Source of the DNA: Candidatus Polarisedimenticolaceae bacterium
Lineage (GTDB): Bacteria > Acidobacteriota > Polarisedimenticolia > Polarisedimenticolales > DASRJG01
DNA: 64,000 nt
Reading direction: 5' to 3'
Assembly: GCA_036376135.1 (NCBI GenBank)
Contig: DASVAW010000164.1
Location: 1 to 64,000 of the forward strand
Shown here piece after piece: positions 1 to 64,000 of this stretch. The position numbers and the translations under genes were made by a program. Numbering within the stretch: position 1 is the first letter of the stretch; each line of letters opens with the position of its first letter. The notes under the pieces are model-generated. The model saw nothing but the letters and a program-made list of their open reading frames with translations, ran no database searches and was not told where the DNA came from.

Positions 1-60
1 GATCGCGATGGTGGCGAACGCGAGCGTGCGAGGAACGAGGCGTGTCCAGATCGATCTCAT
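1..60 (-). CDS. Start of a secreted or membrane protein (partial, runs off the left edge)
   Basis: Only the first 20 codons are inside the window. They read MRSIWTRLVPRTLAFATIAI, a basic start followed by a hydrophobic stretch, as in a signal peptide or first membrane helix. A strong ribosome binding site, AAAGGAGG, lies 5 bases before the ATG (68-75 read on the minus strand), which is why this start is believed. The function cannot be told from so short a piece. Confidence 0.6.
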   Translation of the reverse strand, partial: MRSIWTRLVPRTLAFATIAI

Positions 61-368
61 CGGGGCCTCCTTTCGGAAAGTCGAAGAGACCCTCCCCCAT
101 GGAGCAAGCCCCGTTCCGGCCGAGCCCCGCATCGTGACGAACGGCATTCCGACGTTTCGCGGGCGAGTGTGTAGAACTTGCCGGGCAGGTCCGGCGAAGT
201 GCGCATGCTGCTTCCGTTCGAGCTTCGCCCGCGCGAAGTCTCTCGACGACGCATCGACTCGGCGCGTTTCGCACCGAAGCGTCGCGTGATGCAACGAGTT
301 TCGGGCTCAAAGCGCCCGATCTTCGGGCACACGCGTTGCTGGGTCCGTCCTCATGAGGAGGAGGCCCC
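61..368. other. Intergenic region between divergent genes
   Basis: This 308-base stretch separates the leftward gene at 60 from the rightward gene at 369, so it should hold both promoters. I found no convincing -35/-10 pair on either strand. The only structure seen is a small hairpin, GCCCGA-TCT-TCGGGC, at 314-328. The open reading frames here look like high-GC shadows. Confidence 0.4.
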
Positions 369-776
369 ATGAAACGAATCGCGTTCTGTGTGCTGGTATC
401 GACGTCCGCCTTCGCTCAGATCAGCGACTGCGATCCGACCACCCTGCCGCCGGGAACGCCGCGCCTGATGGTGGAGGCCAAGCGCGTGCATTGGAGCGAG
501 ATCCCGTGCGCGATCGTCTACGACCTCGTCGCCGGCGACCTGCGCCTGCTGACACGTTCGGGCGGGGACTACGCGCTTGCGACGAAGGGGTGCGTCGCGA
601 ACGACGCGCCGCCGCCGGGGCTCGAGTTCCTGCAGACCCCCGAGCCGGGGGCGGGGTTCTGGTTGTTGGTTCGGGGAGTGGGGCCGGCGGGACCGGGGAC
701 GTACAACACCGCCGTGCCGACCCAGGTGGGCGATCGGGACATCGGCATTTCGGCGTCGCCGAATCCGTGTCCCTGA
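369..776 (+). CDS. Small secreted protein, free-standing C-terminal Fn3-like module
   Basis: The 135-residue product begins with a short signal peptide (MKRIAFCVLVSTSAFAQ, likely cut after AFA) and has a good ribosome binding site, GAGGAGGAGG, ahead of the ATG. The body has the pattern YDLVAGDLRLL, a GGDYA stretch, then GFWLLVRGVGPAGPGTY, and ends in CP. That pattern is usually the last module of large secreted Fn3-containing proteins in Acidobacteria and Myxobacteria; here it stands alone. It has five cysteines after the signal peptide, which may form disulfides outside the cell. The biochemical role is unknown. A strong hairpin follows the stop codon. Confidence 0.75.
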   Translation: MKRIAFCVLVSTSAFAQISDCDPTTLPPGTPRLMVEAKRVHWSEIPCAIVYDLVAGDLRLLTRSGGDYALATKGCVANDAPPPGLEFLQTPEPGAGFWLLVRGVGPAGPGTYNTAVPTQVGDRDIGISASPNPCP

Positions 777-783
777 CGTAGAC

Positions 784-817
784 GGCCCCGCCCGGGCGTT
801 GCGTCCCGGACGGGGCC
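784..817. terminator. GC-rich hairpin between convergent genes
   Basis: The stem is GGCCCCG/CGGGGCC plus CCGGG/CCCGG, interrupted by one C-A mismatch, with an 8-base loop. It starts 8 bases after the stop at 776 and lies just before the stop of the opposing gene at 835, so it could end transcription from both sides. There is no clear T run. Confidence 0.5.
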
Positions 818-834
818 TAGGGGGTGGACGCTAC

Positions 835-2058
835 CTAGCGTCCCTTCCCATCCTTCTTCTCGCCTTGCTTCTCGTCCTGCGGCTCGCTGTCACCCTTCCT
901 TTTCTTCTTCTTTTCTTCGCGGGCCTTGGCTTTCGTCTCGGCCTCCTGCCGGGCCTGCGCACGCTCCTGCTTCTGGACTTCGGCCTTGCGCTGGGTCTGT
1001 TGCTGAGCCCGTTCCTGCGCCTTCGCGCGCTCCTGCTTCTGCGTCTCGGCCCGCTGCTCGGCCTTCATGCGCTCCTGCGCCTGCTGCTGCTGCCGCGCCA
1101 TCGCCTCACGGTCGGCGCCGCCGCGTTGTTCCATCCGGTTGTTGCGCTGGGCGTCCAGCTCGGTCGTCCTGCGCCCGCGGGAGCTCTCGATGCGGGCCTC
1201 GTCTCGCGTGGCGGATTGTCGGGACGGCGACGGCGCCTGCGCCTTTTCGTCCCGGCGACGGTCCTGCTTGCCGCCCCGCTTGACGTCCGGAATCGGCTCG
1301 TCCTTCGGCACGGGTTGCGCCGCGCGAAGGGCGCGTTCGCCTTTCTCGCGGACCCGGAGGTCGGCGCGGCTGAACCGTGCGGCCGGGGCGACCCGGCTCA
1401 CCTGCTCGATCGAGCGGACGTCGACCTTCCTTCCGGTCGCGCGTTCGACGGCTCGCACGTCCGGACCGCGGTTCACGACGACGTCGTTGTCGATCGTGAT
1501 GTTGTTGACGATCGTGGTGTTGCGGATGACGGTGCGGGTGGTCTCGATCGGGACCACGCGCGTGCGCACGCGAGGCGTCAGGAAGTCGCCCGCGCCGACG
1601 AAGACGAACAGGTTCGGGTCGTCTCCGACGTTGAACGACGCGCCGATCGAGAACGTCGGCGGGACGGGAGCCCAGCCGATGTAGTCGGGTCCGGTGCGGA
1701 ACACGACCCACGAGGGCGCCCAGGTGTAGCCCGGGATCCACACCCAGCCGTGGCCGGGGTCGAGGACCCAGGTGCCGTAGTGATAGGGGACGGCGCCCCA
1801 CGAGTAGTCGGAGACCCACACCCAGCCGACGTCACTGCACTCCCAGTGGCCGTCGTAGTACGGGTTCCAGCCGCGCGTGTAGACCTCGGGCTGCCAGACC
1901 CGGCCGTATTGCGCCGAGACGAGCCATCGGCCGTGCGGCTCGAGGTTCGAGTAGAAGAAGCCGAACGAGACGTCCACGTCCGCCTTCGTCGGCGTCGGGG
2001 CCGCGAACGTGACGAGGATCGCGGCGAGCATCAAGGCGATCGATCGGGCGGTCTTCAT
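835..2058 (-). CDS. DUF6600 family secreted protein with charged coiled-coil tail
   Basis: The 407-residue product starts at the ATG preceded by GAGGTGG and carries a signal peptide (MKTARSIALMLAAILVTFAAPTPTKA cleaved near residue 26; shown here in parts). Residues about 30-130 hold repeated aromatic motifs such as GRWLVSAQYGRVWQP, HWECSDVGWVWVSDY and GHGWVWIPGYTWAP, which are typical of DUF6600 proteins. The C-terminal half, from about residue 220, is rich in K, R, E and Q (QERMKAEQRAETQKQ) and should form a long coiled coil or disordered tail. The family has no settled function; a role at the cell envelope is an inference. A frame extending to 2208 lacks a ribosome site and a signal peptide, so it was not used. 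Confidence 0.85.
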   Translation of the reverse strand: MKTARSIALMLAAILVTFAAPTPTKADVDVSFGFFYSNLEPHGRWLVSAQYGRVWQPEVYTRGWNPYYDGHWECSDVGWVWVSDYSWGAVPYHYGTWVLDPGHGWVWIPGYTWAPSWVVFRTGPDYIGWAPVPPTFSIGASFNVGDDPNLFVFVGAGDFLTPRVRTRVVPIETTRTVIRNTTIVNNITIDNDVVVNRGPDVRAVERATGRKVDVRSIEQVSRVAPAARFSRADLRVREKGERALRAAQPVPKDEPIPDVKRGGKQDRRRDEKAQAPSPSRQSATRDEARIESSRGRRTTELDAQRNNRMEQRGGADREAMARQQQQAQERMKAEQRAETQKQERAKAQERAQQQTQRKAEVQKQERAQARQEAETKAKAREEKKKKRKGDSEPQDEKQGEKKDGKGR

Positions 2059-2252
2059 GCACCACCTCACTTTCGCCCCCTCGTGTGGGTCCTCCCGGTC
2101 CCCACGATGAAATGGCAAGGGGTGTGCCGATCGGGGAAAGCCCGCGATCGCGGGAATTCTCGGGATGAGACGGTGTCGAAATGGCCTCGGCCCACGGTTG
2201 CGGGGCACTTGCGTTGCGATTCGCCGCGTGACCCTGACCGCCCCCGGGCGCG

Positions 2253-2281
2253 TTTACGCCGAGCCGGTCCGGCGGTAGGCT
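2253..2281 (+). promoter_or_regulatory. Possible promoter for the gene at 2306
   Basis: TTTACG at 2253-2258 and TAGGCT at 2276-2281 are separated by 17 bases. The ribosome site AAGGAG and the GTG start at 2306 follow within 25 bases. The -10 match is only moderate. Confidence 0.35.
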
Positions 2282-2305
2282 GTTTCCCGACCGCAAGGAG
2301 CGCAC

Positions 2306-3004
2306 GTGACGTTCGTCCCCGTCCTGGCCTTCGCACTGGTGCTCGCCCAGACCGCTCCGGCCCCCGCTCCGGCGGGGGCGCAGCTTCACGGCACCGCGTT
2401 TCTCGCCCGCAACGCGCCCGCGGTGGGGGCGGTCGTCGTGCTCGACCCGGTCGATCCCGCCGGGCTCGTCCGGATGACGACCATCGACACCCGGGGCTCG
2501 TACCGCTTCGACGGGATCGCGAACGGCGTCTACCGCCTGAGCTTCCGTAGGGACGGCCTCAGGACGGTGGTCCGGGAGGGGCTCGAGCTCAAGGGGCCCT
2601 TCCGGACCGTCCTCGAGGTCACGATGGAGCCCGGGGACGACGCCGTCCCCGCGCCCGTCGCCGGTCCCGACGCGTCGGGAGGTCCGTTCCGGCTCGAGGG
2701 GCGGATCGTCACGCGCCAGGGCGGGTCGGCGGGGGAAGTCCGCATTCGGCTCACGCGCGAGGACGGGGCGGGGGACCCCAAGACGACGGTCACGGCACCC
2801 GACGGGACGTTCTCCATCGACGGCGTCGCGGCGGGGCGCTGGCGCGCGACGGTCGCCGGAGCGGGGTTCCTTCCCATCCGCGCGGCGTTGATGGTGTCGC
2901 GCGACCGCCGCGTGGAGGCGTCGCTCGTCCCGCAGCCCGCGAGCTTCGAGGCGGCCCCGGAAGACCTGATGCCGGTGGAGGAGCCGATCCCGCCGCGGCG
3001 TTGA
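2306..3004 (+). CDS. Secreted protein with two carboxypeptidase-regulatory-like domains
   Basis: The 232-residue protein starts at GTG after AAGGAGCGCAC. It has a signal peptide ending near AQTAPAPAPAGA, then two beta-sandwich repeats of the CarboxypepD_reg/Cna-B-like type: residues about 25-105 (GTAFLARNAPAVGAVVVLD through RGSYRFDGIANGVYRLSF) and about 128-205 (LEGRIVTRQGGSAGEVRIRL through GTFSIDGVAAGRWRATV). Such domains commonly bind or display other parts at the cell surface. No enzyme motif is present. It lies 22 bases ahead of the M48 peptidase gene and is probably co-transcribed with it. Confidence 0.75.
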   Translation: MTFVPVLAFALVLAQTAPAPAPAGAQLHGTAFLARNAPAVGAVVVLDPVDPAGLVRMTTIDTRGSYRFDGIANGVYRLSFRRDGLRTVVREGLELKGPFRTVLEVTMEPGDDAVPAPVAGPDASGGPFRLEGRIVTRQGGSAGEVRIRLTREDGAGDPKTTVTAPDGTFSIDGVAAGRWRATVAGAGFLPIRAALMVSRDRRVEASLVPQPASFEAAPEDLMPVEEPIPPRR

Positions 3005-3026
3005 TCGGCGCTCCCCGCGAGGAGCG

Positions 3027-4358
3027 ATGATGGCGATCGAGTGGGACGACGTCCGCTACCGGGGCGACGCCGCCGACGTGAAGGAGATGTTCGAGACGTA
3101 TCGCGTCGAGGATTATCTCGACGCGTTCGAGGAGAACGTCCGGCAACACGACCTCGGCCTGCGCGAGCAGCTCCTCACGAACGGGATCCGGCTGACGCAG
3201 CCGCTGTCGCCGAGGATCTTCGCGCTGATCGAGAGCGTGAGCGCCCGGCTCGAGATCGAGGCGAAGGCGGAGGTCTTCTGCGTTCCCAGCGGCGACGTCA
3301 ACGCCTTCGCCGCGATCGACGTGCGCAAGGGCGGGACGAACTACCTCGTCGGCGTCACCTCGGCGGCGCTCGAGCGACTGACCGATCCCGAGCTCGCGTC
3401 GATCCTCGGCCACGAGATGGGGCATTTCCTCTTCGGGAACAACCGGCTCCAGGGGCTGATCTCCACCGACCGCAACAACCCGTCGGCGACGGTGCTCCCG
3501 GCGCTGGGCGAGAGCCTGTTCCTGCGCTGGCGCAAGAAGGCGGAGATCAGCGCCGATCGCGCCGGCCTTCTCGCCTGCGGGGACTTCGAGGCGTCGGCGA
3601 GGGCGCTCCTCAAGGCGACCTTCGGCCTCTCCGAGCGCAACCTGAACCTCGACATCACGGCGCTGCTGGCCCAGGTCGACGAGGTGAAGGGGCATCCGGA
3701 GCTCATGGAGGCGACGTTCGCCAGCCACCCGCTCCTCCCGATCCGTCTCAAGGCGCTCGAGCTGTTCTCGCGCTCGGAGAAGGCGGCGCGCAACGGGTTC
3801 GCCTCCGGGCGCCCGGGGCGCAGGCTCTCCGACGACGCCCTCGAGGACGCGGTCGACGAGCTCGTGCTCCTGACGCGGCGGTATCCGTACGAGGACCTGC
3901 ACAAGGCGGTGATGCAGGTCGTCGCGCTCGGCGGGGCGCTCCTGCTCAGCGCCGACGGCGACGTCTCGGACGAGGAGGTCAAGATCCTCGTCCAGATCCT
4001 CCACCGCTGGTTCACCGACGAGCCCGAGGCGGAGATCGTCACCGACCGGAAGAAGATCCTCGAGTTGCTCCCGGCGGCGGCGGCGAAGGTGAAGAAGGAC
4101 GGGGACGAAGGGGACAAGATGTTCGTGCTCACGCGGCTCGCCGAGGTCGCCCTCGCCGACGGCGCGCTCGTGGAGAGCGAGAGCGCGGTCGTGCACGAGG
4201 TGGCGGAGCGGATCGGCGTCCCGGCGAAGAGCGCCTCGTCGGTGCTCATCGCCGCCGCGCAGGCGGTGGGCTTCCGTTCGGACGTGAAGCTGAACCGGCT
4301 CTCGGAGCGGCTGCGGCGTTCGCTGCAGACGGGGTTTCGCGGCGCGACGCGCAGCTAG
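3027..4358 (+). CDS. M48-type metallopeptidase fused to a TerB-like domain
   Basis: The 443-residue protein contains the zinc peptidase motif HEMGH at residues 129-133 and the downstream glutamate in EISADRAG (E173), as in M48 peptidases (HtpX/Ste24/BepA type). Unlike HtpX it has no clear N-terminal membrane helices, so it looks soluble. From about residue 290 the C-terminus has the pattern MQVVALGGALLLSADGDVSDEE and a later LAEVALADGALVESE, two acidic helical motifs like those of TerB domains, which may bind metal. The start is ATGATG after GAGGAG; either ATG could serve. The combination suggests a protein-quality or metal-stress role, which is an inference. Confidence 0.85.
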   Translation: MMAIEWDDVRYRGDAADVKEMFETYRVEDYLDAFEENVRQHDLGLREQLLTNGIRLTQPLSPRIFALIESVSARLEIEAKAEVFCVPSGDVNAFAAIDVRKGGTNYLVGVTSAALERLTDPELASILGHEMGHFLFGNNRLQGLISTDRNNPSATVLPALGESLFLRWRKKAEISADRAGLLACGDFEASARALLKATFGLSERNLNLDITALLAQVDEVKGHPELMEATFASHPLLPIRLKALELFSRSEKAARNGFASGRPGRRLSDDALEDAVDELVLLTRRYPYEDLHKAVMQVVALGGALLLSADGDVSDEEVKILVQILHRWFTDEPEAEIVTDRKKILELLPAAAAKVKKDGDEGDKMFVLTRLAEVALADGALVESESAVVHEVAERIGVPAKSASSVLIAAAQAVGFRSDVKLNRLSERLRRSLQTGFRGATRS

Positions 4359-4383
4359 CTCGGCCGGCGGAACGACGGGTTCC

Positions 4384-5577
4384 TCACTTCTTCGACTTCT
4401 TCGCGTCCTGCGCCTGCTTCACCGTCTCCCCCGTCCGGACCGCGAAATACCCGCGTTTCGCGCGCACCTCGACGTCGGGGACGGTCGAACGGACCTCGAT
4501 CTTGACCCAGCGGCCGTCGTACTCCTTCAGCGAGGACTGATAGCTGATGTAGTACTGCGCGCGGAGCTCGTCGGCGATCGCCTTGTAGGCGGCGGCGAGC
4601 TCTTTGGCCTTGTCCGCGAAGAAGGCGCGGCCGCCCGTCGCGTCGCAGAACTCCTTGAGCGCCCCCTTGCGGACCGACGGGCCCAGGCCGATCGCGTAGA
4701 TGAGGACGTCCTGGGTCTTGGCTTCCTCGAGGACGCGGTGGAAGGGGAACTGGCTGCTCGTGTCGTCGCCGTCGGTGAGCAGCACGATCGCCTTGCGCCC
4801 GTCGATGCCGCGCAGCTTCCGGAACGCGGCGTGCAGCGCGTCGTAGATCGCGGTGTCGCCGATCGCCTCGGTGCTCGAGGCCGCGTCCTTCAGCGCGGCC
4901 TTGTCGGAGGTGAGATCCTGGATCAGGAAGACCTTGTCGTCGAAATCGATGACGAGGGCCCGGTCGTCGTCCTTGAGCTGGTCGATGAAGCCGAGCGCCC
5001 CCTCGTGGACGTCGTCGAGCGCGTCCCGGATGGAGCCGGAGCTGTCGAGCAGCAGGGCCAGCGTGATCGGGCGGTCCTCCGGGTAGAAGTCGAGGATCGT
5101 CTGCTCCTCGCCGTCCTCGAGCACCCGGAACTGCTCCCGCTTCAGCCCCGCGATCGGCTGCTTCCCCTTCGTCTCGGCCGTCGCCCAGAGCAGGACGCGG
5201 TTCACCTCCTCGATCTGGAGCCCGACGACCTTCCGGGTGACGATCGTGTCGGAGACGGAGAGCCCTTCCCTGTGCCACGCCGTCGCGCGGATCACGTACG
5301 AGCGGGTCTCGGGGCCGAAGTCGAAGACGAACTCGAACGGCGCGGCGCGGTCCACGAAGACGACCTTGTCGCCGACCGCGAACTCGACGCGGTCGAGGTC
5401 GTCGGGGGACTCGATCTTCACCTCGGCGGCGATCTTGGCCTTCCCGAGGACGAATTCGTCGTTCCGGGGCTCGGTGATCGCGATCGAGAAACCGCGACGC
5501 GTGGGTTTCGGCTGGGCGAGCGCGGGGAGCGAGCCGACGAGGGCGGCGACCGCGAGCAGCGCGATCGCGCGCCTCAT
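4384..5577 (-). CDS. Secreted VWFA-related protein
   Basis: The 397-residue product begins MRRAIALLAVAALVGSLPALAQ, a clear signal peptide. After an N-terminal beta domain (about 30-115) comes a von Willebrand type A fold with the metal site D178-S-S180-G-S182 and a later LLTDGDD. This layout matches the VWFA-related family abundant in Acidobacteria (TIGR03436), whose members are exported and thought to act in binding or assembly. Its start overlaps the stop of the TPR gene by 4 bases (ATGA), so translation is probably coupled. A longer in-frame stretch upstream is the antisense-like shadow of the TPR gene and was not used. Confidence 0.88.
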   Translation of the reverse strand: MRRAIALLAVAALVGSLPALAQPKPTRRGFSIAITEPRNDEFVLGKAKIAAEVKIESPDDLDRVEFAVGDKVVFVDRAAPFEFVFDFGPETRSYVIRATAWHREGLSVSDTIVTRKVVGLQIEEVNRVLLWATAETKGKQPIAGLKREQFRVLEDGEEQTILDFYPEDRPITLALLLDSSGSIRDALDDVHEGALGFIDQLKDDDRALVIDFDDKVFLIQDLTSDKAALKDAASSTEAIGDTAIYDALHAAFRKLRGIDGRKAIVLLTDGDDTSSQFPFHRVLEEAKTQDVLIYAIGLGPSVRKGALKEFCDATGGRAFFADKAKELAAAYKAIADELRAQYYISYQSSLKEYDGRWVKIEVRSTVPDVEVRAKRGYFAVRTGETVKQAQDAKKSKK

Positions 5578-7097
5578 GGGCGGCCCTCCTCGGCGGGCTG
5601 GGGGCGCACGACGAAGGGCGGCGGCGGCGGGGCCTGCGGGGCGCGCGAGGGGGCGATCCGGGCGAGCACGCGGCGCACGCGCTCGGCCGTTTCCCCCGAA
5701 GCCCCCGATTCGATGTAGCGGACGTAGGCGTCGACCGCTTCCTCGCGTCGGCCGGAGCGGTAGAGGGCGTTGCCGAGGTAGGCCCACGCCCGGTCCGGCG
5801 CCCCCGGCAGCACGATCGCCCGGCGGAAGGCCTCGATCGCCGCGGCGTCGTTGCCGAGCAACGCGAGTGCGACGCCGTCGTTGACCTCGGCCACGGGGTC
5901 CTGGGACGACCGCGCGAGCACCGCGTAGAGCTCGTGAGCCTCCTGGTAACGTCCGGCGCGGAGGCGGTACCAGGCGAGGCGCTCCGTGTCGGGGCCTTGC
6001 GTGCCCGCGCGGGACTCGAGTTCGGCCGCCTCGGCGAAACGCCCGCGCGACGCCTCGAGGGTCGCCGCTTCGCGGAAGTCGACGGCGGTGGCGGTTCCCG
6101 CCTCGAGCCTCGCGGTGATCGCGGCGACCCGGTCGCGCTCGGCGACGGTCGCGGCCCGCGTCTCTTCCACGCGGACTCTCGTGCTGGTGTCGGTCCGTTC
6201 GTCGGCGAGGATCGCGTCGAGCTCGGCGAGCGCTCCGGCGTAGTCCCCCTCGCGGCGGCGCAGCTCCGCGTTCCCCTCCCGTGCGGGGGGATGGGCGGGG
6301 TCGCGCGCGAGTGCCTCGCCGAACGCCTTCGCGGCGTCCCCCGCAAGGCCGAGGTCGAGGAGGATCCTGCCGAGGACCGCGCGGGGGTCGGGATTCCAGG
6401 GCTGCAGCTCGATGGCTCGCCTCACGGTGGCGACCGCTTCGTTCTGCAAGCCGAGCCGGGCGTAGGCCAACGCGAGCCGGTTCAGGCCGGGGACGTAGTC
6501 GGGGCGGACGGTCACCCCTTCGGCAAGCAGCTTGACCGCTTCCTCGAGACGGCCCCGGCGCAGGTAGAGGTCGCCCAGGCTCACGTAGGCCTCGGGATAC
6601 CCGCGGTTGGAGGCGATCGCCTTTTCGTAGAAATCGACGGCGGCGGCCTCGTCCGCGCGGGCCTCGGCGAGCCGGCCGAGCCCTTCGTAGGCGGCGGGGA
6701 AGTCGGGGCGGAGCTTGAGGGCACGGTGGTAGGCGGCCTCGGCTTCGCCGAGATCGCCGATCTGGAGGTAGGCATCGCCGAACGCCACGTGCGCCTGGAG
6801 CTGGCTGGGGTCGAGCTCTAAGGCGACGCGCAGGGCGTCGACCGCCGCGGTGGGGCGCCGGTCGCCGAGGAGCGCCAGGCCGAGGAAGTACCACGCGCGG
6901 TAGGAGTTGAGGGCCGTGTTCGTCACCCCGCGGAGGATCTCGACCGCCTTCCCGTATTCGCCGCGGTTCACGAGCGCGGCGCCTTCGCTCAGGCGGCGGA
7001 ACGATTCCGCGCGGACCTCCACGGCCTTGCCCGCCCGGACGTGCGGGGACAGGAACACGAGGAGGACGGCAAGGGGGAGGATCCGTCGCACGGGCAC
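5574..7097 (-). CDS. Secreted tetratricopeptide (TPR) repeat protein
   Basis: The 507-residue product starts at GTG behind GAGGTG and has a signal peptide (MPVRRILPLAVLLVFLSPHVRA). The rest is almost entirely helical TPR units with the usual spacing of W, L, G, Y, A, F and P; for example, residues about 40-240 contain at least six repeats such as AWYFLGLALLGDRRPTAAVD and AYHRALKLRPDFPAAYEGLG. TPR arrays bind other proteins. Coupling to the VWA gene suggests the two products work together outside the cytoplasmic membrane, perhaps as a scaffold like the BatA/BatB-TPR sets. That link is inferred. Confidence 0.88.
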   Translation of the reverse strand: MPVRRILPLAVLLVFLSPHVRAGKAVEVRAESFRRLSEGAALVNRGEYGKAVEILRGVTNTALNSYRAWYFLGLALLGDRRPTAAVDALRVALELDPSQLQAHVAFGDAYLQIGDLGEAEAAYHRALKLRPDFPAAYEGLGRLAEARADEAAAVDFYEKAIASNRGYPEAYVSLGDLYLRRGRLEEAVKLLAEGVTVRPDYVPGLNRLALAYARLGLQNEAVATVRRAIELQPWNPDPRAVLGRILLDLGLAGDAAKAFGEALARDPAHPPAREGNAELRRREGDYAGALAELDAILADERTDTSTRVRVEETRAATVAERDRVAAITARLEAGTATAVDFREAATLEASRGRFAEAAELESRAGTQGPDTERLAWYRLRAGRYQEAHELYAVLARSSQDPVAEVNDGVALALLGNDAAAIEAFRRAIVLPGAPDRAWAYLGNALYRSGRREEAVDAYVRYIESGASGETAERVRRVLARIAPSRAPQAPPPPPFVVRPQPAEEGRP

Positions 7098-7171
7098 CTC
7101 GTTCAGGAGACGGTGGGGAGTCTAACCCCGGTCAAATCCGGCCGCATCCGAGCGTGTTACCTTCCGACCGC

Positions 7172-7876
7172 ATGGACGCGACTTCGATCGGCCTCCTCGG
7201 TGTCGCGGGAGTCGCCGTCGTGCACACCGCGGCGGGCCCCGACCACTGGCTTCCGTTCATCATGCTGGCCCGCGCGCGTGGCTGGAGCCGCGCCCGGACG
7301 TTCGCCGTCACCGCGGCCTGCGGGATCGGGCACGTCGCATCGTCGCTGCTCCTGGGGGTGGGAGGCCTCGCCCTCGGGTACGAGATCGCGCACCTGGCCG
7401 GCATCGAGGAGATCCGGGGGGACCTCGCGGCGTGGGCGCTGCTGGCCTTCGGCTTGGCCTACACCGTCTGGGGGGTGCGCCGCGGGTTGCGGCGCCGGCA
7501 CGCGATCGAGGTGCACGCCCACGGGGATCACGTGCACGTGCACCGCCACGCGATCCACCTCCACGCGCACCGGCACGACCACGGATGGAAGCAGCAGCAG
7601 ACGACCTTCTGGTCGCTCTTCCTGGTCTTCGTCCTCGGCCCCTGCGAGCCGTTGATCCCGCTGTTCATGGTGCCCCTGGGGGAGGGGCGACTGGCGGCCG
7701 CGTGGACGATGGCGGCGTTGTTCTCCGTGGTCACGATCGCGACGATGCTCGTGCTCGTGGGCGTCGCGCTGGCCGGCATGCAGCGGCTGCCGGTTCGCGG
7801 ACTCGAGCGCTGGTCGCACGCCCTCGCCGGAGCGGTCGTCGCGTCCTGCGGCGTCGCGATGTTGTTCGGACTTTAG
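7172..7876 (+). CDS. NicO/UreH-like membrane transporter with His-rich loop
   Basis: The 234-residue protein has about six membrane helices. The first carries HTAAGPDHWLPF, matching the H-x(4)-D-H signature of nickel/cobalt transporters of the NicO/RcnA and UreH groups. A second conserved region, GPCEPLIPLF, lies in helix 4. Between them is a loop very rich in histidine (about residues 110-140, HAHGDHVHVHRHAIHLHAHR), a likely metal-binding stretch. The probable job is transport, or delivery to the outside, of Ni, Co or another divalent metal. The ATG at 7172 is preferred; a GTG 18 bases upstream is in frame and neither has a strong ribosome site. Confidence 0.8.
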   Translation: MDATSIGLLGVAGVAVVHTAAGPDHWLPFIMLARARGWSRARTFAVTAACGIGHVASSLLLGVGGLALGYEIAHLAGIEEIRGDLAAWALLAFGLAYTVWGVRRGLRRRHAIEVHAHGDHVHVHRHAIHLHAHRHDHGWKQQQTTFWSLFLVFVLGPCEPLIPLFMVPLGEGRLAAAWTMAALFSVVTIATMLVLVGVALAGMQRLPVRGLERWSHALAGAVVASCGVAMLFGL

Positions 7877-7881
7877 AACTA

Positions 7882-7900
7882 AAAGGGGCCTGACCCCTTT
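7882..7900. repeat. Small hairpin between convergent genes, terminator-like
   Basis: AAAGGGG and CCCCTTT form a 7-bp stem around the loop CCTGA. It fills the gap between the converging stops at 7876 and 7899-7901, and the minus-strand stop codon overlaps its right arm. It may end transcription in both directions; it also resembles short dispersed GGGGTCAGGCCCC-type repeats found in many genomes. Confidence 0.5.
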
Positions 7901-8615
7901 ATACCGCCCGGCCGTCGCGGATCTCGAGGACACGGCTGGCGCGTCGGGCGAGCGCGGGGTCGTGCGTGATGACGATCACCGTTCGCCCCTGCTTCCACAG
8001 GTCCTCGAAGATCCCCATGATGTCCCCTCCCGACGAGGTGTCGAGGTTCCCCGTGGGCTCGTCGGCGAGGAGGATCGAGGGGTTCATCGCGAGGGCGCGT
8101 GCGATCGCCACGCGCTGCATCTGACCTCCGGACAGTTCGGTGGGGCGGTGCTCCATGCGCTGACCGAGGCCGACCCGCTCGAGCAGCTCCTTCACGCGCG
8201 TGCGCCGCTCGCCCTTCGGAACCCCACCGAACAGCAGCGGCAGCTCGACGTTCTCGTAGGCGGTGATCTGCGGCAGCAGGTTGAACGCCTGGAAGACGAA
8301 GCCGACGTGCTGGTTGCGGACGGCGGCGAGCTCGTCCTTGGTCAGACCGCCCACCTCGCGGCCGCGCAGGTTGTAGCTGCCGCCCGACGGGGTGTCCAGG
8401 CAGCCGATCAGGTTCATGAGGGTGGATTTCCCGGACCCCGAGGGGCCGACGATCGCCACGAACTCCCCGGCGCCCACGTCGAGATCGACCCCGCGCAGCG
8501 CCTCCACCCGGATCGCCCCGGTGTCGTAGACCTTCGTGATGCCGCGCATGCGGATCACGTCGCCGGCATTCGTGGCCGTCGCGGCGGTGGCGGTCGAGGT
8601 CGTCGTCTGGTCCAT
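7899..8615 (-). CDS. ABC transporter ATPase, MacB/LolD type
   Basis: The 238-residue protein has a Walker A (GPSGSGKS), signature LSGGQMQRVAIARAL, Walker B (ILLADEPTGNLD) and switch histidine (VIVITHDP). The ADEPTGNLDT wording is typical of the MacB/LolD/FtsE group that works with FtsX-like permeases. The ATG is preceded by GAGGTG. It is the last gene of a four-gene operon (adaptor, permease, permease, ATPase) and lies 8 bases after the permease stop. It may also energise the lone permease at 16044, which lacks its own ATPase. Confidence 0.92.
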   Translation of the reverse strand: MDQTTTSTATAATATNAGDVIRMRGITKVYDTGAIRVEALRGVDLDVGAGEFVAIVGPSGSGKSTLMNLIGCLDTPSGGSYNLRGREVGGLTKDELAAVRNQHVGFVFQAFNLLPQITAYENVELPLLFGGVPKGERRTRVKELLERVGLGQRMEHRPTELSGGQMQRVAIARALAMNPSILLADEPTGNLDTSSGGDIMGIFEDLWKQGRTVIVITHDPALARRASRVLEIRDGRAV

Positions 8616-8623
8616 GGGGCACC

Positions 8624-9877
8624 TCACTCGTAACGAAGGGTCTGGGCCGGGTCGACCGACGCGGCGCGTCGCGCCGGGAAATACGCCGCGAGCAGTCCCA
8701 CCGCGCCGAGGATCCCGGCCGAGGCGAGGCCCACCGAGAGGGAGAGCGTGGGCTTGCCGAGGAATTGCAGGGCCTCGTTGCCGTCCGTCGGGATCATCCC
8801 GAGGATCGCGACGAGGAACGTGGCGCCGACGAGACCGAGCAGCCCCCCGGTCAGCGTGTAGGCGAGCCCCTCGAGCAGGAGCGGAGCGGTGATCCATGCC
8901 GGCCGGGCGCCCAGCGCCATCTTCACGCCGATCTCGCGCGTACGCTCCTTCACGGTCGCGTACATGATGTTCGCAACCCCGACGCCGCCGATCGTGAGCG
9001 TGAGCCCGCCGATGATCCCGAGGAAGATCTGGATGCCGAGAAGGACGTTGCGCGTGATCCTGCCGCTCTCGACGGTATCCCAGCACCCCAACGCCGGCTC
9101 GTCGGCCGGGTCGAACCCGTACCGGGGGCTGAGCAGCTCCCGCACGCGCGTGATCGCCGCCTTCATCTGGTCGGGGTCCCGCGGGCGGATCACGACGTTC
9201 GCGAGGCGATCGCGCCCGAACTGCGCGCGGAAGGTCTGGATGGGGATCACGGCGTTCGACGCATCGGGGCCGCCGTACGTCCCCATCTGCATCTTCTTCT
9301 GCATCACGCCGATCACCGTGTAGGGGACGTTGTTGACCAGGACCACGTTCCCGACCGGCTCCTCCTTGGCGAAGAGCTGCTCGGCGAGCTCGTTTCCGAG
9401 GAAGATCACGCGGCGGCGATGCTCGTCGTCGAGGTCGTTGATGAAGCGTCCCCCCTGGCGGGCGATGTGATTGCGCAGGTCGCCATACTCGCGCGTGGTC
9501 CCGGTGACGCGCGCGTTGATCGTCGTGCGCCCCCACGTCAGGCTCGTCTGCCAGCTGCGCATTTCGCCTACGATCCCGTCGAGCTCGGGCATGCGCTCGC
9601 GCAGCATCGCGACGTCGTCGATCCGCGGCCGGATGGGCCGCCCCGGAGGAAGCCCCTGCCACCCCTTCGTCGTCTCGCCGGGCCAGAAGACCCCGATTCC
9701 CGACCCCATCCCCGCCATGTTGGTCGACATCTGTTTCCGCAGTCCCTCGCCGAAGGCGAGCAGCAGCAGGAGGGCCACGGTGCCCCACGCGATCGCGGCG
9801 ATCGTGAGGTAGGCGCGCTTGCGCTGGATGCGCGACGAGGTCCAGAACAGCTGGAGGACGACCGAGGAGGAGCTCAT
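8624..9877 (-). CDS. MacB-like ABC transporter permease
   Basis: The 417-residue product has an N-terminal membrane helix (ayLTIAAIAWGTVALLLLLAFG region, residues 20-42), a large periplasmic MacB-type domain (about 50-270), and three C-terminal helices containing the FtsX signature GVGVANIMYATVKERTREIG and the end motif PARRAASVDPAQTLRYE. This is the usual MacB/FtsX permease plan without a fused ATPase. The start at 9877 was chosen because it begins just before the hydrophobic helix region; an upstream extension to 9943 is rich in Arg and unlike family members. It probably pairs with the permease at 9886 as a heterodimer. Confidence 0.9.
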   Translation of the reverse strand: MSSSSVVLQLFWTSSRIQRKRAYLTIAAIAWGTVALLLLLAFGEGLRKQMSTNMAGMGSGIGVFWPGETTKGWQGLPPGRPIRPRIDDVAMLRERMPELDGIVGEMRSWQTSLTWGRTTINARVTGTTREYGDLRNHIARQGGRFINDLDDEHRRRVIFLGNELAEQLFAKEEPVGNVVLVNNVPYTVIGVMQKKMQMGTYGGPDASNAVIPIQTFRAQFGRDRLANVVIRPRDPDQMKAAITRVRELLSPRYGFDPADEPALGCWDTVESGRITRNVLLGIQIFLGIIGGLTLTIGGVGVANIMYATVKERTREIGVKMALGARPAWITAPLLLEGLAYTLTGGLLGLVGATFLVAILGMIPTDGNEALQFLGKPTLSLSVGLASAGILGAVGLLAAYFPARRAASVDPAQTLRYE

Positions 9878-9885
9878 GCGCGCCC

Positions 9886-11115
9886 CTACAGCTTCATCGC
9901 GACGACGGGGTCGAGGCTCGCGGCGTCCCGCGCCGGGAACCACCCCGCCAACACGCCGATCAGCCCGAGCAGTCCCGCGGTGACGCCGGCGACGAAGGGG
10001 GAGATCGTCGGGGTCCCCACGTACTCGGACAGGCCCAGCGACGGGAAGATCGCGCAGATCGACCAGGAGAGGCCGAGCCCGATCGCGCCGCCGACCGCGG
10101 TGAGCAGGAGGGTCTCGACGATGAACTGGGAGAGGATCCAGCGCGAGCGCGCGCCCAGCGCCATCTTGATGCCGATCTCGCGCGTCCGCTCCTCGACGAC
10201 GACGTTCATGATGTTCGACACGCCGATCCCGCCGACGACGAGGGTCAGCGAGCCGACGATCCCGAGGAACGCCTGGAACGCGAGCATGAAGGTGTCGAGG
10301 AACTTCGTCCCCTCGGTCGTGTCCCAGATTCCGATCGCCTCCTTGTCCTTGGGGTCGAAGCGGTGCTTGCCCGCGACGATCTCGAGGACCTGGGTCTTCG
10401 CGGCCTCGGTCTTCGCGACGTCCTTCGCGCGGAAGATGAAGTTGTCCACGTACTCGGCGCCGGTCAGGGCGCGGAAGGTGCTTCCGGGGATCCAGGCCTT
10501 GTCCTGGTCGCGCCCGCTGTACGACGAGTCCTGCTCCTTCTCGATCATCACGCCGACGACGGTGAACGGCGATCCCTGGACGAGCACGGTTTTTCCGACC
10601 GGGTCGGTCTCCCCGAAGATGTTGGTCGCGAGCTTGTCCCCGAGGAAGACGACGCGGCGTTGCTGCTGCTCGTCGAGGTCGTTGATCCAGCGGCCCCCGG
10701 AGCGGGGGATGACGTTGCGCATCTCGCCGTAGACGGGGACGACGCCGGAGACGTCGGCGGGAACCGTCTTGGACCCGAAGGTCATCTTCAGGGTGTTCAT
10801 GTATTCGCCGCTGATTCCGCCGACGAGATCGGCCCGGGCGGCGACGAGCTGCATGTCCTCCTCGGCGAGACGGATGCGCCGGCCGCGGCCGAGGCCCTCG
10901 AACGGGATCGAGGTGCGCGAGGGCCAGGCGATGCAGATCGCGTCGCCCAGCCCGTTCTGCGCCTTGATCAGCTGCTTGTGCAGCCCCTGCCCGAAGGCCA
11001 GGAGCAGGCTCACCGCCACGGTGCCCCAGACGATCCCGAAGGTCGTCAGGAACGTGCGCAGCTTCTGGCTGCGCAGGTCCCGCGCGAGCTGCTTCAGGCC
11101 GACCCCGATGCCCAC
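9886..11115 (-). CDS. MacB-like ABC transporter permease
   Basis: The 409-residue protein has the same plan as its neighbour: helix 1 (residues about 20-42, FLTTFGIVWGTVAVSLLLAFG), periplasmic MacB domain, and three C-terminal helices with GIGVSNIMNVVVEERTREIG and WFPARDAASLDPVVAMKL. It starts at GTG 4 bases after the adaptor's stop and is followed after 8 bases by the second permease. Two different permease genes side by side suggest a heterodimeric tripartite efflux pump; the substrate is not known. Confidence 0.9.
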   Translation of the reverse strand: MGIGVGLKQLARDLRSQKLRTFLTTFGIVWGTVAVSLLLAFGQGLHKQLIKAQNGLGDAICIAWPSRTSIPFEGLGRGRRIRLAEEDMQLVAARADLVGGISGEYMNTLKMTFGSKTVPADVSGVVPVYGEMRNVIPRSGGRWINDLDEQQQRRVVFLGDKLATNIFGETDPVGKTVLVQGSPFTVVGVMIEKEQDSSYSGRDQDKAWIPGSTFRALTGAEYVDNFIFRAKDVAKTEAAKTQVLEIVAGKHRFDPKDKEAIGIWDTTEGTKFLDTFMLAFQAFLGIVGSLTLVVGGIGVSNIMNVVVEERTREIGIKMALGARSRWILSQFIVETLLLTAVGGAIGLGLSWSICAIFPSLGLSEYVGTPTISPFVAGVTAGLLGLIGVLAGWFPARDAASLDPVVAMKL

Positions 11116-11119
11116 GGCG

Positions 11120-12226
11120 CTACCCCTTGATCTCTCGCGGGGGCCGCTCGATGACGCGATCGCCCGCCTTCAGCCCCTCGACCACCTCGACGTTGAGGCC
11201 GTCGGAGAGGCCGGTCTTGATCTCGACCTTGCGCGGCTCGTCCTTGGGGCCCGCCCCCGGGAGCTCGACGAACGCCTTCTTGCCCGCGTCCTCGAAGGTC
11301 ACGAGGCGCTCGGCGACGAGGACGATGTCCTTCTTCTCCCGGATCACGACGTCGGCGTTGGCGGAGTACCCGGCGCGCAGCACGGCGTGCTGGCCCGGGT
11401 CGAGCTCGATCTCGACCTCGAAGAGCTTGGAGTTGTCGCGCTCGATCGCCTGCGGGGCGATCCGCGTCACGATCCCGGTGACGGCGGCGTCGGGGAGGGC
11501 GCCGATCTTGAGACGGGCGGGGAGGCCGACCTGGAGCTTGCCGACGTCGATCTCGTCCACGGTCCCCTTGAAGATGAGGTCGCCCATCGGCGCGATCGTC
11601 GCGAGCTCGGTCCCCGCCTGGTACGAGGTCAGCGGCACGACCGGATCGCCGGGGTTCACCGCCCGCGACAACACGGTCCCGCCCGCGGGCGCGCGGACGA
11701 CCGACTCCATCTGGTTCGAACCGCTGGTGATCCGCCCCTTCTTGACGAGGTCGAGGTTGTCCTGCGCCTGCGCCACCGAGATCCGGGTCCGCTCGAAGGA
11801 CTCGCGCCTCGCATCGAGGTCGCCGCGGGGGACGATCCCCGACGCTCCCAGCTCGTTGGCGCGGCGGAAATCCGCCTCGGCCCGCTCGAAGGCGGCCTGC
11901 GCGAGCTCGAGGGTCCGCTGCGCCTCGACGACTTCCTGGGGGGTGGGGTCGGGGACGATCTCGAAGAGGATCTGTCCCGCTTGGACGGTGTCGCCGACGT
12001 CCACGGCGGCCTTGCGGACGATGCCGGAGATCTTGGACTTCACCTGGAACTTGAGCCGGGGCTCGATCTTGCCGACCGCCACCGCCTTCTCGGTGATGGA
12101 GCCGGTCACGACCTCCACGGTCTTGATCCCGGGACCCGCGTCGCGCCCCGAAAGCCAGGCGTAAGCTCCCAGCGCGGCCGCCGCGACGACGGCGAGGATG
12201 AGGACTCCTCGGATGACCTTCTTCAT
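11120..12226 (-). CDS. Periplasmic adaptor (MacA/HlyD family) of ABC efflux pump
   Basis: The 368-residue protein has an N-terminal anchor (MKKVIRGVLILAVVAAAALGAYAW), a lipoyl/barrel-sandwich half at about 45-75 (VAVGKIEPRLKFQVKSKISG), a helical hairpin at about 95-170, the second lipoyl half (VRAPAGGTVLSRAVNPGDPV), then beta-barrel and membrane-proximal domains. This is the MacA-type order. The ATG follows GGGAGG. It is the first gene of the minus-strand operon with two permeases and an ATPase and should link them to an outer-membrane channel encoded elsewhere. Confidence 0.9.
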   Translation of the reverse strand: MKKVIRGVLILAVVAAAALGAYAWLSGRDAGPGIKTVEVVTGSITEKAVAVGKIEPRLKFQVKSKISGIVRKAAVDVGDTVQAGQILFEIVPDPTPQEVVEAQRTLELAQAAFERAEADFRRANELGASGIVPRGDLDARRESFERTRISVAQAQDNLDLVKKGRITSGSNQMESVVRAPAGGTVLSRAVNPGDPVVPLTSYQAGTELATIAPMGDLIFKGTVDEIDVGKLQVGLPARLKIGALPDAAVTGIVTRIAPQAIERDNSKLFEVEIELDPGQHAVLRAGYSANADVVIREKKDIVLVAERLVTFEDAGKKAFVELPGAGPKDEPRKVEIKTGLSDGLNVEVVEGLKAGDRVIERPPREIKG

Positions 12227-12351
12227 GGGTGCCTCCCGGAACGGCGGGCGCCGCCCTCCGCCTGGGTAGTACGCGCGGGCCTTTCGAGATGTTCCCGCGG
12301 AGCGGGCGAACGGTTGAAAGGTGCGGGTGGGCGGCGCCGGCGGAACGGGGT

Positions 12352-12380
12352 TTGACGCCGCCCCCCGGCTCCGCGAGAAT
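12352..12380 (+). promoter_or_regulatory. Promoter for the triple-adaptor operon
   Basis: TTGACG at 12352-12357 and GAGAAT at 12375-12380 are 17 bases apart, a good sigma-70-like pair. The expected start of transcription near 12387 is only about 6 bases before the ATG at 12393, where no ribosome site is visible. The mRNA may be nearly leaderless. Confidence 0.5.
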
Positions 12381-12392
12381 CGGCCGAAGCCG

Positions 12393-13589
12393 ATGGCACG
12401 AGCAACCTTCCGTTCTCCGATCCTCGCGAGCGCCCTTGCCCTCCTCGCGCCGGCGTGTTCGGGGTCCCGCGCCGATCGGACCTCCGATCCGGTCGGCGAT
12501 CTCGAGGTCCATCGCGGCCCCTTCGTCGAGACGGTCCTGCTGACCGGCGCCTTGGAGGCCGAGCGCTCCGCCGACCTGGGGGTTCCGAGGATCCCCGGCG
12601 GGACGTCGATCCGCTGGCTCGAGGCGGACGGCGCGCGCGTGAAGGCGGGGCAGAAGGTCGTCGAGTTCGACGGGGCGTCGTTCGGTCGCGACCTGGAGGA
12701 GAAGAAGGTCCAGCGCCGCCAGGCGGAAAGCGACCTCGAGCAGCGCATCGCCGAGGTTGCCGCCCGCAACGCCGACAAGGCGTTCGCGGTCGAGCAGCGG
12801 CGGCTCGCGCTCGAAAAGGCGAAATCCGAGGCGGAGGTTCCGGCCGAGCTCCTCGCCGCGCGGCAGTGGCAGGAGCGTCAGCTCGCCCTCGAGCGCGCGA
12901 AGGTCGAATACGCCAAGGCCCTCGAGGACGAGAAAGCCTCGGCCCAGGCCGGGGAGGAGGACATCGAGCAGCGCCGGATCAACCTCCAGAAGGCCGCGCG
13001 CGAGATCGCCGTCGCCGAGACGGCGCTGTCCGAGATGACCCTCGTGGCGCCCACCGACGGGATCCTCGTTCATGCCGACCACATGTGGGAGGGGCGGAAG
13101 CTGCAGGTCGGCGACACCGTCTGGATGGGCGTCACCGTCGTCCGCATCCCCGACCTCGCCGCGATGCGCGTCCAGGCGCAGCTGAGCGACGTCGACGATG
13201 GGCGGATCGCCCCCGGCATGCGCGTGCGCTGCGTCCTCGACACCTACCCGGAGCTGGAGTTCCCCGGGAAGATCGTCGAGGTCCAGGCCGTCGCCCGCGA
13301 GGCCGAGCGATTCTCGCCGCGCCGGATGTTCCCGACCGTCGTCACGCTCGACAGGACCGATCCCGAGAGGATGCGGCCCGGGATGTCCGTCCGCGTCGAG
13401 GTCGAGGCGGCGAGGCGGGAAGGGGCCCTCCTGGCGCCGCGCGCGGGCCTCGACCTGGCGGCGGACCCGGTCGTCGCCCGCCTGCGCGGCGGGGAGCGCA
13501 GGCCCGTGAAGCTCGGCCCGTGCAACGCGAGCGTGTGCATCGTCGAGGAGGGGCTGGAGGAGGGGCGCGTGCTCGAGGCGACGCCGTGA
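12393..13589 (+). CDS. HlyD-type adaptor lipoprotein (first of three)
   Basis: The 398-residue product begins with a signal sequence ending at cysteine 22 (ALLAPAC), so it is probably a lipoprotein. It has a split lipoyl domain (GALEAERSADLGVPRI near 50-65 and MTLVAPTDGILVHADHMW near 215), a long charged helical hairpin between them (about 105-205), and a beta-barrel domain after. It is an adaptor of the MacA/HlyD/RND type. The start was chosen at M25 of a longer frame because the signal sequence starts there. Its stop overlaps the next start (GTGA). Diverges from the four-gene efflux operon on the other strand. Confidence 0.82.
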   Translation: MARATFRSPILASALALLAPACSGSRADRTSDPVGDLEVHRGPFVETVLLTGALEAERSADLGVPRIPGGTSIRWLEADGARVKAGQKVVEFDGASFGRDLEEKKVQRRQAESDLEQRIAEVAARNADKAFAVEQRRLALEKAKSEAEVPAELLAARQWQERQLALERAKVEYAKALEDEKASAQAGEEDIEQRRINLQKAAREIAVAETALSEMTLVAPTDGILVHADHMWEGRKLQVGDTVWMGVTVVRIPDLAAMRVQAQLSDVDDGRIAPGMRVRCVLDTYPELEFPGKIVEVQAVAREAERFSPRRMFPTVVTLDRTDPERMRPGMSVRVEVEAARREGALLAPRAGLDLAADPVVARLRGGERRPVKLGPCNASVCIVEEGLEEGRVLEATP

Positions 13590-14809
13590 AGCGCCGGACG
13601 TGGTTTCTCGGGGGGGCGGTCGCCGTCGCGGCGATCGCCTGGGCGGCCTGGCCGGCCCGCGGGGGCGCCGACGGGGACTGGACCGAGGTGAAACGCGGCG
13701 ACCTCGTCGTCGAGGTCGAAGTGAGCGGGGAGCTCCGCGCCAAGGAGACCGCCGCGCTCGGGCCTCCGCCGATCGAGGATCTCTGGGAGTTCAAGATCTC
13801 GATGCTCGCCCCCGAGGGCTCGCAGGCGAAGGCGGGCCAGCCCGTCATGGCGTTCGACGCCACCGAGCTCGACCGCAAGCTCCAGCAGAAGATCGCCGAG
13901 GCCGACGAGGCGAAGGGGAAGATCGACAAGCGCCGCGCCGACGCGGAGCTCGCCCGCGCGCGCGACGCGCTCCAGCTCGCCGAGGCGGAGGCGAAGGCCC
14001 GGAAGGCGCGCCTGCAGGTCGAGGTGCCGCCGGGGCTGCAGGCCGACCGCGCGTTGTTCACCGCGAAGCTCGAGCTCGAGGAGAGCGAGCGCGAGATCGC
14101 CTACGTCAAGGCCCGGACGCAGGCGGCGCGGCACGCGGAGGAGGTCGCCCTCTCGGCGCTCGAGGGGCAGCGCGGCGCCGCGGAGCGGCGCGTGCGCGAG
14201 ATCCGCGAGGCGATCGCATCGATGACCGTGAAGGCGCCGCGCGAAGGGACCGTCGTCTACGTCTCGAACTGGCGCGACGAGAAGAAGAAGGTCGGCGATT
14301 CGGTCTACAAGACCGAGCGCGTCCTCGAGATCCCCGACCTCGCCTCCCTCGCCGCGAGCGGGAACATCGACGAGGCGGACGCCGGACGGATCCGCCCCGG
14401 GCAGAAGCTCGCGCTGAGGCTCGACGCGCACCCCGACGTGACCTTCGGGGGCCGGATCGTCTCGATCGGCGACACGGTGCAGCGGAAGTCGTGGCGCGAT
14501 CCGCTCAAGGTCGTGAAGCTCGAGATCGAGCTCGACGGCACCGACACGCGACGCATGCGGCCCGGGATGCGGTTCCGGGGGACCGTCGAGGCCGAGCGGG
14601 TCGCGGGCGAGGTCCTCGTTCCGCTCGAGGCGGTGTTCCGCGCCGACGCGGGGCCCGTGGTCTACCGCCGGTCGCTCGGGGGGTACGAGGCCGTCCGGGT
14701 GGACCTCGGCCGGCGGAACGCCACCCACGCCGTGGTGGTGAAAGGGCTCGCCGCGGGGGACCGCGTGGCGCGCCGCGACCTCGCCGCGGCGGACAGGGAG
14801 GGGGCGTGA
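13586..14809 (+). CDS. HlyD-type adaptor (second of three)
   Basis: The 407-residue protein has a membrane anchor near residues 5-23 (WFLGGAVAVAAIAWAAW), then a lipoyl half (VEVEVSGELRAKETAALG), a long Ala/Glu/Lys/Arg-rich hairpin (about 90-205), the second lipoyl half (MTVKAPREGTVVYVSNW) and a beta-barrel. It is a paralogue of the adaptors on either side; all share a W.....KVGD or RVGD stretch after the second lipoyl half. Translation begins at GTG overlapping the previous stop by 4 bases and ends with the same kind of overlap. Confidence 0.85.
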   Translation: MKRRTWFLGGAVAVAAIAWAAWPARGGADGDWTEVKRGDLVVEVEVSGELRAKETAALGPPPIEDLWEFKISMLAPEGSQAKAGQPVMAFDATELDRKLQQKIAEADEAKGKIDKRRADAELARARDALQLAEAEAKARKARLQVEVPPGLQADRALFTAKLELEESEREIAYVKARTQAARHAEEVALSALEGQRGAAERRVREIREAIASMTVKAPREGTVVYVSNWRDEKKKVGDSVYKTERVLEIPDLASLAASGNIDEADAGRIRPGQKLALRLDAHPDVTFGGRIVSIGDTVQRKSWRDPLKVVKLEIELDGTDTRRMRPGMRFRGTVEAERVAGEVLVPLEAVFRADAGPVVYRRSLGGYEAVRVDLGRRNATHAVVVKGLAAGDRVARRDLAAADREGA

Positions 14810-16047
14810 TCCGCGCGTTTCCGCTCGTCACGCTCGGAATCCTCCTCTCCGCCTGCTCGCGCGGCCCCGACGTCCCCACCGTCGAGGTCCAGGAGACGAC
14901 CTTCGAGCGCCGCGTCACGGCCGAGGGGCAGGTCGAGGCGAAGGACGCGACGCCGATCACCGGCCCGATGGACACGGAAGGGGCGATGAAGGTCGCCTGG
15001 ATGGTCCCCGAGGGCTCGCGCGTCGCCGAGGGAGACGTCGTGCTCCGGTTCGATCCGGTGGACATGGAGAAGCTGCTCGCCGACGGCCGCGCCGAACGCG
15101 CGGTCGCGGACAGCAAGCGCACGGGGATGGAGGTCGAGAGCGACGGCGTGCTGCGCAACCTCGACCGCGACGCGGCCCTGGCGCGGGAGGAGCTTTCCGC
15201 ATCGGCGAAGTTCCAGGCGAAGGATCCGGACATCTTCTCCCGCCGCGAGATCATCCAGGCGGAGATCGACCGCGACCTCGCGTCGCGCCGGCTGGCGCAC
15301 GCCGAGGGCTCGCGCGCGGTGCGAAGCCGGATCGCGACGGCCGACCTCGCGCTCGTGGACATCGACCGGCGCAAGGCCGACCTTCGGATCGGCCAGGCGG
15401 AGAAGGGGCTGCGGGCCCTCGAGGTGAAGGCGCCGCACGCGGGGATCGTCGTCTACCAGCGCGACTGGCAGGGGAACACGACCCGCGTGGGGGACACGAT
15501 CTGGCCCGGGGAGGAGGTCGCGGAGATCCCGCGGCTGGACACGATGATCGCCAAGGTGTTCGTGCTCGAGGCGGACGCCGGCGGCCTCGCGGTCGGGCTT
15601 CCGGCGGAGGTCGTTCTCGAGGCGTACCCCGAGGCGCCCGTCCCCGCGAAGATCACCAAGGTGGCGACCCTGGCCAAGCGCCGGATGGGCTGGGTGCCGG
15701 TGCAGTACTTCGAGGTCGAGGTCGCCTTCGATCGGCAGGATCCCGATCGCATGAAGCCCGGCCAGCGCGTTCGCGCGGCTCTGGCCCTCGAGCGCCGGGA
15801 CAAGGCGGTCGTGGTCCCGCGCGGCAGCGTCTTCGAGCGCGAGGGGAAGAAGGTCGTCTACCGCCGGAACGGCCGCGGCTTCGAGCCCGTCGAGGTCGCG
15901 CTCGGCCCGGCCGCCGTCGGGAACGTCGTCATCGAGAAGGGGCTCGCCGCGGGCGAGCGGATCGCGCTGCGCGACCCCGAGGCGGAGGAGCGCTCCGACG
16001 GCGAGAAGCCCGCGTCGGGACCCTCCTCGCCGAGGTCGGCGTCGTGA
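14806..16047 (+). CDS. HlyD-type adaptor lipoprotein (third of three)
   Basis: The 413-residue product carries a clean lipobox (ILLSAC, cysteine 17). It has the same order of parts: lipoyl half at about 38-60, hairpin about 90-205, second lipoyl half (LEVKAPHAGIVVYQRDW), then beta-barrel and membrane-proximal domains. The C-terminal 20 residues are charged and low in complexity (EERSDGEKPASGP). GTG start and stop both overlap neighbours by 4 bases, so all four genes of this operon are tightly coupled. Confidence 0.85.
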   Translation: MIRAFPLVTLGILLSACSRGPDVPTVEVQETTFERRVTAEGQVEAKDATPITGPMDTEGAMKVAWMVPEGSRVAEGDVVLRFDPVDMEKLLADGRAERAVADSKRTGMEVESDGVLRNLDRDAALAREELSASAKFQAKDPDIFSRREIIQAEIDRDLASRRLAHAEGSRAVRSRIATADLALVDIDRRKADLRIGQAEKGLRALEVKAPHAGIVVYQRDWQGNTTRVGDTIWPGEEVAEIPRLDTMIAKVFVLEADAGGLAVGLPAEVVLEAYPEAPVPAKITKVATLAKRRMGWVPVQYFEVEVAFDRQDPDRMKPGQRVRAALALERRDKAVVVPRGSVFEREGKKVVYRRNGRGFEPVEVALGPAAVGNVVIEKGLAAGERIALRDPEAEERSDGEKPASGPSSPRSAS

Positions 16048-17276
16048 CGCCGCAGGAGTCGCTCCAGGCGGCGCTCGAGAACCTCGCCGCGCACAAGCTC
16101 CGCTCCGCGCTCACCATGCTCGGGATGATCTTCGGCGTGGGCGCCGTGATCGCGATGCTCTCCATCGGGGCGGGGGCGGAGCGGCAGTCGATGGAGATGA
16201 TCGAGCGCATGGGACTGCGCAACGTGCTCGTCCGCGCCAAGGACAAGAAGGAGGAGGAGCTCCGCGAGATCCGGAAGAAGTCGCTCGGCGTCTCCTGGCG
16301 CGACGCGCAGGGGATCGAGGACGGCGTGCCGGGGGTGGAGAACGCCCTCCCCAAGCTGCTGATCGAGCCGTACAAGGTGCTCGCCCCCGACGCGAAGACC
16401 GAGGCGAAGGTCTGGGGCGTCTCCTCGCGCCACCCCGAGCTCTCGGGCCTCGAGCTCGCCGAAGGGCGGTTCTTCGACGTCCGCGACGAGGCCGAGCACG
16501 CGCAGGTCTGCGTGATCGGACCGAAGGTGCGGCGCGAGCTGTTCGGCTACGACGCGGCGCTGGGGAGACTCGTCAAGGTCAACGACGTGTGGCTCGAGGT
16601 CGTCGGGGTGCTGCGGGCATCGGGGGGCGGATCCTCGTTCGAGGGGGTGCAGGTCGGTTCGACCGCGGAGGAGATCTACCTCCCGGTGACGACGGCCCAG
16701 CGGAAGTTCGACCGTCCGCCGCTGAAGTCGCCGCTCGACGAGATCGTGGTGCGGCTCGACGCCGGCGCCTCGCCGCGGGATGCCGCGACCGCGATCCGCG
16801 GGCTGCTGGAACGGCTGCACGGAGGGGTGGACGACTGGGAGCTCGTCGTTCCGGAGGCCCTGCTCGAGCAGAGCCGGAGGACCCAGCGCCTGTTCAACAT
16901 CGTGATGGGGTGCATCGCCGGGATCTCCCTTCTCGTCGGCGGGATAGGGATCATGAACATCATGCTCGCCACGGTCCTCGAGCGGACCCGCGAGATCGGC
17001 GTGCGCCGCGCGGTCGGCGCCAAGCGCAAGGACATCCGCACGCAGTTCATCGTGGAGTCGTTCTCGATCAGCGCGCTCGGCGGCCTCGCCGGCGTGGCGC
17101 TCGGCGTCGGCATCGCGCAGGTGGTCGCGATGTGGGCGGGATGGCCGACCGTCGTGACCGCGGGCTCGATCGTGCTCTCGACCGGCGTGTCGGTGGCGGT
17201 CGGCCTCGTGTCGGGGATCTACCCGGCGGTGCGCGCCGCCGCGCTCGATCCGATCGAGTCGCTGCGTTACGAGTAG
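16044..17276 (+). CDS. MacB-like ABC permease without a linked ATPase
   Basis: The 410-residue protein has helix 1 at about 20-42 (SALTMLGMIFGVGAVIAMLSIG), a MacB-type periplasmic domain, and three C-terminal helices with GIGIMNIMLATVLERTREIG and the end motif YPAVRAAALDPIESLRYE. It is closer to standard MacB than the two permeases on the other strand. It closes the three-adaptor operon. No ATPase gene follows; the nearest is the one at 7899-8615, which may be shared. Confidence 0.9.
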   Translation: MTPQESLQAALENLAAHKLRSALTMLGMIFGVGAVIAMLSIGAGAERQSMEMIERMGLRNVLVRAKDKKEEELREIRKKSLGVSWRDAQGIEDGVPGVENALPKLLIEPYKVLAPDAKTEAKVWGVSSRHPELSGLELAEGRFFDVRDEAEHAQVCVIGPKVRRELFGYDAALGRLVKVNDVWLEVVGVLRASGGGSSFEGVQVGSTAEEIYLPVTTAQRKFDRPPLKSPLDEIVVRLDAGASPRDAATAIRGLLERLHGGVDDWELVVPEALLEQSRRTQRLFNIVMGCIAGISLLVGGIGIMNIMLATVLERTREIGVRRAVGAKRKDIRTQFIVESFSISALGGLAGVALGVGIAQVVAMWAGWPTVVTAGSIVLSTGVSVAVGLVSGIYPAVRAAALDPIESLRYE

Positions 17277-17294
17277 CGCGACCGTCTCCCGCCG

Positions 17295-18509
17295 CTACTT
17301 CGCCTCGTAGGTCGCCCGGACCACCTGGAAGGCGTAGGCCTTGCCGTCGCGCGTCGCGACGCGTCCGCGCCACACGGCGGGGGGCTCGAACCGGAACGAG
17401 AGGACCTTGTGGCGGCTGCGCAGCAGGCGCAGCGCGTGTCCCCCGTCGCTCCAGTTCCCGTCGTGCCCCAGGCGGACGACCAGCTCCTGAAGCCCTTCCA
17501 TCGGGAGCTCGGGGCCGGTCAGGTGGCGGCAGTGTTTCCACCACAACATCTCGTCGAGGTTGTCGAACTCGTAGACCGGCGGCTTCTCGAAGGCCGCCTC
17601 GAGGCGCTGCGGCCGTCCCGGGATCTCGACGAGCTCGAGCGGGCGAACCGTCGCGAAGGGCGCCAGGCGGTCGCGGAGCGAGGCCTTCGGGAACAGGTCC
17701 CTCGTCGCGCCTTTCGCCGCGTCGCGCAGGGCCAGGCGCCGGACGAACCCGTCGGCGGGGAGGATCGCGTAGCCGCTCTCGCGGTCGCCGAGGAAGACGC
17801 AATCCTCGGGGGCCTCGAGATAACGGGCCGCCGCGAACGCGGCGAGGGTCGCGTCGAGCAGCGCCCCCGCGCGCTCCACGTCGCGCTCGGACCCGGCGAC
17901 AGCCAGCGCGTCCCACGCGGGGCGCAGGTCGAGGTCCTCCTGGAAACCCAGGCCGCGCAGCGCCAGGTCGAGCGCCGACGCCCGCTCCGGCCATTCGGCC
18001 CGGGACGAGGCGCGGTAGGGAGGAAGGGCGTACCCGCGGAAGGCGGCGTCGCGATCGGGGTGGATCCCGGCGGCGGCCGCCGCGGATCCCTGCCAGACGA
18101 GGATCTTCGCGACGAGATCGGGCCACGTCTCCGCGAGCCCCGATTGCCTCCGGTCCCGATCGGGCCACGGAAGGCACGGATGTCCAGCCGAGGCGAACGC
18201 TCCCAGGAGCGCCGGCCCCTGCCATGCTTCGCCGTCCTCCCGGCGGGGGGGACGCCGACCCAGCCGGCGCTTCGCGGCGTTGTCGACCGGCCGCCCCTTG
18301 GATCCGCGCGGCGCGAGGATCGGCACGTCGACCGCGAGGGTGAACGCTTCCCCCCCCGCGAGCTCCGCAACGTCCCGGACCAGGGCCGGCGGGTCGTCCG
18401 GGCGTCGGACCTGATCGACGCGCCCTTGGCCGTCGAGTCTGACCAGGGTCCCCTCGGCGCCCGCCGCGGCGCCGGCGAGGGGCCCAAGATCCGCCCCCAG
18501 GATTCGCAT
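17295..18509 (-). CDS. DUF429-like protein (predicted RNase H-fold)
   Basis: The 404-residue protein begins MRILGADLGP, and has VDVPIL and RPVDNAAKRRLGRRPP stretches, as seen in DUF429 proteins, which are predicted to have an RNase H-like nuclease fold with acidic residues D7 and one in AVDVP. The C-terminal 150 residues (about 250-404) match nothing I recognise. No neighbour gives a clear role. On the minus strand TATATT lies just before the start, so its message may have a very short leader. Confidence 0.6.
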   Translation of the reverse strand: MRILGADLGPLAGAAAGAEGTLVRLDGQGRVDQVRRPDDPPALVRDVAELAGGEAFTLAVDVPILAPRGSKGRPVDNAAKRRLGRRPPRREDGEAWQGPALLGAFASAGHPCLPWPDRDRRQSGLAETWPDLVAKILVWQGSAAAAAGIHPDRDAAFRGYALPPYRASSRAEWPERASALDLALRGLGFQEDLDLRPAWDALAVAGSERDVERAGALLDATLAAFAAARYLEAPEDCVFLGDRESGYAILPADGFVRRLALRDAAKGATRDLFPKASLRDRLAPFATVRPLELVEIPGRPQRLEAAFEKPPVYEFDNLDEMLWWKHCRHLTGPELPMEGLQELVVRLGHDGNWSDGGHALRLLRSRHKVLSFRFEPPAVWRGRVATRDGKAYAFQVVRATYEAK

Positions 18510-18513
18510 GCGG

Positions 18514-18540
18514 CCCCTAATATAGGGGTTCCCGCGGGAA
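18514..18540 (-). promoter_or_regulatory. Possible -10 box with adjoining palindrome before the DUF429 gene
   Basis: Between glmM and the DUF429 gene lie CCCCTA-ATA-TAGGGG (18514-18528) and the 12-bp perfect palindrome TTCCCGCGGGAA (18529-18540). Read on the minus strand the first contains TATATT about 9 bases before the ATG at 18509. No good -35 was seen. Confidence 0.3.
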
Positions 18541-18545
18541 AAGCC

Positions 18546-19886
18546 TCAGGCTCCGAGTTCCCGGCGGATCAAATCGGCCACCTCCGCCGTCACCCGCTCC
18601 ACCGCCGCCGGATCCTCCGCCTCGACCATGACCCTCGCGAGCGACTCCGTCCCCGAATAACGCAGGACGATCCGCCCCGTCCCGTGGAGGTCCGACTCGG
18701 CCTGCGCGACCGCCGGGCCGATCACCGGGTGCGAGCGAAGGTCGGGCTTCGACGCCACGCGGACGTTCACGAGCTTCTGCGGGAAGGGGACGATCCCGTC
18801 GAGGATCGTCTCGAGCGGCGTCTGCTCGTCGAGGATCGCGTCGAGGAGGACGAGCCCCGTCAGCAGGCCGTCCCCGGTCGTCATGCGATCGCGGAAGATG
18901 ACGTGCCCCGATTGCTCGCCGCCCAGCGCCGCGTCCTCCGCGATCATCTTCTCGAGGACGTATTTGTCGCCGACGGCCGAGCGATGGAGTCGGATCCCTT
19001 CGTCGGCGAGTCGCTTCTCGAGCCAGAAGTTGCTCATGATCGTCGCGACGACGCCGTCGCCGTGGAGCAGGCCGTCGCGTTTGAGCTTGCGCGCCGTCAG
19101 GTAGAGGATGTGGTCGCCGTCGACGACCCGGCCGGTGCGGTCGACCGCGAGACAGCGATCGGCGTCGCCGTCGAACCCGAGCCCGAGGTCGAACCCTCCC
19201 GCGCGGACCCGCTCGGCGAGCCGCTCGAGGTGGAGCGAGCCGCAGCCGAGGTTGATGTTCCTCCCGTCGGGACGGTCGCCGATCGCCTCGACCTCGGCGC
19301 CGTGGTGCCGGAAGATCTCGGCGCCGAGCGCGCTCGCGGAGCCGTTGGCGCAGTCGAGCAGCAGCCGGCGGCCGCGGAATCGTCCCTCGGGGACGGCCCC
19401 CTCCAGGAACGCGACGTACCGCCGCGCGATCGCGCCGTCCTCCGCGGCGCGCCCCGCCCCCGATCCCGCGTCCGAGAGATCGTGGTCGAGGATCCACCGC
19501 TCGATCTCCGCCTCCTGCGCGTCGGGGAGCTTCATGCCGTCCCGCCCGAAGACCTTGAGCCCGTTGTCGCCGAAGGGGTTGTGGCTTGCGGAGATCATCA
19601 CGCCCGCGTCGAAGCGGCCGCTCGAGGTTCCGAAGGCGAGACCCGGCGTGGTGATGACCCCCGCGTCGACCGCGGAGCCGCCCTGCGAGGCGAGACCGGC
19701 CGCCACCGCGTCCCGAAGCCAGGGTCCCGACTCGCGGGTGTCCCTGCCGAGGAGGACGCGCGGCGCCGCCGCCGCCCCTCCGAGGACGGTCGCCAGGGCG
19801 GCGCCGAAGCGCCGGACGGTCGCGGGATCGAGCGGGGCGACGCCCGCTTCGCCGCGGATGCCGTCGGTGCCGAAGAGTCGCTTCAT
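18546..19886 (-). CDS. glmM: Phosphoglucosamine mutase
   Basis: The 446-residue enzyme converts glucosamine-6-phosphate to glucosamine-1-phosphate for peptidoglycan and LPS precursors. It starts with MKRLFGTDGIRGEAG, has the phosphoserine loop ISASHNP (S101), the metal loop GFDGDADR (about 237-244), the sugar-binding GGEQSGH and the phosphate-binding RYSGTE. Length is normal for GlmM. Its start overlaps the cdaR stop by 4 bases (ATGA). GlmM is known to bind and restrain CdaA in Firmicutes, which fits this operon order. Confidence 0.96.
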   Translation of the reverse strand: MKRLFGTDGIRGEAGVAPLDPATVRRFGAALATVLGGAAAAPRVLLGRDTRESGPWLRDAVAAGLASQGGSAVDAGVITTPGLAFGTSSGRFDAGVMISASHNPFGDNGLKVFGRDGMKLPDAQEAEIERWILDHDLSDAGSGAGRAAEDGAIARRYVAFLEGAVPEGRFRGRRLLLDCANGSASALGAEIFRHHGAEVEAIGDRPDGRNINLGCGSLHLERLAERVRAGGFDLGLGFDGDADRCLAVDRTGRVVDGDHILYLTARKLKRDGLLHGDGVVATIMSNFWLEKRLADEGIRLHRSAVGDKYVLEKMIAEDAALGGEQSGHVIFRDRMTTGDGLLTGLVLLDAILDEQTPLETILDGIVPFPQKLVNVRVASKPDLRSHPVIGPAVAQAESDLHGTGRIVLRYSGTESLARVMVEAEDPAAVERVTAEVADLIRRELGA

Positions 19887-20833
19887 GAAGGGATCCTCTT
19901 GTCCTGCAGCCGCACGCGCACCCTGGACGGCGCCATCTGCCGCACGGTGATGCGCGCGAGATCCTCGAGGGGTACGCCGACGAAGTCGAGGCGCAGGGGA
20001 ACCTGGTGGGCCTCGGTCCGGGGAGAGAGCCCCTCGAGATCGGCGACGGCGCGAAGCTGCGTCGGCCGGATCGCCTGAAGGAGCGGTGCCGGTCCCGCGA
20101 GGGTGATCCGGACCGTCGCGGGGGAGACGACCGCCTCCCAGACCTTGCCGGCGAGCAGCACCGGGACGTCGTCGAACGACGCCTCCACCGGCGCGACGTC
20201 GACGTGGGCGAGGACCTCGATCGGGCGGGCGTTCACGACCCGCACGTCGGCGGCGTCGGGGACGGCGCCGACGCGGACGGTGAAGGGAAGGGAGCGGCCG
20301 TCGAGGTGGATCGGGTCGGTCCGCACGTGCGCGACGGCGTCGACCTTGGCGGCGGGACCTTCGATCTCGACCGTTTCCGGCTTGGCCTGCGCCCAGTAGA
20401 ACGCGCGACCCGCCGCGGGCTTCCCGACGAAGGCGGGCGCCACCGGGACGGTCCGCCGGGAGCGCCGCGTCACCGTGAGCGACAGGCGGCCGGGATCGAT
20501 GAACTCGACGTCCACCCCGGGCGGCACGCCGTCGAGCTGGCTCTCCGCGAGCTGGACGCTGCGCTCGCCGACGTCGGCGCCGCGCAGGTCGACGCGCAGC
20601 GCGAGGTTGAACGGGGCGAGGCGTCGCAACGTCGTCTCCGGCCCCCGGAGACGAACGCCGATCGTCGTCGGGATCGCGCCCTCGAGGATGAACGGCGCAC
20701 CGAGCTGGAAATCGACCGGGACGCGGAAGTCCTGAACGACCCGGCTCTCGCCGGTCACCGCGATCCACACCGCGAGCGCGAGGACGAGGGAGAGCAGCTT
20801 CAGCGGCCAGCGCCGCACCATCGCGTCAAACAT
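19883..20833 (-). CDS. cdaR: YbbR-domain regulator of diadenylate cyclase
   Basis: The 316-residue protein has one N-terminal membrane helix (LKLLSLVLALAVWIAVTGE) and three to four YbbR beta repeats outside the membrane (for example VPVDFQLGAPFILEGAIPT near residue 40). CdaR proteins sit next to CdaA and tune c-di-AMP synthesis in Firmicutes. It overlaps cdaA by 8 bases and glmM by 4. The order cdaA-cdaR-glmM is the widely conserved one. Confidence 0.88.
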   Translation of the reverse strand: MFDAMVRRWPLKLLSLVLALAVWIAVTGESRVVQDFRVPVDFQLGAPFILEGAIPTTIGVRLRGPETTLRRLAPFNLALRVDLRGADVGERSVQLAESQLDGVPPGVDVEFIDPGRLSLTVTRRSRRTVPVAPAFVGKPAAGRAFYWAQAKPETVEIEGPAAKVDAVAHVRTDPIHLDGRSLPFTVRVGAVPDAADVRVVNARPIEVLAHVDVAPVEASFDDVPVLLAGKVWEAVVSPATVRITLAGPAPLLQAIRPTQLRAVADLEGLSPRTEAHQVPLRLDFVGVPLEDLARITVRQMAPSRVRVRLQDKRIPS

Positions 20834-21644
20834 GCGCGTGGCTCCCCGCCGCCTTCGCGCGCTGGCCCTTCGGAGCCATCGCGCCGCGCAGGCGCCCGAA
20901 CAGGGCGGCGGCGTCGAGCCCCTCGACGATCCTCCCCGACTCGGCGACGGAGACGATGCCGCGCTCCTCGGAGACGACGATCGCGAGCGCGTCGGATTCC
21001 TGGGTGATCCCGATCGCCGCGCGGTGGCGCGTGCCGTAGGTGCGGGACAGGGTCGGATCGGTCGTCAGCGGCAGGTAGCAGGAGGCCGCCTTGATCCGGT
21101 CCTCGGAGACGATCACGGCGCCGTCGTGCAGCGGCGCGCCGCGCTGGAAGATGTTCATGAGCAGGTCGTAGGAGGCCTGCGCGTCGAGCACGATGCCGGT
21201 CTCGTAGAAGGCGCGCAGACCCAGCTCCCGCTCGATCACGATCAACGCCCCGAGGCGCTTGCTCGCGAGGGAGGCGGCGGCGAGGGCGATCTCCTCGGCG
21301 ACCGCCTCGTGGCCCCGGCGCGGCCGGAGCGCGGCCAGAGGGTTGCGGCCGACCTGTGTGAGCGCCTGCCGGATCTGGTTCTGGAACAGGACCACGAGCG
21401 CGAACGGGATGTAGAAGAACGCCTGCCCGAGGACCGCGTTGAGGGCCGGAAGGTGGAGGTAGTCGGGGCGCGTCGCGACCTGCGCCAGGCCGACCGCGAG
21501 CACGCCGGTGAGGATGTGCACCGCGCGCGTGCCGCGGATGAGCAGGAGGACGTTGTAGAGCAGGATCGCGAGCAGGAGGATGTCGAGAGCCGCGCGAAAG
21601 CCGAGATCGTGAAGGTGGAAGAGGTCGGCGATTCGTTCCAGCAT
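20826..21644 (-). CDS. cdaA: Membrane diadenylate cyclase
   Basis: The 272-residue enzyme makes c-di-AMP from two ATP. It has about three N-terminal membrane helices (residues 17-90), then the DAC domain with the catalytic motifs HDGA (D174-G-A) and GTRHRAAIG (R206-H-R208). These motifs are complete, so it should be active. It begins 13 bases after folP and overlaps cdaR. c-di-AMP usually controls potassium uptake and cell-wall balance. Confidence 0.95.
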   Translation of the reverse strand: MLERIADLFHLHDLGFRAALDILLLAILLYNVLLLIRGTRAVHILTGVLAVGLAQVATRPDYLHLPALNAVLGQAFFYIPFALVVLFQNQIRQALTQVGRNPLAALRPRRGHEAVAEEIALAAASLASKRLGALIVIERELGLRAFYETGIVLDAQASYDLLMNIFQRGAPLHDGAVIVSEDRIKAASCYLPLTTDPTLSRTYGTRHRAAIGITQESDALAIVVSEERGIVSVAESGRIVEGLDAAALFGRLRGAMAPKGQRAKAAGSHAHV

Positions 21645-21657
21645 CCCCCGCGTCCCG

Positions 21658-22842
21658 TCAGGTCGACCGGATCGCGTCGACCATCTTCAACGCCCGCCGC
21701 GTCGCGGCGACGTCGTGGGTCCGGATCACGTGGGCCCCCTGCCACGCCGCGATCGCCGCCACCGCCAGCCCCCCCTCGAGCCGTTCGTGCACCGGGAGGT
21801 CCAGGACCGCTCCGATGAACGACTTGCGCGACGCCCCGACCAGGATCGGGCGGCCGACGGTGCGCAGCGTCGGCAGCTCGCGCAGGATCTGGAGGTTCCC
21901 GGCGCCGGACTTGCCGAACCCGATGCCGGGATCGACGAGGATCTTATCATCCGGGATCCCCGCCGAGACGGCCTTGTCCACGGTCTTGCGCAGGAACCCC
22001 ACGACGGACGACATGAGGTCCACGTAGGTCGTGTCCTGCTGCATGCTGCGCGGGGTTCCGCGCAGGTGCATCACCACGACCGGGACGCGCGTGTCGCGCA
22101 GCATCCGGATCATCCCCGGGTCGGCGAGCGCCGAGACGTCGTTGACCATGTCGGCGCCCGCCTCGATCGCGGCCTTCGCGACCCTCGCCTTCATCGTGTC
22201 GATCGAAAGACGCACGCCGAGCTCGCGTCGGATGGCCTCGATGACCGGAACGACGCGGCGGATCTCGTCCTCCTCCGGAACCGGCTCGGCGCCCGGGCGC
22301 GTGCTCTCGCCGCCGACGTCGATCAGGTCCGCCCCCTCCTCGGCCATGCGGCCCGCCGCCTTCACCGCGGCGTCGACGTCCGGGAGGGCGCCGCCGTCCG
22401 AGAACGAGTCCGGAGTGAGGTTGAGGATCCCCATCACGCGCGTCTCCGCGAGGTCCATCCGCTCGCCGTCGGCGAAGGGGATCGCGAAGCCGGAGCGGTG
22501 GTAACTCGTCAGCGCCGAGCGGATCGCGAATCCGAGCGTCCGCTCGCCGCGCGACTCGAGGACCGCCCCGAGTCGCTTGAGCGTCTCGTCGTCGGCGACG
22601 AGCAGGCGCGGCGCGACCTCCTGGGCGTTGGGGATGCCGTCGAGCACGACGATGCCCAGCGCCTGCGCCTCCTGCCGGAGGAGCTCTCCCGCGGCGCCGT
22701 CCACGGAGGCGAGGCGGAGCGCGCGGCGGGCGCGCGACGCGAGGCGGTCCGCCGCCAGCGCCTGCGCCTCGTCCACGTCGGACATGCGACGCACCGCCCG
22801 CGGCAGTTGCGCGAGCTCGATGACGCGAGGATTGTGATCCAT
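21658..22842 (-). CDS. folP: Dihydropteroate synthase with N-terminal extension
   Basis: The enzyme joins the pterin pyrophosphate and p-aminobenzoate in folate synthesis. The DHPS core starts near residue 132 (MGILNLTPDSFSDGG) and includes DVGGESTRPG, SIDTMK, VNDVSALADP, DPGIGFGKS and GASRKSFIG. At 394 residues it is longer than the usual 270-300: about 130 residues precede the core and include a FAIRSALTSYH region. The start ATG overlaps the ftsH stop in TGATG. Confidence 0.94.
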   Translation of the reverse strand: MDHNPRVIELAQLPRAVRRMSDVDEAQALAADRLASRARRALRLASVDGAAGELLRQEAQALGIVVLDGIPNAQEVAPRLLVADDETLKRLGAVLESRGERTLGFAIRSALTSYHRSGFAIPFADGERMDLAETRVMGILNLTPDSFSDGGALPDVDAAVKAAGRMAEEGADLIDVGGESTRPGAEPVPEEDEIRRVVPVIEAIRRELGVRLSIDTMKARVAKAAIEAGADMVNDVSALADPGMIRMLRDTRVPVVVMHLRGTPRSMQQDTTYVDLMSSVVGFLRKTVDKAVSAGIPDDKILVDPGIGFGKSGAGNLQILRELPTLRTVGRPILVGASRKSFIGAVLDLPVHERLEGGLAVAAIAAWQGAHVIRTHDVAATRRALKMVDAIRST

Positions 22843-24767
22843 CAGGCCGGTTGCGGGCCCGGAGCCGGGGAGACCGCGGCGTCCCGGGGGCGGTCCTCGG
22901 CGGCTGCGGGCTCCCGCGTCCCCGTCGCCACCCGCGCCGGAAGGGTCTCGCCGCGGATCAGCGCTCCGACCTGCTCGGCGTCGAGCACCTCGCGCTCGAG
23001 GAGCGCCTCCGCGATGCGCTTGAGGGCGGCGGCGTGTTCGTGGAGGATCGCCTTGGCGGTCGTGTACCCCTTCATCACGATGACGCGGACCTCGGCGTCG
23101 ATCTCGACGGCGGTCGACTCGCTGAAGTCGCGGTGCTGGGCGATCTCGCGCCCGAGGAAGATCGCCTCCTCCTTCTTGCCGAAGGTCAGGGGGCCCATCT
23201 TCTCGGACATCCCCCACTCGCAGACCATCTTGCGGGCGAGGTCGGTGGCGCGCTCGATGTCGTTCCCGGCGCCGGTCGTCATCCGCTCGAAAGTCATCTC
23301 CTCGCTGACGCGCCCGCCCATCAGGACCGCGAGGTTCGACTCGAGGTACTCCTTGGAGTAGGTGTGCTTGTCGTCGGTGGGGAGCTGCATCGTGAGGCCG
23401 AGCGCCCGGCCGCGCGGGATGATCGTGACCTTGTGGAGCGGGTCGGCGTACGGGACGAAGTGGGCGACGAGGGCGTGTCCGGCCTCGTGGAAGGCCGTGA
23501 TCTTGCGCTCCTCCTCGCTGATGACGAGCGAGCGGCGCTCGGTCCCCATCATCACCTTGTCCTTGGCGATCTCGAAGTCCTCCTGCGAGACCACCTTGCG
23601 GTTGCGCCGCGCCGCGAACAGCGCCGCCTCGTTGACGAGGTTGGCGAGGTCGGCGCCGCTGAACCCGGGGGTCGCCCGTGCGATGACCGTGAGGTCGATG
23701 TCCGACGCGAGCGGGACCTTGCGGGCGTGCACCCGGAGGATCTCCTCGCGCCCACGGACGTCGGGACGGCCCACGACGACCTGGCGGTCGAAGCGACCGG
23801 GGCGCAGGAGCGCGGGATCGAGGACGTCGGGGCGGTTGGTGGCCGCGATGAGGATCACGCCTTCGTTGGTCTCGAAGCCGTCCATCTCGACGAGCAGCTG
23901 GTTGAGCGTCTGCTCGCGCTCGTCGTGCCCGCCGCCCAGGCCCGCTCCGCGGTGGCGTCCGACCGCGTCGATCTCGTCGATGAAGATGATGCAAGGGGCG
24001 TTCTTCTTCCCCTGCTCGAACAGGTCGCGCACGCGCGAGGCGCCCACGCCAACGAACATCTCGACGAAGTCGGATCCCGAGATCGAGAAGAACGGAACGT
24101 TCGCCTCGCCGGCGATCGCGCGCGCCAGGAGGGTCTTGCCGGTTCCCGGGGGGCCCATGAGCAACACGCCCTTGGGGATCTTGCCGCCGAGCTTCTGGAA
24201 CTTCTGCGGCTCCTTCAGGAACTCGATGATCTCCTGGAGCTCCTCCTTCGCCTCCTCGACGCCGGCGACGTCCTTGAACGTCACCTTCTTCCCCTGCGCC
24301 GAGGTCAGTTTCGCGCGCGACTTCCCGAACGAAAGCGCCTTGTTCCCGCCGCTCTGCATCTGGCGCATCACGAAGATCCAGATGGCGAAGACGACGATCA
24401 TCGGGAGCCACATCAGCAGCATCGAGAGCACCGCGTTGTCGGACGGCTTCTTGGCCTTCACGACGGCGCCCTGGTCGCGCAGCTTGGCGGGGAGGGACTC
24501 GTCCTTGACGACGTAGGTCTTGAAGTGGGTGAAGGTCTGGCCGGTCTTGGCGGTCCGGGGCTGCTTGAACTTGCCGGTGATCTCGTACCCGACCTGGTCG
24601 CCGGTGATGGTGGCCTCGCCGATGTCGGCGGTGCCCACGAGGGCGTAGAACTCGGACTGGTCGAGCTCCTGTTTCGGCGACCCGGCCGTGGCGAGGATCC
24701 TCCACAGGACGAACATCGTCCCGAACAGGAAGACCCAGACCAGGACGGTCTTGAGATGGTTGTTCAC
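22842..24767 (-). CDS. ftsH: ATP-dependent zinc metalloprotease FtsH
   Basis: The 641-residue membrane protease has two N-terminal helices (about 7-26 and 115-135), Walker A GPPGTGKT (205-212), Walker [11 protein letters not shown], the second region of homology ([20 protein letters not shown]), and the zinc site HEAGH (427-431). It degrades membrane and regulatory proteins. It starts at GTG after GGAGGTCGAGGGC and heads the operon with folP, cdaA, cdaR and glmM. Confidence 0.97.
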
Positions 24768-24787
24768 GCCCTCGACCTCCGGCCTTC

Positions 24788-24793
24788 AATATA
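24788..24793 (-). promoter_or_regulatory. Likely -10 box of the ftsH operon
   Basis: Read on the minus strand this is TATATT, 20 bases ahead of the GTG at 24767 and just before the GGAGGT ribosome site. A -35 match 17 bases upstream (TGGCGT) is poor. Confidence 0.35.
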
Positions 24794-24837
24794 AAGGCGG
24801 TTCCCCGGCGACGCCATTGCGGACCGCCTTCCGGGAC

Positions 24838-25350
24838 TCACTCCACGTAAGAGATGTACGGGAGGTTTCGGTAGAGCCCGTCGGCGTCGAGTCCGTACCC
24901 GACGACCCACTTGTCGGGGACCTGGAACCCTACGTAATCCGGGACGATTCGCGCCTGGCGGCGGGCCGGCTTGTCGAGCAGGACCGCGATCCGGAGCCGC
25001 CGGGGGCGCCGGCGCTCGAGGCGCTCCTTGAGCGCCGCGAGGGTCCGGCCGGTGTCGAGGATGTCCTCGACCAGGAGCAGGTCCGCCCCCTCCACCGGGA
25101 AATCCAGGGGAAGCATGACCCTTCCGGGGTCCCCCCCGCGCTCCACCGACAGCACCGGGGTCATCGCGATCCGGACCGGCATCGGCAGCCGCCGCACGAG
25201 ATCGGCGCAGAACATGATGGCCCCGTCCATCAGGGCGATGACGGAGAGCTCCGCGGCGTCGGGGGTGTCGGCGGCGATCGCATCCGCCATCGCCGCGACG
25301 CGTTCCTCGATCCGCTCCTCGGAGATCAGGATCGTGCTCGAAAGGCGCAT
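24838..25350 (-). CDS. hpt: Hypoxanthine phosphoribosyltransferase
   Basis: The 170-residue enzyme salvages hypoxanthine or guanine using PRPP. The PRPP-binding loop is LLLVEDILDTGRTL, followed by KPARR and VPDKWVVGYGLD, typical of Hpt. The ATG at 25350 begins MRLSSTILIS, as in family members; a frame starting 39 bases upstream (MGTVPIYPC...) is read from the palindromic repeat and is not real. The hpt, ftsH and tilS genes are neighbours in many bacteria. The start codon lies inside the 106-bp palindrome. Confidence 0.93.
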   Translation of the reverse strand: MRLSSTILISEERIEERVAAMADAIAADTPDAAELSVIALMDGAIMFCADLVRRLPMPVRIAMTPVLSVERGGDPGRVMLPLDFPVEGADLLLVEDILDTGRTLAALKERLERRRPRRLRIAVLLDKPARRQARIVPDYVGFQVPDKWVVGYGLDADGLYRNLPYISYVE

Positions 25351-25452
25351 GGCCGGAATGTAGCAGGGGTAAATAGGGACAGTCCCCATTTTTCGGGAGC
25401 GCCGGAAAAATGGGGACTGTCCCTATTTACCCCTGCTACATTCCGGCCATGC
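25347..25452. repeat. 106-bp palindrome spanning both divergent start codons, REP-like core
   Basis: Arms 25347-25394 and 25405-25452 (48 bases each) are perfect inverted copies around a 10-base centre. Each arm holds the REP-like core GGGGACTGTCCC, a TATTTAC stretch, a -10-like TACATT and the start codon ATG: hpt on the left, the peptidase-like gene on the right. The two genes therefore share identical upstream DNA for about 45 bases. Confidence 0.9.
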
Positions 25453-26312
25453 TCGCCGCGATCCTCCTTGCCGCAGCCCTTACGGACGACGGCGCCCGCG
25501 CCCGCACGATCGCCCGACTCGACCAGCTCCTCGACCCCGCCGCGACCGCGGAGGCGAGGACCGAGCGGGTGATCGTCTCCTCGGACCACCGCGCCCCCGA
25601 CGCCGCGAGAGCGATGGCGTCGAGACTCGAAGGGGTGTTCGTCGCCGCGAGGGAGGTGCTCGGGCTTCCCGACGACGCGGCGCCCCCGCCGCGCCTGCGC
25701 GTGTACGCGTTCCGGCTGCGGGACGCGTACATCGTCGCGCGCGAGGCGATGGGCGGGCTCGGGGACGAGGACGCGCTCGTCGACCCGCGCCTCGATCTGC
25801 TCGTCCTTCATCTCGACGCCGGCGGCATCGACGACCCGCGTCGCGTCGCGCTGCGTGAGGGCGCGCGCTGGTACCTGCGCAAACGCTGGCCGCCGGGAGC
25901 GACGCCGCCCCCGTGGTTCGAGGAGGGGCTCTCCCGGTACCTCGCGTCGGGGGACCTCCTCGGGACGCGCATCGTCCCCCGGCCCTGGTCGCGCGCGAAG
26001 GACGCGAACGTCAAGCCCCCGCCGTGGCCCGGCGCCCCCGAGCCGCCGTGGACGCCGTCGCAGCTGCGTCGCTCGTGGAAGTCCACCGGCGGGCCGAACC
26101 TCGAGGCCCTGTTCGCCTCCGAGCGACCGGAACCGGGGCGCGCCCGGCTCGCCTTCGAGGCGGAGGCACGGTTCTTCGTCGAGTTCCTCCGCTACGGCAC
26201 CGACGTCTGGCCCGAGGCGGTCCGCCGCGTGCTCGCCGGCGGTCCCCCGATCGAAGGGCCGCCCGACGCGTGGAAGGAGCGGTTCGTCAAGTACGTGGAG
26301 AAGATGGACTGA
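25449..26312 (+). CDS. Secreted gluzincin-like protein lacking the zinc motif
   Basis: The 287-residue product starts MLAAILLAAAL, a short signal sequence. Around residues 133-165 it has VALREGARWYLRKRW followed by PPPWFEEGLSRYLASG. The second part matches the P-x-W-x-x-E-G-L-x-x-Y motif of peptidase MA/DUF1570 proteins, but the first should read H-E-x-x-H and here the two histidines are replaced by R and W. It is probably a non-catalytic relative, perhaps a binding protein. The start lies in the palindrome shared with hpt; no ribosome site is seen. Confidence 0.65.
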   Translation: MLAAILLAAALTDDGARARTIARLDQLLDPAATAEARTERVIVSSDHRAPDAARAMASRLEGVFVAAREVLGLPDDAAPPPRLRVYAFRLRDAYIVAREAMGGLGDEDALVDPRLDLLVLHLDAGGIDDPRRVALREGARWYLRKRWPPGATPPPWFEEGLSRYLASGDLLGTRIVPRPWSRAKDANVKPPPWPGAPEPPWTPSQLRRSWKSTGGPNLEALFASERPEPGRARLAFEAEARFFVEFLRYGTDVWPEAVRRVLAGGPPIEGPPDAWKERFVKYVEKMD

Positions 26313-26330
26313 GGGGGCGGTCGCGACGGG

Positions 26331-27305
26331 TCATTTCGCGGCGAGCGTGACGCGCCCGTCGCCCGCCCGGGCCTTCCGGCCGCTGGGCAGGTCCAGGCTC
26401 CCCGAGCCGGCGGCCGCGAGCTTCAACAGGGCCTCGACGTGTTTCGCCGAGATCCGGCGCGGATCGCAACCCGCCTGCTCGAGGGCCATCCGCGCGGCCC
26501 GCCCCGCGAGCGCCGGAGCGAGAGCCGCGAGTCCCCGCGCGTCGAGCACGACCGTATCGCCGTCCCTTCCACCGAGGCGCATCAGCCACGCCGCCGCCTC
26601 GCGGTCGAGGTGCGCCGCGTCGACGCGCAGGCGCTCGGCCGCCTGCGCGAGGTGCCGGGCCGCCTCGGGGTTGAGCGCCTCGGCGAGCGCCGGGACAACG
26701 AGCCGGCGGAGGCGATTGCGGTCGTAGGCGGCGCTGCGATTGGAGGGGTCGTCGCGCCAGGCCAGGCGGTGCCGCACGAGCCAGACGCGCAGCTCCATGC
26801 GGGACAGGCCGAGCGCGGGCCGGATGAACGGGCCCGGGCCGGCCGGCGCCATGCCCGCGAGCGCCGCCGGTCCCGCGCCGCGCGCGAGCCGCATCAGGAT
26901 CGTCTCCGCTTGGTCGTCGAGGGTGTGCCCGAGCGCGACGTGCTCCGACCCGGAGAGCCCCGCGACCTCGAGCAGGAAACCGCGCCGCACGCGCCGGGCC
27001 GCTTCCTCGGGGGACTCGTCCCGCCGACGCATCTTCGCGACGTCGCGGCGATCGGCGACGCACGGGAGGCCGAGCGCCTCGGCGAGCCCCTCGACGAACC
27101 GCCGGTCGGCGGTGGACCCGCGCCGGAGCGCGTGGTCGAGGTGGGCCACGACGAGCGTGAGGCCCCTGGGCTTCGCGAGGCGGCGGAGCAGGTGGAGCAG
27201 CGCGACCGAATCGCCGCCGCCCGACACCGCCACGACGACGGCGGCGTTGGGTGGGACGAGCTCGAGCGCGGCGCGCCGGAAGGCGATCTCCGTGCGGTCG
27301 GCCAC
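26331..27305 (-). CDS. tilS: tRNA(Ile)-lysidine synthetase
   Basis: The 324-residue enzyme modifies C34 of the AUA-reading isoleucine tRNA with lysine. The ATP-binding P-loop is SGGGDS (28-33), followed by HLDHALR, GHTLDDQAET and the substrate region DDPSNRSAAYDRNRLR. It is a short form, closer in size to Aquifex TilS than to the 430-residue E. coli enzyme, and the C-terminal domain is reduced. It lies in the hpt-ftsH neighbourhood, a common association. Confidence 0.94.
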   Translation of the reverse strand: MADRTEIAFRRAALELVPPNAAVVVAVSGGGDSVALLHLLRRLAKPRGLTLVVAHLDHALRRGSTADRRFVEGLAEALGLPCVADRRDVAKMRRRDESPEEAARRVRRGFLLEVAGLSGSEHVALGHTLDDQAETILMRLARGAGPAALAGMAPAGPGPFIRPALGLSRMELRVWLVRHRLAWRDDPSNRSAAYDRNRLRRLVVPALAEALNPEAARHLAQAAERLRVDAAHLDREAAAWLMRLGGRDGDTVVLDARGLAALAPALAGRAARMALEQAGCDPRRISAKHVEALLKLAAAGSGSLDLPSGRKARAGDGRVTLAAK

Positions 27306-27311
27306 GCGCGC

Positions 27312-27911
27312 CTAGAACCGGAACTCGGCCGGGTCGGCGCCGACGGCCGCGGCGAACCGCCGGATCGCCTGCTCCAGCTCGTCCATGAGCGAGCCCGTGA
27401 AGCCGCGGGCGTCGAGGGCCATCTGCACCGCCCGGTGGTAGGCGGCCATGGTGTGGGGCGGCCGCTTGAAACGCCGCCAGACGTCGGTCGTGGGCAGGTC
27501 CTCGATCCGCGCCTGATCGAGGTCCCAGAGGAGGCTGCGGAGGTTGTGGATCTTGTCTGCGGCGCACGTCGGGAGCGCCAGGTCGGAGGCGACGCGGATC
27601 TGATCGCAATAGACGCGCTTGCGTTTCTCCCAGGGCATCTTCTTGTCGGGCTCGGAGAGGTCCGCCACGGCGCGTGTGATCTCGGGGCCGAAGGCCTCCT
27701 CGATCTCGTCGCGGTCGACGGGGGTGTCCTCGAGCACGTCGTGCAGGAGCGCGACGATCGCGTGGTCGACGCCGTGGCCGTGGGAGAGCACGATCATCGA
27801 AACCGCGACGACGTGGCTGAAGTAGGGGTTGTCGGTCCCCTTGCGCATCTGACCGCGGTGGGCCCGCTCCGCGAAGAGGATCGCCTGATCCAGTCGCCGA
27901 TAGGGGTGCAT
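27312..27911 (-). CDS. HD-domain hydrolase, RelA/SpoT (Mesh1)-like
   Basis: The 199-residue protein matches the HD hydrolase half of RelA/SpoT proteins: AERAHRGQMRKGTDNPYFSH near 14-33, ALLHDVLEDT near 53-62 and ADKIHNLRSL near 117-126. The metal ligands H32, H56-D57 and D118 are present. There is no synthetase, TGS or ACT domain, so this is a stand-alone small hydrolase like Mesh1, which breaks down (p)ppGpp. It lies 6 bases before tilS on the same strand. Confidence 0.85.
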   Translation of the reverse strand: MHPYRRLDQAILFAERAHRGQMRKGTDNPYFSHVVAVSMIVLSHGHGVDHAIVALLHDVLEDTPVDRDEIEEAFGPEITRAVADLSEPDKKMPWEKRKRVYCDQIRVASDLALPTCAADKIHNLRSLLWDLDQARIEDLPTTDVWRRFKRPPHTMAAYHRAVQMALDARGFTGSLMDELEQAIRRFAAAVGADPAEFRF

Positions 27912-27920
27912 GGCGCGAGG

Positions 27921-29618
27921 CTACCTTCCGCCCGCGACCAGCGCCAGATTTTCCCGGCGCCTTCCGACCAGGCGCGAGGACATCCGGAGCAGCGGGACGT
28001 GCGCGATCGCGGCAAGCGCCAGGAACGCCGCGGCGACCGCCGCGGCCGCGAGCGAATGGCGCCACGCCCACGCCGCGAGCCCCGCCGCCGCGAGGGGGAC
28101 GGCGAAGCTCGTCGAGGTGACGATCGACAGGAGCGTGGCCCCGAGCATGTTCGGGTTGCCGGCGGCGTTGAGCTTGTTGAGGTCGGCCGTCCGGGGAAAC
28201 GAGGCGGAGATCGCGATCGCGGCCGGCGAGACGCACAGGAACGCCCCCAAGGCGACGCACACGGCCGCGATCCAGAAGCCGCCGCTCCCGCCGCTTCCGA
28301 GCGCCAGCGCGACGAGCCCGCTCAGCGCGAACGACGCGAGGTAGACCAGCGCGAACCCCGCGGACTTCCCCGCGACGAACCGCCGGTCGTCGATCGGCCC
28401 CAGGAACTGGAGGGCGAGCCCCGTGCGATCCGTGGCGAAGGCGTTCGCCATGAGCGGCTGCAGCCCGAGCAGCGAGAAGAACGCCGCCCCCAGGAGCAGC
28501 AGCGGGCCGCCCGCCGCCTGCACGAGCCAGTGCCCCGAGGAGTCGTCGAGCAGCCTCGAGAACAACACGACGGTGAGCGGCGGGAAGAACGCGTTGATCC
28601 GCCCGCGAACCGTGCGCGTCCAGGTGCGCGCCTGCGTCCACGCCACCGCCGACGCTTCCGCGCCCATCCCGGGGATGCGCGCGAGCCCCCCGACCGCCCG
28701 CCCGCGTCCGCGTGCGCCGCCTCCCGCGGGCGCGTCGAGGATCCTCCCGCAGGCGTATCCCGACGCGGCGAGGAGGATCCCCGCTCCCGCGGCGAGCCCG
28801 CCGAGTCCGATCGCGGTCTCGCGTGCGTTCCCCGTGACCCCTCCGCGCGCCGCCCGCGTCCACAGCAGGTTCGGAAGCGGCTGCGTCCACGCCGGCCAAC
28901 CGGCGGTCCGCGTCACGCGCACGACGCGCGGCTCGCCGGGGGGGCGTCGCTTGGCCTGCGTCCAGTACGACGGCAGGAACGCGACGAGGCCCACCGCCAG
29001 GATCGCCGCCACCGTCAGCGCCTCTCCGCGCCGCCGGTCGCGGAACAGCCACTGCATGCAGAAACCCAGCGTCGCGCCGAGCGTCGCGAGCGTGAGGAGG
29101 AACAAGGCCGCGGCGAGCACGGCGACCGCCGCCGCGCCGGGGCGTCCTCCCGCCAGAAGCCCGACCGGGAACAACGCGAGGGCGGGGAGGACCAGGAGGA
29201 CGAACGGATCGACGAGCCACGAGGCCACCTCGGCGAGGTGGAACCATCGCCGCGGCAGCGGGAGCAGCAGCAGGCGGGCGAGGTTCTGCGTCCCTTGCGA
29301 CAGGCGGACGACGGGACCGGCGAGGACGGCGACGAGGGAGAAGGCGAGGAACGCCTGGAACACCTCGAAGACGGGGCCGATCGCGTCGGGATCCCCGGCG
29401 GTCCGGTAGCCGCCCCACGCGGCGAGCCCGCCGAAGAAGGCCGCCATCGGGATCACGGCGAGGGCGACGAGCGCGGTCCCCACGAGCCCGGCGATCCGCG
29501 AGAAGCGCTCCATCCCGTCGCGTCGGGCGCCCCCGCGAAGGCCGTTGACGGTGAGCCGGAAGCGCAGCCACGCCATCGCCCGGAGCAACGCCCAAGGACG
29601 GATCCGCTCGCGGCTCAC
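27921..29618 (-). CDS. ABC-2-like exporter permease, 565 residues
   Basis: The product is very hydrophobic with about 12 membrane helices in two halves of six, split by a polar stretch at about 270-320. It starts at GTG overlapping the ATPase stop by 4 bases (GTGA), so it is the partner of the ABC ATPase encoded just upstream. It shows no homology I can name beyond ABC-2-type or putative ABC exporter permeases. Substrate unknown. Confidence 0.8.
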   Translation of the reverse strand: MSRERIRPWALLRAMAWLRFRLTVNGLRGGARRDGMERFSRIAGLVGTALVALAVIPMAAFFGGLAAWGGYRTAGDPDAIGPVFEVFQAFLAFSLVAVLAGPVVRLSQGTQNLARLLLLPLPRRWFHLAEVASWLVDPFVLLVLPALALFPVGLLAGGRPGAAAVAVLAAALFLLTLATLGATLGFCMQWLFRDRRRGEALTVAAILAVGLVAFLPSYWTQAKRRPPGEPRVVRVTRTAGWPAWTQPLPNLLWTRAARGGVTGNARETAIGLGGLAAGAGILLAASGYACGRILDAPAGGGARGRGRAVGGLARIPGMGAEASAVAWTQARTWTRTVRGRINAFFPPLTVVLFSRLLDDSSGHWLVQAAGGPLLLLGAAFFSLLGLQPLMANAFATDRTGLALQFLGPIDDRRFVAGKSAGFALVYLASFALSGLVALALGSGGSGGFWIAAVCVALGAFLCVSPAAIAISASFPRTADLNKLNAAGNPNMLGATLLSIVTSTSFAVPLAAAGLAAWAWRHSLAAAAVAAAFLALAAIAHVPLLRMSSRLVGRRRENLALVAGGR

Positions 29619-30388
29619 GCTCCGCCGCCGAGCCAGTCGAGTGCCGCGCCCCGGCGTTCTTCCGCTCCCACGAGCCCGAGGAAGATCTCCTCGAGGGTGT
29701 TTCCCCCCACCGCCGCGCGACGCAGCTCCTCCATCGGCCCCTGGGCGACGAGACTCCCCCGGTGGATGACTCCGACGTGGTCGCACAGTCGCTCGACGAT
29801 CTCGAGGATGTGCGAGGTCACGAAGATCGTCCCGCCTCCTTTCACGTACCCCGCCAGAAGATCCTTGATCTGGCGCGAGGCGATCGCGTCGATCCCCTCG
29901 AACGGCTCGTCGAGGAAGAGCAGGCGCGGCGCGGGGAGAAGCGCGGCCGCGAGGGCGAGCTTCTTGCGCATGCCGTGCGAGAAGTCGGTGACGAGCGCAT
30001 CGCCGGCGGAGACGAGGTCCATCAGCGCGAGCAGCTCGCCCGCGCGGGAGCGGATCGTCGCGAGGTCGAGGCCGTGCACGCGCCCGACGAAGGCCAGCGT
30101 CTCTCCCGCCGTCAGACGATCGAAGAGCGCAAGGTCCTCGGGGACGACCCCCACGCGGCGCTTCACCCCGATGGGATCGGCCGCCGGGTCCATCCCGAGG
30201 ATGCGCGTCGTCCCCGAGGTCGGGCGCAGGAGGCCCGTGAGGCACTTGATCGTCGTCGACTTCCCCGCGCCGTTGGGGCCGAGGAAGCCGTAGAGGCTTC
30301 CCTTGGGAACGGCGAGGTTGATCCCGTCCACCGCGGTGAACGTGCCGAAGGTGCGTCTCAGGCCGAACGTCTCGAGGGCGAGTTCCAT
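29615..30388 (-). CDS. ABC transporter ATPase, DRA/CcmA type
   Basis: The 257-residue protein has Walker A (GPNGAGKST), a signature-region variant FSHGMRKKLALAAALL (in place of LSGGQ), Walker B (RLLFLDEPFEGID) and switch region VTSHILEIVERL. The FSHGMRKK form is typical of ATPases of ABC-2 exporters. It is followed, with a 4-base overlap, by a 12-helix permease. A TACAAT box and an inverted repeat lie just upstream of its ATG. Confidence 0.92.
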   Translation of the reverse strand: MELALETFGLRRTFGTFTAVDGINLAVPKGSLYGFLGPNGAGKSTTIKCLTGLLRPTSGTTRILGMDPAADPIGVKRRVGVVPEDLALFDRLTAGETLAFVGRVHGLDLATIRSRAGELLALMDLVSAGDALVTDFSHGMRKKLALAAALLPAPRLLFLDEPFEGIDAIASRQIKDLLAGYVKGGGTIFVTSHILEIVERLCDHVGVIHRGSLVAQGPMEELRRAAVGGNTLEEIFLGLVGAEERRGAALDWLGGGA

Positions 30389-30397
30389 GGTCGCGGG

Positions 30398-30423
30398 ATT
30401 GTAGCGGTTGCAGGGATGCAACC
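30398..30423 (-). promoter_or_regulatory. -10 box and 18-bp inverted repeat before the ABC exporter genes
   Basis: Read on the minus strand, TACAAT (30403-30398) lies 9 bases before the ATG at 30388. Directly upstream of it is GGTTGCA-GGGA-TGCAACC (30406-30423), a perfect 7-bp inverted repeat that falls in the -10/-35 spacer. It is a good candidate for a repressor operator. No -35 was recognised. Confidence 0.4.
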
Positions 30424-30496
30424 TCCGCTTGACTGAAACGGGTTGACACCGTTCGTCGCGATGGCGAGGCTCGGCGCACGAATTCCGGGGGTCGCC

Positions 30497-33400
30497 ATGA
30501 CGCCGCTCGCGATCGCGTTGCTCCTCGCCCTTCCGTCCATGCAGGTCGTCGACCGAGCCGGGAAGCCGGTTCCCGGCGCGACCGTCGCGTGCGTCGACCC
30601 GGGTCCCGGGGCCGACCCCTGCAGGAAGGTCCGCTGCGAGGCGGAAGGGTGGATCCCCCTCGAGGTGGAGACGGCAAAGCCGAAAGGCCGTTGCACGCTG
30701 GACCGAGCATTGACCGTGCTCGGCGAGATCCCCGGGCCGCCGCGAGGGAGCCTGGAGGTGCGGCTCGTCTCCGCACGCTCCGCCGACGCCGTCTTGAAGA
30801 CCGCGCCGGCACCGGCCGCCGAGCCGGGCGCGCCGATGCGTTTCGCATTCCCGACGACGCGCGCCGGCTCGTTCCGGCTCGAGGTCGCGCGGGCCTCCGA
30901 CGGCTGGACGTGCCGCACGGAGCTCGGTCCCGTCGCGGGTCGCGTGAGCGTTCCCGTCGGCTGGGTCGAGCCCGCGGTCGTGAACGGCCGCGCGATGGAC
31001 GCGGAGGAGCGTCCGGTCCCGGGACTTCCCGTGCGCTCCTGGCAGGGCCGTGTGCGCGCCGAGCGGAACCCCCCTCCCGTCCGGGGCGCTTGGACGTGCC
31101 GGCAGGACGCCGGTTTCATCCTGAAGACCGACCCCGAAGGCCGGTTCCGACTCCCGGTGGACGGCCGGTTCGAGACGCTCGTCCTCGCCGGCGACCTCGA
31201 GGGGCCCGCGGGGGTCGCGTGGGCGCTGGTCGCGGAGCTCCCGACTCCCCCGATCACCCTGAACGTGCAGCGGCCGGTACGGCTCACCGCGAAAGTCCTG
31301 GATCGCGAGGACCGGCCTCAGGCTTGCAAGGCGCGGCTGTCTGCCGCGAAGCCGCGCGAGGCCGCCTTGATGCTCGCGTTCGGCGTGAAGGACGAGGGGA
31401 CGTGCGATGCCTCCGGTCGGCTCGAGACCGCGTCGTTTCCCCCCTTCGACTGGAATCTGAAGGTGAAACCCGTAGGAGGGATGATGGTGGTCCGCAGCGG
31501 TTCCGCCCCCGCGTCGGGAACCGAGGAGGATCTGGGAGTCCTTCGCAGCGAGGCCGGCGACGGCATCGAGGTGCTGGTCGTGGACCCCGACGATCGACCG
31601 GTGTCCGGCGCCAAAGTCACGGCGAGCGGCTCCGCCGGTATCGTCCTCACCGTCGAGTCGGCGACAGGCCCCGACGGTCGTGCGTCGCTGTCCGGGCTGC
31701 CGCACCACGCGTCGATCCGCGTCGATGTCCGGGCGGCCGGCTTCACACGGCAGGGTCAGCTCACGTCGGCGGGGGGCGAGCCGATTCGCATACGCCTGGA
31801 GCGCGCGTCGAGCCTGTCGGGGACCGTGATCGACGAGGACGCCGAGCCCGTCGCGGGGGCGTTCGCGGAAGTCCTCGGTCCGAAGGGCCTGTCGCGAGCG
31901 GAGTCGCCGACCGGACCGGATGGCCGTTTCATCGTCGACAGCGCGCCGGTGGGAAAGCTGCGCGTGACCGCGAAGGCGGACGGCTACGGCGACGCGAGGC
32001 CGGTGGAGCTCGACCTCGCCGGCGGGGAGCGACGCGAGGGACTCGAGGTCGTATTGCCCCGCGCGGACGGGGTGCGGGGGCGCGTCGTGGATGTCGATGG
32101 GCGGCCCGTCGCGGGGGCGCGTGTGCGGCTGATGCCCGCGTGGGCGATCGAGTCGTATCCGGAGGAGCAGGCTGCGGTGGAGACCCGAAGCGACGCGGAC
32201 GGCTCCTTCACGCTCCCCGGGACGGCCAACGCGGAGCTCGTGTTGATCGCGACCGCGACGGGGTACGGGCCGGCGCTCGACCGCGCGCCCATGGCGCTGG
32301 CCGGCAAGGAGTTGACGCTCACCCTTGCGGCCGAAGCGAAGTTGCGCGTGCGAATCGTCCCCAAGCCGGACACCCCTCGGAACGTGCTCGTCGTCGACGG
32401 CGCCGGCGTGGCCCAGAGTCGCTGGGTCGGGAGCGAGCCGGTGACGTTCGAGGGGCTGGCATCCGGACAAGGCAGGGCGGGATTCGGACGCCGCGACGGG
32501 ACCGCGGTGACGCTCGCCGCGGGCCAGACCGCGGAAACCGACCTTCGCAGCGGCGGCAACGTCTCGGGGACCGTCTCCGCGGACGGCGTGCCGATGACCC
32601 GCGCCCGGGTCTGGGTGCTGCGGCTGCGGGAGCAGGGCTTCGATCGCGTTCGCGGCGCCGAGCCGGACGGCCAGGGTCGTTTCCGCGTCGAGGGATTGCC
32701 GGAAGGGAAGTATCGATTCGTGGCCCTCGCCGCCGACGGCCGCTCCGAGAGGGACGTGCAGGTCGCCGACGGCGGGGAGTCGAATCTCGATCTTCCGATC
32801 GCGCGCGTGCTCGCGATCGTCCGGGTTCGCCTGGAACAGGACGGGCGCCCCGTCGCGGATGCGCAGGCCCAGCTCACGCCCGTGGGCGGTCGTTGCGCGC
32901 AGACCGAGGGCATGTGGAGCTCGGGGGACCCTTGGGGCGTCGGAGTCGAGCTGACCGTGAGCGACGGCGGGTGCGACTTCGGACGGACCGGGGAGGGAGG
33001 GGTCGCCGTCCTCCGCCCGGCGGTCGCCGGCGAGTACACGCTCGCGGTGACCCCGAAGGGATACGAAGCCGTCGAGCGTCGCGTCGTCCTCGATCGCGGC
33101 GAAAACCTGATCGACGTCGCGGTCGGAAAAGGAGCGAGGCCCAAGCTGCGCGTGGTCCTCGATACGGATCCCCCGGGCATCGGCGGCACGCTGATCTGCT
33201 CGATGTCGAACGAAGATGCGTACAGCCTCGGCGGAGTCGCGGGCGTGGCCGAGTGTCCCAACGCGGTGGCCGGTCGAGGACTTCTCGTCTTCAAGATCCT
33301 CGGCTACGGGTTCGGGTGGGCCTCCGTGGACCTGCCGGAAAGCGGCGAGGTCGAGGCCCGCGTGATGGTCCGACGCGGAGGACGCCTCGTCGTGCCGGCC

Positions 33401-33622
33401 GCCGACACGACGGCGCGGCCGGTGCTGGATGACGGCTCCGGCGCTCCGTGGGTTGAGATCGTCAGGCAACTCAACGAGGTGTTCCGGTACGTCGGTGAGG
33501 GGGAGCACGGCCCCGCCTGGGTGATCGACGGCGTCCCGCCCGGCCGCTACGCGGTTTCGGTCGGGGGCGTCGCGCGCGGGGTCGTCGAGGTCACCGCGGG
33601 CGGGGAGGTGGTGGCACGGTGA
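30497..33622 (+). CDS. Large secreted protein with tandem CarboxypepD_reg-like repeats
   Basis: The product is about 1041 residues. It starts with MTPLAIALLLALPSMQVVD, a short signal peptide; in-frame ATG 30461 and TTG 30443 are alternatives. The rest is a chain of beta-sandwich units each with a G-x-V-x-D-x-x-x-x-P-V-x-G-A motif, for example LSGTVIDEDAEPVAGAFAEV near 440, VRGRVVDVDGRPVAGARVRL near 525 and VSGTVSADGVPMTRARVWVL near 690. I count about eight. Such chains form rods on the cell surface or bind sugars or proteins. No catalytic motif was seen. Confidence 0.78.
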   Translation: MTPLAIALLLALPSMQVVDRAGKPVPGATVACVDPGPGADPCRKVRCEAEGWIPLEVETAKPKGRCTLDRALTVLGEIPGPPRGSLEVRLVSARSADAVLKTAPAPAAEPGAPMRFAFPTTRAGSFRLEVARASDGWTCRTELGPVAGRVSVPVGWVEPAVVNGRAMDAEERPVPGLPVRSWQGRVRAERNPPPVRGAWTCRQDAGFILKTDPEGRFRLPVDGRFETLVLAGDLEGPAGVAWALVAELPTPPITLNVQRPVRLTAKVLDREDRPQACKARLSAAKPREAALMLAFGVKDEGTCDASGRLETASFPPFDWNLKVKPVGGMMVVRSGSAPASGTEEDLGVLRSEAGDGIEVLVVDPDDRPVSGAKVTASGSAGIVLTVESATGPDGRASLSGLPHHASIRVDVRAAGFTRQGQLTSAGGEPIRIRLERASSLSGTVIDEDAEPVAGAFAEVLGPKGLSRAESPTGPDGRFIVDSAPVGKLRVTAKADGYGDARPVELDLAGGERREGLEVVLPRADGVRGRVVDVDGRPVAGARVRLMPAWAIESYPEEQAAVETRSDADGSFTLPGTANAELVLIATATGYGPALDRAPMALAGKELTLTLAAEAKLRVRIVPKPDTPRNVLVVDGAGVAQSRWVGSEPVTFEGLASGQGRAGFGRRDGTAVTLAAGQTAETDLRSGGNVSGTVSADGVPMTRARVWVLRLREQGFDRVRGAEPDGQGRFRVEGLPEGKYRFVALAADGRSERDVQVADGGESNLDLPIARVLAIVRVRLEQDGRPVADAQAQLTPVGGRCAQTEGMWSSGDPWGVGVELTVSDGGCDFGRTGEGGVAVLRPAVAGEYTLAVTPKGYEAVERRVVLDRGENLIDVAVGKGARPKLRVVLDTDPPGIGGTLICSMSNEDAYSLGGVAGVAECPNAVAGRGLLVFKILGYGFGWASVDLPESGEVEARVMVRRGGRLVVPAADTTARPVLDDGSGAPWVEIVRQLNEVFRYVGEGEHGPAWVIDGVPPGRYAVSVGGVARGVVEVTAGGEVVAR

Positions 33623-33653
33623 GCGTACAAAAGAGCGTACAATCCGGCGTACA
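33623..33653 (+). promoter_or_regulatory. Three GCGTACA direct repeats spaced 12 bp, toxin-antitoxin operator
   Basis: GCGTACA occurs at 33623-33629, 33635-33641 and 33647-33653, exactly 12 bases apart. TACAAT at 33638-33643, a good -10 box, overlaps the middle copy. The array begins just after the stop of the upstream gene and ends 28 bases before the antitoxin start. This is the expected place for autoregulation by the Phd-type antitoxin. Confidence 0.6.
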
Positions 33654-33681
33654 GCGCCAGCCCGCGCGCCGGAGGTCTCCG

Positions 33682-33963
33682 ATGAAGCCGATCCGCCCGT
33701 CCGCCGACGTCCGTTCCCTCTCCGAATTCCGCGCGAACGTCGCGTCGCTCGTCCAGCAGGTCCAGAAGACCCGGCGGCCGCTGGTGCTCACCGTTCACGG
33801 GCGCGGGGCGGCGGTCCTTCTCGATGCCGAGGTCTATGAAGACCTGATCGAGCGACTCGGGGTGGTCGAGGACATCGAGGCGGGGATCGCCGACCTCGAT
33901 GCCGGGCGAAGCCTGCCTCACGAGGACGTGAAGCGGCGGATCCGGAAGCGGCTCGGCAAGTGA
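33682..33963 (+). CDS. Phd/YefM-type antitoxin
   Basis: The 93-residue protein begins MKPIRPSADVRSLSEFRANV, with a strong GGAGG ribosome site. It has the Phd/YefM pattern: DVRSLSEFRANVASLVQQV, RPLVLTVHGRGAAVLLDAEVYE, then a charged C-terminal arm (AHEDVKRRIRKRL-like) for toxin binding. Such antitoxins bind DNA by their N-terminal half and neutralise the toxin with the C-terminal half. The stop overlaps the toxin start by 4 bases (GTGA). A GTG 63 bases upstream is in frame but lies in the operator repeats. Confidence 0.88.
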   Translation: MKPIRPSADVRSLSEFRANVASLVQQVQKTRRPLVLTVHGRGAAVLLDAEVYEDLIERLGVVEDIEAGIADLDAGRSLPHEDVKRRIRKRLGK

Positions 33964-34328
33964 ACGTGCGTTGGTCGGTTCGAGCGGTGGAACGGTTGAC
34001 GGAGATCGTCACGCACATCGCGATCGACCGGCCCGAGGCCGCGGCGAGGTGGGCGGAGCGGGTGCTCGAGATGACAGACGGGCTTGCGGATCAGCCGCTT
34101 CGCGGACGGCGCGTTCCACAATCGAAGCATCGCGCCGTGCGGGAACTGCTCCTCGGCGAGTACCGGATCTTCTATCGCGTGGCATCCGGTGAAGTCGAGA
34201 TCATCAACGTCCGGCACGGCCGCCGACGCCACGATCCGAACGAGCTCGCCGAGCCTCGCCCGACTACGCCGACGGCGTACGGGACCCGCGTGACGCCCCC
34301 GGCATCACCCACGCCGCCAGCGCCGTGA
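33960..34328 (+). CDS. ParE/RelE-type toxin
   Basis: The 122-residue product matches the RelE/ParE fold: VRWSVRAVERLTEIVTHIA, RAARWAERVLEMTD-like helix, LADQPLRGRRVPQ, VRELLLGEYRIFYRV and IINVRHGRRR. ParE members poison gyrase and RelE members cut mRNA; the sequence is closer to ParE. The last 25 residues (from about 98) are rich in T, P and A and are not part of the fold. This tail overlaps the end of the opposite-strand gene by 65 bases. Confidence 0.88.
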   Translation: MNVRWSVRAVERLTEIVTHIAIDRPEAAARWAERVLEMTDGLADQPLRGRRVPQSKHRAVRELLLGEYRIFYRVASGEVEIINVRHGRRRHDPNELAEPRPTTPTAYGTRVTPPASPTPPAP

Positions 34329-34605
34329 ACGCCGCGACCGAGCCGAGGATCACCCACATCCGGGTCGCGGGCTGGCCCGCCTGCTCGCGGAACGCCGCGA
34401 TCCGCTGGGCCGTCCTCAGCCACTCGAACGCGCCCGCGACGAGCATCGCGCGCAGGGTCCAAGTCGCCCAGGCTTTCCGGACGAACAGCAGGCCGAGCGC
34501 GAGCAGACACAAGACGACGAGCGGGAGCAGCCCGGCGCGGTAGAAGTGCGCGCCGAGCACGACGAGCGCGAGAAACGCCGGGATCGATCGGAAGACGAGC
34601 TTCAT
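34264..34605 (-). CDS. Small membrane protein of unknown function
   Basis: The 113-residue protein begins MKLVFRSIPAFLALVVLGAHF, with GGAGG 5 bases upstream of the ATG. It has three to four membrane helices (about 7-23, 28-46, 50-70 and 88-105). I recognise no family for certain. It lies after the Crp-type regulator on the same strand but is separated from it by the palindromic repeat. It converges with the toxin gene, and their 3' ends overlap. Confidence 0.65.
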   Translation of the reverse strand: MKLVFRSIPAFLALVVLGAHFYRAGLLPLVVLCLLALGLLFVRKAWATWTLRAMLVAGAFEWLRTAQRIAAFREQAGQPATRMWVILGSVAAFTALAAWVMPGASRGSRTPSA

Positions 34606-34617
34606 CGAGGCCTCCGG

Positions 34618-34673
34618 AATTGGGGACAGCAACCTATTTCCGGGGCCCCGGAAATAGGTTGCTGTCCCCATTT
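34618..34673. repeat. REP-like palindrome, 25-bp arms without loop
   Basis: TGGGGACAGCAACCTATTTC followed by CGGGG (34621-34645) is followed at once by its perfect reverse complement (34646-34670). The stop codon of the Crp-type regulator (TAA) lies in the right-hand flank as TAAATGGGG read on the minus strand. It matches the repeats at 53.6 and 58.6 kb base for base over the first 19 bases or so. Confidence 0.9.
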
Positions 34674-35319
34674 ACAGCCGGGCGCGGTCGAGGATCCGGA
34701 CTTGGCGGCCGTTCATCTCGATCGCCCCTTCATGGATCATCCGGCTGAACGTGCGCGACACGATCTCCCGGACGGTCCCCAGGCGCGCGGCGATCTCCTG
34801 GTTGTTCCAGTGGAGCTCGAAGGTGTCGTTCTCCTCGGCGAGTTCGAGGAGCAGCCCCGCGAGGCGCTCGCGCACCGCCTTCAGCGACAGCTCCTGCACG
34901 AGGGCGACCATCCGTCGCAGGCGCATCGCGAGCGAGCCGATCACCGCGCGGGCGATCGCGGGCTCGCTCTCGACGAGACGGTGGAAGGTCGAAGGGGGCA
35001 TGTTGAGGACGATCGCGTCCTCCATCGCCGCGCACGACGCGGGGTAGGGGAGCCCGTCGAGCAGCGGGAGCTCCGCCACGGTGCGGCCGGGCCCTTCCAT
35101 CGCGAGGATCTGCTCGCGCCCCCCCTCGCCGAGCTTGTAGATCTTGACCGTGCCTTTCCAGACGACCCACAACCCCTTCGAAGGCTCTCCCTCGACCCAG
35201 AGGTTCTCCCCCTTCAGGAAGGTCTTCTCGTGGAGGTGGGTGAGGATCGCCTCGAGCTTCGCGTCGGGCAGTCCCGCGAAGATCGCGACCGTGCGGAGGA
35301 CGTCGAGTTTTCCCGCCAT
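34672..35319 (-). CDS. Crp/Fnr-family transcription regulator of the respiratory operon
   Basis: The 215-residue protein has a cyclic-nucleotide-like sensor domain (about 10-125), a long dimer helix, and a winged helix (about 160-210). The recognition helix reads GTVREIVSRTFSRM; R, E and the later R match Crp R180, E181 and R185, which read the half-site GTGA. It has no Fnr-type cysteine cluster. It is the last gene of the nine-gene respiratory operon and very probably controls the divergent promoters at 46.9-47.1 kb, where two GTGA-N6-TCAC sites exist. Confidence 0.88.
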   Translation of the reverse strand: MAGKLDVLRTVAIFAGLPDAKLEAILTHLHEKTFLKGENLWVEGEPSKGLWVVWKGTVKIYKLGEGGREQILAMEGPGRTVAELPLLDGLPYPASCAAMEDAIVLNMPPSTFHRLVESEPAIARAVIGSLAMRLRRMVALVQELSLKAVRERLAGLLLELAEENDTFELHWNNQEIAARLGTVREIVSRTFSRMIHEGAIEMNGRQVRILDRARL

Positions 35320-35331
35320 GGGACGACGATG

Positions 35332-35946
35332 CTACCCCGTCGCCCCCGGGCACTCCATCGCGTCGTCGTCGGGGGGGACGACGGGAAGCGGGTCGGGGAC
35401 GTCCCCGACGCGGCGGACCAGCGCCGCCGCCGCGAGCTCCCACACGGCAGGCGCGCCGGAGGCCGACAACTTCCGGAGTATCGGTCCCGCGACGGGGCGC
35501 AGGTGCTCCCCCGCGAACCTGCCGCGCGCCTCCGCGGTGAGGTGCGCCTCCTCCTCGCGCCCGCACTGCGCCGCGTACCCCTCCTTGAGCCACAGGTACC
35601 CGACGAATCCCGCGAGCACGGCGACGTGGTCGTGCGGGTCCTCCGCGCGCGGTCGGAAGGCGAAGGCGTCGTAGAACGTCGCGAGATCGGACAGGACGCG
35701 ACCGGGATCCTCCCAACCGCGATAGGCGACCTCGCGCGGGGACGCCGCCCCGCCGGGTCCGAACCAGCGCAGGTACGTCCCTTCGTCGACCTCCCCCGCG
35801 TGCGACGCCGCCTCCCGGAGGTCGTCCGCGTCGAGGAGCGCGGCGACCTTCGCGACCTCCTCGGCCCAACCCGGGCGCGGGCGCTCGAAGAGAAGGCCCA
35901 GGAGCCGCCACGACGCCGACGCGCGAAGGAGCGCCTCGGACTTCAC
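35332..35946 (-). CDS. TorD/NarJ-like chaperone for the molybdoenzyme
   Basis: The 204-residue, mostly helical protein has the features of the TorD/DmsD/NarJ family: LLGLLFERPRPGWAEEV near the start, YLRWFGPGGAASPREVAYRG, and DHVAVLAGFVGYLW. These chaperones bind the twin-arginine signal and help insert the molybdenum cofactor. It starts at GTG overlapping the gamma-subunit stop by 4 bases. Its place right after the alpha-beta-gamma genes fits the role. The match is by pattern and context. Confidence 0.8.
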   Translation of the reverse strand: MKSEALLRASASWRLLGLLFERPRPGWAEEVAKVAALLDADDLREAASHAGEVDEGTYLRWFGPGGAASPREVAYRGWEDPGRVLSDLATFYDAFAFRPRAEDPHDHVAVLAGFVGYLWLKEGYAAQCGREEEAHLTAEARGRFAGEHLRPVAGPILRKLSASGAPAVWELAAAALVRRVGDVPDPLPVVPPDDDAMECPGATG

Positions 35947-36791
35947 GGCCGCGCCTCGAGCTTCATCGGCGTCCAGGCCGAGCGCATCTTCCGCGCGCCG
36001 ACCTCGCCCGCGTTCCCCTGCCAGATCGCGAACGCGACCTCCGTGCGCCCTCCGGGGGCGAGCCCGGCCGGAAGGGGGCGCGACACGACGACCGCCCATC
36101 CCGCCTCGAGCCGCGTGCCTTTTCCGTCGGACACGGTGCGAGGTGCGGGTTGCAGCGAGCCGGGCCCTTCGGCGACGAGGTCCTCGACCGGTTTCGTCCT
36201 GGGGCCGGCCATCGTGTTCCCCAGATTTCGCGCCGGGGCGTACCGGGACGCCATCTCGACCTGCTCGGGGGATCCCGCCTTCAGCGACTCGGCGTCGAAG
36301 GGGTAGTGGGGGGTCGCGGCGCCCGGGTAAAGCGCGTGGATGTCGTCGGCGCGCCCGTCCACCACGGCCTGCCACGTCGCCCGCCAATGCGTGATCTCGA
36401 CCGGCTTTCCGATCTCGCCCATCTGGGGCGCGGGGACGTCCGGTTCGGTTCGCGCCGGCAGCTGCACGGCGCAGGCGTCGGTGAACATCGCCGGTCCGGG
36501 AACGTCCTCCTTCGACGCGTCGTCCCACTCCAGGCGGAAGGCGACGCGCGTGCCGTCGGAGGCCGCGCGCACCCGCACCTCCGCGGTCGAGGGGGTCATC
36601 AGCCGGGGTTCGACCAGGTCCTGCAGGAGCAGGGGCGCACGATGGACGGGCAGGGCGTTCCACGCGGGGTCCGCGGGGTCGGCGGGGAGGGTCGCGGCCT
36701 GGGCGACGACCACCTCCGGGACGAACACCGGGGCGCGGCTGCACGAGCCCGCGAGGGCGAGGGCGACGGCGACGAGCACGTAGCGGCGCAT
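35943..36791 (-). CDS. Haem b-binding gamma subunit, EbdC/DdhC-like
   Basis: The 282-residue exported protein has a signal sequence with a possible lipobox (LALAGSC). The body matches the ethylbenzene-dehydrogenase haem-binding domain: WNALPVHRAPLLLQDLVEP, VRAASDGTRVAFRLEWDD, FTDACAVQLP and a C-terminal VAFAIWQGNAGEVGARKMRS. In EbdC and DdhC this domain binds one haem b through Met and Lys and passes electrons between the Fe-S subunit and cytochrome c in the periplasm. The presence of this subunit marks the enzyme as periplasmic. Confidence 0.87.
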   Translation of the reverse strand: MRRYVLVAVALALAGSCSRAPVFVPEVVVAQAATLPADPADPAWNALPVHRAPLLLQDLVEPRLMTPSTAEVRVRAASDGTRVAFRLEWDDASKEDVPGPAMFTDACAVQLPARTEPDVPAPQMGEIGKPVEITHWRATWQAVVDGRADDIHALYPGAATPHYPFDAESLKAGSPEQVEMASRYAPARNLGNTMAGPRTKPVEDLVAEGPGSLQPAPRTVSDGKGTRLEAGWAVVVSRPLPAGLAPGGRTEVAFAIWQGNAGEVGARKMRSAWTPMKLEARP

Positions 36792-36807
36792 GGCTTTCCT
36801 CCGGTCC

Positions 36808-37937
36808 TCAGGGGGTGTTCGTGCGGATGACGCCGAAGCGCGGGTCGTGGGCGGGACGAACCTGCACCGGCTCGGTGATCGGGACGCGCACGATCTCGGT
36901 GCCGTCCTCCTCGAGCCCGAGCATCACGTCCCCCTGGCGGCGGAATCGCGGGACGATCCGGTCCGTACACCCGAACAGGGCGAACAGGCCCGCGAGCGTC
37001 TTGTCGTCGACGGCGGAGCGGTACGTCTCGATCGCGTGATCGACGCCGGGGCCGAACATCTGGTCGAGATAGGCCCTCGGCGCGTGGATCGGGGGCACGT
37101 AGTAGACGTTGGGCTCGAGCCCGAACTGCGGGAACAGCGGGAGCGCCACCTTGCGCACGTGCACGAGGTAATCGATCGGGTTGTCCTCCCGCACCTTGTC
37201 GGGGGTGTCGATGAACCCGGCGAAGCGGATCTTCCCGATGCAGTTCACGAAGCACTGAGGCTGCAGCCCCTGCTCGATCTTCGGGAAACAGGCGATGCAC
37301 TTCTCGGAGGTCCCCGTCATCGGGTTGAAGAAGGTCTTCTTGTAGGGGCACGCCTTCACGCATTCCTGGTAGCCGCGACAACGCCCCTGGTCGAGGAGGA
37401 CGATCCCGTCCTCGGGGCGCTTGTAGATCGAGCCGCGCGGGCAGGAGGCCAGACACGCCGGGTAGGTGCAGTGGTTGCAGATCCGCGCGAGGTAGAAAAA
37501 CCAGCTCAGGTGCGGAACCTGGAGGAAGGCGCCGGCGTCGATCATCGGCCCCGCGCAGTCGTCCTCGCCGACGTTGGGGTGCGCGTAGTCGATCTCCTGG
37601 GGACGCCATCCCACGACGCGTTCTCCGGCCTGCGCCGCCTCGAACAGGGTCCGCCCCTCGTAGCGCCCGTTCGTCCAGTCCTGGCTTCCGAGCTTCTCGA
37701 GGACGTGCACGTCCCAGGCGAGGGGGTAGAAGCCGTACGGCTTCGTCTCGACGTTGTTCCAGAGCATGTACTCCTGGCCCTTCCCCGAGGTCCAGGTCGT
37801 CTTGCAGGCGAGCGTGCAGGTCTGGCACGCGATGCACTTGTTGACGTCGAAGATCGCGCCGAACTGTTTTTGCGGCCGCGACTCGGGGTACCAGTACGAC
37901 ATCTCGCGGCCGAGCTGCCAGTTGTGCACGCGTGCCA

Positions 37938-37938
<1 letters not shown>
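36808..37938 (-). CDS. NarH-like iron-sulfur (beta) subunit
   Basis: The 376-residue protein has four cysteine clusters: C35-x2-C-x2-C-x3-C45, C154[12 protein letters not shown]166, C187[10 protein letters not shown]197, and C214-IAC...C229...C233. The third cluster has tyrosine where a fourth cysteine could be (NarH has Trp), so it is probably a [3Fe-4S]; the others should be [4Fe-4S]. The pattern is that of NarH, EbdB and SerB. Its start overlaps the alpha stop in TGATG. It carries electrons from the Mo subunit to the haem b subunit. Confidence 0.93.
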
Positions 37939-41383
<3,445 letters not shown>

Positions 41384-41387
<4 letters not shown>

Positions 41388-43015
41388 CGCTTCACCTCCC
41401 AGCGGCGCACGAACGCGACCACGGACTCGATCTCCTCGTCCGACAGCTCGCGGCGGGTCGTGGATGCGCGGGAGAAGCCCTCCATCGAGGTTCCTCGGCG
41501 CCCGTTTCGGATCGTCTCGTAGAGGTACGTGTCGGTCGCGTTCTCCAGGAGCACGGGATTCCGGAGGGAGGGCCCCTCCTTCCCCTCGCCCTTCTCGCCG
41601 TGGCAGGACGCGCACGCGCCGGCGTAGAGCGTCGCCCCCGCGGCGGCGTCGCCGCGCACCCACCGCGCGGGCCTCGCGTCGGGCTCGAACGCCGTCCCGC
41701 CGAGCTCGCGCAGGTGCGCGACCAGCGCGTCGATCTCCTCGGGGCGCAGGCCCCCGGGACCCCACGCCGGCATGCGCCGGCCGGGCCGGCCGTGGGTGAC
41801 GGTCGCGCGCACGAACGCGTCGGACGCGACCCTCAGGAAGTCCGGATTCGCGATCGCCGGGAACGCGGGGGCTCCGGGGTAACGCATCCCCTGGCCGGAT
41901 CGACCGTGGCAGGCGGCGCAGAACGTCCCGTAGAGCGTCGCGCCGTCGGTGGCGAACTCGCGCTCTCCCATCCGCTCGGTCCGGACGCGGTCCATCGGCC
42001 ACAACGCCTCGGGGAGCTCCGCGCGTCGGAGCGAGAACAGGTAGTAGTCGAGTCGCTCGATCTCGGCGTCGGAGAGACCGAGCGCCGGCATCGCCGAACC
42101 CGGCACGACGGCGGCGGGAGCGCGGAAGTGCTCGGCGAAAAACGCCTCGAGGCTGCGCGTGCCGTCCCCGATCCTCCGGAAGTCGATCCGCCCGGGGTCC
42201 TTCTCGCCGACGCGGGTGAGGTCGGGGCCGTCGTCGCCGCCGACCCCGCCGACCTTGTGGCACCCGCGGCAGCCCAGGGTGTGGAACGTCGCCTTCGCCT
42301 CGACGAGGCCCGGCGCCCCGACCCGCGAGTCGAGATAAACCGCGATGGCGTCGAGATCCTCGGAGGCGATCGCCCCGAACCCCTCGAGCGTCGCGAGGTG
42401 TTTCGCGTGCCACGCGCGGTCGTACCCCCGCACCCCCACGCGCGACAGATCGCCGCCGGCGGGGGCCGCCGCGGCCAGGGGGCGAAGGGTCCCGCCGCGG
42501 CCGTCGACGGCGTGGCAGGCGAGGCAGTCGGCGCGCTCGAAGATCGCGCGCCCGCGCTCGAGGGAGGCGAGGTTCGGGACGCGGAGGTTGGTGTGGCACG
42601 TGCCGCAACCGGCGTAGGCGAACTTCCGCGGGATCATCGGGGTCGGCCAGAACTCGGCCGTTCCGTGCGCGTCCTCGAGGTCGGTCGCGCGCCCCTGGCC
42701 GGCGTGGCAGACGACGCACCCGAAGTCGTTCGGGTCGTGCACCACGTCGGGGTGTTTTCCGAAGACGCGATGGCCGGCGATCGGCGTCTCGCCGGGGGCC
42801 ATGCCGACGTGGCAGCTCACGCAGCGGTCCATGGCGGAGGTCTTCGGCGCGACGACCTGGCGGAGCAGCACGGGAGACCCGGCCGGGGCGAGGCTCGCGT
42901 AGGCGGCCTGCAGGCGCCGCCATTCGCGATCGACGTTCTCGTCCCACGCGGCGACGCCCAGGACGGCGAGCGTCGCGAGGCTCGAGACGAGGAGCAGCAC
43001 CTTGTTGCGCTTCAT
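41384..43015 (-). CDS. Exported cytochrome c with seven haem sites
   Basis: The 543-residue protein has an N-terminal hydrophobic anchor ([18 protein letters not shown]) and seven CxxCH motifs: CVSCH (65), CVVCH (100), CGTCH (137), CLACH, CRGCH, CAACH and CASCH. The C-terminal half looks like three single-haem cytochrome c domains in a row. It sits between cytochrome b and the molybdoenzyme genes, so it probably replaces cytochrome c1 or f in the bc complex and passes electrons to the gamma subunit. Its stop overlaps the alpha start (ATGA). Confidence 0.92.
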
Positions 43016-43016
43016 C

Positions 43017-44549
43017 TCAATGCCCCGGCCACTGGGAGTGCAGCCAGTAGAAGTCCCAATTCGGGCCGCGGAAATACGTGCCGACGATCGTGAGGACGAC
43101 GAAGCCGCACAGGAAACAGGTGAACAGGGCCAACGCTCCCGCCCGGACCGAGTCGAAGCGGCGGATGGCCCACAACGAGAAGGCCGCGTACGCGACCGTG
43201 AGAACCGTCCCGGGGTTGACCGCGGTGATCAGAAGCTGCGGCGCGTGGGTCCACCACTGGCGGATCCACCCGACGTTCACGACGAACACCTCGAGGAGGA
43301 GCACCGCGCCGAGGCCGAAGGCGATCGAGGTTCCGACCAGGCGCCGCCCTCCCGGCCCTCCGAACCACTCCCCGGTCCCCTCCGTCTCGCGGTCGAGGTA
43401 GGGGATCAGGCCGAGCCCGAGCAGGACGATCCCCGGGATGCCGATGCCGCCCATGAAGGCGGAGAACGAGACGAGCTCCTGGAGCCCGAGGAAATACCAC
43501 GGCGCCTTCGCGGGGTTCTCGGGGACGGCGGGGTTCGCGATCTCCTTGAGCGGCGCGTCGGAGACCAGGGCGAGCGCCACGCACAGGAACGTGGTGAGCA
43601 TGAACACCGCCGCCTCGCCGTAGAACAGGTGCGGCATCGACGGCACGGTGTTCTCGGGGCCGCGGCCGACCCACGGGGTCTTCCCCTTCACGATCGCCGC
43701 GAGGCTGTAGGTCTTCGCCGGGGCCTCGGTGAAGGCCGGGACGATCGGCGCTTCGGGTGCGCCCAGGCGCGCGTCGGCGTCGGCGGGGCGCACGAGCCCG
43801 CCGTCCTTCCGGATCCGCCAGAAGTGCACGGCGACGAGGGCCGCGAGGGCGAGGGGGAGGATCATCACGTGCAGGAGGTAGAAGCGGATCAGCGCCTCCT
43901 CGCCGACGTCCTCCGAGCCCAGCAGGATCAGCTTCTGGAGCCCGCCGGGGTCGAACCACCCCGTCATCCCGAGCGCGTCGGTCACCTCCCGCGGCGACTG
44001 CGCGATGTTCGCGCCGATCGTGATCGCCCAGTACGCGAGCTGGTCCCACGGGAGCAGGTAGCCGGTGAACGAGAGGCCGAGGGTCACCACGAGCAGCCCC
44101 ATCCCGACGACCCAGTTGTATTCGCGCGGGGCTCGGTAGGCCGAGGTGAAGAACACCCTCGCCATGTGCAGGATCACCACCGCGACCATGATCTGCGCCG
44201 CCCAGCGGTGGATGTTCCGGATGAACCGGCCGGTCGGGACGACGAAGTGGAGATCCTTGATCGAGGCGTAGGCGACGTCCGGGTAGGGCTTGTAATAGAA
44301 CATCAGCAACACGCCCGTCACGAGCGTGATGAGGAACGCCGCGAAGGCGGCGGTGCCCAGGCCCCACGTCGTCGCCCAGCGCAGCGACCAGCGGTGCGTG
44401 CGGACCGGATGGAGGTGCAGGAAGACGTTCCCGAAGACGAACGTCGACCGCGTGCGGTCGGTTGCGGGCCTGCCGCCGCGGAACATCGTCTCCACGAAGC
44501 GCCGCGGCGCCGCGCGCAGGTTCGCGACGAAGGCCCGGAGCGCGCTCAT
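43017..44549 (-). CDS. Cytochrome b of a bc-type complex (full length)
   Basis: The 510-residue membrane protein has the haem-binding histidines H-x13-H ([16 protein letters not shown]) in helix B and H-x14-H ([16 protein letters not shown]) in helix D; the 13/14 spacing is the b6 type. The quinol-site motif, normally PEWY, reads [12 protein letters not shown]-terminal b6-like and C-terminal subunit-IV-like halves are in one chain with about nine helices. It oxidises quinol with the Rieske protein encoded just upstream (ATGA overlap). An upstream in-frame extension overlaps the Rieske gene and was rejected. Confidence 0.93.
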
Positions 44550-45046
44550 GTGATCGTCACCTTCGTCCCCTGCGGGACGACCGACCCTTCGTCCACGACG
44601 TAGGTCCCGCCGGCGACCTCCCTCACCTCGAGCCAGGGGAGGGACTTGGGTGCGGGCCCGCGCACGACCGAGCCGTCCGGCGCGAAACGCGAGCCGTGGC
44701 ACGGGCAATGGAACCCGTCCTCGGCGGGCTTCACGATGCAGCCGAGGTGGGTGCAGACGGTCGAGATCGCGAAGATCCCGCCGGCATCGCGGTACAACGC
44801 GACCGAGCGCCCGGGGGGCACGAACGGCTGCCCCTCGGCGAGGTTCTCGGGGAGGGTCACGCGGAACTTCTTCGAGGGGCTCGGGAGCACGGCCGCCTTG
44901 GGGAGGCGCAACATGCCGGCGAGCGCGAACAGGACCGCGGTGCCCATCGCGCTCAGCGCGGCGAGGCCGAGGAAGTCGCGACGCGGCACGGGATCCGGGT
45001 CGAGCCTCGAGCGTTCGGCTTCGGCCGAGTGGGGCTTCGTCGTCAT
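44546..45046 (-). CDS. Rieske iron-sulfur protein
   Basis: The 166-residue protein has an N-terminal twin-arginine-like segment ([15 protein letters not shown]) that also forms its membrane anchor. The [2Fe-2S] site is CTHLGC and CPCHGS with two Cys and two His ligands, the usual Rieske pair for bc complexes. GGAGG precedes its ATG and the start overlaps the FAD-protein stop by 4 bases. It moves electrons from quinol at cytochrome b to the multihaem cytochrome c. Confidence 0.95.
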
Positions 45047-46935
45047 CGGCTCCTCCAGGTCGTCGTGAAGGTCGTGCGCTCCATCGAGATCGCGTCGACC
45101 GGGCATCGCATCGCGCAGAGCGCGCACCGGATGCAGCGGTCCTCGTCCTTGAGGATCGCGGAATCGTCGGGGGGGCCGAGCTCGGGGGCGACGTCCGCGA
45201 GCGCGACGAGCTTCAGGCACTCGGTCGGGCAGACGTCGGCGCATCCGCCGCACAACACGCATCGCGCGCCGTCGAAGACGGGGGTCACCCCGCAATCGAG
45301 GCAACGCGAGGCCTCGCGGCGGGCCAGAACCGCGTCGTAGCCGATCTCGACGAGCGCCTCGGGGCTGGCGAGGCGACGCTCGGGGGGGAGCAGGGGGATG
45401 TCCGTGCGCCGCAACGCCTCGTACCCGCGTTCCCGGCGCCAGCGCTCGATCGGCAGGTGCGCCTGCAGCGCCGTCGCCTCGATCGTGCGGCCGGTCACGT
45501 GGCGGTACACCGCGCGCGCGGTCTTCTTCCCGGAGGCCACCGCGTCGATGAGCAGGCGCGTCCCGTGCGCGAGATCGCCGGCCACGAAGATCCCCGGCGC
45601 GGTCGTTTCGTTGCTCGCGGGGTCCACCTTCGGCCAGCCCGGTCGCGCCTCCTCGAGGTCGGGGGCGCCTTCCTTCAGGAACGCGAGGTCGGGCATCTGC
45701 CCCGCGGCGAAGATCACCGTGTCGCCCTCGACGATCCGCGTGGAGGCGTCGTCGTAGGTCGGGGCGAACCGCCGGTTCTCGTCGTAGACGCGAAGGCAGC
45801 GGCGGAAGACCACCCCGGTGACCGATCCGTCGAGCCCCCGCTGGATCTCGAGCGGGCCCCAGCCGTTGAGTCGCTCGACCCCCTCCTCGTCCCCCTCGAG
45901 GATCTCGAGGGTGTCCGCGGGCATCTCCTCGAGCGTCTCGAGGGAGACCAGGCGCACGCGCCGCGTGCCGGCCAGGCGCGCCGCGGTCCGCGCCGCGTCC
46001 CACGCCTCCTGGCGCAGCACGGTCCGCGCGACGTCGTAGGCGACGTTGCCGCCGCCGATCACGACGACGTCGCCGCCGAGGTCGAGCGCCTCGCCGAGGG
46101 CGACGGCGCGGAGCAGATCGACCCCGCCGTAGACCCGCGGCCCCGCCTCGCCGGAAAGTCCGAGGGAGCGCGGGCGCTTGGCCCCCACGGCGACGACGAC
46201 GGCGGCGAACTCGCGGCGCAACGTGGCGAAGTCGACGTCGCGTCCGACGGCGGTCGAGCAGCGGATCTCGACCCCCAGCGCCTCGATCACCGCGATCTCC
46301 CGCCGGATCAGCTCGCGGGGAAGCCGGTAGGCGGGAACGCCCAGGACCAACATCCCCGCGGCGACCGGCTCCGACTCGAAGACGACGGGGCGGAGCCCCA
46401 TCAGCGCGAGGTCGTGGGCGCACGACAGCCCCGCGGGGCCGGCGCCGACGATGGCGACGCGTTCGCCGGACGCCGGGACGAACCTCCCGTCGAGTGACGC
46501 CCGCAGCAACCCGGCCATCTCCTCGATCCCGGCGCCGACCTCGGGAATCCAGTCGCGCAGCTTTCCGAGGACCTCCTCGGGCGGTTGCGCCTCCACGCCG
46601 TGTTGCTCGCAGGCGAACCGCTTGAGGGCGCGAATCGCCACCGGCCGGTCGTTTCCGACGAACGCCCCGTCGTCGTCGACCTTCGGGACCTTCCCGCGTC
46701 GGCAGGCGGTCTCGCAGGGCGCGCCGCAGATCCGCCCGCAGATCGAGGCGAACGGGTTCGGCCCGCGGGCGATGAGGTAGGCCTCCTCGAACCGTCCCTC
46801 CGCGATCGCCCGGACGTACCCGCGCGCGTCGGTGTGGACCGGGCAGGCCTCCTGGCAGGCGACGAGTCTTCGGTGATGGTCCTCGGCGGGGACCTCGACA
46901 CGGAGGACGCGCAGCGACGACGCCGGGACGCTCAT
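45043..46935 (-). CDS. FAD oxidoreductase with ferredoxin domains (GltD-like)
   Basis: The 630-residue protein has an N-terminal cysteine-rich helical domain ([26 protein letters not shown]) as in glutamate synthase small subunit, then FAD- and NAD(P)-binding folds ([16 protein letters not shown] near 160 and [15 protein letters not shown] near 275), and two C-terminal [4Fe-4S] motifs ([12 protein letters not shown] and [12 protein letters not shown]). It is the first gene of the respiratory operon. It may feed electrons from NAD(P)H or ferredoxin toward the quinone pool or the bc complex; that role is inferred. It has no signal peptide and should be in the cytoplasm. Confidence 0.88.
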
Positions 46936-46943
46936 GTTCCTTG

Positions 46944-46949
46944 ATTAGT
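46944..46949 (-). promoter_or_regulatory. Predicted -10 box of the respiratory operon
   Basis: Read on the minus strand this is ACTAAT (4 of 6 to TATAAT), 8 bases before the ATG at 46935. The start of transcription would be near 46937, about 40 bases from the centre of the Crp-type site at 46969-46984, the normal distance for a class II activator. The leader would be only a few bases. Confidence 0.45.
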
Positions 46950-46968
46950 CCCGTGGGCCTCTTGCGGC

Positions 46969-46984
46969 TGTGACCAATATCACA
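46969..46984. promoter_or_regulatory. Crp/Fnr-type site TGTGA-N6-TCACA
   Basis: TGTGACCAATATCACA is a perfect TGTGA-N6-TCACA palindrome. It lies in the divergent region between the FAD oxidoreductase and hemerythrin genes. The operon-encoded Crp/Fnr protein has the RE..SR helix expected to bind it. Confidence 0.7.
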
Positions 46985-47002
46985 CGCCGCGTCGCGAGCG
47001 GG

Positions 47003-47018
47003 CGTGACCCCGGTCACG
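47003..47018. promoter_or_regulatory. Second Crp/Fnr-type site CGTGA-N6-TCACG
   Basis: CGTGACCCCGGTCACG is a second GTGA-N6-TCAC palindrome with symmetric C/G flanks. Its centre is 34 bases from the first site and about 41 bases from the predicted start for the hemerythrin gene. Confidence 0.65.
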
Positions 47019-47039
47019 GACCGCGACCGTCCCTCGCCC

Positions 47040-47045
47040 GATGAT
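47040..47045 (+). promoter_or_regulatory. Predicted -10 box of the hemerythrin gene
   Basis: GATGAT (4 of 6 to TATAAT) gives an expected start near 47052, just before the GGAGGTGACCG ribosome site. The distance to the centre of the second Crp-type site is about 41.5 bases, again the class II position. Confidence 0.4.
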
Positions 47046-47063
47046 CCGCCGCGGAGGTGACCG

Positions 47064-47531
47064 ATGGACCCGATCGACGCGTTGGTCGTGGAACACGAGG
47101 CGGCATTGCGGGAGCTCGAGCGGCTGCGCGTCGCGGCGACGCGCCTCGACCAGCCGGGAGCCCTCGCGGACTTCGAGGGCGCGCTCCGGTTCCTGGAGAC
47201 CGAGATCCGGGCCCACAATCAGTGGGAGGAGGATCACCTGTTCCCCAAGCTCGAGCTCTACTTCGGTCCTCACGGGCCGTGCGTCGTCATGCGGGCGGAG
47301 CATCGGCAGCTCTGGGACCTCTACGCCCACGTGGGGCCGTTGCTCGACGCCGTGAAGGGGGGAACGGCGAGCGCCGAGGAGGGGGCCCAGCTCGCCCGTG
47401 TCGCGTCGTCGATCGTCGACCTCCTCGTGCAGCACATCGCGAAGGAGAACCAGATCCTCTTCCCGATGGCCAAGCAGATGCTCCGGCCCGACGATCTCGA
47501 GGCGATGCGCGCCGCGCGCCCCGAGGCCTGA
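47064..47531 (+). CDS. Hemerythrin (HHE domain) protein
   Basis: The 155-residue, all-helical protein has the di-iron ligands of the HHE family: VVEHEAAL (H11), [24 protein letters not shown] and [12 protein letters not shown]. Such proteins sense or carry O2 or NO, or repair iron centres under nitrosative stress. It has a strong ribosome site (GGAGGTGACCG) and shares the Crp-controlled divergent region with the respiratory operon. A role in guarding or sensing NO or O2 during anaerobic respiration fits the context. Confidence 0.9.
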
Positions 47532-47535
47532 CCCC

Positions 47536-48324
47536 GTGACCGCTCCCCCTCCGCTCCCGAGAGAACACGGCGCGTGGGTGATGCTCGCGCTGCCGCTGAT
47601 TCTCGGGCTGACGTTGGGAGGGGGAAGCCCCGCGGCGTGGGGGGTCCCCGCCGCGGCGATCCTCGCCTTCCTGGCGCACTACGCCCTCGTGCCGGTGCTC
47701 CAGCGCAAGCGGACGGGGAAACCGGGTCCGGCCGAGTGGACCCGCGCGCGGTGGAGCTGGGGGGCGATCTACCTCGGCGGCGCGGGGGTCGCCTTCGCAG
47801 CAACGTGGCTTCTTTCGCCGACGCGCGGGGCGCTGGGGACGCTGGCCGCGGTCAGCGGGGGGTGCGCGGCGGTTTATTTCGTCGCGGCGGCGTTCGGTTC
47901 GGGGCGGGCGATCGCGAGTGAGCTCGTGGGGATGGCGGGGATGGCGCTGGCGGCCCCCCTCGTCGCGGCGGCGGCGGGCGTCCTCGACCGCCGTGCGTGG
48001 ACGGCGGCGGCGATCGCCTTCGCCTATTTCCTGTCCTCGGTGGCCTTCGTCCGGGCATACGGCGCTTTCCGCGAGGACCGCGCGGCGGCGACGGTGCGCT
48101 GTCTGACGGCGCACGCGGGGGTGGCGGTCGGCGTCGTCGCGCTCGCGGTTGCCGGGCTCGTGGCGGCCCTCCCGCTTCTCGCCTTGGCTCCGGCGGCGAT
48201 CCGCACGTCGTGGGGGCTGGCACGCCCTCCCGCCAACCTCCGGGCGCTCGGCATGGGGGAGCTCGGGGTGGCGGTCGCCCTGGCGGCGTCGGCGATCGTC
48301 CTTCTGCGTGTCGGGGGGCTGTAA
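47536..48324 (+). CDS. YwiC-like membrane protein
   Basis: The 262-residue protein starts at GTG 4 bases after the hemerythrin stop. It has the family's opening PREHGAWVMLALPLILGL and then about eight membrane helices. In Bacillus subtilis ywiC lies in the fnr-narK-nar region, which supports a link to nitrate or nitrite respiration; its molecular function is unknown. It is expected to be co-transcribed with the hemerythrin gene. Confidence 0.85.
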   Translation: MTAPPPLPREHGAWVMLALPLILGLTLGGGSPAAWGVPAAAILAFLAHYALVPVLQRKRTGKPGPAEWTRARWSWGAIYLGGAGVAFAATWLLSPTRGALGTLAAVSGGCAAVYFVAAAFGSGRAIASELVGMAGMALAAPLVAAAAGVLDRRAWTAAAIAFAYFLSSVAFVRAYGAFREDRAAATVRCLTAHAGVAVGVVALAVAGLVAALPLLALAPAAIRTSWGLARPPANLRALGMGELGVAVALAASAIVLLRVGGL

Positions 48325-48369
48325 CCTCCGGAATTCGCTGGGCATCGGACCCCCGGGGGCGCCTTCCCC

Positions 48370-48398
48370 TTGCCAACCGGGGTGGCGGAGGGTAAAAG
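48370..48398 (+). promoter_or_regulatory. Promoter of the secreted Fn3 protein gene
   Basis: TTGCCA at 48370-48375 and TAAAAG at 48393-48398 are 17 bases apart. A GGAGGAAGG ribosome site and the ATG at 48432 follow. Confidence 0.45.
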
Positions 48399-48431
48399 GC
48401 GCAGCGTCTCGAGGGGAGGAAGGGACGCCGC

Positions 48432-50585
48432 ATGCGCCGACACCATCGATTCGTGGCCGTCTTCATCGCGGCGGCCTGGGCCGTCGCCGCCCAGGCGGCG
48501 CCCGATCGGGACGTTCGCGCCTCCCGCCTCGACCTGCGCGGGTCCCTCCCGGCGGACCTCGTTCAGCCGGAAGGGAAGTCGCGGTGGGATCTGACGGGCG
48601 TGCCGCGGGCCGGCGACACCCGCCGGACGCTGACCTTCGGCCCGGGGTCGGTCGAGCGGACGATCGACGGGGCGATCACGAAGTGGACCTCGGTCGATCC
48701 CGCCGACGCGGCGCTGCGCTGGTTCGCGCCGGACCGGACGGCGAGCCTCAAGCCCGGGACGCGCGAGACCCTCGAGATCGAATCGGCCGGCGAGCGGCTG
48801 GTCGTCGAGACGAGCGTCGTCGGAATCGGCTGGGTCCACCTGCCGAGCGGGCCGCGCGAGACGGTCCTGCAGCGAGCGCTCGTCCTGTCCCGGCCCGCCG
48901 GGGTGGCCGGCTTCCGGCCGGCGTCGCTGGTCTACCGCTGGGTCGACCCCAGGGCCGGCGTCGTCGCCGAGGTCGAGAGCACGGCCTCGGCCGACGGGAA
49001 GACCGCCCTCGAGGCGAAGGGCGGGTTCGTGGCGGAGGAGATCCTCGCCGGGGCGGCGGACCTGAAGATCTACGTCGATCAGCTCTACAAGCCGTCGAAC
49101 GTCGACCTCAACTGGGGATTCGATCGGGGAGCGGTGCCGGTCTCGTCGCTCACGCCCGAGGCCTACCCGACGATCGGCGACCTCATCAACGCGAACAGCT
49201 GGGACTTCTCCCAGAACACCTCCGGGACCTTCGACGTCGCGCAGCTCCAGGTTCCCTTGAATGCGCAGGAGAGCTGCAACGCGGCGAATTCCCAGTGCGG
49301 CTACACCGACCCGACGGCCGACCTCGGCCGCCAGGACAAATACAACTCATCCAACACCCTCGTCCGCAAGGACAACCAGGTCACGCAGCGCGAGAACCGC
49401 GCGACCGACGTCACCATCTGGTCCCGGGCGGGGGCGCAGAAGGAAGGGACCCCGGGGGCGTTCGGCAGCGGGGAGACGCGGTACTGCTACGTCAGCACCA
49501 GCGGCCGTACCCGCAACCCCGTCCCGCTGTGGCGCTTCCCGCACCAGGACGCCGGCGGCTGGTACATGCAGGCGGGGGACGCGTGGAGCGGCGGTCCGAC
49601 CTCCTCCTGCCAGCAGACCCTCTTCAACTGTACGTGCGGCGACTGCGGGGGCCTCTTCCAGCAGCTCTACTCGAGGTCGTGTTCCGGCTTCGCGGGGACG
49701 CAGGGCGGCACGATCCTGAAAGGCGGCGTCGTCACCACACCCTCGGGGCACACGTTCAACGCCCTGCTCGTGAGGACCGTCGGCGAGTTCTGCGTCTACT
49801 CCGACTCCGGCTGCATCTTCAAGTTCGACGAGGTCCGGACCGTCGTCTACACGTGGCAGTCGCCCTACGTGGGGACGCTCGTGCTGCTCCAGTCTCCGCA
49901 GCTCGTCCCCAACTTCACCTCGTGGACCACGACGGAGAACACGAGCATCGCGTACGGGCTCTACCCGCCGGTGTCGATCGCGGCGAACGCGAGCACGGAC
50001 ACGACGGTGAGCCTGTCGTGGAACCCGGGGAACGACACGCACCGCATCGCCCGCTACAAGATCTACTGGGACACCGATTCGGGTGCGACGACTCCCTACG
50101 CGTTCGACTCGGACGCGAATGCCGGGCAGGTGAGCTTCGTGGGGACGACGGCGACGATCTCGGGGCTCACCCCCGGGACCACGTACCACTTCACCGTGAC
50201 CTCGATCGCGAACTACACCGATCCGTCGTCGGGGCTGAACCGGACCTACGAGAGCATCAAGTACCCGACGCAGGTCGCAGGGGATCCGTCGTTCCTCTAC
50301 CCCGTCGAGGTGCAGCGCGCGACGACGGGAGGCAGCTGCGTCCCCGCCGCGGCGGTGACCGGCGTGGTCGTGAACAAGAGTGGAACGGACGTCCAGGTCT
50401 GCTGGAATCCGACCGCCGACACGTGCGCGACGGGATACGACGTTCTCGGCGCCGCCTCGCCGACGAGCCCGGCGAACTTCACGACGGTCGGGCAGACGGT
50501 GGGGCTCGAGACCTGCTGGACGGGGAACCCCGCCTCGACCTACCTGAAGGTCGTCGCCCGGGGGCCCGGCGGTCAGGGTCCTTGA
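48432..50585 (+). CDS. Large secreted protein with fibronectin type III domain
   Basis: The 717-residue product has a signal peptide (RFVAVFIAAAWAVAAQA) and a good ribosome site. Residues about 30-220 form a beta-rich N-terminal domain (TLTFGPGSVERTIDGAITKW). The middle (260-480) is rich in Cys and Gly (SSCQQTLFNCTCGDCGGLF) and matches no family I know. A type III fibronectin domain occupies about 510-600 (TTVSLSWNPGNDTHRIARYK, GLTPGTTYHFTVTSI), and the end (YLKVVARGPGGQGP) resembles the GFWLLVRGVGPAGPG tail of the small protein at 369. It probably lies outside the cell. The TonB receptor gene follows after 14 bases. Confidence 0.78.
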   Translation: MRRHHRFVAVFIAAAWAVAAQAAPDRDVRASRLDLRGSLPADLVQPEGKSRWDLTGVPRAGDTRRTLTFGPGSVERTIDGAITKWTSVDPADAALRWFAPDRTASLKPGTRETLEIESAGERLVVETSVVGIGWVHLPSGPRETVLQRALVLSRPAGVAGFRPASLVYRWVDPRAGVVAEVESTASADGKTALEAKGGFVAEEILAGAADLKIYVDQLYKPSNVDLNWGFDRGAVPVSSLTPEAYPTIGDLINANSWDFSQNTSGTFDVAQLQVPLNAQESCNAANSQCGYTDPTADLGRQDKYNSSNTLVRKDNQVTQRENRATDVTIWSRAGAQKEGTPGAFGSGETRYCYVSTSGRTRNPVPLWRFPHQDAGGWYMQAGDAWSGGPTSSCQQTLFNCTCGDCGGLFQQLYSRSCSGFAGTQGGTILKGGVVTTPSGHTFNALLVRTVGEFCVYSDSGCIFKFDEVRTVVYTWQSPYVGTLVLLQSPQLVPNFTSWTTTENTSIAYGLYPPVSIAANASTDTTVSLSWNPGNDTHRIARYKIYWDTDSGATTPYAFDSDANAGQVSFVGTTATISGLTPGTTYHFTVTSIANYTDPSSGLNRTYESIKYPTQVAGDPSFLYPVEVQRATTGGSCVPAAAVTGVVVNKSGTDVQVCWNPTADTCATGYDVLGAASPTSPANFTTVGQTVGLETCWTGNPASTYLKVVARGPGGQGP

Positions 50586-50599
50586 GGTAGATTCGTCCC

Positions 50600-53500
50600 G
50601 TGAAGCGACTCCTCCTGGCCGCCGCGATGCTCCTCGTCGGATGGAGCGCCGCGGTTGCGCAATCGACCACGGCGCGGGTGCAGGGCGTCGTCGCCTCGGA
50701 GAGCGGCGGCACCGTCCCGGGCGCGCTCGTGCAGGCCCGCGCCGCCAGGAGCGGCGTCGTGCGCACCGCGGTCACCGACGCATCCGGACGGTACAGCTTC
50801 GACCTCCTCGAACCCGGGGAGTGGGTGTTCGTCGCGCGCAGCCCGGAGGGAGTGCTCAGCGACTCGATCAGCGTCGTCCTGCGCCTCCAGCAGACCCTGC
50901 GCGTCGACCTCGCCGTGGGGAAGGGGCTCGTGGAGGAGGTCGAGGTCACCGATGCCGCGCCGCTGGTGGACCCGCAGCGTGTCGGCGGGGAGCTTCGCAT
51001 CGGGCGCGTCGAGACCGAGCAGATCCCGATCGCCGCGCGCAACGTGACCGACCTCGCGCTGCTCGACGCGTCGGTGCGTGTGGCCCCCGCGGGGAACTAC
51101 TACGGCGAACGCGGTTCGGCCTTCGTGATCAACGGCCAGACCGGCCGGTCGAACTCGTTCCTCGTGGACGGACTCGACAACAACGACCAGTCGAGCGGCA
51201 CGAACCTCAACGCGTCGTTTTCGCAGCTGGTCGTCTCGGAGTTCGTCGTCCTCACCCACCAGTACGCGGCGGAGTTCGGCCGCGCTTCGGGCGGGGTGGT
51301 GAACATCGTCACCGGGCGGGGCGGGAACGAGCTCGAGTCGGCCTTCTTCGCGCAGGGCTCCGCGGCGCGGTGGAACTCCTCCGGGGCGCTGGTGAACGCG
51401 TTGCCGGGGGAGGGGACCGAGTCCGGCTCCGGGTTCCAGACCGGGTTCCGGGCGAGCGGCCCCTTCGCGAAGGACAAGGCCTTCTGGTTCGTCGCCTACG
51501 AGCATCAGGGGGCGGAGGAGGTCACGCCGTACACCGGGACGACGGAGAACGGCATCGCCGGGGGGCGGGTGTCCGAACGGCGGCGCGACGACAACCTCTT
51601 CCTGCGCACCGACTTCAACCTCGACACGAACAACGTCCTCATGGTGCGGCTCTCGGCGGACGACCGGAAGACCCCCAACCTCAACGTGGGGGGCGTGTTC
51701 ACTCCCGAGTCGGGGTTCGGGGTGGACGAGCAGGACTTCCAGCTCGCGGCGTCCCTCACCTCCGTGCTCTCCCCCAGGGCGACGAACGAGCTCCGGTTCC
51801 TGTACGGGTCCTCGACCTTCGACCAGCAGGCGAACTCGGAGGACTTCGGGATCGAGCGGCCGTCGGGGATCTACGGCGGCAACGACCTCAGCGCGCAGCT
51901 TCGCGAAGAGCGCCGGTTCCAGATCGTCGACAACCTCACCCTGCGGCGCGGCAACCACACGCTGAAGACGGGGTACGACATCACGCACTCGAAGACGCGG
52001 GTCGAGGCTCGGTTCAACCCCGTCGGGAACTTCCTCTACGAGACCGACGCCCCCTTCGAGCCCGGGGATTGCGGCGACATCGTCGCCTCGCAGGTCGAGG
52101 GGCACTGCTCCCTCGGCGACCCGCTCAGCCCGACGGAGTGCCGTCGCGACGCCGACTGCCAGGGGGACGGGCTCGGGTACTGCATCCTCCCCACGATCCC
52201 CTGCCCGGGCGTCCCCGACGTCGACGACGACGGCGACGGCCGGGTCGACGAGGACGGCGACATCACGACGTACGCCACGGTCTACCAGCTGATCTTCGGC
52301 GACCCGAAGTCCACGCTCGACGACACGCGGATCGGCTTCTTCGCGCAGGACAGCTGGCAGGTTTCGCCGAAGCTCCTCCTCGATTACGGCCTCCGGTGGG
52401 ACGCCTCGACGTTCCGCCTCCCCGAGTCGGCGCGCGTCGAGACGCCCAACACCCCCAACGGCGGGGCGCCGCGGGACTGGAACGACTTCGCGCCGCGGTT
52501 CGGGTTCACCTGGCAGCCCCGCGACGACGGCAAGCTCGTGGTGCGCGGAGGGGCGGGGATCTTCTACGACAAGCTGGTGCTCGCCTTCCCCGCGGTGTCG
52601 GCGATCACGTCGGGGACGAAGATCGGGCTCTACTTCCCGCAGGGGACGACGGTCGAGCTGACCCCCGAGTTCATCGAGGAGATCGGCATCGACATCATCA
52701 AGCAGGCGCTCGAGTTCCCCGAGGAGCTCACGCTGCGCTTCTCGACCGGCACGGAGCTGAATACCCCGTACGCGAACCAGTTCAACCTCGGCGCCGAAGG
52801 GGCGATCGGGCGCGGGGCGTGGAGCGCGAACGTCGTGCGCACGCTCGGATTCTCCCAGCCGCGCATGAAGGACCTGAATCCCGTCATCGACGCGAGCGGC
52901 GTGAACGCGCTCCCGGTCCACCGCGACCCGGTCGTCGGCTCGATCGCCGCGGTCGTGACCGAGGGGCGCAGCTGGTACTCGGGACTCGAGCTCGGCTGGA
53001 AGTGGCGCGGCGAGTCCTCCTGGCACAGCGTGTCGTACACGCTGTCCCGCTCCGAGGACGACGGCCCGGACCCGCTCCTGGGAGGGATCTACCTGCCGCC
53101 GCGCCCCGCCGTCGCGGACGCGGGGGCTTTCGAGAGCTTCGCCTCCGAGCGCGGCCGGTCGGATTACGACCGTCGCCACCGCTTCGTCGTCGCGGGGGAG
53201 ATGCCGCTCCCCTGGTGGGGGCTGCGGCTCTCGTCGGTGGCGCAATACATGAGCGCCGCACCGTTCAACGTCACGACCGGCCGCGACGAGAACAGCGACG
53301 GGATCACGACCGACCGGCCCCAGGGCGTGGGCCGCAACACCGGCGCGAAGTCCCCGCTCGAGGAGGTGAACGCCCTGCGCGAGCGGTTCGACCTCGCCCC
53401 GGTGACCGGCCTGAAGGAGAACGCCTACGTGCAGGTCGACCTTCGCGTCACGCGCCCGTTTGCGGCCGGGAAGGTCAAGTCGGGCGAGTTCTTCGCCCAG

Positions 53501-53632
53501 GTCTTCAACGTCTTCGACCGCTTCAACGCGGGTCAGGTCGAAGGGCGCGCAACCGCGCAGAATTTCGGCCAGCCGATCACCGCGGCGGGCCCCCCACGCA
53601 CCATCGAGTTCGGGATCAAGCTGGCGATGTAA
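50600..53632 (+). CDS. TonB-dependent outer-membrane receptor, Oar-like
   Basis: The 1010-residue protein has a signal peptide (MKRLLLAAAMLLVGWSAAVAQ), an N-terminal carboxypeptidase-like domain (about 25-105), a plug (VSGN-type FVINGQTGRSNSFLVDGLDNN and EFGRASGGVVNIVTGRG) and a beta-barrel. This is the Oar/SusC-like type frequent in Acidobacteria. An insertion at about 500-560 carries two Cys pairs (ECRRDADCQGDGLGYC) and a loop DVDDDGDGRVDEDGD with the Ca-binding pattern of an EF-hand. It imports a large substrate, unknown here. It starts at GTG and ends directly at the repeat. Confidence 0.92.
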   Translation: MKRLLLAAAMLLVGWSAAVAQSTTARVQGVVASESGGTVPGALVQARAARSGVVRTAVTDASGRYSFDLLEPGEWVFVARSPEGVLSDSISVVLRLQQTLRVDLAVGKGLVEEVEVTDAAPLVDPQRVGGELRIGRVETEQIPIAARNVTDLALLDASVRVAPAGNYYGERGSAFVINGQTGRSNSFLVDGLDNNDQSSGTNLNASFSQLVVSEFVVLTHQYAAEFGRASGGVVNIVTGRGGNELESAFFAQGSAARWNSSGALVNALPGEGTESGSGFQTGFRASGPFAKDKAFWFVAYEHQGAEEVTPYTGTTENGIAGGRVSERRRDDNLFLRTDFNLDTNNVLMVRLSADDRKTPNLNVGGVFTPESGFGVDEQDFQLAASLTSVLSPRATNELRFLYGSSTFDQQANSEDFGIERPSGIYGGNDLSAQLREERRFQIVDNLTLRRGNHTLKTGYDITHSKTRVEARFNPVGNFLYETDAPFEPGDCGDIVASQVEGHCSLGDPLSPTECRRDADCQGDGLGYCILPTIPCPGVPDVDDDGDGRVDEDGDITTYATVYQLIFGDPKSTLDDTRIGFFAQDSWQVSPKLLLDYGLRWDASTFRLPESARVETPNTPNGGAPRDWNDFAPRFGFTWQPRDDGKLVVRGGAGIFYDKLVLAFPAVSAITSGTKIGLYFPQGTTVELTPEFIEEIGIDIIKQALEFPEELTLRFSTGTELNTPYANQFNLGAEGAIGRGAWSANVVRTLGFSQPRMKDLNPVIDASGVNALPVHRDPVVGSIAAVVTEGRSWYSGLELGWKWRGESSWHSVSYTLSRSEDDGPDPLLGGIYLPPRPAVADAGAFESFASERGRSDYDRRHRFVVAGEMPLPWWGLRLSSVAQYMSAAPFNVTTGRDENSDGITTDRPQGVGRNTGAKSPLEEVNALRERFDLAPVTGLKENAYVQVDLRVTRPFAAGKVKSGEFFAQVFNVFDRFNAGQVEGRATAQNFGQPITAAGPPRTIEFGIKLAM

Positions 53633-53706
53633 ATGGGGACGGCAACCTATTTCCCCAACCCCGCAACGGGCGCTTCGGGGTTGGGGAAGAAGGTCGCCGT
53701 CCCCAT
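53630..53706. repeat. REP-like palindrome between TonB receptor and phosphatase genes
   Basis: Arms 53633-53663 and 53676-53706 (31 bases) pair with three mismatches around a 12-base loop. Core: ATGGGGACGGCAACCT. The TAA stop of the TonB receptor is its first bases (TAAATGGGG), and the opposing phosphatase gene reads across the right arm and stops inside the left arm. Confidence 0.85.
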
Positions 53707-56157
53707 CAAGACGACGACCGTCATGTCGTCGTGCTGCGCGGCGCCGGCGGTGAAGGCATCGGTCGCGGCGAACAGCCGGTCGATCACCTCGCGGGGGGAG
53801 GCGCCGTCCGCTCCCCGCAACGCCGCGAGCAGGCGCTCCTCGCCGAACTCCTCGTCGTCGCCGGTCATCGCCTCGCTGATCCCGTCGCTGAACCCGCACA
53901 GGAGATCGCCCGGGCCGAGGGCGGTCTCCGCCTCGACGAAGCGCGTTCCCTCCATCAGCCCGACGACCATCCCGGTCGCGGCGAGGCGCTCCACCTCCCC
54001 GTTCGCGCGCAGGAGCACCGGCGCGTTGTGCCCGCCGTTGACGTACACGAGCCGGCGCGCCTTCGGCTCGTAACGCCCGACGAACAGCGTGGCGTAGCGG
54101 TTCTCCGGGGTGGCGTCGTGAACGAGGGCGCTGACCGTCTCCATCAGCTGCGCCAGATCCCCCGACGCCCGGATCGACTGGCCGCGCAGCGACGCCTGAA
54201 GGCTCGCCATCACCAGCGCCGCGCCGATCCCCTTCCCGGAGACGTCCCCGATCGCGAAGAGCAGGCTGCCGTCGGGGAGCACGAGGAAGTCGTAGTAGTC
54301 CCCGCCCACGCCGAGGGCGGTGCGGCAGTACCCGGCGAGCTCGAGGCCGGCGACCTTCGGCAGCGCCTGCGGGAAGAGGCGCTGCTGCACCTCGCGGGCG
54401 ATCTCGACCTCGCGGGTGAGGCGCCCCCGTTGCGCCGCCTCGGCGGCGACGGCGGCGGTGAGGCGCGCGTTCTCGAGCGCGACCCCGGCACGGTCGCCGA
54501 CCGATTCGAGCAGGCGCAGGTCCGCCGCGGAATAGGGGGCCTCGGCGCGGCGCGCGCCGAGCACGAGGACGCCGTTGAGGTGGTCGCGTGCGGGAAGGGG
54601 AACGACGACCTCGGCGCCGAGCGCGTCGAGGGCGGGGTCGGCCCCCCGCTTCACGCGGACGGGTTTGCGGAGGTCCTGGAGGCCGGCGGGGAACCCCGGC
54701 TCGCCGCGGAGCAGGACCGCCACGCGTTCGACGTGAAGCGACTCGCGCAGGCGCCGGACGATCACGTCCACCAGCGCGTCGCGATCCACCACGGTGCGGA
54801 CCTCTTCGGCGAGCGCCCCGAGCACGCGCTCGGCGTCGACCGCCTCGCGGAAGAAGCGACGATCGGTCCACCGCAGCGTCGCGTCGCCGAAACGCTTGAG
54901 CAGCACGACCAGGAGCGCGCCGACCGCGAGCGCCCCGACGACGTCGACCCGTCGCATGTCCGGCCGCGTCGCGATCCGCCAGAACGTGAATCCCGCCGTG
55001 CCCGCGATCAGGACGACCCGCAGCGCGAAGATCCCCCGGCGCGCGAAGGCGTACTGCAGCCCCTCGCGGATCACGACGCGCACGTCGAGGGCCCGCTCGA
55101 CGACGACGACGTAGGCGAGGGTCAGCGGGAAGAGGACGGTCGCCAGGAACGCCGGGAACAGCACCCACGGCGGGGCGAGCGACTCGAAGTCCCGGCCGGT
55201 GACGAGCGAGGCGATGACGAGCCCGAACCCGGGGAGCAGCGCGGCGGTCGTCCCGACCTGCAGGAGGATGAGGCGCCGCCGCACGTCGGGGGGCATCGGC
55301 GTCGCGTGGCGGATGCCCTGGCTCATGAAAAACCACGAGACCGCCGCCATCCCGAGGACGAACACCGGCACCGCGACGCCGGTGTAGAGGCGCGCGGGGA
55401 CGGCCGCCGCGTCGATCCACGCCGGCGCCAGCACCGCGGAAAGGGCGCGAAGCGCCGCGTGCGTGCCGAGGAGGAGCGTGGCGATCCGCCGGGGCCAAGG
55501 GAAGCGCCGGTCGATCCCGATCCGTTCGGGGAAGAAGGTCCCGAACAGCATCATCGCGATCGGCCAGCAACTGCCGGCGAGCGCGCCCCAGAGCTGGCCC
55601 AGCTCGCGAAGGCCGGGTTCCCAGTGCGCGTAGACGCCGCGGCCGAACGGATCGGTGAAGGTCGCCATCAGGAAGAGCAGGAGCCAGGCTCGCCGATCGT
55701 GCGGGCGTGCGAACGCGACCCAGAACCCGAGGCTCAGCGAAAGCCACGGCATCACGAACCGGAGGACCCAGAGGACGACCTCCGCCCCCGGGGTTCGGGC
55801 GAGGGTGTCCGCGGCGAGCCGGACGTCGGCGGCGGCGACCGTCGCCTCCCGCTCCACCACGACCCGGAGGGAGTCGCCGGGGGAGGCCGCGCGCACCGGG
55901 GCGGAAAGGTCGGCGGTCCCCCGGAAGGGGCGGCCGGCGATCTCCGTGGGGCGGTCGCCTTCCCGCAGGCCCGCGGCCAGCGCCTCGTCCTCCGGTGCGA
56001 CGATGCGGCCGGTGGCCGTCAGGATCGAGAAGGGCCGTCGCGCCGGGTCGCCGTCGCGCGTCGCGAGGCTCCAGACGTCCCAGGAGACCCGGAGCTGGAC
56101 GGCGACCGAGATCGCGGCGAGGAGGGCCAGAACGAGGCGACGGGATCGGACCGGCAT
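53647..56157 (-). CDS. Membrane SpoIIE/PP2C-type phosphatase with PDZ-like and GAF domains
   Basis: The 836-residue protein has an N-terminal helix, a PDZ-like domain (about 48-115), seven or so membrane helices (about 125-430), a GAF domain (about 450-595) and a PP2C/SpoIIE serine phosphatase (about 615-818: GGDYYDFLVLPDG, GDVSGKGIGAALVMA, GFSDGISEAM, QHDDMTVVVL). Such enzymes reset anti-sigma-factor networks on an external signal. The last 18 residues (GTATFFPNPEAPVAGLGK) are read from the palindromic repeat and are not family sequence. GAF-SpoIIE partners (anti-sigma or STAS) are not in the window. Confidence 0.9.
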   Translation of the reverse strand: MPVRSRRLVLALLAAISVAVQLRVSWDVWSLATRDGDPARRPFSILTATGRIVAPEDEALAAGLREGDRPTEIAGRPFRGTADLSAPVRAASPGDSLRVVVEREATVAAADVRLAADTLARTPGAEVVLWVLRFVMPWLSLSLGFWVAFARPHDRRAWLLLFLMATFTDPFGRGVYAHWEPGLRELGQLWGALAGSCWPIAMMLFGTFFPERIGIDRRFPWPRRIATLLLGTHAALRALSAVLAPAWIDAAAVPARLYTGVAVPVFVLGMAAVSWFFMSQGIRHATPMPPDVRRRLILLQVGTTAALLPGFGLVIASLVTGRDFESLAPPWVLFPAFLATVLFPLTLAYVVVVERALDVRVVIREGLQYAFARRGIFALRVVLIAGTAGFTFWRIATRPDMRRVDVVGALAVGALLVVLLKRFGDATLRWTDRRFFREAVDAERVLGALAEEVRTVVDRDALVDVIVRRLRESLHVERVAVLLRGEPGFPAGLQDLRKPVRVKRGADPALDALGAEVVVPLPARDHLNGVLVLGARRAEAPYSAADLRLLESVGDRAGVALENARLTAAVAAEAAQRGRLTREVEIAREVQQRLFPQALPKVAGLELAGYCRTALGVGGDYYDFLVLPDGSLLFAIGDVSGKGIGAALVMASLQASLRGQSIRASGDLAQLMETVSALVHDATPENRYATLFVGRYEPKARRLVYVNGGHNAPVLLRANGEVERLAATGMVVGLMEGTRFVEAETALGPGDLLCGFSDGISEAMTGDDEEFGEERLLAALRGADGASPREVIDRLFAATDAFTAGAAQHDDMTVVVLMGTATFFPNPEAPVAGLGK

Positions 56158-56168
56158 CGCGGCGGAGT

Positions 56169-56216
56169 GTAAACGGGCCGAGACCTATTTCGCGGAATTG
56201 GTGCCTGTCCCCATTT
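56169..56216. repeat. Worn REP-like repeat
   Basis: TAAACGGGCCGAGACCTATTTC at the left and, on the other strand from the right, TAAATGGGGACAGGCACC are decayed inverted copies of the same unit, with a one-base gap. It lies between the divergent phosphatase and APC permease genes. Confidence 0.6.
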
Positions 56217-56227
56217 AGACTCCGGCC

Positions 56228-57529
56228 GTGCAAGACAAGGGGCTCGTCCGCGGCCTGGGGTTCTTCACCCTGACCGCGCTCGTCGCGGGAAACGTCATCG
56301 GCTCGGGGGTGTACGCGATCCCCGCGTCGCTCGCGGACGCCGCCGGGCCGCTGGGCCTTCTCGCCTGGCCGATCGTCGGCCTCGCGTACCTCGCCTTGAC
56401 CGCCGCCTATGCCGACCTCGGCCAGGCCTACCCGGTCCAGGGGGGACTGCAGGTCTACGCGCAGCGGGCGTTCGGCGAGCGCGCCGGGGCGATCTCGTCG
56501 TTCCTGTACTGGATCTCCGGCGTCACCGCCAACGCCGCCTTCGCCACCGCCTTCGTGGGGTACGCGGCGGTCTTCTTCCCTTCGCTACGCGAGAAGGTCC
56601 CCGCGTTCCTCGTCGCGCAGGCGCTCCTGTGGGGGCTGACCTTCGTCAACGTGCTCGGGGTGAAGGCGAGCGGGCGGCTCGGCCTCGTCGCGACCACCCT
56701 CAAGGTGGTGCCGCTGTTCGTCCTCGCGATCGCGCTCGTCCCGATGGCGAACCCCGGGAACCTCGCGCCCTTCGCGCCGCACGGGTTCGGCGGCCTGTTC
56801 CCCGCGATCAGTCTCGTCGCGTGGGCGTTCCTGGGCGCGGAGTCGGTCGGGGTCCCGGCGGAGGAAACGAAGGACGCCGCGAGGACGATCCGCCTCGCCG
56901 CCTACGCCGGTTACGCGCTGACCATCGTCGTGTACCTCGCGGTCGCGGTCACGATGGCGCTCGCATTCCCGGCGTCCTCGCTCGCGGGCCACACCTCGCC
57001 GTTGGCGATGGCGGCGGAGCGGGCGCTGGGTCCCTGGGGAGGCGGCTTCGTCGCCCTCGGCGCGATGGTCTCGACCTTCGGGGCGCTCAACGGCTGGCTG
57101 CTCGTCGTCGGCCGCCTTCCGTACGCCGCGGCGCGGGACGGCGTCGCGCCGCACGCGTTCGCCGCGATCCACCCCAGGTTCGGGACCCCGGCGCGGGCGC
57201 TCGTGATCTCGACGCTGATCCCGTCGTCGCTGCTCGTCTTCTATTTCGTCGAGACGTTCCTCGGCGTCTACAACCTCGTGGCGCTGCTGTCGAACGCAAC
57301 CGGGCTGGTGTCGATCGCCCTGGCCTGCGCCGCGCTTCCGACCCTCGTGCGGCGCGAGGGGGACCGCTTCACCCCCGCGGCCCGAGCCCGCGCCGGCGCG
57401 CTCGCCGTCGCCGGGGTCGCCGTCTCCGTCCTGCTGGTCGCCGGCTCGGGTTGGAGGGTCCTGCTCGCGACGGCGTTCATGGTCTTTCTGGCGGCGGCGG
57501 TCCACGCCGTCGTGAGGGCCCGGGCGTGA
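56228..57529 (+). CDS. APC-family amino acid or polyamine permease
   Basis: The 433-residue protein has about 12 membrane helices and the APC opening LTALVAGNVIGSGVYAIPASLA, followed by WAFLGAESVGVPAEETKDAARTI, the conserved helix-6 region. It starts at GTG. Substrate specificity is unknown; arginine/ornithine or polyamines are usual for the nearest groups. It is tightly coupled (GTGA overlap) to the oxygenase gene, which suggests uptake of that enzyme's substrate, such as a betaine or amino-acid derivative. Confidence 0.9.
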   Translation: MQDKGLVRGLGFFTLTALVAGNVIGSGVYAIPASLADAAGPLGLLAWPIVGLAYLALTAAYADLGQAYPVQGGLQVYAQRAFGERAGAISSFLYWISGVTANAAFATAFVGYAAVFFPSLREKVPAFLVAQALLWGLTFVNVLGVKASGRLGLVATTLKVVPLFVLAIALVPMANPGNLAPFAPHGFGGLFPAISLVAWAFLGAESVGVPAEETKDAARTIRLAAYAGYALTIVVYLAVAVTMALAFPASSLAGHTSPLAMAAERALGPWGGGFVALGAMVSTFGALNGWLLVVGRLPYAAARDGVAPHAFAAIHPRFGTPARALVISTLIPSSLLVFYFVETFLGVYNLVALLSNATGLVSIALACAALPTLVRREGDRFTPAARARAGALAVAGVAVSVLLVAGSGWRVLLATAFMVFLAAAVHAVVRARA

Positions 57530-58572
57530 AGGGAACCCGCCCCGGCGCTCCGGTCGAGAGGGCGTGGACGCTCCCGTCGGCGTGGTACGCAGGGGAGGAG
57601 CACCTCGCCCGGGAGCGGGAACGGATCTTCGCGCGCAGCTGGCAGCTCGCCGTGCGGGAGGAGCAGATCGCGAACCCCGGCGACTACGTCGCCGTCGAGG
57701 TCGCCGGCGAGCCCGTCGTCGTCGTCCGCGACGACCGCGGGGGGGTGCGGGCGTTCTTCAACGTCTGCCGGCACCGCGCCGGGACCGTCGCTCCCGGCGA
57801 GTCCGGTTGCGTGAAGGCGTTCCGCTGCACCTACCACGGCTGGACGTACCGGCTCGACGGGACGCTGCGCACCGCTCCCGAGATGGAGGGCGTGGAGCGG
57901 TTCGAGGCGAAGGACTTCGGGCTCCGCCCGGTGCGCTGCGAAGTCTGGTCGGGACTCGTCTTCGTGAACCTCGACCCGCAGGCGAAGCCGCTGGCCCGGG
58001 CGCTCGGCCGCGTGGGGGACCTCGCGGCGAAGACGGCGTTCGCGACCATGCGTTTCGGCCGCCGCGACGTCTACCGGATCGCCTGCAATTGGAAGGTCTA
58101 CGTCGACAACTACCTCGAGGGGTACCACATCCCCGCGGCGCACCCGGGGCTGAACCGGATCCTCGACTATCGGCGGTACGAGGTCGAGACGGACGGGCCG
58201 ATCGTGATCCAGCGCTCCCCCGGACGCGGGGAGGACCGCGCGGACGAGCGCTACCTCTACGTGTGGGTATGGCCGAACTTCATGCTGAACGTCTCGCCGG
58301 GGTACGCGCAGACGAACCTGATCCTGCCGGACGGTCCCGAGCGGACCGTGTGCGTCTTCGACTACTTCTTCGCCGGGGCGGAGGACGCCGAGGCGGTGGC
58401 GTTTTCCGACGGGATCCAGGCCGAGGACATCGCGATCTGCGAATCGGTGCAGCGCAACCTCCGCTCGCGCGCCTACGAGGCCGGCCGGTACTCCGCGAAG
58501 CGCGAGAACGGCCTCCACCATTTCCACGAGCTCGTGCGTCGCGCTCTGAAAACAGGGACAGTCCCTCATTAA
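57526..58572 (+). CDS. Rieske-type ring-hydroxylating oxygenase, alpha subunit
   Basis: The 348-residue protein has a Rieske site C81-R-H83 and C101-TYH104 and a mononuclear iron site NYLEGYHIPAAHP (H201, H206; a later Asp in AEDIAICES). This layout is found in the group that demethylates or hydroxylates betaines and carnitine as well as aromatic acids. No reductase or beta-subunit gene is adjacent. It follows the permease with a 4-base overlap. The last residues, KTGTVPH, and the TAA stop come from the repeat. Confidence 0.9.
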   Translation: MKGTRPGAPVERAWTLPSAWYAGEEHLARERERIFARSWQLAVREEQIANPGDYVAVEVAGEPVVVVRDDRGGVRAFFNVCRHRAGTVAPGESGCVKAFRCTYHGWTYRLDGTLRTAPEMEGVERFEAKDFGLRPVRCEVWSGLVFVNLDPQAKPLARALGRVGDLAAKTAFATMRFGRRDVYRIACNWKVYVDNYLEGYHIPAAHPGLNRILDYRRYEVETDGPIVIQRSPGRGEDRADERYLYVWVWPNFMLNVSPGYAQTNLILPDGPERTVCVFDYFFAGAEDAEAVAFSDGIQAEDIAICESVQRNLRSRAYEAGRYSAKRENGLHHFHELVRRALKTGTVPH

Positions 58573-58676
58573 ATGGGGACAGCAACCTATTTCCGAATAG
58601 GGGACAGTCACCCTATTCGGAAATAGGTTGCTGTCCCCATTTAATGAGGGACTGTCCCTATTTTCAGAGCGCGACG
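58537..58676. repeat. 140-bp near-perfect palindrome with REP-like units
   Basis: Arms 58537-58602 and 58611-58676 (66 bases) are inverted copies with one mismatch (C or T in AAAACAGGG/AAAATAGGG) around the 8-base centre GACAGTCA. Each arm carries AGGGACAGTCCCT and TGGGGACAGCAACCTATTTC. The outer 12 bases (CGTCGCGCTCTG) lie in the coding ends of the oxygenase and the RapA-like gene. Confidence 0.9.
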
Positions 58677-61162
58677 ACCGCTGCGGCGGCCGCGGGACGG
58701 TCCTCCCGTCCGAGCGCGGCGGCGAGCTTGCGCACCATCGGGCCCCACGTGGGCGCGTCGACGATCGACGCCGTCTTGATCCGTCTCGTGCGCAGCGGCC
58801 GTGCGGTGAGCTGTGCCGCCCAGTCGTCGCGGCGCTTTCCGTGGAGATCGACGCACACCGCGTCGAAGCCGCCTTCCTTCGCGTAGATCGCGAGCAGGCC
58901 GAAACCGGTCGTTCCCCTGCCGTCCACGCCGAGGATCGCGGTGCGGCCGATACGACCATCCTCGATCTCGGCGAGAAGCCCCTCGACGAGGGGGTGCCCC
59001 GAGGCGAAGAAGTCGAGCGCTTCGTCGGCGACCGCCTCCTCGCGGTCGAAGGCGCCGAGGAAGGATGCGTCGCCGGGGACGCCGGGGAGGTTCTCCACCC
59101 GCGACGCGGTGCCGAAGGCGATCGACCAGACGCTGCCGTCGCGGTGCGGCTCGACCATCAGTCCGAGCTGCTCGCACGCGGACACCACGAAGTCCTGCGT
59201 GAGCTCCTCGAGATCCGCGGGAACGCGCGCGAGGATCGCTTCGGCGAGCTCGGGGCGGTACGGCTCGCGGTGGAGCTCGTGGTAGGCCGCGGCCCGCGAA
59301 CGCTCGCGCGCACCGTGCATCTCGTCGACGACGCGCCGGAGGACGTCCGGCGGGAGCGTGTCGCGACCGTCGGCCGCCGCCTCGCGCACCGCCTGCTCGA
59401 CGTGGGCGAGCTCACGCTCGAGCCCGCCGAGCGGCTCGCGGAACAGGCCGATCGACTCGTACAGCGCCGCGACCGACGCGCCGAGCCCGGAGGGCGGCCT
59501 GAAGTAGACGATCTCCACGTCGCGCGTGCGCCCGATCCTGTCGAGCCGTCCGATCCGTTGCTCGACCTGCACGGGGTTCCAGGGGAGGTCGAACAGCACG
59601 ATCCGCCGGCAGAACTCGAAGTTCCGCCCCTCGCCGCCGCATTCGGTCGAGATGAGCAGGGACGGGCCCGCGGGAGTCCGGAACTGCGCGACCTCGATGT
59701 CCCGCGCGGCGGTCGAGAGGGCCTCGTGGAAGGCCCCGGTGCGGATCTGGGCGATCCGGGAGAGCGCCGCCCGGAGCGCCTCGAGGGTCTCGCGGTGCGC
59801 GACGAAGACGAGCGTCTTCTGCCGCTTCGTCTGCCACTCGCGGGCGGCGTCGGCCAGCCACACCACGCGGGGGTCGGCGGCCTGCGCGTCGCGCGACGCG
59901 GCCCCCGCGTCGATCGCCCAGGGGGAGGCGAGGGCGCGCGCGACCTTGTCGGCCTTCTGGCGTCGGGCGACCGCGTGCGGCGCGGGAAGCTCCAGCATCG
60001 TCCGTTCGAGCTCGCGCAGCGCCTCCCAACCGCCGGGATCGTCGATCGTGACCGGGGCCGGGGCGCGCGGCGGGAGCCCGCCGATGTCGGCGCGGCGCGT
60101 CTGGCTCGTGCACGGAGGAAGGGGCCTCCGCTCCTGAAGGCGCGCCTCGAACGACTCCCCTTCGGGGAACTCCTCGGGACGCAGCAGCTGCAGCAGCCGG
60201 AAGAATCCGTGCGCGTCGTCCTCGAGGGGGGTCGCGGTCAGCAGCAACACGTGCCGTCCGAGGGCGCAGATCGGCGCGATCGCGCGGTAGGCGGCGTTTC
60301 CGGGATGCCCCTTCGCCCGCTGGAGGTGATGCGCCTCGTCCACGATCAGCAGATCGATCCCGGCCTCGACGGCCTGCTCGGTGAGCTTCGGCCGCTTGAC
60401 GAGCGTCTCCATCGAGACGACCACCTGCCGGTGCGCGTCGAAGGGATTGAAGTCGGCGCCGTGGTCCTTCGCGACGTCGGCCAGGCGAGGCTCGTCGAGG
60501 AGGACGAAGACCTGGTGGTATTTCCGCCACAGCTCCCCGAGCCACTGCACCACGAGCGTCTCCGGGGCGACGACGAGGGTGCGCTCGGTCCGCCGCACGC
60601 GCACGAGGTGGTTGAGGATCAGGCAGGCCTCGACCGTTTTCCCGAGCCCCACCTCGTCGGCGAGCAGCCAGCGCACCGGGTCGGTGCGGGTCGCGCGCTC
60701 GGCGACGTAGAGCTGGTGGGGGAACAGGCGGATGCGCCCCCCGAGGAACGAGCCGAGCCCCTCCGCCTCGCGCACCGTTTTCAGGTGGAGCGCGTCGAGG
60801 CGCAGTCCGAACGCCTCGACGCTCCCGATCTCGCCGTGGGCGAGGAGGTCGACGGGGGAGTCGGCGACGTCGAGCGGCCACAGGAAGCGGCCTTCTGCGA
60901 TCCGGCCCCCGGTGAGACGGAACCTCCCGCCGGGAAGCTCCGCCTCGATGAGCACGCGGTCGCCGGTCTGCTCGTCGCGCGCCCAGGTCCCCGGCGCGAG
61001 GCGCAGCGGGACGAGCCCCCCCGTGGCGGCCGCGAGCTTCAGCGTGGTCCCGCGCGCCGGGAACTCGACGACGACCTCCCGGGCCGTCGCGTGCAGGACG
61101 CGACCGGGACCGAGGTCGGGGTTGTCGCGATGGCGGACGCGGTCGCCGGTCTTCCAACTCAT
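58664..61162 (-). CDS. rapA: RapA/HepA-like SNF2 family ATPase
   Basis: The 832-residue protein starts with a small Tudor-like domain (WKTGDRVRHRDNPDLGPGRV), as in RapA. Helicase motifs follow: LADEVGLGKT (168-176), IVDEAHHL, LLTATPLEDD, STECGGEGRNF and VEQRIGRLDRIGR. The C-terminal part holds the RapA-specific region. RapA recycles stalled RNA polymerase. The ATG at 61162 was chosen over an Arg-rich extension; it overlaps the channel gene's stop by 4 bases (ATGA). Its stop codon is part of the palindrome. Confidence 0.88.
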   Translation of the reverse strand: MSWKTGDRVRHRDNPDLGPGRVLHATAREVVVEFPARGTTLKLAAATGGLVPLRLAPGTWARDEQTGDRVLIEAELPGGRFRLTGGRIAEGRFLWPLDVADSPVDLLAHGEIGSVEAFGLRLDALHLKTVREAEGLGSFLGGRIRLFPHQLYVAERATRTDPVRWLLADEVGLGKTVEACLILNHLVRVRRTERTLVVAPETLVVQWLGELWRKYHQVFVLLDEPRLADVAKDHGADFNPFDAHRQVVVSMETLVKRPKLTEQAVEAGIDLLIVDEAHHLQRAKGHPGNAAYRAIAPICALGRHVLLLTATPLEDDAHGFFRLLQLLRPEEFPEGESFEARLQERRPLPPCTSQTRRADIGGLPPRAPAPVTIDDPGGWEALRELERTMLELPAPHAVARRQKADKVARALASPWAIDAGAASRDAQAADPRVVWLADAAREWQTKRQKTLVFVAHRETLEALRAALSRIAQIRTGAFHEALSTAARDIEVAQFRTPAGPSLLISTECGGEGRNFEFCRRIVLFDLPWNPVQVEQRIGRLDRIGRTRDVEIVYFRPPSGLGASVAALYESIGLFREPLGGLERELAHVEQAVREAAADGRDTLPPDVLRRVVDEMHGARERSRAAAYHELHREPYRPELAEAILARVPADLEELTQDFVVSACEQLGLMVEPHRDGSVWSIAFGTASRVENLPGVPGDASFLGAFDREEAVADEALDFFASGHPLVEGLLAEIEDGRIGRTAILGVDGRGTTGFGLLAIYAKEGGFDAVCVDLHGKRRDDWAAQLTARPLRTRRIKTASIVDAPTWGPMVRKLAAALGREDRPAAAAAVVAL

Positions 61163-62154
61163 GCCGGGGACAGCATCGCACGCTCGAACGACTCGAGCGC
61201 GGCGCGTGCCCCGGCGACGATGAGGACGTCCCCCTCCTGCAGCCGGAAGTCGGCTTCCGGGTTGGGGATGACGCGCCCGGCGCGCTTCACGCCGACGACC
61301 GCGACCCCCCACTTCCGGCGGAGGTCGGCGCCGGCGAGCGTCGTCCCGGAGATCGGCGTCCCCCCGTCGATCTGGAGCTGCTCGAGCTGGAGCTCTCCCC
61401 CCTCGGCGTCGAACGACACGTCGAGGAAGTCCACGACGGCGGGCTTCGTGAGCATGTGCGCCAGGCGCAGCCCGCCGAGATGGTACGGATTGACGACCTT
61501 GTTCGCTCCGGCGCGTCGGAGCCTCGCGTCCGCGCCGGCCTCACCCGCGCGCGCGACGATGAAGAGCGACGGGTTGAGCGACCGCGCGGTCAGCACCGTG
61601 TAGACGTTGTGCGCGTCGTCGTTGAGGCAGGCCACGAGCCCCCGCGCGCGGGCGACCCCCGCCGTCTTGAGCACGTCCTCGGAGACCGCGTCCCCCTCCA
61701 CGACCGGGACGCCGCGCTCGGTGAGCCGCGCGACCTTCTCGACCGCCCGCTCGATCACGACGAAGGGTCGTCCTTCGCGGACGAGCTCCTCGACGACCGC
61801 CTGGCCCATCCGTCCCCAGCCGCACACGATCTCGTGTCCCGAGAGCTTCTCCAGCATGCGCGTCCTCCGCCGGCGTCCGAACGCATCGCGCATCTCCCCC
61901 TCGATCACCCACCGCGCGAGGTCGGTGAGGCCGAACAGGAGAATACCGAGCCCCGCGAACAGGACGACGACCGTGAAGACCTCGCCGGCGCGGGAGAGCG
62001 GGAAGACCTCGCCGTACCCGACGGTCGTCAGCGTGATCGCGGTCATGTAGAACGCGTCCCAGGGGGAGGCGCCCTCGATCAGGACGTAGCCGAGGGTCCC
62101 GACCGCGAGGACGCCCGCCAGAAGTCCCAGGGCGATCGCGAGGCGCTTGCGCAC
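61159..62154 (-). CDS. Potassium channel with TrkA-N and TrkA-C (RCK) domains
   Basis: The 331-residue protein has one helix (5-25), the selectivity filter TTVGYGE (43-49), a second helix (about 60-80), then an RCK Rossmann domain (VCGWGRMGQAVVEEL near 110) and a TrkA_C domain (about 245-330, PEADFRLQEGDVLIVAG). This is the two-helix MthK/Kch type gated by a cytosolic ligand. TrkA_C domains are common c-di-AMP receptors, which is of interest given cdaA elsewhere in the window. It starts at GTG and overlaps the rapA start. Confidence 0.92.
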   Translation of the reverse strand: MRKRLAIALGLLAGVLAVGTLGYVLIEGASPWDAFYMTAITLTTVGYGEVFPLSRAGEVFTVVVLFAGLGILLFGLTDLARWVIEGEMRDAFGRRRRTRMLEKLSGHEIVCGWGRMGQAVVEELVREGRPFVVIERAVEKVARLTERGVPVVEGDAVSEDVLKTAGVARARGLVACLNDDAHNVYTVLTARSLNPSLFIVARAGEAGADARLRRAGANKVVNPYHLGGLRLAHMLTKPAVVDFLDVSFDAEGGELQLEQLQIDGGTPISGTTLAGADLRRKWGVAVVGVKRAGRVIPNPEADFRLQEGDVLIVAGARAALESFERAMLSPA

Positions 62155-62174
62155 GCCCGCACTCTAGCAGCGTC

Positions 62175-64000
62175 CTACGGCCCCTCGTGATGACAGCTGT
62201 TCACCGCCTTCACCTGGAAGAAGGTCAGCGCCGGGGTCGTGTTGACGCCGTCCTGGAGCGTGAACGTCGTCGCGGTCGCCGGGTTCGCCAGGAGCGTCAC
62301 GTCGCTCGCGAACGTCGGGCCCGTGGACTGCAGCACGTGGTACCCGGCCCCCGCGACCGCGCTCCACGAGAAGACGAGATCGAGCTGGCTCCCGTCGTCG
62401 ACCTTCTGGACCTGGAGCGCGGGCGCCGCAGCCGGCACCGGGTCGGCGCACCCCTGGACGTCGCAGCCGTAGGCGCCCCGGGCCGTCACGTGCAGCGTGC
62501 GCGGGCGGATGTAGCCGTCGGTCGTGATGCCGCTCCCGTCGAGGTCTTCGACCGAAAGCGTCCACGTCCCCAGGGTCGATTGCCCGACGAAGTCGGCCAT
62601 GCTTCCGGGCCCGGACGGGGCCGTGTCGCGATCGTAGCGGGTCACGATGCCGTTGCCGACGGCCGGCCCGCGATCGTGCAGGCGGACCGTGGTGCCCTGC
62701 GGCGAGGTCAGCGAGACGACGAGCTGCGTGGGGTCCTGGTGGAAGATGTCCACCGAGAGGTCGAGCTCGGCGATCGGGCGGTCGTCGGCGATCACGAACT
62801 GCGCCACGGCGGGGGTGGTCGTCAGCGGCGGAACGATGACGATGTCCTCCTGGGTGTAGTCGCGGTTCGGGTTCCCCATCGGGATCGCGATCCGGCTGCC
62901 GAACGACGGCGAGTTCGACGCCGCCCCGGCGAGATCGACGGTGAGCGTCTGGCCGCACTGCGCCTCGGGGAGGATGACGAGGCGCGCCTGCGGGGCGACG
63001 CTCTCCGCCGTCGCCGACGCGGCGATCGTCGGCCACGTCGCCGTCGGGTTCAGGACGCGCACGTGCGCGGGAGCGACGACGGAGACGCTCGCGACGGGGG
63101 AGAGGGCGGCCTCGGCCCCTTCGTTGAGCAGGGTGGCGGCCAGTTCGATCGTCTCACCCGGCTCGGGGGTCGTGTTTCCGCCGTCGATCACGCGATGGGC
63201 CGTTTGCCGGAGTCGGCCGCCGGCGGGGGCGCCCACGCAGTTCGAGACCGGGCTGAAGCAGGCCCCGTTGGAGCCGAAGGCCTGGACGCGGTAGTGGCGC
63301 ACGGCGGAGGAGTCGGCGCTGTCGTCGAGGTAGCTCGTCTGCGCCGAGGTCCGCGTCGCGATCGGGACCTGCTGCCGACCGCAGCCGAGCTCGCCGCGAA
63401 AGACCCGGTAGGACGCGGCGCCCGAAACCGGCCCCCAGGCCAGCTCGACGCCGGCGGGGGACACGGTCTTCGTCACGACCGGGGCGGCGAGGGCGGGACA
63501 GCTGGTGTGGTTCTGGTTCCTGGTGTCCGAGGCGAGCCCGCAGGCGATCTCGTGCCGCTTGAACGCGGCGAAGAGCGCCGCGGCGTGCGGCGTCCCGTTC
63601 GCGAGGTTGCCGTCGTCGTCGTCGGCCACGCGCATGCGCTGGTACCAGCTCGTGGCCAGGCACGAATCGGACGCGGATGCCGAGCAGGTGTAGGCGTTGC
63701 CCCCCGACCCGGGCCGGGTGGCGTACCAGAGCCGGTCCACCAGCTGCCACGCGCTGGCCTGGTCCAATCCGGCCGCCGGGAGATCGCGGGTCGCGAGGTC
63801 GTAGATCGCCTCGGACGACACGTACGACTCGCAGTGGGGCTCGCGCTTGCACGGGCCGCTGAAGCTCGAGAAGTCCTGGGAGCAGCGGGCGAAGGCGAAG
63901 TTGGCCGGAGTCGCCGGGGTGCGGGACTGGCGCTGGTTCCAGTCGAACTCGCGGAAGCCGGTGCAGGTCAGGCAGGCGTCGCCGTAGCCGCTGCACGTGC
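62175..64000 (-). CDS. Secreted protease-like protein, C-terminal part (partial)
   Basis: The frame is open to the right edge, so the N-terminus is outside the window; a GTG at 63821 is internal. About 608 residues are seen. The first 110 residues resemble the end of a metallopeptidase domain of M4/M36-like secreted enzymes (LWYATRPGSGGNAYTC, MRVADDDDGNLANGTPHA). Then come an Fn3-like domain, a long beta region, a P/proprotein domain (LDLSVDIFHQDPTQLVVSL, GTWTLSVEDLDGSG) and a final Fn3-like stretch. It has many Cys residues, in keeping with export. The catalytic site is not in view. Confidence 0.75.
   Translation of the reverse strand, partial: TCSGYGDACLTCTGFREFDWNQRQSRTPATPANFAFARCSQDFSSFSGPCKREPHCESYVSSEAIYDLATRDLPAAGLDQASAWQLVDRLWYATRPGSGGNAYTCSASASDSCLATSWYQRMRVADDDDGNLANGTPHAAALFAAFKRHEIACGLASDTRNQNHTSCPALAAPVVTKTVSPAGVELAWGPVSGAASYRVFRGELGCGRQQVPIATRTSAQTSYLDDSADSSAVRHYRVQAFGSNGACFSPVSNCVGAPAGGRLRQTAHRVIDGGNTTPEPGETIELAATLLNEGAEAALSPVASVSVVAPAHVRVLNPTATWPTIAASATAESVAPQARLVILPEAQCGQTLTVDLAGAASNSPSFGSRIAIPMGNPNRDYTQEDIVIVPPLTTTPAVAQFVIADDRPIAELDLSVDIFHQDPTQLVVSLTSPQGTTVRLHDRGPAVGNGIVTRYDRDTAPSGPGSMADFVGQSTLGTWTLSVEDLDGSGITTDGYIRPRTLHVTARGAYGCDVQGCADPVPAAAPALQVQKVDDGSQLDLVFSWSAVAGAGYHVLQSTGPTFASDVTLLANPATATTFTLQDGVNTTPALTFFQVKAVNSCHHEGP

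Follow-up and report, generated by a model that had tools for sequence, protein, structure and literature searches.

The three-adaptor operon

In the window (the whole stretch of 64,000 nucleotides analysed, from genome G000) we have found an operon of four plus-strand genes, three coding for HlyD/MacA-type adaptors (membrane fusion proteins) and one for a MacB-type permease, with no ATPase, a layout already reported in a preliminary description of this DNA and on which coordinates and Pfam matches agree. A1 (12393..13589, + strand, 398 aa) is a probable lipoprotein, A2 (13586..14809, + strand, 407 aa) has an N-terminal hydrophobic anchor and A3 (14806..16047, + strand, 413 aa) is a lipoprotein. 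HlyD_D23 and HlyD_3 scored above cut-off in all three, and RND_mfp also in A3. The permease, PM (16044..17276, + strand, 410 aa), has MacB_PCD and FtsX domains and lacks the NBD. A1 starts with ATG (12393) and the others with GTG (A2 at 13586, A3 at 14806, PM at 16044). The pairs A1/A2, A2/A3 and A3/PM are joined by 4-bp overlaps (GTGA), and since each later start falls inside the last four bases of the preceding gene the whole set looks translationally coupled. Upstream, as previously described, a 166-bp divergent intergenic region (12227..12392, no strand) separates A1 from the adaptor gene of a divergent operon and forms the start region of the three-adaptor operon. The gene after PM (17295-18509) lies on the minus strand and is convergent. 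Gene calls gave no ATPase gene inside the window's operon, and no TolC-type partner gene was found in it either.

Two of the adaptors had been described as lipoproteins. This holds clearly for A3, with the lipobox LLSAC; that of A1, LAPAC, is weaker but gains plausibility from the A1 orthologues, 16 of 49 of which match a simple lipobox pattern. The anchor of A2 looks uncleaved. All these calls come from a pattern scan, not from a signal-peptide predictor. The adaptor architecture (lipoyl, hairpin, beta-barrel and membrane-proximal domains) was recognised by Pfam in all three and by AF2 and Foldseek in A1 and A2. The AF2 models of A1 (pLDDT 86.3, hairpin helices 95-147 and 156-213) and A2 (pLDDT 86.5, helices 93-145 and 154-211) have hairpin helices of identical length, 53 + 58 residues, and MacA was the top Foldseek match of both (9qgy/5nik for A1).

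PM scored 129.8 bits with MacB_PCD (PF12704) and 72.5 bits with FtsX (PF02687), both above cut-off, and is MacB-like over its whole length when compared to the MacB structure 5gko (E 4.5e-51). It has both the periplasmic core and the FtsX-type C-terminal membrane domain of the MacB/FtsX (type VII) permeases; a cognate NBD is absent from the window operon, both as a fused domain and as a separate gene. PM is a MacB-type permease and not an RND inner membrane transporter such as that of TriABC. The cytoplasmic loop that contacts the ATPase, ERTREIGVRRAVGA, is retained in PM, and its conservation was 0.86 and 0.82 in permeases without an ATPase and 0.86 in those with one.

Conservation of the set and of its hairpins

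The permease family was present in 92 of 396 Acidobacteriota genomes. L092 (40% identity, one split adaptor, an ATPase of its own) was excluded from the family before any counts were made. Among the 104 loci read, 93 have A1-A2-A3-PM in exactly that order, a contig end truncates nine of the remaining 11 and the other two are real exceptions (L086 and L244), so that the trio is more than a chance or local oddity. Outside a group of 17 gamma loci, every operon position forms its own orthologous group. A single natural fusion protein replaces A1 and A2 in 13 of the 104 loci, with a join of 10-21 residues and no hydrophobic anchor between the halves; on the permease tree this state has arisen at least twice. 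L262 was left out of this count because the 465-residue gap of what had seemed a one-frame A1...A3 fusion holds A2 in another frame. A complete N-A1-A2-A3-PM operon is carried by Pseudoalteromonas, the only genus with a full-type relative when A2 was compared to a plasmid collection. A Brevibacillus locus (L012) gave a weak adaptor match.

The hairpin, measured as the residues between the lipoyl halves, is 125 residues long in 41 of 47 A1, 43 of 50 A2 and 48 of 51 A3 sequences; in MacA-like controls (n=30) it spans 80-122 residues, with a mode of 94. In hold-out loci the three hairpins of a trio were equal in 45 of 46 cases, at 125 residues or, in one clade, 124. Unequal trios were found in L063 and L066 (A1 128/129, A2 126/127, A3 125), in L088 (A3 apart) and in the hold-out locus L264. 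The serine at the hairpin tip is kept by 44 of 51 A3 sequences and poorly at the other two positions (20 of 49 A1, 25 of 50 A2).

With four gamma loci included, a single adaptor triplication was not rejected (AU p 0.21 for A1, 0.17 for A2). With more gamma loci the A3 test rejected it (p 0.003; 0.004 under the mixture model), as did that of A2 (p 0.016; 0.017 under the mixture model), and the result for A1 was marginal (p 0.048, mixture model 0.073). Gene conversion among tandem copies could mimic this picture of multiple triplications. If the three-adaptor state did arise at least twice, in the main groups and in the 17-locus gamma clade, this would mean that exactly three adaptors were selected. 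No three-adaptor ABC pump was found in the literature searched, which covered papers outside subscription.

ATPases in cis and candidates in trans

Of the 104 Acidobacteriota loci, 13 have a gene for a MacB-type ATPase next to the set, directly after PM in six (L074, L223, L224, L225, L229, L250) and directly before A1 in seven (L077, L080, L083, L085, L087, L090, L091). Relatives of the first kind had been named beforehand as a finding that would speak for simple loss in this genome, and they do exist. In 63 complete sets with 1 kb or more of sequence on either side, no MacB-type ATPase is adjacent; simple operon decay in the window's genome is rejected because the ATPase-less state is the common one. 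The ATPase reappears beside the set in several branches (four parsimony changes). On a tree with a weak backbone these ATPases in cis scatter and do not form one clade, so that there is no support for one dedicated ATPase lineage that accompanies the set. An ATPase is probably part of the system, though rarely in cis.

Genome G005, a single contig, illustrates where the motor might be found. All of its 11 MacB_PCD permeases have a MacB-type ATPase next to them except the two of the three-adaptor sets, and among its ten best MacB/LolD/FtsE-like ATPases only one has no adjacent permease, lying in the order TolC-Yip1-ATPase-ExbB. Genes for an ABC-2-type ATPase and permease come after the second three-adaptor permease (L068), which is thus not strictly without an ATPase neighbour. 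The orphan TolC-linked ATPase locus was found in three genomes of family f3 with ATPase-less sets (G003, G005, G007) and not in three without three-adaptor sets (G006, G008, G009), its orphan state resting on three genomes, order-mates of G000, from one family. In G000 the TolC-linked ATPase lies at G000:C1:10937-11590, beside a gene for a TolC-type channel, and is accompanied by an adaptor and a permease of its own (L124), which means that sharing of this ATPase has to be assumed there. As judged from these sequences it is the best candidate to serve PM in trans, better than the ATPase of the divergent operon (7899-8615). Candidate outer membrane partners are occasionally in cis: an OEP gene comes directly after PM in L088, L262 and L011.

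The preliminary description had put forward either a mixed adaptor hexamer or a pump set sharing the ATPase at 7899-8615, and had suggested checking whether the two operons always occur together. That PM and its adaptors share this particular ATPase is very improbable. The two operons are adjacent in G000 and in one member of the same family (G001, L046), and only there; they otherwise occur independently. The divergent permease family is found in 23 of 120 relatives, 11 of which also have the three-adaptor permease, and is absent from 33 of 44 genomes with the latter, and the 7899-8615 ATPase belongs to a tight clade of ATPases tied to their own permease pair (100/100 support). The partner proposed is thus rejected; the broader idea, that the ATPase comes from elsewhere in the genome, still holds with a different ATPase.

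A proposed mixed adaptor tube and its alternatives

The conserved trio in front of one permease suggests an envelope-spanning pump with a tube of three kinds of subunit and a motor gene usually located elsewhere. We consider it rather probable that the operon codes for the envelope core of an ABC exporter like MacAB-TolC, with a hetero-oligomeric tube of three adaptors and a separately encoded ATPase. All three adaptors would be obligatory, and the tube would most likely be (A1A2A3)2, a two-fold hexamer matching the two-fold permease dimer. A MacB/LolD-type ATPase would bind PM through the conserved cytoplasmic loop and supply the ATP; in the window's genome it may come from G000:C1:10937-11590, and the TolC-type channel beside it could also serve as exit duct. 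Export would be the function of the set. The evidence for the mixed tube, which had been anticipated, is indirect: the distinct and conserved trio, the hairpins, equal in all but one of the 46 hold-out loci, and the 13 A1-A2 fusions support it, probably as (A1A2A3)2 on a permease dimer, although hairpin equality and fusions show compatibility of the adaptors and not stoichiometry. More tentatively, and with somewhat less confidence than doubt, we propose a broader rule: a two-fold (A1A2A3)2 tube in which the number of adaptor kinds times the transporter's symmetry gives six (compare the two distinct adaptors, (AB)3, on three-fold RND pumps like TriABC), a trio that arose at least twice and an ATPase interchangeable from a MacB-type pool.

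It is unlikely that the adaptors are instead three alternative homo-hexamers on one permease, each giving a different outer membrane partner or substrate. Each adaptor does have a complete fold or family match, the hairpin-tip serine differs by operon position and promiscuous adaptors exist among known pumps; yet the three genes stay together in 93 of 104 loci and look coupled in the window, their hairpins are equal, and the fusions place A1 and A2 in one complex. Still less likely is a set no longer driven by ATP, with an orphan permease and its adaptors acting as scaffold or sensor. The 63 full sets with no adjacent ATPase fit such a set, and ATPase-less duplicated permeases (ADOP) are said to be common in Acidobacteria, orphan permeases being a known habit of this phylum, as the ADOP name indicates. 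However, PMs without an ATPase retain the loop that contacts it, ATPases have reappeared beside the set in several branches, and an orphan ATPase with TolC is found in the same genomes.

If the mixed tube is correct, this would be a natural ABC pump with three separately mutable adaptors, some tandem-fused, in which each ring position could be tested alone. Adaptor hexamers touch a channel with three-fold symmetry and a pump whose symmetry is two- or three-fold, and the role of each identical chain is hard to assign. The mixed pump would also mean that members of the MacB family can share an ATPase in trans. For annotators the set is a recognisable unit, its genes being now named singly as 'RND adaptor' and 'MacB'.

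ADOP permeases (TIGR03434) are, like PM, MacB-like permeases of Acidobacteria, and they are generally described as ATPase-less. They are duplicated proteins of about 800 residues, whereas PM is a single 410-residue unit with adaptors; its score of 139.5 bits is below the model's cut-off of 622.3, and the match is confined to the C-terminal half. TriABC-OpmH of Pseudomonas aeruginosa needs more than one adaptor, and these are not equivalent (PMC13328181 and PMC8277102), in line with what we propose here, but that system combines an RND transporter with two adaptors and ours a MacB-type ABC permease with three. LitOPAI of Legionella, YknWXYZ and Spr0693-0695 share with the three-adaptor system a MacB-type permease with a separate ATPase gene (PMC11559062 and PMC5985334); unlike it, they have one adaptor each and the ATPase within the operon. 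The established plan of MacAB-TolC, a MacB dimer with a MacA hexamer and a TolC trimer (PMC5985334), is the closest. PM resembles MacB over its full length (5gko) and the A1 and A2 models match MacA best (9qgy, 5nik). The three-adaptor set differs in having three adaptor genes where MacAB-TolC has a single adaptor that forms a homo-hexamer, in hairpins some 30 residues longer than those of MacA-like controls and in an NBD that is unfused and usually not in cis. It is best filed as a variant form of the MacAB-TolC-type pump.

A four-gene set with three adaptors

Four genes occupy 12393-17276 on the plus strand; each one after the first begins within the stop codon region of its predecessor, with GTGA overlaps at 13586, 14806 and 16044. 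The first three (A1, A2 and A3) are HlyD/MacA-type adaptors and the fourth (PM, 16044-17276) is a MacB-type permease without ATPase domain. Gene coordinates and family matches thus bear out the three adaptors, one permease and no ATPase of the preliminary description. The genome assembly (G000), from the Acidobacteriota, comprises 179 contigs and is 97.6% complete. The gene located 3' of PM (17295-18509) is convergent, encodes 404 aa and has no Pfam match.

In a search of 120 relatives with PM, matches of at least 44% identity were taken, the next ones being at 40% and below; the matches taken fell in 49 places besides the window, in 43 other genomes. At E values up to 1e-85, the PM family was present in 92 of 396 Acidobacteriota genomes (68 of 210 genera). 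Neighbourhoods were read in a first set of 50 loci (the window and L043-L091, leaving out L092 with 40% identity) and in a hold-out of 54 further loci (L216-L269). The order A1-A2-A3-PM was found in 46 and 47 of them respectively, i.e., in 93 of 104 loci. Nine of the remaining 11 have less than 300 bases of contig upstream, the true exceptions being L086, whose stretch includes 400 N, and L244. Outside the Acidobacteriota, Pseudoalteromonas sp. NC201 (NZ_CP022523.1) carries the set preceded by an ATPase gene, all genes overlapping or abutting, and a second Pseudoalteromonas record also matches.

Some variants were seen. A1 has about 290-320 residues, with the membrane-proximal part of the profile missing, at L077, L083, L090, L091 and L123, and this shortened form is found in Pseudoalteromonas and in several of the sets that have an ATPase. 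A gene of ~789 aa without Pfam match (L074:9795-12161) lies between a fused A1-A2 and A3; such an interruption of the operon is rare. At L258 (G154) and L263 (G366) the operon contains, 3' of PM, another MacB-type permease that has diverged, suggesting a heterodimeric form of the pump.

Hairpins, fusions and kinship of the adaptors

Hairpin length was counted in one alignment as the residues between the lipoyl half-motifs. It was 125 in 41 of 47 A1, 43 of 50 A2 and 48 of 51 A3 sequences; in 30 single adaptors of MacA-like type, drawn from these and related genomes, it ran from 80 to 122 (mode 94), and in the adaptor of the divergent operon it was 87. In the hold-out, the three hairpins were equal in 45 of 46 fully measured loci, 33 of them at 125 and 12 at 124, the latter belonging to gamma, a group of 17 loci. 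Since the gamma adaptors group together, their common 124 may reflect inheritance and not concerted change. AF2 models from 12-sequence alignments (pLDDT 86.3 for A1 and 86.5 for A2) predicted hairpin helices of the same size in the two adaptors (53 and 58 residues), and the best Foldseek matches of both models were MacA within MacAB-TolC.

In 13 of 104 loci (L070, L071, L073, L074, L076, L079, L218, L226, L246, L250, L265, L267 and L268), a single open frame encodes both A1 and A2, which fixes A1:A2 at 1:1 within one chain. The joint is 10-21 residues long and has no membrane-anchor-like stretch, its hydropathy over 17 residues not exceeding 1.0. Fusion requires two changes on the permease tree, one in the group near the window (L218 and L226, one family) and one in the other group.

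A tree of 150 adaptors from 51 loci plus the divergent adaptor required 5 changes of operon-position label versus 72.2 in shuffles, all strays coming from four loci (L010, L011, L088 and L089). In a 291-adaptor tree the main-group A1, A2 and A3 each occupied one side of a branch, the 17 gamma loci excepted; the gamma A1, A2 and A3 also did so (support 100), all behind one common branch (99). Forcing all adaptors of one operon position into one clade lowered the likelihood (AU p 0.003 for A3, 0.016 for A2 and 0.048 for A1; 66 rows), and a mixture model with 60 rows gave 0.004, 0.017 and 0.073. One clade was not rejected for A1 (p 0.21) or A2 (p 0.17) in an earlier test, which included fewer gamma loci. 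From these trees and tests, either the trio would have arisen twice or one lineage would have homogenised its tandem copies; both readings end at exactly three adaptors.

The divergent operon and a candidate ATPase of the set

The adaptor-permease-permease-ATPase operon described as diverging from the set is indeed present, 166 bp from A1. By gene reading it consists of an adaptor (12226-11120), a permease (11115-9886), a second permease (about 9877-8624) and an ATPase (8615-7899). With one adaptor, one ATPase and a pair of MacB-type permeases that differ from each other (45% identity across most of their length), window 7899-12226 probably encodes a heterodimeric permease. Next to it, a membrane-protein-like frame with a histidine-rich stretch and no Pfam match (7154-7876) is perhaps a metal transporter. 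Of 120 relatives, 23 have the divergent permease family, and 11 of these also have the three-adaptor permease. Being absent from 33 of 44 three-adaptor genomes, the family does not constantly accompany the set. This independent occurrence, together with the placement of the 7899-8615 ATPase in its own clade of the ATPase tree, makes that ATPase an unlikely partner of the set.

An ATPase directly after the permease in relatives had been named as a sign of simple loss in the window, and this arrangement exists in six of 104 loci; another seven have a MacB-type ATPase gene 5' of A1 (13 in all). No MacB-type ATPase adjoins 63 full sets flanked on either side by 1 kb or more of sequence, the downstream view being about 7 kb in most of the first set and 1.5 kb in most of the second. 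The cytoplasmic loop of PM (ERTREIGVRRAVGA...), the contact with the ATPase domain in this family, aligns with that of MacB and is equally conserved with and without an ATPase in cis.

G005, a genome in one contig, has 11 MacB_PCD permeases, nine beside an ATPase; the two without an adjoining MacB-type ATPase are the three-adaptor ones. Directly 3' of the second of these, on the same strand, lie an ABC-2-like ATPase and permease (L068, 5419-7082). Among the best ten MacB/LolD/FtsE-like ATPases of G005, the sole one without adjoining permease is at 4138432, within OppD/F-TolC-Yip1-ATPase-ExbB-ExbD-TonB (Yip1 is a membrane protein domain; OppD/F, ExbD and TonB were named from the sequence by eye, with no family call). 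Permease-free TolC-ATPase-ExbB also occurs in G007 and G003, and all three genomes have ATPase-less three-adaptor sets. This locus was not found in G006 and G008, whose sets have their own ATPase, or in G009, which has no set (completeness is 87% for G008 and 81% for G009). The TolC-ATPase-ExbB neighbourhood is conserved, with the permease absent, at L165, L166 and L210, and the energy coupling of two systems may meet there. The orthologues of the orphan ATPase in G000, G001, G002 and G004 (clade support 95/93) each stand with an adaptor and permease of their own, the order in G000 being TolC-adaptor-ATPase-permease-ExbB. Because the orphan orthologues stand in genomes with ATPase-less sets, we propose G000:C1:10937-11590 as candidate shared ATPase and the neighbouring OEP (outer-membrane channel family) protein as candidate channel; this is the weakest step of our reading.

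Proposed mechanism and comparison with known pumps

PM would dimerize as in MacB, and the ATPase acting in trans would drive closing and opening of the dimer. The tube would consist of six adaptor chains, with A1, A2 and A3 each present twice, and would be held to the membrane by the N-terminal helix of A2 and by lipid in A3 and probably A1, its tips contacting a TolC-type trimer. A3 may be the main channel contact, since the hairpin-tip serine, to which the adaptor literature assigns a role, is kept more in A3 (44 of 51) than in A1 (20 of 49) or A2 (25 of 50).

Every component family of the set is already known. Searches of the openly accessible full-text literature yielded no MacB-type pump whose adaptors are three in number, distinct and conserved. 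According to PMC5985334, MacA is a hexamer that sits on dimeric MacB and trimeric TolC; the window set has three distinct adaptors. TriABC, an RND pump, is described in PMC13328181 as having two non-equivalent adaptors, and the window set has three. We file the set among the MacAB-TolC-type pumps as a new form, outside TriABC and the duplicated MacB-like permeases of ADOP (TIGR03434).

Follow-up and report, generated by a model that had tools for sequence, protein, structure and literature searches.

In Bacillus subtilis, the regulator Fnr carries a 4Fe-4S cluster, recognizes TGTGA-N6-TCACA at about -41.5 and controls nitrate reductase as well as its own gene; its regulon includes narGHJI and narK-fnr, with ywiC in the neighbourhood. 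The sites of the DNR and NnrR regulators are TTGAT- or TTGTC-like. These proteins are dedicated Crp/Fnr activators of nitrogen-oxide respiration without an Fe-S cluster (PMC1274295). In the HcpR family, the identity of residue 180 goes along with the third base of the binding site; HcpR1 has binding sites at both its own gene and nap, and the predicted extended regulons include nrfHA, a nar operon and hemerythrin-like genes (PMC1274295, PMC5701242).

In the 64-kb window, i.e. the whole stretch of DNA that was analysed, a 128-bp gap (46936-47063) separates two divergent groups of genes. The minus strand carries, in order of transcription, genes for a GltD-like FAD/NAD(P) oxidoreductase with 4Fe-4S domains (45043..46935, ATG at 46935), a Rieske iron-sulfur protein (44546..45046), an ExtP/b6-like cytochrome b (43017..44549), a multi-heme cytochrome c with CBB3/cytochrome c domains (41384..43015), an NxrA-like molybdopterin subunit with a Tat-like RRRFLK signal (37938..41387; full-length match to nitrite oxidoreductase subunit A 7b04_B, 1.6e-254), an NxrB/NarH-like iron-sulfur subunit (36808..37941), an NxrC-like heme b subunit of the ethylbenzene dehydrogenase gamma family (35943..36791), a NarJ/TorD-type chaperone (35332..35949) and, as the last operon gene, a Crp/Fnr regulator of 215 aa (34672..35319). 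Since these genes overlap or lie 1-16 bases apart, a single transcript is likely. Judged by sequence alone, the NxrA, NxrB and NxrC-like subunits of an NXR-type DMSO reductase II enzyme are all present, and the operon appears to encode a periplasmic NXR/Nar-type molybdoenzyme together with a Rieske/cytochrome b module. On the plus strand, a hemerythrin-domain protein gene (RIC/DnrN-like, 47064..47531), preceded by the Shine-Dalgarno sequence GGAGGTG, is followed after 4 bases by a gene for a YwiC-like membrane protein (47536..48324).

Directly 3' of crp, a long hairpin with GGGGACAGCAACCTATTTC arms (34618..34672), a REP-like repeat, likely marks the end of the operon. The small ORF at 34264-34671 has its start inside this repeat and was therefore not counted among the operon genes. 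Inverted repeats with ATGGGGACAGCAACCTATTTC arms and GC-richer variants were seen at 34618-34672, 53633-53706 and 58573-58640; they resemble REP-type palindromes and create false ORF starts (MGTATYF...).

The gap itself holds two Crp-type palindromes, TGTGACCAATATCACA at 46969..46984 (site 1) and CGTGACCCCGGTCACG at 47003..47018 (site 2), the putative operators of the NXR-type operon and of hemerythrin-ywiC, respectively. They are the GTGA-N6-TCAC pair that the original prediction had located here, and the strict form common to both is YGTGAYN4RTCACR. Between the centre of site 1 (46976.5) and the A of the operon ATG lie 41.5 bases; this ATG is the first possible start because an in-frame TAA occurs upstream at 46947-46945. 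Site 1 would be centred at -41.5 if transcription started at the ATG itself; class II spacing therefore needs a leader of 0-2 nt, and the operon mRNA, if under class II control, would be leaderless or nearly so. The hemerythrin ATG (47064) is 53 bases away from the centre of site 2 (47010.5), which would be at -41.5 for a predicted start at about 47052.

With a centre at about -41.5, the -10 hexamer should begin some 30 bases away from it, and this was taken as the mark of class II placement. On the hemerythrin side, the -10-like element GATGAT (47040..47045, plus strand, 4/6) is found exactly 30-35 bases from the site 2 centre. The -10-like element of the operon promoter, ACTAAT / TAATCA (46942..46949, minus strand, 28-35 bases from the site 1 centre), is a weak match: TAATCA occupies the exact -12..-7 slot with 2/6 bases, and ACTAAT, with 4/6, is two bases off; the position is backed by the orthologous promoters of relatives. 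Relative to predicted starts, the promoter set thus shows class II placement, exact at hemerythrin and weak at nxr. The class II placement proposed earlier for both divergent promoters is borne out by site spacing and -10 positions, and for the operon the near-leaderless mRNA implied by it has to be added to that proposal. No terminator was found by a scan of the gap.

The regulator encoded at the operon end contains PF00027 (cNMP-binding type; E 2.9e-20) and PF13545 (HTH_Crp_2; E 7.9e-17), both over cut-off, and its best curated-model scores, FtrB and CRP, remain below cut-off. Its recognition helix GTVREIVSR provides Arg180-Glu181-Arg185, in agreement with the R-E...R residues reading GTGA in the original prediction, and these residues are predicted to pair with the GTGA half-sites. 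With a single cysteine in 215 residues the protein is without FNR-type 4Fe-4S ligands, which excludes an FNR-type cluster, and in an alignment with GlxR (4byy) the arginine that contacts the cAMP phosphate (E. coli Arg82) is missing (GLPYPASC for PGPRTSSA). The signal would accordingly be something other than cAMP or an FNR-type iron-sulfur cluster, and by analogy with HcpR and DNR it is most likely a nitrogen oxide or redox state sensed through heme. Autoregulation, also part of the original prediction, would follow from the place of crp as the last gene of this closely spaced operon. Directly ahead of crp itself there is no site, and GTGA sites by genes of Arg180-clade Crps in other genomes are few, with no consistent autoregulatory site.

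The recognition helix by itself does not single out this protein as the reader, since the paralogue C90 has Arg-Glu...Arg too (...SRENVSR). A scan of genome contigs with the window Crp as single protein gave no relative; in the remaining two Crp paralogues of the genome, residue 180 is H or P. That the class II operators are real but read mainly by C90 is nevertheless unlikely. Proximity and co-transcription favour the local Crp, and so does G008, a genome of the same order that contains the nearest orthologue of this regulator found (61%; the only close one in the order) as well as class II GTGA sites, without a C90 orthologue: C90 itself matches a single G008 protein, the orthologue of the local Crp, at 26%. 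The operon's own Crp is, in our view, very probably the site reader. No match to an NXR operon was found in G008. Two of its three strict sites lie ahead of redox genes, and at both the distance from centre to -10 is exactly 30 bases: a COX1/DUF1858 'hybrid cluster protein-associated' gene has TGTGACCTGGATCACG and CATAAT upstream, a NapH-like ferredoxin gene CGTGACCTGGGTCACG and TCCAAT.

Within the window genome the same type of site recurs at nrfHA, where the strict site CGTGACTCCGGTCACG is 42.5 bases before the nrfH ATG and TAGAAT 29 bases from its centre, so that almost no leader is predicted, as at the NXR-type operon. NrfH scored over cut-off and NrfA, with E 2.7e-96, under the curated cut-off. 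Other genes beyond nrfHA probably carry the site as well. Strict sites precede a ferredoxin gene (L130, with a weak -10), a radical-SAM/MOSC pair and a BNR protein gene, all with weaker promoters, and L128, L129 and L130 are possible but weak further targets. At L129:270-285 (G000:C74) the palindrome stands before the radical-SAM gene, which is followed by a MOSC-type (6-hydroxyaminopurine reductase-like) gene, a possible target. Three of the nine strict sites in the genome (L126, L127, L131) appear inside genes and were set aside.

When 11 GTGA-type promoters were examined, 8 had at least 4/6 -10 bases at positions 29-32, and the other four-position bins of the same promoters contained 0-2. 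This bears on the direction of control. Crp-family members can both activate and repress. Repression is also possible from a site that covers the -35 region, and a strict scan detected no sigma-70 consensus promoter in the gap; these points favour a reading in which the bound protein blocks RNA polymerase sterically at one or both promoters and activation comes from elsewhere. A -10 kept 29-32 bases from the centre, with the site over the -35 region, is however the pattern of activator-dependent class II promoters, and we regard repression as distinctly improbable. Class II activation at the gap promoters, as predicted from these spacings, is highly likely.

NxrA operons (NxrA identity up to 77%) are widespread in many uncultured Acidobacteriota and in other phyla. 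The conservation of the GTGA pair that the original prediction called for was absent in all 66 distinct orthologous regions (300 bp upstream of the first gene). The class II slot, in turn, is conserved in a subset, filled by ATGA-N6-TCAT: ATGA-YN4R-TCAT occurs in 17/66 upstream regions vs 0.43 expected (P about 1e-21), and in these 17 operons the TATAAT match peaks 30 bases from the centre (mean 3.6/6, at least 4 in 10/17). In the remaining 49 operons, the 300 bp ahead of the first gene lack an ATGA-type palindrome. Nearly all Crps near ATGA-site operons have GLTLETTIR-like helices with I/V/L/T in place of Arg180; the one exception is L085, where the Crp is a more remote member of the family (GITQETLSR) and the site close to it a mixed GGTGA/TCATA. 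In the tree, the Crps of ATGA operons form a clade apart from the pair of window Crp and G008 Crp (support 92/78 and 94/99). Several crp genes near ATGA-type NXR operons (L089, L178, L186, L189) have ATGA sites in their own flanks, which suggests autoregulation there.

The NXR operons of G239 and G278 have ywiC and a RIC or hemerythrin gene, the latter named from translations, as neighbours, with AGTGACTTAAGTCAT sites before hemerythrin-ywiC or ywiC-crp, and the G278 cluster adds a gene whose translation is qNOR-like and an Arg180 Crp. The G260 operon starts with an Rrf2-like gene, preceded by the GTGA site CGTGACCGCCGTCACA, and the genome encodes an Arg180 Crp. Rrf2-like genes, read from sequence, head the NXR-type operon in some relatives (L083:2104-2620, L102:2677-3084). 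G260 contains 51 strict YGTGAYN4RTCACR sites vs 2-16 in the other genomes compared, suggestive of a global Crp regulon.

According to Rodionov and colleagues (PMC1274295), Arg180 pairs with a G as third base of the operator. Here residue 180 and half-site co-vary, Arg with GTGA in the window vs I/V/L/T with ATGA in most site-bearing relatives, and the orthologous promoters form a natural set on this pairing (Arg-G vs aliphatic-A) that extends the published code. A tentative reading, which may well prove wrong, is that the class II slot of the NXR-type promoter stayed fixed as Crp/Fnr clades were exchanged and the operator was recoded to residue 180. If true, ATGA was recoded to GTGA or the reverse, by in-place mutation or by transfer of the whole promoter-operon.

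Could the palindromes have arisen by chance in a GC-rich gap? The GC content is high, GTGA-N6-TCAC matches are numerous genome-wide (93 in 4.38 Mb), and most order mates have a background of 3-6 strict sites per genome, which makes strict-site counts weak as regulon proof. Against this stand 4 matches in the window vs 0.55 expected from shuffles, 2 of the genome's 9 strict sites within 128 bp, a Poisson P of 3.7e-6 for two sites in the gap at the genomic rate, and 0/40,000 dinucleotide shuffles of the gap with two sites. Together with the right spacing at both sites, the third site at nrfHA and the slot use conserved in relatives, this leaves chance very little room, and both sites are almost certainly real. 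Equally remote is the idea that they are operators of Rex, the NADH/NAD redox repressor that controls anaerobic genes in S. aureus (PMC2883068): its consensus TTGTGAA-N4-TTCACAA also contains GTGA-N6-TCAC, but in both sites GTGA is followed by C or T instead of A, and no Rex N-terminal domain was found in the genome as assembled at E 1e-3; the same search found it in control genomes.

From the sites, their spacing, their recurrence at nrfHA and in G008 and the co-variation of residue 180 with the half-site, we infer binding of, and activation by, the Crp. The likely circuit consists of two class II operators, one per divergent promoter, read by the Crp/Fnr protein of the operon end, with nrfHA co-activated. 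In its active state the Crp dimer would bind each palindrome at about -41.5 and touch RNA polymerase over the -35 region. It would thereby activate hemerythrin-ywiC, nrfHA elsewhere in the genome, and the nitrate-reductase-type operon that contains the regulator gene itself, the operon transcript having no leader or almost none. Nitrate reduction, nitrite ammonification and a di-iron protein of the NO/Fe-S-repair type would thus be coupled. The proposed coupling of the respiratory operon with hemerythrin-ywiC is upheld, and the switch, described as local in the original prediction, is wider, with the same site at nrfHA. The mechanism itself is ordinary, a well-supported kind of control for nitrogen-oxide respiration, here in an uncultured and probably acidobacterial bacterium. 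What it contributes is a regulatory link for NXR-type operons. From sequence it is uncertain whether such operons serve nitrite oxidation or nitrate reduction. The regulatory site common to the NXR-type operon and nrfHA (nitrite to ammonia) suggests the reductive direction and points to nitrate being reduced to ammonium.

Among known systems, the nitrite oxidoreductase of the anammox / Nitrospira type (7b04) shares with the window the full-length NxrA match and NxrB/NxrC-like subunits, whereas the window operon adds the GltD-like protein, the Rieske/cytochrome b pair and cytochrome c. B. subtilis Fnr has in common with the window the site type, the -41.5 position and control of nitrate reductase and of itself, but the window Crp has one cysteine. 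DNR and NnrR are, like the window Crp appears to be, dedicated activators of nitrogen-oxide respiration, but their sites differ from the GTGA type with Arg180 seen here. In the HcpR1 regulon of Desulfovibrio and delta-proteobacteria (PMC1274295, PMC5701242), as in the window, a Crp/Fnr protein without the FNR cysteines combines a TGTGA-N6-TCACA site with Arg180, and the window genome likewise has TGTGA-N6-TCACA-type operators with a predicted nitrogen-oxide regulon. No gene of the hcp (Prismane) family was found in this genome, nor the control of hcp / frdX that characterizes HcpR; because hcp is absent, we do not file the window Crp as HcpR. Its controlled enzyme is also NXR-type and not NarGHI or Nap. 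By its sites and predicted targets, the window circuit appears to work like an HcpR/DNR regulon.
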